NCBI GenBank assembly: GCA_900322135.1
Contig: ONYP01000053.1
Coordinates: 1 to 36,415, forward strand
Source of the DNA: an uncultured Prevotellaceae bacterium
GTDB lineage: Bacteria > Bacteroidota > Bacteroidia > Bacteroidales > Muribaculaceae
DNA length: 36,415 bases
Direction of reading: 5' to 3'
The translations under genes and the position numbers were made by a program. Every line of letters starts with the position of its first letter. Within the stretch, counting starts at the first letter, position 1. This document shows, in pieces, positions 1 through 36,415 of the stretch. The notes beneath the pieces were generated by a model that saw only the letters and a program-made list of their open reading frames with translations, searched no databases and was not told the origin of the DNA.

Positions 1-1613
<1,613 letters not shown>

Positions 1614-1618
<5 letters not shown>

Positions 1619-2381
1619 AATTTGCCAGGTATTGCTCGGCACGGGCGAGGTCCTCGGGCGTGTCGATGCCGATGGTGGCCGTGGTCGTTATGCCAGCCTT
1701 GATGGTATAGCCGTTCTCGAGCCAGCGCAGCTGCTCCAGCGACTCGGCGAGTTCAAGCGGTGACTGCGGCAGGCGCGTGATTTCAGCCAAAACGCTGGCG
1801 CGGTAGGCATACATACCCACATGGGTGTAATATTGTGTCATTCTGGGCCATTCTTCACGCTCTTTGCCCCGTATGTAAGGAATGACCGAGCGCGAGAAAT
1901 AGCGGGCGCGCATTTGACTGTCGAGCACCACCTTGGGGCTGTTAGGGTTCTCCAACTCGCTGTAGGGACGGCTGGCATCAAATGGGCGTACCAGCGTAGC
2001 GATGTCGGTTCCCTCGTCGTCAAAGCAGGCCATGATGGCTTGCAGTTGATCGGGTTGGATGAACGGCTCATCGCCCTGGATGTTGATGATGACATCCTCA
2101 TGGCCTCCGTTCTTCAAGTAAGCCTCTTGGCAACGATCGGTGCCGCTGCGGTGCTCGGTGCTTGTCATCACCGCCCGTCCGCCGAAGGCCTCCACCGCTG
2201 CCATGATACGGTCATCGTCGGTAGCAACCACCACGCGGTCAAGCGCCTTGCTCACCTGGCGGTAAACGCGCTCAATCATTGTCATACCACCCAGCATCGC
2301 CAACGGCTTGCCGGGAAACCTCGTCGAGGCAAACCTCGCCGGAATAATCCCTATAAATGTCAAATTCTTATCCAACAACAT
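1614..2381 (-). CDS. kdsB: 3-deoxy-manno-octulosonate cytidylyltransferase (CMP-Kdo synthetase)
   Basis: The 255-residue protein activates Kdo with CTP to give CMP-Kdo, the donor for lipid A/LPS inner core assembly in the cytoplasm. Family motifs are clear: IIPARFASTRFPGKPL near the N-terminus (nucleotide binding), VVVATDDDRI, TEHRSGTDRC, and INIQGDEPFI (metal and substrate site). The length matches E. coli KdsB (about 248 aa), with about eight extra N-terminal residues. The start at 2381 is the only ATG before the IIPAR strand, and a full promoter lies at 2463-2494. The stop codon is inside a heptamer repeat array (1584-1618) that runs to the GH2 gene, so the two are probably cotranscribed. 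Confidence 0.97.
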
Positions 2382-2462
2382 GAACTACCTGCAGGCAACA
2401 CAAACAACAGGAGTTGTCAGCGTTCTCTTCCCTCTCTTGTTCAAGTTGTTTCTAATCCTCTG

Positions 2463-2494
2463 CAAAAATAGGCAAAAACTTTGTTCTAACCAAA
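2463..2494 (-). promoter_or_regulatory. Bacteroidetes-type promoter for kdsB
   Basis: Reading the minus strand, TTTG (complement of 2491-2494) is followed by exactly 20 nt and TATTTTTG (complement of 2463-2470). This fits the TTTG/TAnnTTTG consensus of the Bacteroidetes primary sigma factor. The predicted transcript starts about 75 nt before the kdsB ATG. Confidence 0.8.
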
Positions 2495-2593
2495 AGTCGG
2501 CAGTTTAACGGGTGCCTTGTATTCGCTTTCTTCCTTGTTTTGTTAAAGTGCATACAGCAAATCCGTTCAGGCATTGAAATTTCGTTATTTTTA

Positions 2594-2625
2594 TTTGTTT
2601 TTATAGTAAAATGTTACTATATTTG
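2594..2625 (+). promoter_or_regulatory. Promoter for the 17-residue-repeat protein; decides its start codon
   Basis: TTTG (2594-2597), 20 nt, then TATATTTG (2618-2625). The ATG at 2611 lies upstream of the -7 element and so cannot be in the transcript from this promoter. Translation must start at 2659 or 2671. Confidence 0.85.
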
Positions 2626-2658
2626 CCGAAAATCCAATCAACCGAATATTTAACCAAA

Positions 2659-3105
2659 ATGATTAAAGATATGAAGAATTCATCATTACTTAAACTGTTT
2701 GCCATGGCGCTATTGCTCTTTATGGCGGTGAATGTGGCTCAAGACGGCTACGCGCAGACGATACGCAACAGCAGCAACTCGACGGTTGGCAAAATCGAGA
2801 GTGACGGCACCATCAGGAACAGCAGCAACTCCTACATCGGCAAAATTGACAGCAACGGCGACATCCGCGACAGCAGCAACCGCTTGATCGGGAAAATCAG
2901 CAGTAATGGAGAGGTGCGCAACAGCAGCAACTCCTATATCGGCAAGATTGAGAGTGACGGCACCGTGCGCAACAGCAGCAACTCCTATATGGGAAAAGTC
3001 GAACAAGACGGGACGGTCAGGAACAGCAGCAACAGCACCATCGGCTATGCCCGAGGTGTACCCATGCGCTATGCCGCCCTCTATTTTTTCTTCAACCTGC
3101 TATAG
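2659..3105 (+). CDS. Small secreted protein of six 17-residue repeats, function unknown
   Basis: This gives 148 residues from ATG 2659, or 144 from ATG 2671, where a signal peptide begins directly (MKNSSLLKLFAMALLLFMAV, cleavage probably after GYAQ). The mature protein is six tandem repeats of 17 residues with consensus (T/V)(I/V)RNSSNSYIGKIESDG, so the gene holds 51-nt repeats. It ends in a short hydrophobic tail (RYAALYFFFNLL). The spacing, with polar turns alternating with I-G-K-I strands, suggests a regular beta structure such as a small beta-solenoid; that is inference. I do not recognise a function; similar short repeat proteins occur in Bacteroidales genomes. It is transcribed from its own promoter (2594-2625) and ends at a shared terminator (3138-3174). 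Copy number may vary by recombination between repeats. Confidence 0.75.
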   Translation: MIKDMKNSSLLKLFAMALLLFMAVNVAQDGYAQTIRNSSNSTVGKIESDGTIRNSSNSYIGKIDSNGDIRDSSNRLIGKISSNGEVRNSSNSYIGKIESDGTVRNSSNSYMGKVEQDGTVRNSSNSTIGYARGVPMRYAALYFFFNLL

Positions 3106-3137
3106 TAACTGCTGGTAACTATCAAGCTACTTAAAAG

Positions 3138-3174
3138 GCATCCGCATTCCTTTTTGTCACAGGAATGCGGATGC
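3138..3174. terminator. Bidirectional terminator between convergent genes
   Basis: A perfect 14-bp inverted repeat (GCATCCGCATTCCT, 9-nt loop, AGGAATGCGGATGC) lies between the repeat protein (stop 3105) and the LUD gene (stop 3209). The minus-strand stem is followed by CCTTTTAA. The plus-strand tail is poor in T. Confidence 0.8.
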
Positions 3175-3208
3175 TGTCGTTAATATAGTTCTTATTGAGG
3201 CACCACGC

Positions 3209-3847
3209 TCAATAGCCCCAGTTCTCGCCGACGAGGATGACGGTGTGGCGATGGGCAGGGAAACTGTTGCGGGTGAAGTGGACATAGTTGCAGATGCACT
3301 GCGGCGAGTTGCAGTTGTGGCACACGCCGTCGAGACGGCACGGTGTGTCGCAGCCCAGGCGCGCGGTGTTGATGGGCGCAGCGGTGTTGCGGGCACGGGC
3401 CAGGGCAGCCTCGAGGTTAGGCGCCACCTTGTTCATGCCGATGATGTGCAACACATTGTGCGGGCCCCAGGTAATGGCAGCGACGCGATTGCCGCGGCCG
3501 TCGATGTTGACGATGACACCGTCCTGGGTGATGGCATTGGCGCTGGTGAGGAAGTAGTCCACATTCATCGCGTCGAGATAGCATTGACGCGTCTGCTCGG
3601 GCGTCTCAGCCTTGTCGCGGTCGATGACCTTGTACTTGCCGAAGTTGATGAGTTGGTGGGTCAAACCCATCTCTCGGATAGTCTGCGAGCCACCCCAAGA
3701 GACGCTGCTGCCCTCGGGCATAAGCGACTGGACAAGACGGATGGCCTCGGCCGCGGTGGCGCAGTAGTGGGCGTTGAAGTTGCGGCGCTCCAAGTGCTTG
3801 ATGATGCGCCCTGCCAGTAGTTCATTACGGATTTCGATAGGAGTCAT
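3209..3847 (-). CDS. LUD-domain protein (DUF162, LutC/YkgG-like)
   Basis: The 212-residue protein has the LUD fold signature: helical N-terminus, then EGSSVSWGGSQTIREMGL, VDYFLTSANAITQDGVIVNIDGRGNRVAAITWGP and a Cys-rich tail. The tail cysteines follow the spacing C-x3-C-x5-C-x2-C-x4-C-x-C within about residues 165-188, a pattern seen in this subfamily and consistent with metal binding. In Bacillus, LutC works with LutA and LutB in lactate oxidation. Here no LutA or LutB is nearby, so the role is open: a stand-alone LUD protein, perhaps linked to redox or lactate metabolism. It is the last gene of a probable operon (esterase, yqaA-like, LUD). The region before its ATG is entirely AGTTAGG repeat, so no Shine-Dalgarno-like site is seen. 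Confidence 0.85.
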   Translation of the reverse strand: MTPIEIRNELLAGRIIKHLERRNFNAHYCATAAEAIRLVQSLMPEGSSVSWGGSQTIREMGLTHQLINFGKYKVIDRDKAETPEQTRQCYLDAMNVDYFLTSANAITQDGVIVNIDGRGNRVAAITWGPHNVLHIIGMNKVAPNLEAALARARNTAAPINTARLGCDTPCRLDGVCHNCNSPQCICNYVHFTRNSFPAHRHTVILVGENWGY

Positions 3848-3850
3848 ATT

Positions 3851-3899
3851 AGTTAGGAGTTAGGAGTTAGGAGTTAGGAGTTAGGAATTAGGAGTTATT
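3851..3899. repeat. AGTTAGG heptamer array, 7 units
   Basis: Five exact AGTTAGG copies (3851-3885) are followed by AATTAGG and AGTTATT, 49 nt in all. The last unit touches the stop codon of the YqaA-like gene (complement of 3899-3901). The first ends 3 nt before the LUD start codon. The array therefore forms the whole intercistronic spacer. Confidence 0.95.
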
Positions 3900-4366
3900 T
3901 AGAAGAGGTCGATAATTTTCAGGGAACCCCAAATGACAGCGGCATAGCGCAACAACTTGCCGATGGTCATCGTCAGCAACACAATCCACACATTGCTGCG
4001 CACATAACCCAGGGCAACACTGATGGCGGTTCCCAGTATCGGGATGAAAGCAAAGAAACCCATCCACGCACCACGACCATGCATGAAGGCCAGGGCGCGG
4101 TCGAGTTTTTCCTTTTTCACACGGGCATATTTCTCAATCCACTCGATTTTGCCCAAGTGCCCGATGTAGTAGCAGGTCATGCCGCCGCTCACATTTCCCG
4201 CCAATGCCACAAACAGGCAGATGACGGGATCCATGTGCAACGGGCCCACACAGGCGACGACCAACGCCTCGCTGCTGAACGGGACGACGCTGCCGGCCAC
4301 GAACGACCCCAGAAATACCCCGAAGTAACCCCACTGGGCGAAAAAATCAATGAGTGAATCGAGCAT
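3899..4366 (-). CDS. YqaA/DedA-like inner-membrane protein (VTT/SNARE-associated family)
   Basis: The 155-residue integral membrane protein has about four hydrophobic segments. The segment FFAQWGYFGVFLGSFVAGSVVPFSSEALV carries the re-entrant F..E motif of the family. It is followed by ALAGNVSGGMTCYYIGHLGK (the G-N..G....Y.IG motif) and FIPILGTAISVALGYVRSN. DedA-superfamily proteins are linked to lipid scrambling or transport and proton-dependent envelope homeostasis; the short YqaA branch is not functionally defined. Both flanking gaps in the operon (after the esterase and before the LUD gene) are filled by AGTTAGG arrays. The start at 4366 gives the complete first segment. Confidence 0.85.
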   Translation of the reverse strand: MLDSLIDFFAQWGYFGVFLGSFVAGSVVPFSSEALVVACVGPLHMDPVICLFVALAGNVSGGMTCYYIGHLGKIEWIEKYARVKKEKLDRALAFMHGRGAWMGFFAFIPILGTAISVALGYVRSNVWIVLLTMTIGKLLRYAAVIWGSLKIIDLF

Positions 4367-4374
4367 CTGTGATG

Positions 4375-4423
4375 AGTTAGGAGTTATAAGTTAGGAGTTA
4401 GGAGTTAGGAGTTAGGAGTTGGA
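4375..4423. repeat. AGTTAGG heptamer array, 7 units
   Basis: Seven 7-nt units: AGTTAGG, AGTTATA, four AGTTAGG, then AGTTGGA. It is 49 nt long, the same length as the array at 3851-3899. It lies between the esterase stop (4430) and the YqaA-like start (4366). Confidence 0.95.
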
Positions 4424-4429
4424 TGGTGT

Positions 4430-5566
4430 TCACTTGAATAGCAGTTGGGTGAAAATCACCAGATAGTCACGCCAGTTGGCCCACTCGTGCCCTGCCCCGC
4501 TCTCGTGATAGGTGTAGCGCAGGCGGTTCTTGTCGAGCATCTGCCTGAAGGCGGTGTTGTCCTTGTACAGGAAGTCATCGGTGCCGATACCCATCCAGTA
4601 CAGGCGGGGGTGCTGCTTGAACTGGGTCACGAGTTTGGACTCGATGTCGTCATAGATGGGACACTTGCCCTGGTCCATGCGGCTGATGGCAGCCGAGAAC
4701 AGGCCGACATAGGCGAAGTCGGCAGGCTGGTTGGCGCTGATGTAGAGCGAGTGGTAGCCACCCATCGACAAGCCGGCAATAGCACGGTAACGCTTGCTGT
4801 CGCGCGTGCGGTAGTTCTTGTCCACCCAGTTCATGATGTCGCTGAAACTCTGCTCAAACTTGCCGTCCATCCAGTTCTTGTGGGCAAAGGTAGGCTGCAC
4901 ATTGCCCTCGGCGCTCATGCTGGACGCCGCCTGCTCGTCGACATTGCCGTTGGGCATGACGACAATCATCGGTGCGGCCTTGCCCTCGGCGATGAGGTTG
5001 TCAAGCACCTGGGCTGCCCGTCCCTGCTCCAGCCACACCGTCTCGTCGCCACCCGAGCCGTGCAGGAGGTAGAACACAGGATAGCGCTGGTGTCCCTGCT
5101 CATAGCCGGGAGGCAGGTAAATCATCATTCGGCGTTGCATGTTCAGCGTCGGGGAGTCATACCACACCGCACGCACCTCGCCGTGGGGCACATTGTGTAC
5201 CGCCATGGGGCAATCGCCCTTGGGGTCGAGCACAAAGGTGTTCATCACGCTCTTGACATCGCGCAGCGTGTGGGCATTCTCATTGTCGAGCACCTTCATG
5301 CCGTCCACCATATAAAAGTACATATACAGGTCCGGTTCCAGGTCACGCAAGGTGATGCTCCAGGTATCGCCCGCAGTGCGGGTCATCAAAGTGTCAACAC
5401 GCGTGTCGATAATCAGCCGCACCGTGTCGGCACCAGCGGCCTTAACCTTAAAGGTCACCGAGCCGTCCTTGGCAATTTCGGGTGAATCGACCGACGGGGA
5501 AAAGAAACCCTGCCCGCTCATCGACAACGCCGCCAGAACAAACAAAAAGAAGAAATATCGTTTCAT
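4430..5566 (-). CDS. Secreted CE1-type esterase with N-terminal Ig-like/CBM48-type domain
   Basis: The 378-residue protein carries a signal peptide (MKRYFFFLFVLAALSMSGQG). Residues 23-115 form an early-set domain like CBM48. Residues 125-378 are an alpha/beta hydrolase of the esterase D/feruloyl esterase type. The nucleophile is Ser267 in GLSMGG; Asp330 or Asp331 (GIGTDDF) and His360 (GAGHEW) complete the likely triad. VFYLLHGSGGDE supplies the oxyanion region. Family knowledge: such proteins release feruloyl or acetyl groups from plant xylans, or hydrolyse other acyl esters such as siderophore esters. No xylanase is nearby, so the substrate is uncertain. It has its own promoter (5591-5620) and heads the operon with the YqaA-like and LUD genes. 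Confidence 0.88.
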   Translation of the reverse strand: MKRYFFFLFVLAALSMSGQGFFSPSVDSPEIAKDGSVTFKVKAAGADTVRLIIDTRVDTLMTRTAGDTWSITLRDLEPDLYMYFYMVDGMKVLDNENAHTLRDVKSVMNTFVLDPKGDCPMAVHNVPHGEVRAVWYDSPTLNMQRRMMIYLPPGYEQGHQRYPVFYLLHGSGGDETVWLEQGRAAQVLDNLIAEGKAAPMIVVMPNGNVDEQAASSMSAEGNVQPTFAHKNWMDGKFEQSFSDIMNWVDKNYRTRDSKRYRAIAGLSMGGYHSLYISANQPADFAYVGLFSAAISRMDQGKCPIYDDIESKLVTQFKQHPRLYWMGIGTDDFLYKDNTAFRQMLDKNRLRYTYHESGAGHEWANWRDYLVIFTQLLFK

Positions 5567-5590
5567 ATCATCTGGTTAATAAAGTGTGTG

Positions 5591-5620
5591 CAAATATACA
5601 GAAAATTGCCCACAACCAAA
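5591..5620 (-). promoter_or_regulatory. Promoter for the esterase operon
   Basis: On the minus strand, TTTG (complement of 5617-5620), 18 nt, then TATATTTG (complement of 5591-5598). The spacer is slightly short. The -7 element ends 24 nt before the ATG. Confidence 0.7.
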
Positions 5621-5655
5621 ACGATGACGGGGCAATTCACATTCTATAACATGTT

Positions 5656-6360
5656 TTACATGCGGGCCTTGATGCGCTCCCACGCGTGCGACCCGAACAG
5701 GAAACACTCGTGCATCGTGTCAAGCATCACCCTGAAGCGGCTCATCGGCACGGTAAAAGACAATTCATCCTTGCCCACCCAGGGCCTCACCGACGGGTCA
5801 AACAGTCCCAGGAAGCAACGGTGCCCTTGACGGGCATTCTCGACGACGGCCATCGACACCACGGTGCTGCATCCCGAACCGAAACGCGCCACGACGGCAT
5901 CGAGTTCGTTGCTGTCATAGAAAGCCCAGCCACACAGTCCCGACAACGCATCGGGCGTGGCATAGAACATCACCCCCTCAAACCCGTCAAGCGACTCGGC
6001 CTGGTCAATTCTTATAAAGTTCAAGTACTGCTTAGCGGCTCGGGGCATCTCCAGACTCTTGACATAGTCGGCGACCATCTCGGGCGTGCGCTTATACTTC
6101 TCGGTCAACGAGACGAAATTAGGCACCCGCTCGGGCATGTCGCTGAAACCCGTGTACAGTTTGCCGCCCCCGCAGCCAATGACCTCGGCACTCAATGCCA
6201 CTGGCGTGCCCTCTCGTGCTCCCTGCAGCCCCTTGAAAAAGCAGCCGCCTATCTTGGCCGTATCGGCCACAGGGGTGTCGCTGTAACCGAACAGCAACGG
6301 TAACTGGGCATTCTCGCCGAACGCCTCACGATAACTTTGAATAAACGCTTTGGAATCCAT
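5656..6360 (-). CDS. DUF169 family protein
   Basis: The 234-residue soluble protein has no signal peptide. It matches the DUF169 (COG2043) pattern: a cysteine after a short beta strand (AKIGGCFFKGLQGAREG), a Gly-rich VIGCGGGKLYTGF segment, DGFEGVMFYATPDALSGL, and a second Cys in FGSGCSTVV followed by GLFDPSVRPWVGKDELSFTVP. The family is widespread in anaerobes. Its biochemical role is unknown; conserved cysteines suggest a cofactor or metal, which is inference. It is monocistronic: a perfect promoter lies at 6393-6424, and the next gene downstream (the esterase) has its own. Confidence 0.85.
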   Translation of the reverse strand: MDSKAFIQSYREAFGENAQLPLLFGYSDTPVADTAKIGGCFFKGLQGAREGTPVALSAEVIGCGGGKLYTGFSDMPERVPNFVSLTEKYKRTPEMVADYVKSLEMPRAAKQYLNFIRIDQAESLDGFEGVMFYATPDALSGLCGWAFYDSNELDAVVARFGSGCSTVVSMAVVENARQGHRCFLGLFDPSVRPWVGKDELSFTVPMSRFRVMLDTMHECFLFGSHAWERIKARM

Positions 6361-6392
6361 ATCTTTCTTGACTATAGGGTTTTAATCACTTA

Positions 6393-6424
6393 CAAAGATA
6401 GTGCAAGCCGTGGACAGGACCAAA
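6393..6424 (-). promoter_or_regulatory. Promoter for the DUF169 gene
   Basis: TTTG (complement of 6421-6424), 20 nt, TATCTTTG (complement of 6393-6400); this is an exact consensus match in spacing. Confidence 0.85.
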
Positions 6425-6492
6425 TGAAAGAGTCATTTTCATCTATTCTTACCACGGTGCAGCCCATCTGGAAAGCAGTGCAACAGGATTGC

Positions 6493-7692
6493 TTAGAAGC
6501 GGACACCGCACAGCAGGGAGAATTCGATGACCGAATTGACTAATCGGCTGTACTTGGACTTGAAACGGTGATGGTCGGCATAGCCCTGGAAGCCCAAGAA
6601 GAACTGCCTGTGGTTGTACACGGCAGCCGTGCGTGCACGGCAGTTGAGCGAGAAGTTGCTGGCCCTGTCGTAGGCATTGGGGAAGTGGTTGTAGCGATAG
6701 CCGATGTAGGGGGTGATGGTGAAGTTCAACAGCCACTTGGGGCCCAACACCCAGTTGTGGCCGTAGCCGAAGAGCAGGCAGTAGTCGTTGTAGAGGATGC
6801 GGGGGGCATCGGCCTGCGTCGGGAAGTAAGGACGCACATCTTCGGACAACTTTTCCACATCCAGTTTCACATCGTAGTGCTGCAGGCTGAAGCCCGCCAG
6901 CCATGAACCGGCACTGCGCTTCTGGTACTTAGAGAAACAATAGGCAGCAGCCTGGGCATAGCGACGGTTGTTAAAGAAGTAATAGGCCGTCAAGCCCATC
7001 GCCTTGCGGCTGACGCCTGACTGCCTGGCCTTGTGCCTGACATTATCCAGACTCTTGATTCTATAGGTCGCGTTGATATCGTTGTTGTTCTCCCAAAAGT
7101 AGGCGTCGGCGGCAAAGCGGGCACAAGTGAACGAGAAGTCGACCTTGTTGGACAGGTTTTCGCCGTGTATCAGGTTGCTCACGCCCAACGAATAGCCCAC
7201 ACTGACGGCCATGAACGATAGCGTGACACCGATGTTGGACACCAGGTTGCTGTTGATGATCTGGTTCACGCCCTCGACGGGATGACCGATGTAAGAGTCC
7301 ACCCAGTTGTTGCTCTTGATGAAGAGTTTCCAGTTCTTGCCGGTGCTCACGACATAGGAGCTGTCGTAACTGTTGAATGTGCGGTCGCCCCATATGTAGG
7401 TCCTATAGCAGAACATCACAAATTTGGGATAGCCCATCGTGCTGTCGTTGAAGTCCACATGACCGTGCTTGAGCGCCCGCCACCAGTAGCCACTGTTGCG
7501 CGTGGTGTCGTAGGGCTCATTGAGTTTCTTGTCCACGCGTTCACGGATGTCCATCTTAAACTGCTGGATGCGGCTAAGGCTGCGGGCAGTGTCAGGCGGC
7601 AGGACAACAGCGGCCGTGTCGGGAGTCTGAGCCCACGACAACATGGGCACACAGTACAGGAGCAGCAATATCAGTGAAACGAAACGATTCAT
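6493..7692 (-). CDS. DUF4421 outer-membrane beta-barrel protein
   Basis: The 399-residue protein has a signal peptide (MNRFVSLILLLLYCVPMLSWAQ). A periplasmic region with YDTTRNSGYWWRALKHGHVDF is followed by alternating amphipathic strands. These end in an aromatic C-terminus (SLLCGVRF), as expected for a barrel inserted by BamA. Motifs such as TYIWGDRTFNSYD, NLVSNIGVTLSFMAVSVGYSLGV and LLFGYGHNWVLGPKWLLNFTITPYIGYRYN fit the DUF4421 family of Bacteroidetes. The function is unknown. It follows the phospholipase A gene with a 47-nt spacer of repeated GTTAAGGAY-like units. Both are probably the distal end of the efflux operon, which suggests a role in outer-membrane lipid or envelope maintenance (inference). 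Confidence 0.82.
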   Translation of the reverse strand: MNRFVSLILLLLYCVPMLSWAQTPDTAAVVLPPDTARSLSRIQQFKMDIRERVDKKLNEPYDTTRNSGYWWRALKHGHVDFNDSTMGYPKFVMFCYRTYIWGDRTFNSYDSSYVVSTGKNWKLFIKSNNWVDSYIGHPVEGVNQIINSNLVSNIGVTLSFMAVSVGYSLGVSNLIHGENLSNKVDFSFTCARFAADAYFWENNNDINATYRIKSLDNVRHKARQSGVSRKAMGLTAYYFFNNRRYAQAAAYCFSKYQKRSAGSWLAGFSLQHYDVKLDVEKLSEDVRPYFPTQADAPRILYNDYCLLFGYGHNWVLGPKWLLNFTITPYIGYRYNHFPNAYDRASNFSLNCRARTAAVYNHRQFFLGFQGYADHHRFKSKYSRLVNSVIEFSLLCGVRF

Positions 7693-7697
7693 TAGGC

Positions 7698-7734
7698 GTT
7701 AAGGACGGTTAAGGTCATTAAGGATTTAAGGATG
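7698..7734. repeat. Nine-nt repeat array between pldA and the DUF4421 gene
   Basis: About four copies of a 9-nt unit close to (G/A)TTAAGGAY: GTTAAGGAC, GGTTAAGGTC (one extra base), ATTAAGGAT, TTAAGGATG. It fills the gap between the pldA stop (7740) and the next ATG (7692). Confidence 0.7.
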
Positions 7735-7739
7735 GTTGA

Positions 7740-8585
7740 TCAGAACTCGCTGAAGAACGGGGGACGGATGAGCAGACCCACCCTGAGGCGGCAATGGTAC
7801 TTGTTGTAGTCGAGCATGTTCTCGCCGTAGCCGTCATAGAAGTGCAGCATGATGAACTGGTTGTCTTTGTTGCGGATGCGGAAGCCCACATTGACGGTCG
7901 TGTTGAAGTTCAGGTTCCAGCCACTGCGCTTGACAAAGGTGACATCGGCCACCCAGCGTCCGTTGGTGGACAGGAACTGGGCACCAGCCTGATAAATGCC
8001 GCTGTACTTGAGGATGTCCTTGTTGTTCTGCCCGTCGATGATGGGAATCCACATCTTGCCGTGGACCATGAGTTGCGGGTCGATGATCAGAGTAGCGCCA
8101 AAGGACAACTTGTTCCAGCTGCGCGAGGCCTCGCCGTCACGCCCGTTGGACTCGTGCTCAAGCATCAGGGTTGCCGAACCCACAAGTTTGCCCCTGGAGA
8201 CAATCAGTTTCTGCAGACCGATGCCCGGGTTGAAATTCAGGTCGTGGAAGGGCAGTGATTCCTCAAAGACATTCCACATCGCCTTCTGTGAATAGCTCAG
8301 GAAGAGGTGACTGTGGAAAGGCAGTACCGACTTGGTGAGTCGCTGGCGGAAACTGATCTGGAACTTCACATCACTGTTAAACTCGGTGGGCTTCTGGTTG
8401 AGTGCCGTACCAATGGTGAAATAAGTGTCTTTAAAGGGTCCGAAGAACGGTTGGCTGTCAAAAATCTCAACAACGCTATCGGCATCAAATGCGCGCCGGT
8501 CCTTGCTGATGTTGGTGATTTGGGCCATTGACGATAAAGCCGCCATAGCCGTCACGGCGAGGATTATTGTTCTTATAGATTTCAT
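7740..8585 (-). CDS. pldA: Outer-membrane phospholipase A (OMPLA)
   Basis: The 281-residue protein has a signal peptide (MKSIRTIILAVTAMAALSSMAQ). It matches the 12-stranded OMPLA barrel. The catalytic segment LEHESNGRDGEASRSWN contains His144, Ser146 and Asn158, equivalent to the His-Ser-Asn triad of E. coli PldA. The preceding LSYSQKAMWNVFEESLPFHDLNFNPG corresponds to the Q...W....S.PFRE.NY.P motif. OMPLA is a calcium-dependent dimer that hydrolyses phospholipids that have moved to the outer leaflet, so it guards outer-membrane asymmetry. It lies 46 nt after the unknown lipoprotein, with no visible TAnnTTTG element in that gap, so it is probably cotranscribed with the upstream efflux genes. 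Confidence 0.92.
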   Translation of the reverse strand: MKSIRTIILAVTAMAALSSMAQITNISKDRRAFDADSVVEIFDSQPFFGPFKDTYFTIGTALNQKPTEFNSDVKFQISFRQRLTKSVLPFHSHLFLSYSQKAMWNVFEESLPFHDLNFNPGIGLQKLIVSRGKLVGSATLMLEHESNGRDGEASRSWNKLSFGATLIIDPQLMVHGKMWIPIIDGQNNKDILKYSGIYQAGAQFLSTNGRWVADVTFVKRSGWNLNFNTTVNVGFRIRNKDNQFIMLHFYDGYGENMLDYNKYHCRLRVGLLIRPPFFSEF

Positions 8586-8631
8586 ACTTATCGGTTTTTA
8601 GTATACAGGTTCAAGGGGGGTAGCTATTTCT

Positions 8632-9669
8632 TTAAAGCACTGTAAAGCCTGATGCTTCGATATTAGGATAGGACATAACGAGGTTGCCATTCAGCCACAA
8701 GTAGTTGTAGAAAATACTGGTTTCACTGTCGTATTCACTGGTAAGCAAATACACATCGTTGCCATAGCTGCAGATTTCAACGGCTTGGGAAATGTTGTCG
8801 GGGGCATCATTTACCTGGTAATGCACAGGCGTGCCATCGACCCACACCGTAGCAATGAGATCCATGTTCTTGCTATATTCAAATCCAGCGGCATAGATGT
8901 GGCCGTCACAAATGGTAATCGCGTCGATGCGTCCCACGGGGTAACTGCCCTCCTCGAGCAATTCGGGATTGCTCACCTCGTACAACTGGTACTGCTTGTC
9001 GACCCACACGGCAGGTTGGCGGTCGATAACGCCGCCAATGATGGTGCTGTAGCCATCATAGGCATAAATGGCCTGGCACTCGCCCGTCACAGCCCCCGGC
9101 GGCATGGGCAGATACTCCTTCTTGTAAGTGTTCTTGTTGCGGTTGCTGTACAGCACGGGGCGATATTGCACTTCTTCAGTGGTCAGTTCATAGCCGACGA
9201 CATAACACTTGCCCTCGGTAACGCGCAGGGCGTGGTCGGCGGGTATAAAGTCATGGCAGTCTTCAAGCGGGAAAATACCGCTATTCTTCAACACACTAGG
9301 CACATCGAGCAGATAGATGTAGTACTCCCACTTGCCGATACCGTATACCCAATGGTCCACATCGTCGATGAAATCGACATGCAGCGTGTTCCACTTGCCG
9401 TTCTTCCAATAACCCACGCGCCCCTTGGAATGGACACCGGCCACGAAGTAATCGTCACCGTCGGCTATGATTTCGCTGGCAAAGGTGCAGTTGGATAAAT
9501 GCGTGACTAACTTGCCCGTCTGGTCATAAATATCACCGTAGGCGGACAGCACGAGCACGGTGCGCTCCTCGAGCGGCTTGATGGGGTCCACGGGCTCGTC
9601 GTGATCACATGACGAGAGAAGCACCAATGCGCAAACCGCTAATAGGTTATAAACTAAGATTTTTCTCAT
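8632..9669 (-). CDS. Lipoprotein of unknown function, propeller-like repeats
   Basis: The 345-residue protein has a lipoprotein signal (lipobox LLSSC, Cys21) followed by an acidic linker (DHDEPVDPIKP). The mature part shows recurring short units of the form x-W-x-(N/D)-G: VGYWKNGKWNTL, PAVWVDKQYQL, ATVWVDGTPVHY, NYLWLNGNLVMS. Each is preceded by strands ending in Y or A-G, which suggests a beta-propeller. No family or catalytic motif is recognised. It starts 15 nt after the TolC-like gene and precedes pldA, so it is probably the fourth gene of the efflux operon and anchored in the outer or inner membrane. Confidence 0.78.
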   Translation of the reverse strand: MRKILVYNLLAVCALVLLSSCDHDEPVDPIKPLEERTVLVLSAYGDIYDQTGKLVTHLSNCTFASEIIADGDDYFVAGVHSKGRVGYWKNGKWNTLHVDFIDDVDHWVYGIGKWEYYIYLLDVPSVLKNSGIFPLEDCHDFIPADHALRVTEGKCYVVGYELTTEEVQYRPVLYSNRNKNTYKKEYLPMPPGAVTGECQAIYAYDGYSTIIGGVIDRQPAVWVDKQYQLYEVSNPELLEEGSYPVGRIDAITICDGHIYAAGFEYSKNMDLIATVWVDGTPVHYQVNDAPDNISQAVEICSYGNDVYLLTSEYDSETSIFYNYLWLNGNLVMSYPNIEASGFTVL

Positions 9670-9684
9670 AATTCAATATAATAA

Positions 9685-11070
9685 CTATCGGGTGGCGCCA
9701 CCGAGGGCGATATACAGGGCGATGATGCCCTGGGCTCCGTTATACATGTTCACTGCCTGGTTGAGTTGGGCGTTCAGGAGACTCTCCTGTGCCGTAAGCA
9801 CCTCAAGATAACTGGCCTTGCCGTTGTCCATGAGTTCATGGGTACCGCGATAGGCGTCCTTCAGGACCTTGACCTGACGCTGGTAATAGCCATGCTTCTC
9901 GACTGCCGCCTGGCAATCGGCCAGCGCTTCATTGACCTCGCTGCCGGCATCGATGACGGTCTGCACATACTGGTTCATCAGGTCCTGCTGCTCCAACTGG
10001 TTGATTTTCAGGTTGGCTTTCAACTTACCCTGGGCATAGATAGGCTGGGTCAACGATGCCACGGCATTGAGCAAAATCTTGCCGGGGTTGACGACTGCCG
10101 AGCCAGCGCTGTTGGTCCACCCTGCCAGACCCTGCAGGCTGATGGAAGGATAGAAGGCGGCGCGGGCGGCCTGGGTATCGTAATAGGCCTCGGCCATGGC
10201 CAGGTCGGCCAAACGCACATCAGGGCGATACTGCAGCAGCAGTGCGGGCACGCCAGTGTCGAAACGACGGGGCAGCGCGTACTGGCCCAGGCGGCTGCGC
10301 TCGATGGGCTGCGGCGTGATGGCCAGCAGGCGGCAGAGGGCGTTCTCCATCTGGCGGATGTTACGACGGGTATCCACAATCGAGGTCTTCACATTCAGGT
10401 AGGAGGACTCCATCTGGTTGACGGCGGTGGAATAGGACTTGCCGTTCTCCCACAGTATCTTCTGCGTCTCAAGCGAGATGTTCCACAGGCTATCGGTAGA
10501 CATCAGGATTTCCAGCTGCTGGTCGAGCAGGAGCAACATGCTGTACTGCTGTGCCACAGCCGATACGATATTGGCCTGGACGGCTTGCTCCGCTACCTGG
10601 GCCTGCAGGAGCACCATTTCGGACTTGCGCTTTTGATTCCTGATTGAACCAAACGCGTCAATATCCCAGTTGACCTGAAGCGGCAGGTTGTAGGTCTTGG
10701 CAGGAGAACTGCCGCCAAAGGAAGACATGGAAGCCGATGGAGAGAAGTACACCGAGGGGTAGAATCCCTGCTTGGCCGCTGCCAAAGCGGCTTCGGACTG
10801 CTGTATCGCGATGCGTGCCGAGTTGATGTCGGTATTGCGCTCCAGCGCCATCTCGATGAGACGCTGCAGCAACGGGTCGGTGAAGAACTCGCGCCACGAC
10901 AGCTGCGCCAACGATGTGCTATCGGCCTGAGCGATGTCCGTGCCGTAGAGGTCGGCAGGCACCGTCGCTTGGGACTGGTAATCGCTGCGCAGGCTCTTGA
11001 TGGTGTCACAGCCCGCAAGGCACATGGCAGCCAGACAAAGGGCTAGGATATAGGATGATAATGTCTTCAT
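9685..11070 (-). CDS. TolC/OprM-like outer-membrane efflux lipoprotein
   Basis: The 461-residue protein has a lipobox (LAGC, Cys21). It has two halves typical of the NodT/OprM outer-membrane factor family, with long helices. The first repeat has LIEMALERNTDINSARIAIQQSEAALAAAKQGFYPSV. The second has LLQYRPDVRLADLAMAEAYYDTQAARAAFYPSISL, carrying the conserved RPDV...E....A...A.A.FYPS signature. It forms the trimeric exit duct of a tripartite RND pump. Its ATG overlaps the stop codon of the RND permease by the ATGA arrangement (11067-11070), so translation is coupled. Confidence 0.93.
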   Translation of the reverse strand: MKTLSSYILALCLAAMCLAGCDTIKSLRSDYQSQATVPADLYGTDIAQADSTSLAQLSWREFFTDPLLQRLIEMALERNTDINSARIAIQQSEAALAAAKQGFYPSVYFSPSASMSSFGGSSPAKTYNLPLQVNWDIDAFGSIRNQKRKSEMVLLQAQVAEQAVQANIVSAVAQQYSMLLLLDQQLEILMSTDSLWNISLETQKILWENGKSYSTAVNQMESSYLNVKTSIVDTRRNIRQMENALCRLLAITPQPIERSRLGQYALPRRFDTGVPALLLQYRPDVRLADLAMAEAYYDTQAARAAFYPSISLQGLAGWTNSAGSAVVNPGKILLNAVASLTQPIYAQGKLKANLKINQLEQQDLMNQYVQTVIDAGSEVNEALADCQAAVEKHGYYQRQVKVLKDAYRGTHELMDNGKASYLEVLTAQESLLNAQLNQAVNMYNGAQGIIALYIALGGATR

Positions 11071-14000
11071 ACGCTTTTAGGATGTTCAACCGGCATTGGG
11101 TCATTAGTTTCAGGTTCGACAACAGGCTCTGGTGTCCCGCCTTGGAATTTCTCATGCAACCGCTGGAAAATCATGAAGAACACGGGCACCACATAGAGCA
11201 GGGCAAGCGTTCCGACAGCCATACCCGCCGTCACACCGAGGGCGAGCACGCGGTTTCCGTTGGCTCCGGCGCCACCGGCGATAATCAGCGGAATCATACC
11301 CGCAATCATCGTGACGACAGTCATCAGGATGGGACGCAGGCGCTCCTCGCAAGCGGCAAAGGCCGCATCGCGGATGCTCAAACCCTGGGCGCGCCGCTCG
11401 GCGGCAAACTCGGTGATGAGGATGGCTGTCTTGGCCAGCAGACCGATGAGCATGATGACACCCGTCTGCAGGTAGATGTTATTCTCCATACCCGGCAGGT
11501 GGAGCAGCGACACCAACCAAACGGCACCGAACGAGCCCATCAGTCCGAAGGGCACGCTGAGCAGCACAGCCATAGGCGTGAACCACGAGTTATACAGTGA
11601 TGCCAGGATGAGGTAGATGAGGATGACACAAATCACATAAATCAGTGCTGTGGCATTGGATCCCGCAGCTTCCTCCACCTCGCGCGACATGCCACCATAC
11701 TCGTAACTGTAGCCGTTGGGCATTGTCTGCTTGAAGACCTCGGCGATGGCCTTGTGGGCATCGCCTTCAGAAAAACCGCTGGCCGTCATCACGCCACAGG
11801 TAATGCTCTGGAACAGGTTGAAGTGGTCGACCGATGCCGAACCCACAACCTGATTCAGGGATACAAACTCCGATATAGGCGCCATCTTGCCGCCCTGGAC
11901 GCGTACAAATATATTATTGAGCGACGACGGGTCGAGGCGGTACTCGGGTGCAGCATTGGCCATGATGCGGTACACCTTGCCAAACTGGTTGAAGTTGCCC
12001 ACATAGGAGCCGCCGCAGTAGGCGCCCAGCGTGCGTAGCACGGCAGCAGGCGACACCCCGGCGCGGTCGCACTGGGTGGCGTCAATGCTGACCTGATACT
12101 TCGGGAAACGCTCACTGTAGGTCGACATCGCCATCATGATTTCGGGGCGCTCGTTCAGTGCGGCCAGGAACTTGTTGGCATCTACATTGAAATCCGACAT
12201 CGGGCGGTCCTGCATATCCTGCAGCACCAGGTTCACACTACTGTTAGAACCGTAGCCCGGCACCTGGGGCATCTGGAACGGGATGACCGTAGCATTCTTG
12301 ATGTCCTTGCAATCCATGGCAAAGCGGCCGTAAACCAGCATGATGTTATGGTTCATGCCAGAGCGCTCATCCCAGTTCTTCAGACGGATGATGAGCGTAG
12401 CATAGCAACTGCCGGAGCGTCCGGCCATCATGCCGTAGCCGCTGATTACGGCATAACTCTCCAACTCAGGAATCTTCTTCACCTTCTCTTCCACCCGCTT
12501 GACAATCTCCTGGGTCTCGTGCAGGGTACAGCCCTCGGGCGCACGCACCTCGGCAAAGAACACGCCCTGGTCCTCCTGCGGCACAAGGCCCGACGGCATG
12601 CTGCGCATGAAGAACACCAGCAACAAGGCAGCGATGCCAAGCAATATCCACGCCAGCTTGGGGCGCTTGATAAAGCCGCTCACGCTCCTCTTGTACTTCT
12701 TGAGGATGGCATTGTAACTGACGGTATAGGCACGGGTGACATAATAATTCAGGTTTTTCTTCTCCTTATTGTCCTTGGAGTAGCGCATCATGATGGCGCA
12801 CAGCGCGGGACACAGCGTCAACGCCGACACGCACGACAGACCCACCGCCGAAGCCAGCGTCACACCGAACTGTGTGAAAAACGAGCCCGAGGTGCCCGGC
12901 ATGAAGGCCACAGGAATAAACACGGCCATGAACACCAAGGTGCACGAGACGACAGCCACCGACACATCGCTCATGGCCTCGCGGGTGGCGCGCCTGGCAT
13001 CGGTGATGCCACCCTCCATCTTGGCCATGACCGCCTCGACGACCACAATGGCATCATCCACCACGGTACCGATGGCCAGCACCAGTGCAAATAGCGTCAG
13101 GATGTTGAGCGAGAATCCCGCAAGTGAAACGATGGCAAAAGTGCCCAGCAACGATACGATAATCGACAACGAGGGGATGACCGTTGCCTTGAAACTCTGC
13201 AGGAAGAAATATACCACAAGGATAACCAGGATGATGGCAATGATAAGCGTCTCAACCACATTGTGGATGGCGGCAAAGAGGAAGTCATCGCTGGTTTCCA
13301 GAATCTCAAACTCCAAGCCGGCAGGCATCGTCGGCTTGAGTTCCTCGTAGAGTTTGGCTATGCGGGCATTGACCTCGGTAGCATTGGCACCAGGAGCCTG
13401 GAACACCATGTAGATGGTGCCCGGCTGGCCGTCGATGTTGGATGTGAAATTGTAGCTCACCGCGCCAATCTCCACCTGGGCCACATCACCCAGGTGCAGC
13501 AGGTGACCACCGTCGCTGGTGCGCAGCACAATATCGTTGAACTCCTCGACGGTCTTGAGTGTGCCCTTGTACTCCATCGAGTACTGGTAGGCATTCTCGG
13601 ACTGCTCGCCCAGTGAACCCGTGGCAGCGACGAAACTCTGGCCGCCGATGGCAGCGAACACATCGTTGGGCTCCAGACCGTACTGTGCCATCACATCGGG
13701 TTTGAGCCAGATGCGCAAGGCATAGGTATTGCCCAGCGCCATCACATCGCCCACACCGGTGATACGCATCAGTCGGGGGCGCACATTGATGTCGATGTAG
13801 TTGGCGATAAAATCGGTGTCATACTTGCCGTCCACGCTTTTCAAGGCGCCGATGTGCAGGATGTTACTCTGTTGCTTCATCACTTGCACACCCACCTTGT
13901 TCACCTCCGATGGCAACAGAGCCGTGGCACGGCTGACGCGGTTCTGCACATTGACGGCAGCCAAGTCGGGGTCGGTTCCCTGCTCAAAGTAGACCTGGAT

Positions 14001-14270
14001 GGCAACATCGCCCGAGGATGAGGCCGAACTGGTGATATAGGTCATGCCGGGCACGCCGTTGATGTTCTCCTCAAGCGGCTGGATTACCGCCTTCATGATG
14101 GTGTTGGCATCGGCACCCGTGTAGGAGGTGGAAACGCGCACCGTGGGCGGTGCGATGTTCGGGTACTGCTCGATGGGCAGCGTGCCCATGCAGATGACAC
14201 CCACCAGCGTGATGACAATCGCTATCGCGCAAGCCATCACATATCGGTTGATGAAGATGTTGTTCTTCAT
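11067..14270 (-). CDS. RND multidrug efflux permease (HAE1 family, AcrB/MexB-like)
   Basis: The 1067-residue inner-membrane protein has 12 expected TM segments and two large periplasmic loops. The N-terminal membrane anchor is followed by IEQYPNIAPPTVRVSTSYTGA, the standard start of HAE1 pumps. Asp405 and Asp406 (GTVVDDAIVVVEAV) are the proton-relay pair of TM4. The C-terminal half repeats the fold (GLMGSFGAVWLV, LIGLLAKTAILITEFA, PILMTVVTMIAGMIPL). The pump trades protons for export of hydrophobic compounds such as drugs, bile salts or lipids; the substrate cannot be read from sequence. It lies 5 nt after the fusion-protein gene and overlaps the OMF gene by 4 nt. Confidence 0.95.
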   Translation of the reverse strand: MKNNIFINRYVMACAIAIVITLVGVICMGTLPIEQYPNIAPPTVRVSTSYTGADANTIMKAVIQPLEENINGVPGMTYITSSASSSGDVAIQVYFEQGTDPDLAAVNVQNRVSRATALLPSEVNKVGVQVMKQQSNILHIGALKSVDGKYDTDFIANYIDINVRPRLMRITGVGDVMALGNTYALRIWLKPDVMAQYGLEPNDVFAAIGGQSFVAATGSLGEQSENAYQYSMEYKGTLKTVEEFNDIVLRTSDGGHLLHLGDVAQVEIGAVSYNFTSNIDGQPGTIYMVFQAPGANATEVNARIAKLYEELKPTMPAGLEFEILETSDDFLFAAIHNVVETLIIAIILVILVVYFFLQSFKATVIPSLSIIVSLLGTFAIVSLAGFSLNILTLFALVLAIGTVVDDAIVVVEAVMAKMEGGITDARRATREAMSDVSVAVVSCTLVFMAVFIPVAFMPGTSGSFFTQFGVTLASAVGLSCVSALTLCPALCAIMMRYSKDNKEKKNLNYYVTRAYTVSYNAILKKYKRSVSGFIKRPKLAWILLGIAALLLVFFMRSMPSGLVPQEDQGVFFAEVRAPEGCTLHETQEIVKRVEEKVKKIPELESYAVISGYGMMAGRSGSCYATLIIRLKNWDERSGMNHNIMLVYGRFAMDCKDIKNATVIPFQMPQVPGYGSNSSVNLVLQDMQDRPMSDFNVDANKFLAALNERPEIMMAMSTYSERFPKYQVSIDATQCDRAGVSPAAVLRTLGAYCGGSYVGNFNQFGKVYRIMANAAPEYRLDPSSLNNIFVRVQGGKMAPISEFVSLNQVVGSASVDHFNLFQSITCGVMTASGFSEGDAHKAIAEVFKQTMPNGYSYEYGGMSREVEEAAGSNATALIYVICVILIYLILASLYNSWFTPMAVLLSVPFGLMGSFGAVWLVSLLHLPGMENNIYLQTGVIMLIGLLAKTAILITEFAAERRAQGLSIRDAAFAACEERLRPILMTVVTMIAGMIPLIIAGGAGANGNRVLALGVTAGMAVGTLALLYVVPVFFMIFQRLHEKFQGGTPEPVVEPETNDPMPVEHPKSV

Positions 14271-14275
14271 GGTGT

Positions 14276-15451
14276 TCAGTCTTTCTTTTTCGGTTCAGCC
14301 GCGAACAGGACACGCTGACCTTCCTGCACATTGTTGGCGCCGACCGTGACGATGCGGTCGCCGACATTCAGGCCCTCGGTCACGATGACATCCTTGCCGT
14401 TGCCGACATCGGTCGTCACCACGGTGACTGCCGTCGCTGTACTGTCAGCCTTCACTTTATACACCAGTGACTTGTCTTGCAGTCGCACCACAGCCGACTG
14501 GGGTATCACCATCACATCATGGTGGCTATAAGGCAGCACTACCGTGCCCTGAATACCAGAGTACAGAATACCATCGGGGTTGGGGAAAGTGGCTTTGCAT
14601 GCCAGCGAACCGGTTGTGGCATTCACCACGCCCGTCAAGGTCGAGATGCGGCCCTTGAGGGGATACTCGGTACCGTTCTTCATGACGAACGTCACGTCGG
14701 GCAGGTTGGCAAGGTTTTTGGCCTTGTCGGTCTGGGTGTAGCCCGACGACACTCTGGCCTCGAGGACAGACTCGGAAAGCGAGAACTCCGCTTCCATCTT
14801 CTGGTTGCCGCTGACGACAGTCAACTGGGTCATCGGTGTCACCTGGTCGCCGGCATACACAAGAATCTCGCCGATGATGCCCGACACGGGAGACTTGATC
14901 GTGCAGAAACCGAGGTTCACCTTGGCTCGGTTGACGGCAGCCTGGGCCTGGCTGACCGAGGCCCGCGCCTGGCTGACGGTAGCCTGAGCCTGCTTGTAAG
15001 TGTTCAATGAACTCTCCAGCATGTAGTTGCTCACAATCTGTTTTTCATACAGGTTCTTGTTGCTCTCATACTCCAGTTTGGCACTATTGGCCTGTGACTG
15101 GGCGGCCTGCAGATTGGCATTGGCGGCCTGCAGGTTGGCCCGTGCTGACTCCAACTCGTGCTGGGCGTTGCGAGAGTCGATGACAAAGAGCGTCTGACCC
15201 TTACTCACCTGCTGACCCTCGGTCACATAAATCTTCATCAATTGGCCGCTCACCTGCGGCATGATAGTCACATCGGCCTGACCCTTCATCTTGGCGCTGA
15301 ACTTCACCGGCACCTCGATGTCTGACTTGGCCACCTCCATCGTCTCAAACGATGAAGGCGTTTCCTTAGGCATATCAACTCCACATGCCACCATACACCC
15401 TGCAACAAGCAGCAAGAGACACAACTCCAATAGTTGACTTTTGGTTTGCAT
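14276..15451 (-). CDS. RND periplasmic adaptor (membrane fusion) lipoprotein
   Basis: The 391-residue protein has a lipobox (MVAC, Cys23). The order of domains is typical of AcrA/MexA: a lipoyl half (PVKFSAKMKGQADVTIMPQVSGQL...VTEGQQVSKGQTLFVID), a long Ala/Gln-rich helical hairpin (about residues 110-180, with repeated A-N-L-Q-A-A and S-Q-A-x-A), the second lipoyl half (TIKSPVSGIIGEI..AGDQV), then beta-barrel and membrane-proximal domains. It joins the permease to the outer-membrane duct. It is the first gene of the operon; a -7 element lies at 15476-15483 and a dyad at 15500-15524. No TetR, MarR or AraC regulator is encoded next to it. Confidence 0.93.
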   Translation of the reverse strand: MQTKSQLLELCLLLLVAGCMVACGVDMPKETPSSFETMEVAKSDIEVPVKFSAKMKGQADVTIMPQVSGQLMKIYVTEGQQVSKGQTLFVIDSRNAQHELESARANLQAANANLQAAQSQANSAKLEYESNKNLYEKQIVSNYMLESSLNTYKQAQATVSQARASVSQAQAAVNRAKVNLGFCTIKSPVSGIIGEILVYAGDQVTPMTQLTVVSGNQKMEAEFSLSESVLEARVSSGYTQTDKAKNLANLPDVTFVMKNGTEYPLKGRISTLTGVVNATTGSLACKATFPNPDGILYSGIQGTVVLPYSHHDVMVIPQSAVVRLQDKSLVYKVKADSTATAVTVVTTDVGNGKDVIVTEGLNVGDRIVTVGANNVQEGQRVLFAAEPKKKD

Positions 15452-15475
15452 ATTTGAAAAACTTATATATGATTA

Positions 15476-15483
15476 CAAAGTTA
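15476..15483 (-). promoter_or_regulatory. -7 element of the efflux operon promoter
   Basis: TAACTTTG on the minus strand, about 25 nt before the adaptor ATG. No TTTG occurs at the expected upstream distance; an inverted repeat occupies that position. A second TAAATTTG lies further upstream at 15536-15543 (minus). Confidence 0.55.
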
Positions 15484-15499
15484 AAAGTGCATAATCCAA

Positions 15500-15524
15500 C
15501 TATTGTGCTAAAATGAGACAATAG
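15500..15524. promoter_or_regulatory. Inverted repeat at the efflux promoter, possible operator
   Basis: CTATTGT (15500-15506) and ACAATAG (15518-15524) are perfect 7-nt inverted copies, 11 nt apart, at the -33 position relative to the TAACTTTG at 15476-15483. Outside them TTAAAAG (15481-15487) and CTTTTAA (15525-15531) are also inverted, though asymmetrically spaced. A repressor or activator site is plausible but unproven. Confidence 0.4.
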
Positions 15525-15646
15525 CTTTTAAACGGCAAATTTACAGCAAATTTTTGAAAATATGAGATTTTTCACAAAAACACACCTATTTTGACCCGTA
15601 CACACTCATAACCACCCCTAACCATCGCGTAGCACAAGCATAAACA

Positions 15647-15687
15647 ACAGCCGGGGCAACCCCAAAAAAAGAAGTTGTCCCGGCTGT
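15647..15687 (-). terminator. Terminator after the Dcu carrier gene
   Basis: Stem ACAGCCGGGGCAAC / GTTGTCCCGGCTGT (14 bp, one non-Watson-Crick position) with a 13-nt loop. It lies 42 nt past the dcuB stop codon and separates that unit from the efflux operon. The minus-strand tail is TTGTTTATG, only moderately T-rich. Confidence 0.7.
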
Positions 15688-15728
15688 CTCTATTGTGTAC
15701 TATCGTTCCCTGGAATTGCAGTTGGTGC

Positions 15729-17207
15729 TTAAATCCAGCCCATCGAGTGGTAAAGGAAGGCGATGAGGTAGCCGGCGATACAGGCAACCACGGTGTGCAC
15801 CAGGCCAGGCATCATGAACGAGTGGTTCAGCAGATACTTGCCGATGACGGTAGTGCCCGTGCGGTCGAAGTTCACCGTGGCGATATCCGAGGGATAGTTG
15901 GGGATGAAGAAGTAGCCATAGACCGAGGGCAGCACACCCAGCAGAATCCAGCCGTCGATGCCCAACTTGTAGGCCAGCGGCAGCATGGCGACAACCACAG
16001 CACCCTGTGAGTTGACGAGCACCGACACGAGGAAGAAGGCGAATGCAATCGACCACGGGTATTGCTCAACCAAGCCGGCCAGCATCTCTTGTATCTCTCC
16101 CAAATAGTTAGCGAAGTAGGTGTCAGCGAGCCATGCGATACCGTAGATAGCGACCACGGCGACCATACCGCTCTGCCAAACGGGACCGGCAATAGCCTTC
16201 TTGGGCGACGCCTTGCAGAAGATAATCATCAGCGCCGCGGCGGTAATCATCACAATCTGGATGACAAGGTTCATCTTCAACGGCGTGGGGTGCGTCTTGG
16301 TCAGACCTTCAACAGCAATGCCCATCTTGGCCAACTGGTCGGCGGTGATGGTCACACGCGAGCCGATGAGTTCGACGGTAGCATCGCCGTCTACGGCCTT
16401 GACGGTATCATAGGAGGGCAACAGGTTCTGGAAGATGGCGAAGAACACGATGACCAGCAGTGCGCCAAAGAAAATGTAGACGGCACGCTTGCTCTCGGGA
16501 GCAATCTTCTTGTCGAGCGTGGTGGCAGTGCTGCCGTAGATGTACTCGCGCTGGGCGGGGTCGGCGAGTTTCTTCTGGAACTCGGGGTCCTTGTCCAGGT
16601 CCTTGCCACGCTTGTAGGAAGCGACCGAGGCAATCACGATACCCAGCAAGCAGGCGGGAATGGTCACCATGAGCACCTTGGGGATGGTGATATCGTAGCC
16701 GTTAGCGCCACTGATGGTGATGAACGCCACAACGGCTGCCGCAATGGGCGAGCAGGTGATACCGATCTGGGACGCGATGCTGGCGATACCGCAGGGACGC
16801 TCGGGACGGATACCCTTCTTGATGGCGATGTCGCAGATGATGGGCATCAAGGTATAGACCACATGGCCCGTGCCGACGAGCACCGTCAGGAAGAAGGTGC
16901 ACAGCGGGGCCAGGAAGGTGATGCGGTCGGGATGCTTGCGCAGCATCTTCTCGGCCAACTGGATCAGCCAGTCCATACCGCCCGAGGCCTGCATGATTCC
17001 GGCGCAGGTGACGGCGGCAATGATGATGTAAATCACATCGGTGGGCGGTGTGCCCGGTTTCATGCCGAAGCCAAACACCAGGATGGCAAGGCCGATGCCC
17101 GAGATGGCTCCCACCGAGATGGCTCCCAATGCCAGGCTGCCGTATCGGGAGCCCAGCCACAACGCTGCAAGCACAATGCAGAGTTGCAAAATCATAATGA
17201 GTGACAT
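15729..17207 (-). CDS. dcuB: Anaerobic C4-dicarboxylate transporter, Dcu family
   Basis: The 492-residue inner-membrane carrier has 10-12 hydrophobic segments. Dcu hallmarks include AISVGAISGIGLAILVFGFGMKPGTPPTDV, LVGTGHVVYTLMPIICDIAIK, ERPCGIASIASQIGITCSPIAAAVVAF and a C-terminal LPLAYKLGIDGWILLGVLPSVYGYFFIPNYPSD. The length exceeds E. coli DcuA/DcuB (430-446 aa), mostly through a larger central hydrophilic loop (about residues 205-290). Dcu proteins exchange fumarate, malate or aspartate for succinate, which fits fumarate-respiring Bacteroidales that excrete succinate. The A/B assignment is by general resemblance only. It follows the porin gene after a 9-nt repeat array, with no promoter element visible between them. 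Confidence 0.88.
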   Translation of the reverse strand: MSLIMILQLCIVLAALWLGSRYGSLALGAISVGAISGIGLAILVFGFGMKPGTPPTDVIYIIIAAVTCAGIMQASGGMDWLIQLAEKMLRKHPDRITFLAPLCTFFLTVLVGTGHVVYTLMPIICDIAIKKGIRPERPCGIASIASQIGITCSPIAAAVVAFITISGANGYDITIPKVLMVTIPACLLGIVIASVASYKRGKDLDKDPEFQKKLADPAQREYIYGSTATTLDKKIAPESKRAVYIFFGALLVIVFFAIFQNLLPSYDTVKAVDGDATVELIGSRVTITADQLAKMGIAVEGLTKTHPTPLKMNLVIQIVMITAAALMIIFCKASPKKAIAGPVWQSGMVAVVAIYGIAWLADTYFANYLGEIQEMLAGLVEQYPWSIAFAFFLVSVLVNSQGAVVVAMLPLAYKLGIDGWILLGVLPSVYGYFFIPNYPSDIATVNFDRTGTTVIGKYLLNHSFMMPGLVHTVVACIAGYLIAFLYHSMGWI

Positions 17208-17256
17208 ATTATATAAGTTTAAGTTATTGGTTTCAAGTTAGTGAACAGCCGCAACC

Positions 17257-17301
17257 GTCCAGCAGGTCCAGTTTGTCCAGTCCATCCAGTCGGTCCAATC
17301 A
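17257..17301. repeat. GTCCAGNNN nine-nt array between porin and dcuB
   Basis: Five 9-nt units in a row: GTCCAGCAG, GTCCAGTTT, GTCCAGTCC, ATCCAGTCG, GTCCAATCA. The last unit ends with the porin stop codon (complement of 17299-17301). The remaining 49 nt to the dcuB ATG are not repetitive. Confidence 0.85.
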
Positions 17302-18423
17302 GTAGCGGATGCTTACCTGCACAAACACTGTGCTGTAGTCGGGTTTGGCAAGGGCTTTGTCATGGGTCAGGCAGTACTCGGTCTGCACCTCGAGGTACTT
17401 GCAGAAGCGGTAATTCAGACCCACCTCGTAGTTGGTCTTGGCAGCCACGCTCGAGCCCGTCGGGCGGTAGAGGTCGTAGCGGGCCTTGGCCATCAGTTTG
17501 TCCTTGACCACCGGCACGATGGCGAGGGCATACACGCCGTCACTCTTGTCGTTGGCGACCTCATTGCCGTTCTCGTCGACATAGGTCTTGACAGTCAAGT
17601 CGCTGGCGTCGGCAGTCTTCTGGTAGGTGGTGGCAAAGCCGCGGCCAGTCGAGTGGATATACTCCGAGCGCAACTGCAGATCGCCCTTCTTGTACTCGGC
17701 ACTGATGGCATAGCGGTGCTGACGCAGGCTTACCGTATGGCCGCCGCTCTTGCGGGCATAGGAGCCCTCCCAGCCAAAGGCACCCAGGCGCATGCCAGCG
17801 ATGGGCATGACCCATGCGCCGCCGATGATGTCCTTGCGCTCGTCCACATCCTTGACATTGATACCCTGTCCATTGAACACACCCACCTGGTAATGCAGCA
17901 GGTTGCGGCCACTGCTGTTCTTGAGGAAGTCGCCCTGGAACTGCAGACCGATGTCACGGCCGTTGCTAGCATGCATGCCCGTGCGGTCGCTGAAGCCTGC
18001 CAACTTGCTCACGGGCTGCGAATAGCCCATGAAGCCTTGGTCAATGGGGTTCATCGGGTTCTCGTAGGTGAACGGACGCTTGAACTGGCCCAACTTCACG
18101 CGGAAGAAGTCAAACTTCTGCCACTCCATGAAGTAGTCCACCAGGCGCGGGCTGCTGCCCAGCGTGGTGGTGTTGCCGTTAATCTGTCCCTGAATCTTGT
18201 AGTAGAAGTCATTGAGAATACGGCCCTCAATTGATGCCCTGACAAGCCTCAAGTCAAACGAATTGCTGTTGCCGCTGTCCTGGAATGTCGCCTGGTAGGA
18301 CGCCATGGCAAAACCGCTGAACTTGGGCTTGGTGAAAATAGCATTGTTACCGTCGCCCTCGGCGGCCAATACGGGCGACAACATCAATGAAGCCATTATT
18401 GCAAGCAAAAATCTTTTCATCAT
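17299..18423 (-). CDS. OprO/OprP-type outer-membrane porin
   Basis: The start is placed at 18423 (MMKRFLLAIMASLMLSPVLAA, signal peptide); an in-frame ATG at 18468 overlaps the -7 promoter element and is excluded. The 374-residue protein is a beta-barrel of the phosphate-selective porin O/P family: PKFSGFAMASYQATFQDSG, FDLRLVRASIEGRILNDFYYKIQGQ, FFRVKLGQFKRPFTYENP, GRDIGLQFQGDF, and a closing aromatic strand (FVQVSIRY). Despite the family name, homologues pass various anions. Its pairing with a Dcu carrier suggests entry of dicarboxylates, which is inference. It has its own promoter (18466-18473) with an upstream palindrome (18498-18514). Confidence 0.88.
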   Translation of the reverse strand: MMKRFLLAIMASLMLSPVLAAEGDGNNAIFTKPKFSGFAMASYQATFQDSGNSNSFDLRLVRASIEGRILNDFYYKIQGQINGNTTTLGSSPRLVDYFMEWQKFDFFRVKLGQFKRPFTYENPMNPIDQGFMGYSQPVSKLAGFSDRTGMHASNGRDIGLQFQGDFLKNSSGRNLLHYQVGVFNGQGINVKDVDERKDIIGGAWVMPIAGMRLGAFGWEGSYARKSGGHTVSLRQHRYAISAEYKKGDLQLRSEYIHSTGRGFATTYQKTADASDLTVKTYVDENGNEVANDKSDGVYALAIVPVVKDKLMAKARYDLYRPTGSSVAAKTNYEVGLNYRFCKYLEVQTEYCLTHDKALAKPDYSTVFVQVSIRY

Positions 18424-18465
18424 AATGTCATAATTATTAGAGGTTGGTTTGATATCATGAAAGGG

Positions 18466-18473
18466 CAAAGATA
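18466..18473 (-). promoter_or_regulatory. -7 element of the porin promoter; decides the porin start
   Basis: TATCTTTG on the minus strand, 42 nt before the ATG at 18423. No good TTTG occurs at -33; instead a perfect palindrome lies directly upstream of that position (18498-18514), as expected for an activated or repressed promoter. Confidence 0.65.
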
Positions 18474-18497
18474 ATACTTTTCCCTCAATAAGCCACC

Positions 18498-18514
18498 ATA
18501 AAGGCGGCCTTTAT
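18498..18514. promoter_or_regulatory. 17-nt palindrome upstream of the porin promoter
   Basis: ATAAAGGC-G-GCCTTTAT: perfect 8-nt arms with a single central base. It is immediately upstream of the -33 position of the porin promoter, and directly downstream of the T-run that could end the candidate small RNA. It may be a transcription-factor operator. Confidence 0.5.
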
Positions 18515-18519
18515 ATAAA

Positions 18520-18667
18520 AAAATCCCCGACTCGCGCCGCGGATCATTTTTGAAAAAAAATCTAATTAACCTCTAATACCATTAACATAAACCTTAAAAC
18601 TAAATCTTAACCTTTACCACAAAAAACTCCATGCCTCACGGCAACAATTTCTGTGTTGATGAAAAAT
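18520..18667 (-). ncRNA. Candidate small RNA or untranslated leader upstream of the porin
   Basis: A promoter-like TACCTTTG on the minus strand (18674-18681; a TATG sits in place of TTTG 20 nt upstream) predicts a transcript starting near 18667. It would run through about 150 nt with no open frame and end at a GC-rich segment followed by seven T (minus strand, about 18519-18525). The stem of that terminator is imperfect (ATCC with GGAT, CCG with CGG). The interval is A/T-rich. It could be a free small RNA or the 5' leader of the porin mRNA. I do not recognise an RNA family. Confidence 0.35.
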
Positions 18668-18772
18668 CGGGTGCAAAGGTAAGGCAAAAGATGTTATAAA
18701 ACATAATTTTCGAACAAGAAAATGCATTTTGTTAACATTATTTAAGATTTATGGACTTTTTTTCTTAGTTAT

Positions 18773-18802
18773 GGGGTGACCGGTCAAGCGACCAGCCACC
18801 CC
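18773..18802 (-). terminator. Terminator after the GH13 lipoprotein gene
   Basis: GGGGTG pairs with CACCCC and the inner GGTC with GACC around an AAGC loop. It lies about 45 nt past the stop codon at 18848. The minus-strand tail (ATAACTAAG) is weak in T; on the plus strand the stem is preceded by a run of T. Confidence 0.6.
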
Positions 18803-18847
18803 AATAATATCTAGTTCCAGCTGCGGCTGCTCAGCAGCGTGAGCGCA

Positions 18848-20212
18848 TCACTTGTTGCTCAGCAGCAGGTACTGGTAAGGCTGTAATGTGATCAGCCTGT
18901 TGAATTCTGTTTGCTCCCCAGTTACCAAGTTGGTGACAGGATGGGATGCCCACATCGCAGGTGTCTCGATGCTGCGGACGGCATCACGCACATTGACCAC
19001 CACCAGCACATTGTCATTGTTCAGCACACGCTCGACACACAACACAGCGCCGGCGGGGTCCTCAAATGGCTTGACCTGGCCGCTGGAGTGCAGGGCAGCA
19101 TGCTCATTGTATATTTCAATGAGTTTTTTATACTCATTGCGCAGGGAGGGATTGGCATTCCAGTCCACCGGAACATATTTGAAGAAATTGATGGGCTCGG
19201 GGTAACCCACCTCTTGGGAACCATAGACCAGCATGCCGCCGTGCAGCATCGTGGTGGCCACAAAGGCGGCCATCGAGGCACGCTCGCCACCATACTGCTT
19301 GATGGGTGATGCCTTGGTCGCCTCGTCATGGTTGGTCGTGAAGCGCAGTTTGTACTTGCCGCTCCCCAGGTCCTTGTACTCGTTTAAGTCAACACTGGTG
19401 AGCATATTCACCTTGCCTTCACCCTTCATCACCTGGTCGATGGCGCGCATGAATTCCCAGGCATAGTTCAAGTCAAAGCCAGCAGTGAAGTTCTCGGGAT
19501 TGGCCCCCTCGGCCAGCATAATCAGTTTGCGGGGCTGTGCCGATGCCCTCAGGGTGCGTATGCACTCGCTCCAGAAGTCGACGGGCACCTGGTCGGCGAC
19601 ATCACAACGGAAACCGTCGATGCCCACACTGTCGACCCAGAATCGCATCGCGTCAATCATGGCGGCCCGCATGTCACTGTTGTCGTAGTTCAGGTCGGCC
19701 ACATCGGTCCAGTCGGTGCCAGGCGGGTAGATGATGTTGCCCGTGGAGTCATGAGTGTACCAGTCGGGGTGCTCGGCGACCCACACATTATCCCAAGCCG
19801 TGTGGTTGGCGACCCAGTCGAGAATCACACCCATGCCGCGCTGGTGGCACGCATTGACCAGGGTGCACAGGTCCTCGATTGTTCCATACTCGGCAGCCAC
19901 GGCCTTGTAATCGCGCACCGAGTAGGGAGAGTTCTTGCTCTTCTCCTCGCCGATGGGATAGATGGGCATGATCCACAGCATGTTCACCCCGAGGTCCTGT
20001 ATCGAGTCGAGGCGGGCCGTGACGGCCTGAAGAGAATTGGAGGGCGCGAACACACGCGGATTGACCTGATAGAGCACCACATCGGCCACCTCGGGCACTA
20101 AAAAGTCGGTGCTGACGGGTTCCGCATTATGCTTGCGTCCAAGTTTGCAACCCTGGGCAATGACCGTCAAGGTCAGCAACAAAGTTAAGAACAATAATAT
20201 CTTTTTCATCAC
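18848..20212 (-). CDS. GH13 alpha-amylase-family lipoprotein
   Basis: The 454-residue protein begins with a hydrophobic signal and a cysteine at 22 (VIAQGC, a slightly atypical lipobox), so it is probably membrane-anchored. The GH13 TIM barrel is complete: VVLYQVNPRVF, GVNMLWIMPIYPIG, MGVILDWVANHTAWD, GIDGFRCDVADQVP (nucleophile Asp204), LIMLAEGANPE (acid/base Glu235) and FTTNHDEAT (Asp296). A C-terminal beta domain ends in LQPYQYLLL. It should cleave alpha-1,4 or alpha-1,6 glucosidic bonds of starch-like glycans or maltodextrins at the cell surface or in the periplasm. No SusC/SusD genes accompany it. It follows the coiled-coil protein gene after 92 nt, in which no TAnnTTTG element is visible. 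Confidence 0.93.
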   Translation of the reverse strand: MMKKILLFLTLLLTLTVIAQGCKLGRKHNAEPVSTDFLVPEVADVVLYQVNPRVFAPSNSLQAVTARLDSIQDLGVNMLWIMPIYPIGEEKSKNSPYSVRDYKAVAAEYGTIEDLCTLVNACHQRGMGVILDWVANHTAWDNVWVAEHPDWYTHDSTGNIIYPPGTDWTDVADLNYDNSDMRAAMIDAMRFWVDSVGIDGFRCDVADQVPVDFWSECIRTLRASAQPRKLIMLAEGANPENFTAGFDLNYAWEFMRAIDQVMKGEGKVNMLTSVDLNEYKDLGSGKYKLRFTTNHDEATKASPIKQYGGERASMAAFVATTMLHGGMLVYGSQEVGYPEPINFFKYVPVDWNANPSLRNEYKKLIEIYNEHAALHSSGQVKPFEDPAGAVLCVERVLNNDNVLVVVNVRDAVRSIETPAMWASHPVTNLVTGEQTEFNRLITLQPYQYLLLSNK

Positions 20213-20304
20213 TTCTATATATGTTAGTTATTAATTCCGTTAGTCCAATATCCGCTGGCGGCATTGAGCCGGGTAAGAGCGCTGGCCCAAGGGTTAGCAC
20301 CCAA

Positions 20305-21570
20305 CTACTTCAGCCCCTGCTTGAAGAGCTCAAACTCATCGTTGCTCACCTCGGTCACCGTCATGGTGATGTGGCCATCGTCATTCTTGCCTACAGCGAA
20401 GACCAGCACATGGTCATCGACCACATAGCCTGTCTCCACATCGCCCGAGGTGCTGTTGAGCCGCCAGGGCACAGCCATGCGCGCATTACTGCCCTTGAGG
20501 GCGTTCTTGATAGCCAGTTTTGCCATCTCCACATCCTTGACGGCAGTAGAGAACATGGTGCATGAAGCACCGTCACTGGCCGTCTGCGTGAAGTCATATT
20601 TCTCGCTGAGCCACAACGCCACATCATCCATGTGGTACTTGCTTGCTACGGCAGGTGTGACGGCTGGTGTCTGTGCGGCTTTTTCTCTCTTGGCGCGGCG
20701 TTGCTCCTCGCGTGCTTGGCGTTGCTGCTTACGCTGCTGTTTCTCGGCTTCCTTCTTGAGGCGTTTTTCTTCCTCTTTTTGCTTCTTTTCTTCGGCCTTG
20801 CGTTGCTTTTCAGCCTCCTTTTGGGCTTTTTCCTGAAGGCGCCGCTCTTGCTGCGCACGCCGTTTCTCAAGGCGTTCCTGCTCACGCTTGGCCTCTTCAC
20901 TCTTGCGGGCGGCACGGCGGCGGTCGGCATCGCTCATGACAGGTTCACTGGAGACCTCGTCATCATCGGCAGGCACGAGGGCATCGGCCTCGACATCATC
21001 GGCGGCATCCACATCGTCCTGGGTGACAGGGCGGCGACTGCGGGTACTGTGGCGGGTCGACTTTTTCTCCTTGGCTTTCGGAGCCTTGGCATCAGCCTCC
21101 TGTTCATCTTTTTGGTCCTTCTTGCCCAGCGACTTGTAATAACTTGCCGTCTCAACCACACTCACATAGTAAGAGCCATCGTCGAGCGCCTTGCGCTTGA
21201 CATTGAAGCGGAACTTGTTGTTCTCGTAACGGAACTCTTTCCAGTAGATGGTATTGGCATCGGTCCAGGTGCCCATGGCCTTGATGTCGTCATAACTGGC
21301 CATAATGCGGTCGATCAGGCTGCATGTCTTCTTGGCGCTCAAGCCCACGGGACTGCTCAGGAAATAGGTTATCTCACCCTTGTTGCGCTGCTGCTCCATG
21401 TCACTGGCGCTGGGTGTGTAATAGTACTCAAAATCGTTGCGTCCCACAAACTCACCGTCAACCACCTCGTCGAGGTACCAATTCCACTCGGTTTTCTGTT
21501 GTGTGGGCTGTGCCGAAACTGCCAACGCGTAACACGCCAGCAGAATCAGAAGTATTCGTTTCAATCTCAT
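20305..21570 (-). CDS. Secreted protein with a long charged coiled coil, function unknown
   Basis: The start is placed at 21570 (MRLKRILLILLACYALAVSAQ, signal peptide). An in-frame ATG at 21642 lies upstream of the -7 element at 21599-21606 and is excluded. The 421-residue protein has a folded N-terminal domain (about 25-150, with WNWYLDEVVDGEFVGRNDFEYYYTP and a repeat of aromatic strands), an acidic linker (150-210), and a Lys/Arg/Glu/Gln helix of about 85 residues (215-299) resembling TolA domain II. A second small domain follows (310-421: KYHMDDVALWLSEKYDFTQ, ending EVSNDEFELFKQGLK). No family recognised. The layout suggests a periplasm-spanning or envelope-linking protein (inference). Confidence 0.75.
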   Translation of the reverse strand: MRLKRILLILLACYALAVSAQPTQQKTEWNWYLDEVVDGEFVGRNDFEYYYTPSASDMEQQRNKGEITYFLSSPVGLSAKKTCSLIDRIMASYDDIKAMGTWTDANTIYWKEFRYENNKFRFNVKRKALDDGSYYVSVVETASYYKSLGKKDQKDEQEADAKAPKAKEKKSTRHSTRSRRPVTQDDVDAADDVEADALVPADDDEVSSEPVMSDADRRRAARKSEEAKREQERLEKRRAQQERRLQEKAQKEAEKQRKAEEKKQKEEEKRLKKEAEKQQRKQQRQAREEQRRAKREKAAQTPAVTPAVASKYHMDDVALWLSEKYDFTQTASDGASCTMFSTAVKDVEMAKLAIKNALKGSNARMAVPWRLNSTSGDVETGYVVDDHVLVFAVGKNDDGHITMTVTEVSNDEFELFKQGLK

Positions 21571-21598
21571 CTCCCCAAATACAATTTGGTTGCAAGGG

Positions 21599-21606
21599 CA
21601 AAGATA
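21599..21606 (-). promoter_or_regulatory. -7 element for the coiled-coil protein gene
   Basis: TATCTTTG on the minus strand, 28 nt before the ATG at 21570. The nearest TTTG upstream (complement of 21631-21634) is 24 nt away, longer than usual. Confidence 0.6.
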
Positions 21607-21687
21607 GTGCAACTCCAACACAATAGCAAGCAAAGCAAGCAAAAAAAAATGATTTTTTCACAATTTGCCGAAAAAACGAAGAAATCT

Positions 21688-21719
21688 TTTGCAAACAATT
21701 GGCATTTCATTTACCTTTG
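21688..21719 (+). promoter_or_regulatory. Promoter for the GH125 gene
   Basis: TTTG (21688-21691), 20 nt, TACCTTTG (21712-21719). This is an exact match, giving a leader of nearly 90 nt that contains a 12-bp palindrome, ACATGGCCATGT (21752-21763). Confidence 0.85.
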
Positions 21720-21813
21720 CCAATACACTGATTAATTATCCGCTCTACAGTACATGGCCATGTGATTCATTGAGAAATAATCCTATGGTTCATCTGTTCT
21801 CAGGAGTGGGTAT

Positions 21814-23268
21814 ATGACAAGTTCTAAATCATATGAAACTGAGACACCTGATATACTGCCCGCAGCCGCCGATGTTGACCCGCGCTACACCACAATGGTG
21901 AGCGACGCCACATCCACCTATGTTTCCAAACGCCCGCCCGCCGTGGAGCGCCTGTTCACCAGCACCATCATCGAGAAGCGCATCCAGGAGGTCCTCAGGC
22001 AGATTCAAGGCAACCCGCGCCTGGCGTGGATGTTTGAGAACTGCTTCCCCAACACGCTCGACAGCACGGTGCACTACCGTCTTGACGAGAACGGCGACGA
22101 CGACACCTTTGTCTACACCGGCGACATCCACGCGATGTGGCTGCGCGACAGCGGTGCCCAAGTGTGGCCCTATGTCAAGTATGCCAACAAGGACGAGAAA
22201 CTGCGGCACATGCTGCGCGGCGTCATCTTGCGGCAGTTGAAGTGCATCGTGCTCGACCCCTATGCCAACGCCTTCAACGACGGGCCCACGGGGAGCCAGT
22301 GGGAGAACGACCTCACCGACATGAAGCCCGAACTGCACGAGCGCAAATACGAGATTGACTCGCTGTGCTACCCCATCCGCCTGGCCTATGAGTACTGGCT
22401 CGTGACGGGCGACGACAGCATCTTCGGCGACCTGTGGGTCGAGGCGATGCAGGCGGTGCTGCGCACCTTCAAGGAGCAGCAGCGCAAGAACGGCGACAAG
22501 GGTCCTTACAAGTTCATGCGGCGCGACATCGACGCCAAGTCGTCGCTCACATGGTACGGCTGGGGACCTCCCGTCAATCCCGTGGGACTCATCGTGTCGT
22601 GTTTCCGTCCCAGCGACGACGCCACGGTACTGCCCTTCCTCGTGCCCAGTAACTTCATGGCCGTCAGTTCGCTGCGCAAGGCGGGCGAGATTCTCCAGAA
22701 GGTCAACCATGAATATCTGCTGGCAGAACAATGCCGCGGACTGGCCCAGGAGGTAGAGGACGCCCTGCACAAGTATGCCGTGGTTGACCATCCCAAGTAT
22801 GGCAAAATCTACGCCTACGAGGTGGACGGTTGGGGAGGACGCGTGCTGGCCGACGATGCCAATGTGCCCAGCCTGCTGGCTATGGGCTACCTGGGCGATG
22901 TGCCCATGGATGACCCCATCTACCGCAACACGCGGCGCTTTGTCTGGAGCGAGGACAACCCCTGTTTCTTCAAGGGCAAGGCATGCGAGGGCATCGGCGG
23001 CGCCCACACGGCCTATAACCTCATCTGGCCCATGAGCATCATGATGAAGGCCTTCACCGCCGACAACGACGAGGAAATCGTCTGGTGCATGCGCCAGTTG
23101 CTCACCACCGACGCGGGCACGGGATTCATGCACGAGTCGTTCCACAAGGACGACCCCACGCACTATACCCGTGCCTGGTTCGCATGGCAGAACACGCTGT
23201 TCGGCGAACTCGTCATCCACCTGGTCGACAACGGCAAGGCCGATCTGCTCGTCCACTGTCTGGACTGA
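21814..23268 (+). CDS. GH125 exo-alpha-1,6-mannosidase
   Basis: The 484-residue protein matches GH125 (formerly DUF1237) along its length: [121 protein letters not shown] and a C-terminal [26 protein letters not shown]. The Glu of HESF is a likely catalytic base; the acid Asp is less sure. GH125 enzymes invert at non-reducing alpha-1,6-mannosyl residues and need no metal, acting on N-glycan or yeast mannan breakdown products. No signal peptide is visible from the start at 21814, so the enzyme may act in the cytoplasm. It has its own promoter (21688-21719) and terminator (23298-23333). Confidence 0.94.
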
Positions 23269-23297
23269 CAATCAGGAATTATTCGAAAAAAACTTTT

Positions 23298-23340
23298 ACA
23301 ATCCCTATCAAATCTTAAAATGATAGGGATTGTTGTTTTG
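23298..23340 (+). terminator. Terminator after the GH125 gene
   Basis: A perfect 13-bp stem (ACAATCCCTATCA / TGATAGGGATTGT) with a 10-nt loop lies 30 nt past the stop codon. It is followed by TGTTTTG. Confidence 0.8.
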
Positions 23341-23356
23341 TGCCTGCCAAAAGTAC

Positions 23357-23364
23357 TACCTTTG
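23357..23364 (+). promoter_or_regulatory. -7 element for the DUF4954 gene
   Basis: TACCTTTG, 38 nt before the ATG. TTGT (23333-23336) is 20 nt upstream and TTTG (23337-23340) 16 nt upstream; both overlap the tail of the preceding terminator. Confidence 0.65.
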
Positions 23365-23402
23365 CCGCCACATTTAATCAAGAATAACCTGATAATAAAC
23401 TT

Positions 23403-25259
23403 ATGAAAGAATACCTCCATCTCACGGAACAACAAATCGAGGCCTTGAAGAATAAAGACTGCTGGGCGCAGGACTGGAACGACATCATGGTGACCGCCGA
23501 CTTTGACGCCAGCCGCTGCCACCGCGTGCAGTTCTACGGCTGGGCGCGCCTGGGCAACGGGCAGGGCACGGTCGAGATTACCGACGGCTTTGTGAAAAAC
23601 TGCGGCATCTACAACGCCACGCTGCGCAATGTGACCATCGGCGACGGCTGCCTCATCGAGAACATCGGCAACTATATGAATAATGTGACCGTGGGCGACG
23701 GCTGCTACATCTCCAATGTGAGCACCATCGACACCAAGGGCAACCCCGACTATGGCCAGGGGCACACCATCGCTGTGCTCAACGAGGTGGGCGACGGCAA
23801 CCTGCTGCTGCTCAGTGAACTCAACAGCCAGTTGGCCGCCCTGATGGTCAAGCATGGCGACAACAAGCCGATGATGGACGCCATCAAGCGCATGGTGGCC
23901 GAGAAAGTCGAGAAGTCATGTCCCTCCTGCAGCACCATCGGCAACCATGTGCGCGTGGTCAACACCGGTGTCATCACCAACGCCATCATCGACGACGGTT
24001 GCCAGATCTGCGGAGTGTCGCGACTCAACAACTGCACCATCAGCAGTTCGATGGAGAACCCCATCGTCATCCGCACGGGCGTCATCTGCGAGAACACCAT
24101 CATCGGCGGCGGCTCACACCTGTACGGCAGCGTGAAACTCACCGACTGCTTCGTGGGTGAGTCCTGCCACTTGGAGAACGGCTTCACGGCGGCCAGCAGC
24201 GTCTTCTTCGCCAACAGTTACATGTCCAACGGCGAGGCCTGCGCCGCCTTCTGCGGCCCCTTCACGGTAAGCCACCACAAGAGTTCGCTGCTCATCGGCG
24301 CGATGTTCTCATTCTACAACGCCGGCTCGGCGACCAACTTCAGCAACCACGCCTACAAGATGGGTCCCATGCACCACGGCGCGCTCGAACGCGGCTGCAA
24401 GACCGCCAGCGGGGCCTACCTGCTGCTGCCGGCCAACATCGGCGCCTTCAGCGTGCTGTTCGGCAAACTGATGTACCACCCCGACACGCGCGACCTGCCC
24501 TTCTCTTACCTCATCGCCTATGGCGACACGATGTACCTGAAGCCGGGCCGCAACTTCGCCACGGTGGGCCTGTACCGCGACATCCGCAAGTGGCCCAAGC
24601 GTGACAAGCGCTATAAGGGCGAGCACCGCAGCGTTGTCAACTTTGACTGGCTGAGCCCGTTCACCATCAGCGAGGTGTTGAGGGGCAAGAAAATTCTGGA
24701 AAAACTGCGCGCCGCCAGCGGCGACAATGTGAGCACCTACAACTACCACGAGTATGTCATCAAGGCTCCCTTCCTGCACAAGGGCATCAAGTACTATGAC
24801 ATGGCACTGCGCATCTACATGGGTGCCGTGCTCAAGCGCCACAAACCCGTGCCTCCCGTCTCGACCGACGGCGAGGGCAACTGGATCGACCTCATGGGAC
24901 TGCTCATGCCGCAGAGTGCCGAGGAGCGCATCATCGACGACATCATTGCCGGCCGTCTCGACACCATCGACGCCGTCAATGCCCGATTCAAGGAAATACA
25001 CAACAACTACAACGAGTTGAGGTGGTCCTGGAGTTACCGCATCATCCTCGACTATTACGGCATCGACGAACTCACCGAAGAGGCCGTTCAACGCATCCAC
25101 CAGGACTATGTCACTGCACGCCGCGAGTGGATTTCCCTCATACGCCAGGATGCCGAGAATGAATTCACCCTGGGCGACATCGACCGCGAAGTGCTCGACG
25201 ACTTCGTAACCCTCCTCGACCGCGAGGTTGACTTCGAGAACCAGAAACTGTACATGTAA
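23403..25259 (+). CDS. DUF4954 family protein with left-handed beta-helix
   Basis: The 618-residue soluble protein has no signal peptide. Residues about 60-270 carry hexapeptide-like repeats (NATLRNVTIGDGCLIENIGNYMNNVTVGDGCYISNV, GVITNAIIDDGCQICGV, NTIIGGGSHLYGSVKLTDCFVGESCHLENG), as in acyl- or nucleotidyl-transferase beta-helices. The second half has conserved blocks with His and Asp: GPFTVSHHKSSLLIGAMFSFYNAGSATNFSNHAYKMGPMHHG and YLLLPANIGAFSVLFGKLMYHPDTRDLPFSYL. It matches the Bacteroidetes DUF4954 family, sometimes annotated as nucleotidyltransferase-like, but no activity is established. A C-terminal helical region ends with the stop codon inside a hairpin (25256-25280). Confidence 0.85.
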   Translation: MKEYLHLTEQQIEALKNKDCWAQDWNDIMVTADFDASRCHRVQFYGWARLGNGQGTVEITDGFVKNCGIYNATLRNVTIGDGCLIENIGNYMNNVTVGDGCYISNVSTIDTKGNPDYGQGHTIAVLNEVGDGNLLLLSELNSQLAALMVKHGDNKPMMDAIKRMVAEKVEKSCPSCSTIGNHVRVVNTGVITNAIIDDGCQICGVSRLNNCTISSSMENPIVIRTGVICENTIIGGGSHLYGSVKLTDCFVGESCHLENGFTAASSVFFANSYMSNGEACAAFCGPFTVSHHKSSLLIGAMFSFYNAGSATNFSNHAYKMGPMHHGALERGCKTASGAYLLLPANIGAFSVLFGKLMYHPDTRDLPFSYLIAYGDTMYLKPGRNFATVGLYRDIRKWPKRDKRYKGEHRSVVNFDWLSPFTISEVLRGKKILEKLRAASGDNVSTYNYHEYVIKAPFLHKGIKYYDMALRIYMGAVLKRHKPVPPVSTDGEGNWIDLMGLLMPQSAEERIIDDIIAGRLDTIDAVNARFKEIHNNYNELRWSWSYRIILDYYGIDELTEEAVQRIHQDYVTARREWISLIRQDAENEFTLGDIDREVLDDFVTLLDREVDFENQKLYM

Positions 25260-25280
25260 AATGTGCTGCGCACATTTTAC
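25256..25280 (+). terminator. Hairpin overlapping the DUF4954 stop codon
   Basis: GTAAAATGTGC, a 3-nt loop, then GCACATTTTAC: perfect 11-bp stem. The left arm contains the TAA stop (25257-25259). There is no T-run after it; the heptamer array begins 2 nt later. It could act as a terminator, or mark the boundary of the repeat cassette. Confidence 0.55.
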
Positions 25281-25281
25281 A

Positions 25282-25407
25282 GTTTAGAGTTTAGGGTTTA
25301 GGGTTTAGAGAGTACGGACTTTTACTTTGAGTTTAGAGTTTAGGGTTTAGAGTTTAGAGAGTACGGACTTTTACTTTGGGTTTAGAGAGTACGGACTACA
25401 ATTTAGA
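25282..25407 (+). repeat. GTTTAGR heptamer array with 49-nt higher-order repeat
   Basis: Unit 1 (25282-25330) is four heptamers (GTTTAGA/GTTTAGG) plus a 21-nt insert starting GAGTACGGACTTTTAC. Unit 2 (25331-25379) repeats the same 49 nt with two differences by eye. A third, shortened unit (25380-25400) has one heptamer and GAGTACGGACTACA. A last variant, ATTTAGA, is at 25401-25407. The array ends 31 nt before the four-helix-bundle gene. Confidence 0.95.
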
Positions 25408-25438
25408 GAATACAAATTATCGTTAATTGTTTTGAGAC

Positions 25439-25813
25439 ATGGAAACTTATCAGTTTGAGAGGCTGTCGGCATGGCAAAAAGCCAAGGAACTGGCGATTGC
25501 TGTCTATCGGCTCGTGGCCAAGTTCCCACAATTTGAGCAGTATGCCCTCAGCAGCCAACTGAGAAGGTCCGTGATTTCTGTGCCGTCAAATATCGCCGAA
25601 GGAACTGGACGAATATCAAACAAAGAGAAAATCCACTTTCTTGAGATTTCCTACGGTTCTTTACTGGAAACTTATTGTCAATTGCAGATTGCTGTAGAGT
25701 TGTCTTATCTCACTAATGATGACTTAGAGGCGGTCAAGCCCATTTTCTTTGAGACTTCCCGCTTAATCAGCGGCCTGCGCAACAGTTATGCAAGCAAAGC
25801 GAACCCCGCCTAA
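25439..25813 (+). CDS. Four-helix bundle protein (S23/IVP family)
   Basis: The 124-residue protein fits the family often annotated as 'four helix bundle protein' or 23S rRNA-intervening-sequence protein: FERLSAWQKAKELAIAVYRLVAKFP, QYALSSQLRRSVISVPSNIAEGTGR, FLEISYGSLLETYCQLQIAVEL, and a final helix ISGLRNSYAS. Family members are found inside 23S rRNA intervening sequences and at chromosomal sites, and resemble the Avd accessory protein of diversity-generating retroelements. The fold is known as a pentameric bundle; the role is not settled, nucleic-acid binding being likely. Here it sits alone between heptamer arrays that are inverted relative to each other (25331-25361 and 25845-25875). No reverse transcriptase or rRNA gene is in the window. 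I see no clear promoter. Confidence 0.9.
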   Translation: METYQFERLSAWQKAKELAIAVYRLVAKFPQFEQYALSSQLRRSVISVPSNIAEGTGRISNKEKIHFLEISYGSLLETYCQLQIAVELSYLTNDDLEAVKPIFFETSRLISGLRNSYASKANPA

Positions 25814-25844
25814 ACCGTGAGCGATGCGAGCACCAACGCGCATG

Positions 25845-25875
25845 CTCTCTAAACTCTAAACCCTAAACTCTAAAC
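25845..25875 (-). repeat. Inverted copy of the GTTTAGR heptamer array
   Basis: On the minus strand it reads GTTTAGA, GTTTAGG, GTTTAGA, GTTTAGA, GAG. This is a perfect 31-nt match, in opposite orientation, to 25331-25361. The two copies bracket the four-helix-bundle gene, 483 nt apart. Confidence 0.95.
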
Positions 25876-25911
25876 TTCAAGGGGCCGCACCAACAGGTGC
25901 GACCCCTTGAA
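25876..25911 (-). terminator. Terminator hairpin after tRNA-Met
   Basis: TTCAAGGGG and GCACC pair with GGTGC and CCCCTTGAA (small internal mismatch CC/GA, loop AACA). It begins right after the tRNA 3' end on the minus strand. No T-run follows; the inverted heptamer array follows instead. Confidence 0.7.
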
Positions 25912-25913
25912 AG

Positions 25914-25987
25914 TAGCGGGACTGAGAATTGAACTCAGGACCTCCGGGTTATGAATCCGACGCTCTAACCAACTGAGCTATCCCGCC
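25914..25987 (-). tRNA. tRNA-Met (anticodon CAT)
   Basis: The 74-nt cloverleaf on the minus strand has acceptor stem GGCGGGA/TCCCGCT (one G-U pair), D-arm TAGCTCAGTTGGTTAGAGC, an anticodon loop with CAT at 25951-25953 (complement), T-arm CTGAGTTCAATTCTCAG and discriminator A. CCA is not encoded. The first pair is G-U rather than the unpaired base of an initiator, so it is an elongator-type Met tRNA; an Ile tRNA with a modified CAU anticodon is a less likely alternative. Confidence 0.92.
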
Positions 25988-26007
25988 ATCATTTGCAAAA
26001 GCGACTG

Positions 26008-26039
26008 CAAAGTTACAACCAATTCCCCAACTGACCAAA
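26008..26039 (-). promoter_or_regulatory. Promoter for tRNA-Met
   Basis: TTTG (complement of 26036-26039), 20 nt, TAACTTTG (complement of 26008-26015), about 20 nt before the mature tRNA 5' end. Confidence 0.85.
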
Positions 26040-26153
26040 TTTTTTTTGAAAAAAGTGATACAACCTGTTTAAAAACGGCTATCTGTCGGGAAGTTAGCTT
26101 TTGTGGAACTCACGGGTGAGACATCGTGATTATTTGTGATTTTGGCTTTAAAA

Positions 26154-26185
26154 CTTGTAGGAATGAGATAAAACGCCTATTTTTG
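26154..26185 (+). promoter_or_regulatory. Promoter for the sialidase gene
   Basis: CTTG (26154-26157), 20 nt, TATTTTTG (26178-26185). One mismatch in the upstream element. The leader is about 85 nt to the ATG at 26275. Confidence 0.65.
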
Positions 26186-26274
26186 CTACGATATGGCACT
26201 GGCTTACCCTGAAGCCCTTGGCTGCCAATGAGCAACGACACCATTTAAGAATAACAATAAAACGACTTGAGCCC

Positions 26275-27639
26275 ATGAAGAAGTTCCTGCTATCAGGCAC
26301 AATACTGCTGGCGGCATTGATGTCGCAGGCAAGTGGAGCGTGCCCCATCTATGGCGATGTGAACGGTGACGGCGAGGTGGACATTGCCGATGTGAACGAG
26401 GTGGTCAATGTAATTCTAGCAGATACTATCCCGACAGTGCCTCCCGACAGTTCCGAAACCGAAGCAGACGGAATAACGGTGCTGGATACTAAACTCTATC
26501 CCCGCCGCTATTACCGCATCCCCGCCATTGTGCAGCTGCAGGACGGCAGGCTGCTGGCCATCGGCGACGACAGGCACCGCAGCAACTCTGACATCGGCAG
26601 CAACAACGGCATCGACATTCTGGGCAAGACAAGTAATGACGGCGGCAATACATGGAGCGCATCCTTCATGATCGCCGACGGTGACGGCCGCGGTGAGGGT
26701 TTCAACGACAGTCATGGCGATGCCGCGGCAGTCGCGGACCGCGAGACAGGCGAACTGCTCGTCATGTGTGCCTCGGGTTGTCAGGGTTTCCTCCAGTCCA
26801 GTCTCGACAACCCCCTCAGTGTGGGGCGTTACACGAGCAACGACGGCGGACTGACATGGGCCGAGGCCGATGTGACAAGTGACATCTACGGCATCTTTGC
26901 CGACTATCCTGAGGTGAATGCCCTTTTCTTCTCCAGCGGCAGGATTTGTCAAAGCAAACTTATCAAGCGAGGCAGCCATTACCGCATCTACTCGGCGGTA
27001 GACGCCCCAATGGGCGTGGGATGCCTGGTACTGTACAGCGACGACTTCGGCCAGTCCTGGCATGCGTTGGGAGGTCCCGGGGCGCGTCCCACAGTCGCCC
27101 CCTATGGCGACGAAGCCAAGGTCGAGGAACTCCCCGATGGTAAGGTGCTGCTCAGTTGCCGTTCCAAGGAGACCGCCACCAGTGGCCGACTGTTCAACAT
27201 CTACGATTACATCACCGGCACATGGGGCGAGATGGCCGTGAGCAATGACCCCGACCAGGGCACCTACAGCCAGGACTGTTCCTGCAACGGCGAACTGCTT
27301 ATCGTGCCTGCACGACGCACCAGCGACGGCCGTCGCGTCCACCTGGCACTGCAGTCGGTGCCGCGTGGCCAAGGCCGCCAGCGTGTAAGCATCTACTACA
27401 AGGCGTTGCTCGACGGCAGCGACTACGACACCCCTGCAGATTTCTCGCGGGGATGGAAGCATTATCAAGTGACCGACGGCTATTCGGCCTATTCCACAAT
27501 GACCGCCATGGACGACGGCACCATCGCCTTTTTCTACGAGGACTGCAACGATAACAACAGCACCTCGGCCTACGACCTGATTTTCAAGCGTTTTTCCATC
27601 AACACCATCACTGGCGGGCAATACACCGCCATCCAATAA
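26275..27639 (+). CDS. GH33 sialidase with N-terminal dockerin-like repeat
   Basis: The start is placed at 26275 because it gives a signal peptide (MKKFLLSGTILLAALMSQASG); the in-frame ATG at 26218 would bury it. The 454-residue protein has one dockerin-type calcium loop at residues 27-48 (GDVNGDGEVDIADVNEVVNVIL), a linker, then a six-bladed sialidase. RIP motif Arg81-Pro83 (YYRIPAIV) supplies the first catalytic arginine. Asp boxes are SNDGGNTW (120-127), SNDGGLTW and YSDDFGQSW. GYSAYSTM near the C-terminus likely holds the nucleophile Tyr. It should release terminal sialic acid from host mucins or glycoproteins. No sialic-acid catabolism genes are in the window. The dus gene starts 9 nt after its stop codon. 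Confidence 0.9.
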   Translation: MKKFLLSGTILLAALMSQASGACPIYGDVNGDGEVDIADVNEVVNVILADTIPTVPPDSSETEADGITVLDTKLYPRRYYRIPAIVQLQDGRLLAIGDDRHRSNSDIGSNNGIDILGKTSNDGGNTWSASFMIADGDGRGEGFNDSHGDAAAVADRETGELLVMCASGCQGFLQSSLDNPLSVGRYTSNDGGLTWAEADVTSDIYGIFADYPEVNALFFSSGRICQSKLIKRGSHYRIYSAVDAPMGVGCLVLYSDDFGQSWHALGGPGARPTVAPYGDEAKVEELPDGKVLLSCRSKETATSGRLFNIYDYITGTWGEMAVSNDPDQGTYSQDCSCNGELLIVPARRTSDGRRVHLALQSVPRGQGRQRVSIYYKALLDGSDYDTPADFSRGWKHYQVTDGYSAYSTMTAMDDGTIAFFYEDCNDNNSTSAYDLIFKRFSINTITGGQYTAIQ

Positions 27640-27648
27640 TTCAGGAAT

Positions 27649-28599
27649 ATGAACAACGACAACATCAAGATACCAGTGCTTGCGGCTCCGCTGCAAGGTG
27701 TAACCGACAATGTGTGGCGCATGGCGCAGCACGATGTGTTTGGCGGCGTGGACGCCTATTATGCACCCTTCATGCGCGTGGAGCATGGCGAGGTTAGGCG
27801 CAAAGACCTGCGCGATGTGGACCCTGACCGCAATACGGGCATCACACTCATTCCCCAGATTCTCGCCTGCCAGCCCGATCATGCCCTGATGATGGTCGAC
27901 GCCCTGCGACAGATGGGCTACACCCGCATCGACATCAACCTGGGGTGCCCCTTTCCGCCCATCGCCATGCACCGCAAGGGCTCGGGCATGCTGGCCTATC
28001 CCGACCTGGCCGAGGCGCTCTTTAAGGCTCTCGCCACCGTCGAGGGCGTGCAGTGGAGCGTTAAGATGAGATTGGGCTGGGACCGCAACGACCAGTGGCG
28101 CGACATCCTGACGCTGATGGATATCATCAAACCAGTGAACATCGCCGTGCATCCCCGCACGGGCAAGCAGCAGTACAAGGGTGACCTGGACATCGGGCAG
28201 TTTGAGGGCCTGCTCGCCGCATCGTCCTGGCCCGTCATCTACAACGGCAGCCTGCGCACCGTCGAGGACATCGAAAATACTATCCAACGCTACCCCACCC
28301 TCGCCGCAGTGATGGTGGGCAGCGGCCTTGCCGCCAACCCCGGAATGCTGGCCCCCGATGCCAGCCCTGACGATTACCGCCGCTTCCACGACCTGCTGGT
28401 AGACGGCTACACCGAGCAACTCAACGGCGGCGAAGCCCAACTGGTGCGGCACCTGCAGGACATCTGGCAGACTTTCCTGCCCTGCACAGCCCACAAGTTG
28501 TTCAAAGCCATCCGCAAGTCCCGCACCCTCGACCAGTACCAAAACGCCGCTGCCGCCGCCCTTGCCGACGTCGAGGCCGCCCTCGCCCCCCAAGCTTGA
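27649..28599 (+). CDS. tRNA-dihydrouridine synthase
   Basis: The 316-residue FMN enzyme reduces uridine to dihydrouridine in the tRNA D-loop. Family motifs are present: VLAAPLQGVTDNVWR (FMN binding), IPQILACQPDHAL, RIDINLGCPFPPIAMHRKGSGML with the catalytic Cys in NLGCP, SVKMRLGWD, IAVHPRTGKQQYKG and VIYNGSLRTVEDI. The sequence resembles the DusC-like branch of the family. It starts 9 nt after the sialidase stop, so it may be cotranscribed with it, an odd pairing for a housekeeping enzyme. A weak AT hairpin (28758-28783) follows after 158 nt. Confidence 0.93.
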   Translation: MNNDNIKIPVLAAPLQGVTDNVWRMAQHDVFGGVDAYYAPFMRVEHGEVRRKDLRDVDPDRNTGITLIPQILACQPDHALMMVDALRQMGYTRIDINLGCPFPPIAMHRKGSGMLAYPDLAEALFKALATVEGVQWSVKMRLGWDRNDQWRDILTLMDIIKPVNIAVHPRTGKQQYKGDLDIGQFEGLLAASSWPVIYNGSLRTVEDIENTIQRYPTLAAVMVGSGLAANPGMLAPDASPDDYRRFHDLLVDGYTEQLNGGEAQLVRHLQDIWQTFLPCTAHKLFKAIRKSRTLDQYQNAAAAALADVEAALAPQA

Positions 28600-28757
28600 G
28601 GAAGAAGGCTATCAAGATTAGAAAGGAGAACGACAACGCCACCGATGGTTATCCAACTATTATTTCGCCTAAGTCATGCGACTGAAGGAGTTTTATGAAG
28701 AGAGCATAGGAGAGACCTTTGCAGGCGTCATGAGTGTTTTTACACGAAATTGCAATC

Positions 28758-28783
28758 AAAAATCTAGTAGTTTTTAGATTTTT
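28758..28783 (+). terminator. Weak AT-rich hairpin before the BspA-like gene
   Basis: AAAAATCTA / TAGATTTTT form a 9-bp stem followed by further T. It lies directly upstream of the -7 element at 28786-28793, so it could end the sialidase-dus transcript or act as a promoter element. The 28600-28757 stretch holds no convincing gene. Confidence 0.45.
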
Positions 28784-28785
28784 TG

Positions 28786-28793
28786 TAATTTTG
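28786..28793 (+). promoter_or_regulatory. -7 element for the BspA-like gene
   Basis: TAATTTTG, 26 nt before the ATG. The expected upstream TTTG is absent; the stem at 28758-28783 occupies that place. Confidence 0.5.
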
Positions 28794-28819
28794 CAGAAAT
28801 CAAAAAATATTAATTAATT

Positions 28820-31309
28820 ATGAAAAAACTCAGATTCTTTTTTCTTCCGATATTGATGATTTGCTACTTGCATGCATCATCCTATGATTTTATGGTTGAT
28901 GGTATCGCTTATGATGTAAGTGGCAATGAAGCAACTGTGACGTATGAGTATTATCAGGTTATGAACAACCAAATGGTTGAAGCTAACATTCCTGAAACCG
29001 TAACTTTTGGCGGCGTAACTTATTCGGTCACCGCTATCGGTAGTTTAGCTTTCTATCAGTATACTGGATTAACGAGTGTAACAATACCAAATTCAGTCAA
29101 GTCTATAGGCGGTAGTGCATTTTATTATTGTACCAGTTTAAAAAATGTGACTATTGGTAACTCTGTCACATCCATTGGTTCGTTGGCGTTCCAGTACTGC
29201 TTCAACCTAAGTAACGTAATATTTGGAAATTCTATATCATCCATTGGTCAGAATGCGTTCTCCCAGACTGCTTGGCTCAGTAATCAACCCAACGGATTGG
29301 TGTATGCTGGTCCCGTTGTTTATTGTTATAAAGGAACAATGTCAGATGAAACTAGCATTGAGCTAAAAGAAGGAACGAAGGGTATAGCTGATGATGCATT
29401 CAATGGAATCAATGGCGATGAATGTCCTGGATTGACGAGTATAACAATCCCCAGTTCGGTTATACGTATAGGTAACCAAGCATTTTCTGGTTGTAATAAT
29501 TTGATTAATGTAGCAATCCCCAACTCGGTTACCTTTATTGGAGAGAGGGCTTTCTCTGGTTGCAGTAGCCTATCGAACACAACCATTCCCAACTCGGTTA
29601 CATACATTGGAGAAGATGCTTTCAATAATACTGGTTGGTTTAATAGCCAACCAGATGGTCTTGTATATGCTGGTCTTGTGGCCTATAAATACAAAGGCAC
29701 AATGCCTGAAGGGACAAACATTGTGCTTAAAGAAGGTACAAATAGTATTTCTGGAAAAGCATTCTATCAGTGCACTGGTCTAACTTATTTAACCATCCCT
29801 AGCTCGGTTACGTCTATCGGAGAATCCGCTTTTACTAGCTGTTCTAACCTTTTAAGTGTTGACATTCCAAATTCTGTCAACTCAATAGAATACGGGGCAT
29901 TTTCTTTTTGTTCAAGCCTTAAAAGTGTAAATATTCCCAACTCGGTCAATACTATAGAAGGTGCAGTATTCTATGGTTGCAATAGTTTAGCAAGTATTAC
30001 AATTCCTAACTCAATTACATTCATTGGTGGTGGAGCCTTTGGTAGATGTACTAGCCTAACGAGTGTGAATATTCCAAACTCAGTCTCGGTTATGAGAGAT
30101 AGGGTTTTCTCTGGTTGTACTGGATTGAAGCATGTGACCATTGGAAATAATGTTAAGTCCATAAATATCCTTACTTTTGAGAATTGCTATAATTTGAGAC
30201 AATTTTTCTTTAATGCCTCCAACTGCATAATAGAGAAGGTTGCAGGTAATGATCCTTTTCAAGGATGCCCAACGCTGACTTCATTACAGTTTGGGAATAA
30301 TGTAGAACATATACCTTACGGCATACCTAGATTCAATATGACCAATGACTACCTTGTGTTACCCAATAGCCTTCAATTCATTGACTCATTAGCTCTGGAT
30401 GGTACTTGTAAAGCTGTTGTAATCGGTGATAGTATTAAACGAATTGCAAAGGGTACGTTCCCCAATGGAATCAATGTAGCATATGTTTCAAGCCCAACAC
30501 CAATTGCCTGTTCTTCAGGAGCATTTGCAAATCCACAAACCTTGTATGTGCCCGCAGGTTGTAAAGGTAGATACCTTATGAGTGACGGTTGGTGCGAGTT
30601 TGCCAATATCATTGAGGGCAGTTACACGCGAGTGACGGATTTAACGTTAGATGTGGACAGTGCAACTATGCTCAAGCAGGAGACCTTGCAACTTAATTCA
30701 ACAATCTTACCAGCCAACCACACGGCTACCACATTGAAATGGTGGTCAAACAACGAAAGTGTCGCCACCATCGGTTCAACGGGCCTTGTGACAGCAGTTG
30801 AAGAAGGAGAAGCCGATATTTTCTGTTATGTGGATGGCAAAACGGCAATATGCCACATTTCGGTGGTCAAGAATTTAGTGGACAGCATTTTACTTAACTA
30901 TAACGAATTGTTGTTGGACTGGGATAACATAGTCGACTTAACGGCAACAGTCCTGCCTGAAAATGCTAGTCAAGAAGTCATATGGACTATACCTGACAAC
31001 GACAACATCTATGCCAAGGTGGTAGGCAAAAACCTGCGAGTCATGGCTATGAGGAGTGGTACAGTAACAGTGACAGCTAAGTCAGTCGTTGATTCGAGTA
31101 TTAGCGCCAATTGTGTAATCACGATTCAAATTCCTGATGTAAATGGAGATACAAACCTGGACATCAACGACTTGACAGCACTCATCGGTTACCTACTGAG
31201 TGGGGATGAAAGTAATATTAATATCTGTGATGCAGATGTGAATCGTGATGGTAATATAGACATTAATGACGTTACGGGATTTATCGACAAATTGTTAAGA
31301 GGTGTCTGA
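28820..31309 (+). CDS. BspA-like leucine-rich repeat surface protein with Ig-like domains and C-terminal dockerin
   Basis: The 829-residue protein has a signal peptide (MKKLRFFFLPILMICYLHAS). Residues about 60-590 are LRR_5/BspA repeats of about 23 residues with the core L-x-S-V-x-I-P-N-S-V-x-S-I-G-x-x-A-F-x-x-C. Two bacterial Ig-like (Big_2) domains follow (604-683 and 684-771), then a two-loop dockerin module (772-829; DVNGDTNLDINDLTALIGYLL and DADVNRDGNIDINDVTGFIDKLL). BspA proteins of oral and gut Bacteroidetes bind fibronectin, fibrinogen or other cells. The gene is visibly richer in A+T than its neighbours, with different codon use (many AAT, ATT, TTA), consistent with transfer. It has its own -7 element and a strong terminator (31345-31371). 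Confidence 0.9.
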   Translation: MKKLRFFFLPILMICYLHASSYDFMVDGIAYDVSGNEATVTYEYYQVMNNQMVEANIPETVTFGGVTYSVTAIGSLAFYQYTGLTSVTIPNSVKSIGGSAFYYCTSLKNVTIGNSVTSIGSLAFQYCFNLSNVIFGNSISSIGQNAFSQTAWLSNQPNGLVYAGPVVYCYKGTMSDETSIELKEGTKGIADDAFNGINGDECPGLTSITIPSSVIRIGNQAFSGCNNLINVAIPNSVTFIGERAFSGCSSLSNTTIPNSVTYIGEDAFNNTGWFNSQPDGLVYAGLVAYKYKGTMPEGTNIVLKEGTNSISGKAFYQCTGLTYLTIPSSVTSIGESAFTSCSNLLSVDIPNSVNSIEYGAFSFCSSLKSVNIPNSVNTIEGAVFYGCNSLASITIPNSITFIGGGAFGRCTSLTSVNIPNSVSVMRDRVFSGCTGLKHVTIGNNVKSINILTFENCYNLRQFFFNASNCIIEKVAGNDPFQGCPTLTSLQFGNNVEHIPYGIPRFNMTNDYLVLPNSLQFIDSLALDGTCKAVVIGDSIKRIAKGTFPNGINVAYVSSPTPIACSSGAFANPQTLYVPAGCKGRYLMSDGWCEFANIIEGSYTRVTDLTLDVDSATMLKQETLQLNSTILPANHTATTLKWWSNNESVATIGSTGLVTAVEEGEADIFCYVDGKTAICHISVVKNLVDSILLNYNELLLDWDNIVDLTATVLPENASQEVIWTIPDNDNIYAKVVGKNLRVMAMRSGTVTVTAKSVVDSSISANCVITIQIPDVNGDTNLDINDLTALIGYLLSGDESNINICDADVNRDGNIDINDVTGFIDKLLRGV

Positions 31310-31344
31310 TTGTATGATTTCAAAAATATAGATCTATAAGTATA

Positions 31345-31371
31345 AAGCTCATCTTCGGGTGGGCTTTTTTT
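31345..31371 (+). terminator. Strong intrinsic terminator with TTCG loop
   Basis: AAGCTCATC - TTCG - GGTGGGCTT stem (three G-U pairs), followed by a T-run to 31371. It ends the BspA-like gene 36 nt past its stop. Confidence 0.9.
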
Positions 31372-31681
31372 GCTCAAAAACCTTGTCTTCTACCACACTG
31401 CCCAATTATAGTAGCCTTGGCCTTGCGAAATGAAATCGCGAAACTGCTTTGATTTTTGATTGGCATTCAACAACTGATATCGTTGATCTCGCATTCCGCG
31501 TCGAGACCGAGAAATCTGCGAATAAGCAAATGCGGTATCTCACCAAGTCCAAAAAATTTTGAGTTGTGGACACTTTTGGGTAATTGGGAAGAGTGGCGGA
31601 ACTAAAGTCGATATTGCAGATAGATAAGTGCCATCAAGTCATAAAAACACTGCAGGGGGGTGATAACTGAGAAGTATTTAC
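31372..31681. other. Intergenic stretch without a confident gene
   Basis: The only notable frame is on the minus strand, 31406-31633: 76 codons open without an ATG, ending FHFARPRLL. It begins just after a TGA. It could be a decayed gene or a dispersed non-coding repeat; I recognise no family. The left part is not repetitive. Confidence 0.4.
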
Positions 31682-31689
31682 TACCTTTG
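31682..31689 (+). promoter_or_regulatory. -7 element for the barrel-FucI-kinase cluster
   Basis: TACCTTTG, 45 nt before the ATG at 31735. No TTTG at the usual upstream distance; a run of six G (31655-31660) is there instead. Confidence 0.55.
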
Positions 31690-31734
31690 CCGCGATAATC
31701 AACTGAGATAGTTTATTTAAAAAAGTATAATTTT

Positions 31735-32314
31735 ATGAAAATCAAGCATTTATTGGCAATTTTGGCCATTAGTTCAGTGTTCTGTTTTCCTGCCCAGGCC
31801 CAAGACGAGATGGAAACCTGTCACGAGGTCGGCATCACCTATGGTGCAGTGCCCAATTCGGTATGGGTTGACATTTATACCGATGTCATTGCTGACATGT
31901 TCGGCGAGACCCACGATAACAACAAATTCTTTGGTCCCATCTCACTTGAATACTTTTATCACACCAGTCCCCTGATTGGCGTGGGTGCCGTTGCCGTGTT
32001 TACCACCAACAATGAGGATGCTTTTGAGAACAAAATCAAGACTTCTCATCACACCAAATCGTACTTTTCTCAAGAACAACTGGGGCCTCTACTCCAAGTT
32101 GGCTGCAGGTGCGACCTATGTCCATTTCGACTTTGAGGACTATGACGAAAACGGTAATAAATTCGAAGACAACACAACGGCCAGTGACCTGATGTTCAAC
32201 TTCCAGGCATCACTTATTGGTGTTGAAGCCGGCAATAATCATGTGCGCGGTTTCGCCGAGTTTGGTGTCGGCGAGCAGGGTATTGCCCTGGCCGGCATAC
32301 GCTATAAATTCTAA
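31735..32314 (+). pseudogene. Outer-membrane beta-barrel protein interrupted by a +1 frameshift
   Basis: The first frame from 31735 has a signal peptide (MKIKHLLAILAISSVFCFPAQAQ) and barrel strands (GPISLEYFYHTSPLIGVGAVAVFTTN). It then runs into an unrelated tail and stops at 32136. The natural continuation is in the next frame (NNWGLYSKLAAGATYVHFDFEDYDENG ... GVEAGNNHVRGFAEFGVGEQGIALAGIRYKF), which ends in the terminal Phe typical of outer-membrane barrels at 32314. Removing one T from TTTT at 32065-32068 joins the two frames to a protein of about 192 residues with ...KSYFLKNNWGLYS. So this is a one-base insertion: a real mutation, a phase-variable site or a sequencing error. Function unknown. 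The FucI-like gene follows after 14 nt. Confidence 0.8.
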
Positions 32315-32328
32315 GCAACTCATTAGAC

Positions 32329-33564
32329 ATGATGAAACTGAATCTGATCACATTCGCCTCCTCGCTGGCCAGCCGCGAGTCGATTTTCACCGACCATCAC
32401 GAACTGCTCGATGCCATCGGCGCAAAATATGATGTGCGCTACATTTTCCCCGAGGAGTTGGAAGGCACATTGCCCGAGGGCGCCACGATGGTACTCGTGG
32501 GCAGCGGTGGCGTGGAGGAGATGGTAAAGGCCAACATCGACCACCTACCGCCCTATGTCGTGCTCATCGCCGACGGCCTGAAGAATTCGCTGGCCGCCTC
32601 GCTCGAAATCCTGTCGTGGATGCGCCAGACGGGACGCAACGGGCGCGTGCTGCACGGACCCACCGGTTTCATCATGCAGGGCATCGACGATTACGCCGTC
32701 GCCCACGATACAATCTCCAAGTTGCAGGGCAAGCGCGTGGGCGTTATCGGCCACCCCTCGGGATGGCTCATCGCCAGCGGTGTGGACTATGAGGCCCTGC
32801 GTGAGCGCTGGGGCGTGGAAATGGTTGATGTGCCCCTCGACGAGGTAGTCAAGGGCTACGAGGGCGTCACCGACGACGAGGTGCAGGCCATCACCGATGA
32901 GTTCATCACCAAGGCCGTGGGTGTGAAAGAGCCCTCGCGCGACGAGGTCGTTAAGGCCATGCGCCTCTACCGTGCGGTCAAGGCCGTCGTGGAGCGCCAT
33001 AACCTCAGTGCCTTCACCCTCAACTGCTTTGACCTGATTCCCACGACCCGCACCACGGGTTGCGTGGCGCTGGCATTGCTCAACCAGGAGGGTATCCCTG
33101 CCGGCTGTGAGGGTGACGAGCAGACACTGCTCACCATGCTCGCCGTGCAGGCCGCGACTGGCGAAATGACCTTCATGGCCAACCCGTCCAAGATTCTGGA
33201 CAACGCTGCCCACGAGATGGTATTTGCCCACTGCACCATCGCTCCCGCGATGACCGACCGCTACATTGTGCGCGACCACTACGAGTCGCTGAGCGGTGTC
33301 GCCGTCGAGGGTATCATTGACCCGATGGACATGACTATCGTGAAGTGCGGCGGCAAGGGCATGGAACGCTGCTTCATCAGCCGCGCACGCCTGCTTGAAT
33401 GCACCACCAACCTCAACATGTGCCGCACCCAGTTGCACCTGCGCCTCGACGAGCCCCTGGACTACTTCCTGGAGCGCAGCATCGGCAACCACCATGTCAT
33501 CGTGCGCGGTGACCATGTCGACAAGTTGTCGACGGTGCTCCGCATGCTCAGTGCTAAAGCGTAA
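32329..33564 (+). CDS. FucI/AraA-fold protein (L-fucose/L-arabinose isomerase-like)
   Basis: The 411-residue soluble protein has no signal peptide. Its N-terminal Rossmann-like part (LITFASSLASRE, ATMVLVGSGGVEEMV, LQGKRVGVIGHPSGWLIASGVDY) resembles the N-terminal domains of the sugar isomerase fold. The C-terminal part (LNCFDLIPTTRTTGCVALALLNQEGIPAGCEGDEQTLLTMLAVQAATGEMTFMANPSKI, then HEMVFAHCTIAPAMTD) resembles the FucI-type metal and substrate domain with an E-G-D motif and a late His. It is shorter than true FucI (about 590 aa) and AraA (about 500 aa), so the reaction is unproven. It could start at 32329 or 32332. It is 9 nt before the Kdo-kinase-like gene. Confidence 0.65.
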   Translation: MMKLNLITFASSLASRESIFTDHHELLDAIGAKYDVRYIFPEELEGTLPEGATMVLVGSGGVEEMVKANIDHLPPYVVLIADGLKNSLAASLEILSWMRQTGRNGRVLHGPTGFIMQGIDDYAVAHDTISKLQGKRVGVIGHPSGWLIASGVDYEALRERWGVEMVDVPLDEVVKGYEGVTDDEVQAITDEFITKAVGVKEPSRDEVVKAMRLYRAVKAVVERHNLSAFTLNCFDLIPTTRTTGCVALALLNQEGIPAGCEGDEQTLLTMLAVQAATGEMTFMANPSKILDNAAHEMVFAHCTIAPAMTDRYIVRDHYESLSGVAVEGIIDPMDMTIVKCGGKGMERCFISRARLLECTTNLNMCRTQLHLRLDEPLDYFLERSIGNHHVIVRGDHVDKLSTVLRMLSAKA

Positions 33565-33573
33565 ACAAAAAGA

Positions 33574-34317
33574 GTGCTCATCAACAAGAAATATCAGCAT
33601 CTTGAAAAGTGGCTGGAACGGCTGCCCGAGGACTTTGAGCAGCTGGGCGAGGTCATCTACGACAAGCGCAACCAGTTGAGGGTCATCGAGGCCCCCGACG
33701 GCACACTGGTCAACGCCAAGCGCTACTGCAAGACCCACTTGGTGAACCGTGTGGTGTACTCGCTCGGCATCCGCAAGCCCAAGGGCCTGCGCGCCTTCAC
33801 CTACCCCTCCATCCTGCTCGAGCGCGGCATCAACACGCCCGAACCCATCGCCTACATTGAGCAGCGACATTGCGGCCTGCTGGGAGTGAGTTACTTCATC
33901 AGTGTGCAGTCCCCGCTGCGTCACACACTCTATGAGTTCGGTGATGCCCAAGAGGGCACCTACGAGGAGATGGCCGGTGCCCTGGGCCGCTTCACCGCCA
34001 TAATGCACGAGCGCGAGGTGCTGCATCTGGACTATTCCCCCGGCAATATCCTGTGGGACAAGGATGACACGGGCTATCACTTTGCCGTGGTGGACATCAA
34101 CCGCATGCGTTTCGGCAAGGTCAATATGAAGGACGGTTGCGCCGCCCTGCGCCGCCTGTGGGGACCCAAGCGCTTCATCGCGCTCATCGCCCGCAGTTAT
34201 GCCATTGCCCGCGAGTTCGACCAGGACGAGGCCGAGCGGCTCACCATGCAGGCCCGCGCCGCCTTCTGGACCCGCTACAGCAAACGGCACCCAATTGATT
34301 TTCCTTTAGAATTATAA
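33574..34317 (+). CDS. Kdo/LPS kinase-like protein (KdkA/InaA family)
   Basis: The 247-residue kinase-fold protein has a GTG start at 33574, 9 nt after the previous stop and preceded by AAAAAGA. The catalytic loop is HLDYSPGNIL (His151, Asp153, Asn158). The metal-binding loop is VVDINRM (Asp174) in place of DFG, as in lipopolysaccharide kinases. Lys49 in VNAKRYCKT may be the ATP lysine. Family knowledge: KdkA phosphorylates Kdo in the LPS inner core, and WaaP phosphorylates heptose; InaA-like relatives are uncharacterised. In an LPS-making Bacteroidales a Kdo or core-sugar kinase is the best guess. The gene ends at a perfect hairpin shared with the convergent amylase gene. Confidence 0.82.
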   Translation: MLINKKYQHLEKWLERLPEDFEQLGEVIYDKRNQLRVIEAPDGTLVNAKRYCKTHLVNRVVYSLGIRKPKGLRAFTYPSILLERGINTPEPIAYIEQRHCGLLGVSYFISVQSPLRHTLYEFGDAQEGTYEEMAGALGRFTAIMHEREVLHLDYSPGNILWDKDDTGYHFAVVDINRMRFGKVNMKDGCAALRRLWGPKRFIALIARSYAIAREFDQDEAERLTMQARAAFWTRYSKRHPIDFPLEL

Positions 34318-34325
34318 CTGTATCA

Positions 34326-34402
34326 GGTTTTTGAAGACAAGAAAGACAAGAAGGACAACGAATAAAGAATTGTCCTTCTTGTCTTTCTTGTCTTCAAAAA
34401 CC
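34326..34402. terminator. Perfect 33-bp hairpin, bidirectional terminator
   Basis: The left arm (34326-34358) and right arm (34370-34402) are exact inverted copies around an 11-nt loop. Each arm is built from 9-nt units close to AGACAAGAA (AGACAAGAA, AGACAAGAA, GGACAA...), and both ends carry GGTTTTTG/CAAAAACC. It lies between the kinase stop (34317) and the amylase stop (34413). Confidence 0.9.
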
Positions 34403-34412
34403 AGAGCAGCCG

Positions 34413-35825
34413 TTATTTGTAGATTACATAGGCGGTCATCGGGGCCAGGGTGGCCTTGAGGACGCCTTTCTTGACCTGCAGGCGCTGCTTGGTCACGGCG
34501 TCGCGGTACTTGCCATTGCTCAGGGTCACGGGAATTGCCACCTGGGCGGGCTGCTCGTCGAGGTTGATGACCACGGCGGCCTTGCTGCCGCGCTCCACGA
34601 TGATCTGCTTGCCGTTGTCGCTGTAGACGATGTTCTCGGGCTGGTTGATGTTGCGGTGACGGAACTCGTTGACGGCCTTCACCACGGGGTGCTTGAACTC
34701 GTCATTACCCACCTTGCCGATTTCGTTGTCACCCCAGTAGTTCTCGCGGGTGCTGCCGTGAGGACGGGAGTAGAACAGCGGCGTGCCATACTTGCGGGCG
34801 GTCAGGAAGACCCATCCCAGGCGGATGAGTTCGTCGCTCATGCCGGCCGAGGCGTGGTCGTTGCAATAGGTGTCGTGCGACTCTACCCAGGTCACCAGAT
34901 GGGCGGGGTCCACCGAGTGGTGCCAAGTCAACAGGTTATCGGCACGGGCATCATGCTTGTTGAGCACATTGCGCAACACCCAGCCGTAGTTGCTGGCGGT
35001 CAAGTCCATATACTCGGCATAGCCCTGCTCGGGCACATTGCGGTCCTGCAGCACCTCGCCATAGATGAACAACTCTTCACGCGGCAACGCCAGCCTAAGG
35101 CCCTTGACGGCCTTACGGCCCATGGCGACATCCCAGAAGTCGTTCTCGGGCGACTTGGGGTCGCGCATCTCGCCGGGCAGGCCGATGTGCTTGGCCGTGT
35201 CGTAACGGAAACCGCGGGCGCCGCAGGCCAACACATCGTTGACAAACTGCATATAGTAATACTGGAAGTCGGGATTCTCGGTGTTCACATCGGGCAGCGT
35301 ACCCATCTCACCCGTCGTGCACTGGTAGCGGTCGCTGTAGTCCTTGATGGGCCACAGGCCGTTGGCGTGGAACAGGTTCTCACGGCCATTCACGGCGCTG
35401 TCGAGACGCGCGTTGATTTGCGTGCGGTCGATTACCGTGTGATTGGGCAACACATCCACGATGACGCGCAAGCCCAGGCGGGTGGCCTCGTCGCACATCG
35501 CTTTGAACTCATCGCGCGTGCCCAACTGGTAGTTGCCGATGGTCCAGTCGGTCGGCTGATAGTGGTAATACCACTTGCCGTGACCGAACAGTTGGCGGCC
35601 GCCGTCTTCGCCCACGACGCACTCGTTGATGGGCGATGTCTGCACGATCGTGTAGCCAGCGTCCTTGATTTCGGGCAGGTGCTCACGAATGGTGTTGAAC
35701 GACCACGACCATGCGTGGAGAATAATCTCGTTATTGCCCTGTGTGGGTTGGGATTGGGCCACCGCGGTCATGCCCGGCAGCATACAGATAACGGCTACAA
35801 ACACCGTGGTGATAAATTTTCTCAT
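34413..35825 (-). CDS. Secreted GH13 alpha-amylase
   Basis: The start is placed at 35825 (MRKFITTVFVAVICMLPGMTAVAQ, signal peptide). The upstream in-frame ATG at 35963 precedes the -7 element at 35905-35912. The 470-residue protein is a full GH13 enzyme: IILHAWSWSFNTIREHLPEIKDAGYTIVQTSP, LRVIVDVLPNHTV, GARGFRYDTAKHIG (nucleophile Asp209), LFIYGEVLQ (acid/base Glu257), TWVESHDTYCND (Asp318). The C-terminal beta domain ends APMTAYVIYK. A one-domain amylase of this size fits starch or glycogen endo-hydrolysis in the periplasm or outside the cell. It has no gene partner and converges on the kinase gene. Confidence 0.93.
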   Translation of the reverse strand: MRKFITTVFVAVICMLPGMTAVAQSQPTQGNNEIILHAWSWSFNTIREHLPEIKDAGYTIVQTSPINECVVGEDGGRQLFGHGKWYYHYQPTDWTIGNYQLGTRDEFKAMCDEATRLGLRVIVDVLPNHTVIDRTQINARLDSAVNGRENLFHANGLWPIKDYSDRYQCTTGEMGTLPDVNTENPDFQYYYMQFVNDVLACGARGFRYDTAKHIGLPGEMRDPKSPENDFWDVAMGRKAVKGLRLALPREELFIYGEVLQDRNVPEQGYAEYMDLTASNYGWVLRNVLNKHDARADNLLTWHHSVDPAHLVTWVESHDTYCNDHASAGMSDELIRLGWVFLTARKYGTPLFYSRPHGSTRENYWGDNEIGKVGNDEFKHPVVKAVNEFRHRNINQPENIVYSDNGKQIIVERGSKAAVVINLDEQPAQVAIPVTLSNGKYRDAVTKQRLQVKKGVLKATLAPMTAYVIYK

Positions 35826-35904
35826 GACAATATATACTGAAATCCTGTTAAACAATGTCGTTTGAAACCATGACACACGACCCCTCGCTCCTGTATCATG
35901 ATTG

Positions 35905-35912
35905 CAAAGGTA
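35905..35912 (-). promoter_or_regulatory. -7 element of the amylase promoter; decides its start
   Basis: TACCTTTG on the minus strand, about 80 nt before the ATG at 35825. No TTTG at the usual distance upstream. Confidence 0.6.
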
Positions 35913-35981
35913 ATAAAAAAGTTGAGTAATGCTGCAGAAATGCCCAAAGGAGTTGTTTGTCAATAGTTTTTAACCGATTTA

Positions 35982-36013
35982 TTTGGCACGGTGGTGGAAA
36001 TGGCTTATCTTTG
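35982..36013 (+). promoter_or_regulatory. Promoter for pepD
   Basis: TTTG (35982-35985), 20 nt, TATCTTTG (36006-36013); an exact match in spacing, with a leader of about 58 nt. Confidence 0.85.
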
Positions 36014-36077
36014 CCTACTGCTAAGATAGATACATCCATTTTACAACCTATAATTCATTAACAACTGAATCAAGACA

Positions 36078-36415
36078 ATGAACGAAATTGAAAAACTGAA
36101 ACCGACGTGCATCTGGCGCAACTTCTATGCGCTGACGCAGATTCCCCGTCCCTCGGGACATGTTGAGAAAATCCAGCAGTACCTGCTCGACTTCGCCAAG
36201 AAGGTGGGTGTGGAGGCCTTCCAGGATCCCGCCGGCAACATCGTGATGCGCAAACCCGCTACCCCGGGTATGGAGAACCGCAAGTGCATCACCATGCAGG
36301 CACACATGGACATGGTGCCCCAGAAGACGCCCGAGTCGAAGCACAACTTCGAGACCGACCCCATCGAGCCCTACATCGACGGCGAGTGGATCAAGGCCCG
36401 CGGCACCACGCTGGG
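36078..36415 (+). CDS. pepD: Aminoacyl-histidine dipeptidase (M20C), 3' part outside the window
   Basis: The first 112 codons are present. LKPTCIWRNFYALTQIPRPSGHVEKIQQYL, FQDPAGNIVMRKPATPG and KCITMQAHMDMVPQK are characteristic of PepD/beta-Ala-His dipeptidase. His76 and Asp78 form the H-x-D zinc ligand motif of peptidase family M20. The enzyme hydrolyses Xaa-His and other dipeptides in the cytoplasm (no signal peptide). It has a clear promoter at 35982-36013. Confidence 0.93.
   Translation, partial: MNEIEKLKPTCIWRNFYALTQIPRPSGHVEKIQQYLLDFAKKVGVEAFQDPAGNIVMRKPATPGMENRKCITMQAHMDMVPQKTPESKHNFETDPIEPYIDGEWIKARGTTL

Follow-up and report, generated by a model that had tools for sequence, protein, structure and literature searches.

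An S23 gene between facing heptamer arrays: a probable mobile element related to the S23 IVSs of 23S rRNA

Does a small gene that stands alone between two facing arrays of heptamer repeats form a single mobile element with them, or does it merely sit there? The question is raised by a locus in a 36,415-nucleotide stretch of DNA (the window), contig C108 of a Bacteroidales genome (G000; 3.09 Mb, 145 contigs, 82.6% complete), where an S23 gene occupies the junction between a DUF4954 gene and tRNA-Met (Table 1). The nearest DUF4954 loci come from assemblies that bear the label Prevotellaceae, Muribaculaceae, Porphyromonadaceae or Bacteroidales, and many of these are of ruminant origin by title. 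S23 is a large family whose function is, to our knowledge, not known; heptamer arrays have been reported in several phyla, and we know of no established origin for them. Should the two prove to be the gene and the ends of one element, the function of S23 and the origin of the arrays would become testable together.

An earlier note on this DNA had taken the locus for a compact mobile cassette inserted between a protein gene and a tRNA gene, a proposal that junction polymorphism and empty sites largely support. The S23 gene and its two facing heptamer arrays probably constitute one mobile element, kin of the S23 intervening sequences (IVSs) of 23S rRNA, that has inserted between genes. Comparison of alleles and loci shows presence, absence and inversion at one site, precise insertion in cyanobacterial plasmids, matched end units and what looks like decay to arrays alone. 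Judged by these comparisons, the cassette is a real entity that belongs to a wide family and has moved in the course of evolution.

Table 1. The cassette and its host genes (positions in the window)
Feature	Position	Strand	Basis or remark
DUF4954 gene, host gene to the left of the insertion	23403..25259	+	PF16314, E 2.2e-153
Hairpin over DUF4954 stop codon; 3' arm repeats the gene end in inverted form; associated with the element	25255..25281	+	comparison of alleles
Outer left heptamer array (GTTTAGR); pairs with right array in predicted RNA fold	25281..25312	+	
Inner left heptamer array	25330..25361	+	25331-25361 repeats 25845-25875 exactly, inverted
Additional incomplete copies of the 49-nt composite unit	25362..25413	+	
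S23 (four-helix-bundle) gene, sole recognised gene between the arrays	25439..25813	+	PF05635, TIGR02436; AlphaFold2 model matching 2gsc
Right heptamer array, inverted	25845..25876	-	
Hairpin after tRNA-Met, host feature	25876..25911	-	hairpin kept here in empty alleles
tRNA-Met(CAT), right host gene	25913..25987	-	

The cassette and its protein

The exact 31-nt inverted repeat pair described in the earlier note is indeed present and encloses only the S23 gene; its pairing extends 1 base outward and 0 inward. When the window was simulated 10 times with a first-order Markov model, the longest exact inverted repeat within 600 nt measured 11-13 nt, so the pair lies far beyond chance. The second left copy, the outer array of Table 1, matches the right array at 97%, and the left side of the cassette is organized as a composite unit of 49 nt in 2.2 repeats. 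S23 is the only ORF of at least 80 aa between the arrays, which enclose no gene for a recognised transposase. In the predicted RNA fold of positions 25240-25925, the pairing of outer left and right arrays surrounds the ORF and a hairpin flanks it on each side, with a dG of -248.9 kcal/mol against -187.0 (sd 5.5) in 20 shuffles (z -11.3).

The encoded protein (P0001, 124 aa) matches PF05635 at E 7.5e-35 (119.8 bits, cut-off 33.8) and TIGR02436 at E 2.9e-34 (117.6 bits, cut-off 24), and has no match in the phage collection. Its AlphaFold2 model (pLDDT 95.8) matches 2gsc with a TM score of 0.85-0.90 and also 2rld, entries of five chains each. The match to Avd, the accessory protein of diversity-generating retroelements with the same helical-bundle fold, is weaker: the chains of 4dwl give TM 0.75-0.78 at E about 0.03 and 8ube gives 0.76, with 8-12% identity. 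Among 144 S23 sequences Q40, E54 and E77 are kept at 100% (rounded), Y23, E33, R43, S47, N51 and S74 at 98-99% and R58 at 96%, and 12 columns are invariant in a set of 43; the conserved polar residues suggest an active or binding site.

Occupied and empty sites

Of 277 relatives found, 80 DUF4954 loci were kept, 33 of them at 85% DUF4954 identity or more. S23 is present at the junction in 18 of these 33, forward in 15 and reversed in 3 (L042, L049, L066), and the junction is empty in 7, where the tRNA lies 68-95 nt past the stop codon and the arrays are absent too. Two relatives (L050, L101) have arrays only, between which scraps of S23 remain (read by eye), so these look like deletions; the other six (L048, L052, L054, L057, L060, L061) are arranged otherwise or unreadable. 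The array units vary by species (GTTTAGR, GTTTAAA, GGTTARA, GTTTAAT) and are mostly identical left and right. Three S23 copies are broken, by a frameshift in L046 and L058 and by a stop in L064.

On the DUF4954 tree, whose bootstrap is not fully settled, occupancy has changed at least nine times and orientation at least three, and sister pairs differ at the junction (L039/L040; L050/L069, support 100/100; L059/L101, 99/98). The S23 tree conflicts with that of the host gene: L055, whose DUF4954 is nearest to those of the window and L038, has the S23 and array type of L046, and a grouping of its S23 with those two is rejected (AU p 2e-52). Between L051 and L063, S23 diverges by 0.027 and DUF4954 by 0.166. 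Because occupied and empty alleles of the DUF4954 lineage differ over the whole intergenic stretch, spread between species at this junction could be homologous replacement.

The earlier note had also placed a hairpin just outside each end. Both exist, but they differ in allegiance. The one over the stop codon goes with the insertion: 13 of the 19 alleles that carry S23, counting the window, have it, but 0 of 9 empty or array-only ones, and its 3' arm tracks the gene end of each host. Own arms agree at 96% and arms swapped between alleles at 40%, although unequal length and register also depress the latter figure. Either the flank was thus copied in inverted form at or after insertion, or a palindrome is maintained there. 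The hairpin after tRNA-Met persists in empty alleles and so belongs to the host, for which reason the hairpin pair was rejected as part of a core element.

Two further features of the junction were noted. Six alleles (L042, L046, L049, L055, L056, L059) have, on the side of the tRNA and ahead of the array, an extra hairpin that repeats in inverted form a T-rich stretch beside the host terminator hairpin; by eye, it is absent from the empty alleles L043, L053 and L065. In L054 (6857-7700) a stop-codon hairpin of the same kind and one heptamer are followed not by S23 but by two small ORFs that probably encode membrane proteins.

Empty sites, which the earlier note proposed to look for at the DUF4954 junction, also turned up, in exact form, in cyanobacterial plasmids. 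At site E, within one plasmid backbone whose flanks are 97.5-98% identical, L276 and L278 are empty and L221 and L275 occupied; the insert (428 bp in L221) lies between AAAAAGTAA and GTAATTAAC, and the empty allele reads AAAAAGTAATTAAC. By eye, L277 has an array and a truncated S23 copy at this site, and L280 a miniature with inverted arms and no gene. Sites A, B and D are polymorphic as well. At site B the empty allele reads TAATG, an overlapping stop and start, whereas with the element in place TAATG stands to its left and ATG to its right. A and B are adjoining junctions of one backbone and have different units, and at site D the insertion replaces about 50 nt. The element is about 600 bp long in the window; at the two cyanobacterial sites with the clearest bounds it measures 428 and 506 bp. 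Positions in cyanobacterial plasmids include the interior of the gene pairs nrdB/nrdA, cas6/cas4 and cas10/cmr3 (L218, L219, L220, L224). Related S23 genes at different plasmid sites have, by eye, a common unit (L221, L268 and L269 at 78.5-83.5% identity, L222/L223 at 72.5%, L220/L225 at 74%).

Two other comparisons were rejected as clean empty sites, that of L219 with L279 at cas6/cas4, since the intergenic stretch of L279 is a different one, of about 245 nt, and site C, whose left flank is not colinear. Counted against the element reading is that the target repeats are short (3-5 bp) and differ between sites: GTAA/TAA at site E, ATG at site B, TTCTA at site A (ambiguous with the array), and none definable at the window. 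At gene junctions these repeats may partly reflect selection that keeps stop and start codons.

Inverted arms and matched units at S23 loci

A P0001-like S23 gene is found in 48 of the 61 genomes of the genus set, and 70 S23 loci were fetched of the matches listed (30 given by the search, 40 by place). When the left flank is aligned to the inverted right flank, with a threshold score of at least 14, inverted arms are found at 56 of the 63 loci with full flanks and at 4 of 63 in the direct-sense control; L143, L146 and L180 were left out for short flanks. All four fetched loci of the class at 28-31% identity exceed the threshold. An overlapping first set, which includes one S23 from beyond the genus list (L115), gave inverted arms at 47 of 54 genes and 3 of 54 in direct sense; of the 668 control ORFs that these loci also contain, unrecognised S23 genes among them, 23 had inverted arms. 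The arms are mostly period-7 arrays (exceptions L147, L152, L158, L183). Grouped by their flanking proteins, 67 loci fall into 24 neighbourhoods, and 21 of the 22 tested hold at least one S23 locus over the threshold, the exception being that of L162.

The two ends of a locus also resemble each other in sequence. At 42 of the 52 loci readable on both sides the left and right units agree at 6 or more of 7 bases (direct sense 3/52); between neighbourhoods 9% of pairs agree, and none of 5000 permutations reached the observed mean. The remaining 15 of the 67 loci were unreadable on one side (9) or on both (6: L115, L146, L147, L155, L158, L183). Similarity of the S23 proteins correlates weakly with that of the units (Mantel rho 0.22, 119/5000 permutations, 19 neighbourhoods). 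The earlier note proposed to test whether GTTTAGR arrays flank other S23 genes: those of the genus are usually bracketed by inverted arrays, but GTTTAGR is one unit among many, and S23 genes elsewhere carry other heptamers. Even within G000 the second S23 gene over the cut-off has AGTTAAT/AGTTAAC (inverted score 18.5, direct 9.5), and a single GTTTAGR element with S23 copies throughout the genome was rejected, as no more than two S23 genes of G000 exceed the cut-off and these two differ in unit. The genome also encodes a longer protein whose S23 match is sub-threshold (L031, contig C37, about 2076-2294); it is flanked by CTCTAGATG-type repeats that are similar in both orientations (direct 37.5, inverted 18.0).

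Across Bacteroidota, PF05635 matches 232 of 296 genomes, and 70 loci were fetched of the S23 matches listed. Together with the first plasmid loci, 77 of 78 S23 ORFs were scored (69 + 8), one being dropped for a short flank. Inverted arms occur at 34 of the 69 phylum loci and direct ones at 7, against 7 and 12 of 216 control ORFs, and the excess of inverted over direct scores is marked (Wilcoxon 5e-9); the initial 30 loci, a subset of the 69, gave 12 and 4. Period 7 is the highest among periods 5 to 11 in the S23 flanks (0.62/0.59 vs 0.41-0.49) and is raised too (0.53/0.54) beside control ORFs, which have flanks in common with S23; loci where period 7 is strong both left and right are not tellingly commoner for S23 (3/69) than for controls (5/216). 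Phylum-wide arms are more degenerate than those of the genus. Also counted against the element reading, S23 loci with similar proteins in other Bacteroidota are mostly the same locus in congeners and look vertical, and such close pairs were rejected as evidence of movement.

Among plasmids, 18 of 33 S23-bearing records were fetched, all cyanobacterial; inverted arms are found at 15 of the 18 loci and direct ones at 1, and L220 scores higher in direct (66) than in inverted sense (30.5). With the shorter flanks of the phylum test, 6 of the first 8 plasmid loci pass the threshold.

Movement, relatives and solo arrays

The nearest known kind is the S23-coding IVS of 23S rRNA (e.g. in Coxiella and Leptospira), which likewise has one small S23 ORF between complementary ends that form a stem. 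PMC4990558 describes the Coxiella IVS as 428 nt long, the length of the site E element in L221, with a 28-bp stem, RNase III cleavage and an S23 ORF preceded by tandem heptamers that vary, and mentions earlier suggestions that IVSs were mobile. The elements described here differ in lying outside rRNA, at gene ends and within operons (the window junction has no 23S helix), in bearing arrays at both ends whose unit varies by locus, and in displaying exact empty sites and inversions; their stem is only predicted. What appears new is that S23 elements outside rRNA make up a widespread mobile family with heptamer-array ends. No description of S23 with heptamer arrays as mobile elements outside rRNA was found among the open-licence matches listed. 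If the reading is true, the 23S rRNA IVSs would turn out to be the most familiar members of a mobile family that is far wider and intergenic, with copies in CRISPR and ribonucleotide-reductase gene pairs as well.

On this reading, the arrays would act as the recognised ends of the element and pair in RNA to form a long stem around the ORF, which RNase III would use to cut the insert from the host transcript; insertion at stop codons or inside operons would then do little harm. The S23 protein (each solved relative has five chains) may bind its own array and bring the ends together, whether for its own activity or for a recombination or replication enzyme of the host. Solo arrays would be left behind when the S23 gene is lost, and some of the numerous arrays found at gene 3' ends may have arisen in this way.

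A bolder version, which we find doubtful, makes S23 itself the enzyme of a new class of smallest self-sufficient elements (about 430 bp with one gene of about 115-125 residues). A pentamer would read a freely evolving 7-nt unit as ends, insert at gene junctions and have seeded the heptamer repeats (TAACTGA, GGGNATC, STRR) of Cyanobacteria, Beggiatoaceae, Xanthomonas and Bacteroidota; the S23 loci compared are from Bacteroidota and Cyanobacteria. The cyanobacterial STRR are short tandem heptamer repeats. Favouring it are the conservation of the polar residues E33, Q40, R43, S47, N51, E54, R58, S74 and E77 at 96-100% in the 144 sequences, an element devoid of a partner gene, and the weak correlation of protein with unit. 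We know of no recombinase activity in S23, a point that counts against the element reading as a whole.

It is improbable that the element is moved by a reverse transcriptase in trans, with S23 acting like Avd and the folded transcript being copied into terminator-like sites. Group IIC introns insert beside hairpins and stop codons, a habit that the sites described here recall, and the fold of the S23 model lends this reading some appeal, as does the likeness of PF05635 to Avd noted in PMC10053308. RVT_1 is present in 23 of the 61 genus-set genomes; it was not found, however, in G000 (a draft 82.6% complete), nor in G007, G020, G023, G032, G035 or G036, all with S23 and many GTTTAGN arrays, although drafts are incomplete and the movement may be old. 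A reverse transcriptase in the same genome was accordingly rejected as a requirement, and the dependence on outside enzymes suggested in the earlier note gains nothing from this candidate in G000 or in several array-rich congeners, all of them drafts.

The arrays of G000 invite a different reading. With one mismatch allowed and the arrays of the window taken as a single place, GTTTAGR-like arrays occupy 27 places; the genome has two more S23 matches, and neither coincides with any of the 26 places outside the window. Of the 29 solo array stretches, 25 lie no more than 120 nt past the end of a same-strand ORF. The other three arrangements give 12 to 17, a figure that varies with the minimum ORF length, and a hairpin adjoins 14 of the 29 on the ORF-end side against 3 on the opposite side. 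Solo arrays are thus polar 3'-end features, and the pair in the window fits that polarity. Seen in G000 alone, the locus might be described as a convergent pair of 3' arrays. The arrays would then be ordinary gene 3'-end features (terminator-linked slippage repeats), one for each of two convergent genes of the window, with S23 merely between them and its presence or absence due to homologous exchange of intergenic DNA. This is already disfavoured and seems quite unlikely, given the seven empty junction alleles that lack arrays, the inverted arms in 21 of 22 genus neighbourhoods and their rarity at control ORFs, the units matched left to right per locus, and the armed S23 genes inside plasmid gene pairs, cleanly absent from near-identical plasmids. 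The earlier note had held that S23 homologues lacking such repeats, and repeats mostly away from S23 genes, would refute it if empty sites were also missing: most GTTTAGR arrays of G000 are solo, and arms fall short of the threshold at 7 of 63 genus, 35 of 69 phylum and 3 of 18 cyanobacterial loci, but empty alleles exist.

Array abundance follows S23 across genomes, which were grouped by hand from the S23 search (truncated copies of G019 and G026 included). With phylogeny uncontrolled, the median count of GTTTAGN matches is 19 in the 19 genomes with window-clade S23 (18 non-zero) and 0 in the other 42 (14 non-zero; p 5e-8), and GATTAGN follows another S23 group (median 14 in 15 genomes vs 0 in 46; p 5e-5, phylogeny again uncontrolled). 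The 13 genomes with no S23 match hold 8 GTTTAGN, in 3 genomes, and 0 GATTAGN in total. The specificity of array type for S23 group is incomplete: GATTAGN is raised with window-clade S23 as well (p 0.002), and G006, G021 and G048 have 22-41 GTTTAGN matches despite having no window-clade S23.

That the arrays themselves are the mobile or amplifying unit, for example via a Y1/RAYT-type transposase acting on adjoining hairpins, with S23 a passenger between two of them, is very unlikely: solo arrays do far outnumber S23 genes in G000 and many abut hairpins, and Y1_Tnp is present in 55 of 61 genomes, with five of the six that lack it also lacking S23, but those five are small (2.1-2.6 Mb), a confounder, Y1_Tnp occurs in 8 of the 13 S23-less genomes, poor as these are in GTTTAGN, other ORFs are rarely bracketed, and related S23 genes at different cyanobacterial sites have a common unit. 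The one Y1_Tnp of G000 is on contig C115, outside the bracketed unit. The small genomes with neither Y1_Tnp nor S23 are G013, G028, G037, G045 and G052.

The element with S23 and array ends can also be set beside better-known systems. MITEs and REP/RAYT share with it a gene bracketed by inverted repeats and array-only or miniature copies (by eye, L280, L050, L101), but the ends here are arrays of variable unit and no fixed repeat, and no Y1 or DDE transposase lies inside. Like an insertion sequence or DNA transposon it has inverted ends; clean empty sites were found only in the cyanobacterial kin. The TAACTGA (MacGregor 2015) and GGGNATC (Rehm 2015) repeats are likewise intergenic period-7 arrays polar to neighbour genes, whereas the arrays here are tied to S23 genes. 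Heptamer arrays are described in PMC4679880 and PMC4692102, the latter reporting convergent inverted pairs (70 in Xcc, 75 in Xac); Rehm et al. (2015) report in general no link of arrays with mobile elements, and the term S23 is absent from the main text of PMC4679880 and PMC4692102. PMC8700078 lists four-helix-bundle genes among the unique genes of a strain. The element may explain the source of many puzzling bacterial heptamer repeats.

Several minor observations concern other repeats. In L021, L022, L026, L027 and L033, several solo arrays are fused to a second repeat of type GCTCGCTGCGCTCGCAG as a composite unit, and some are also joined to AGGCATCCGC. Within the window, AGTTAGG arrays in direct orientation stand on either side of a VTT-domain gene (3851-3897 and 4374-4420); since a similar unit flanks the S23 genes of the 28-31% identity class (L184-L187), they may be solo arrays of that class. 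Finally, tandem repeats of 51 nt lie inside the gene of a 5-fold beta-flower protein at 2764-3044 of the window.
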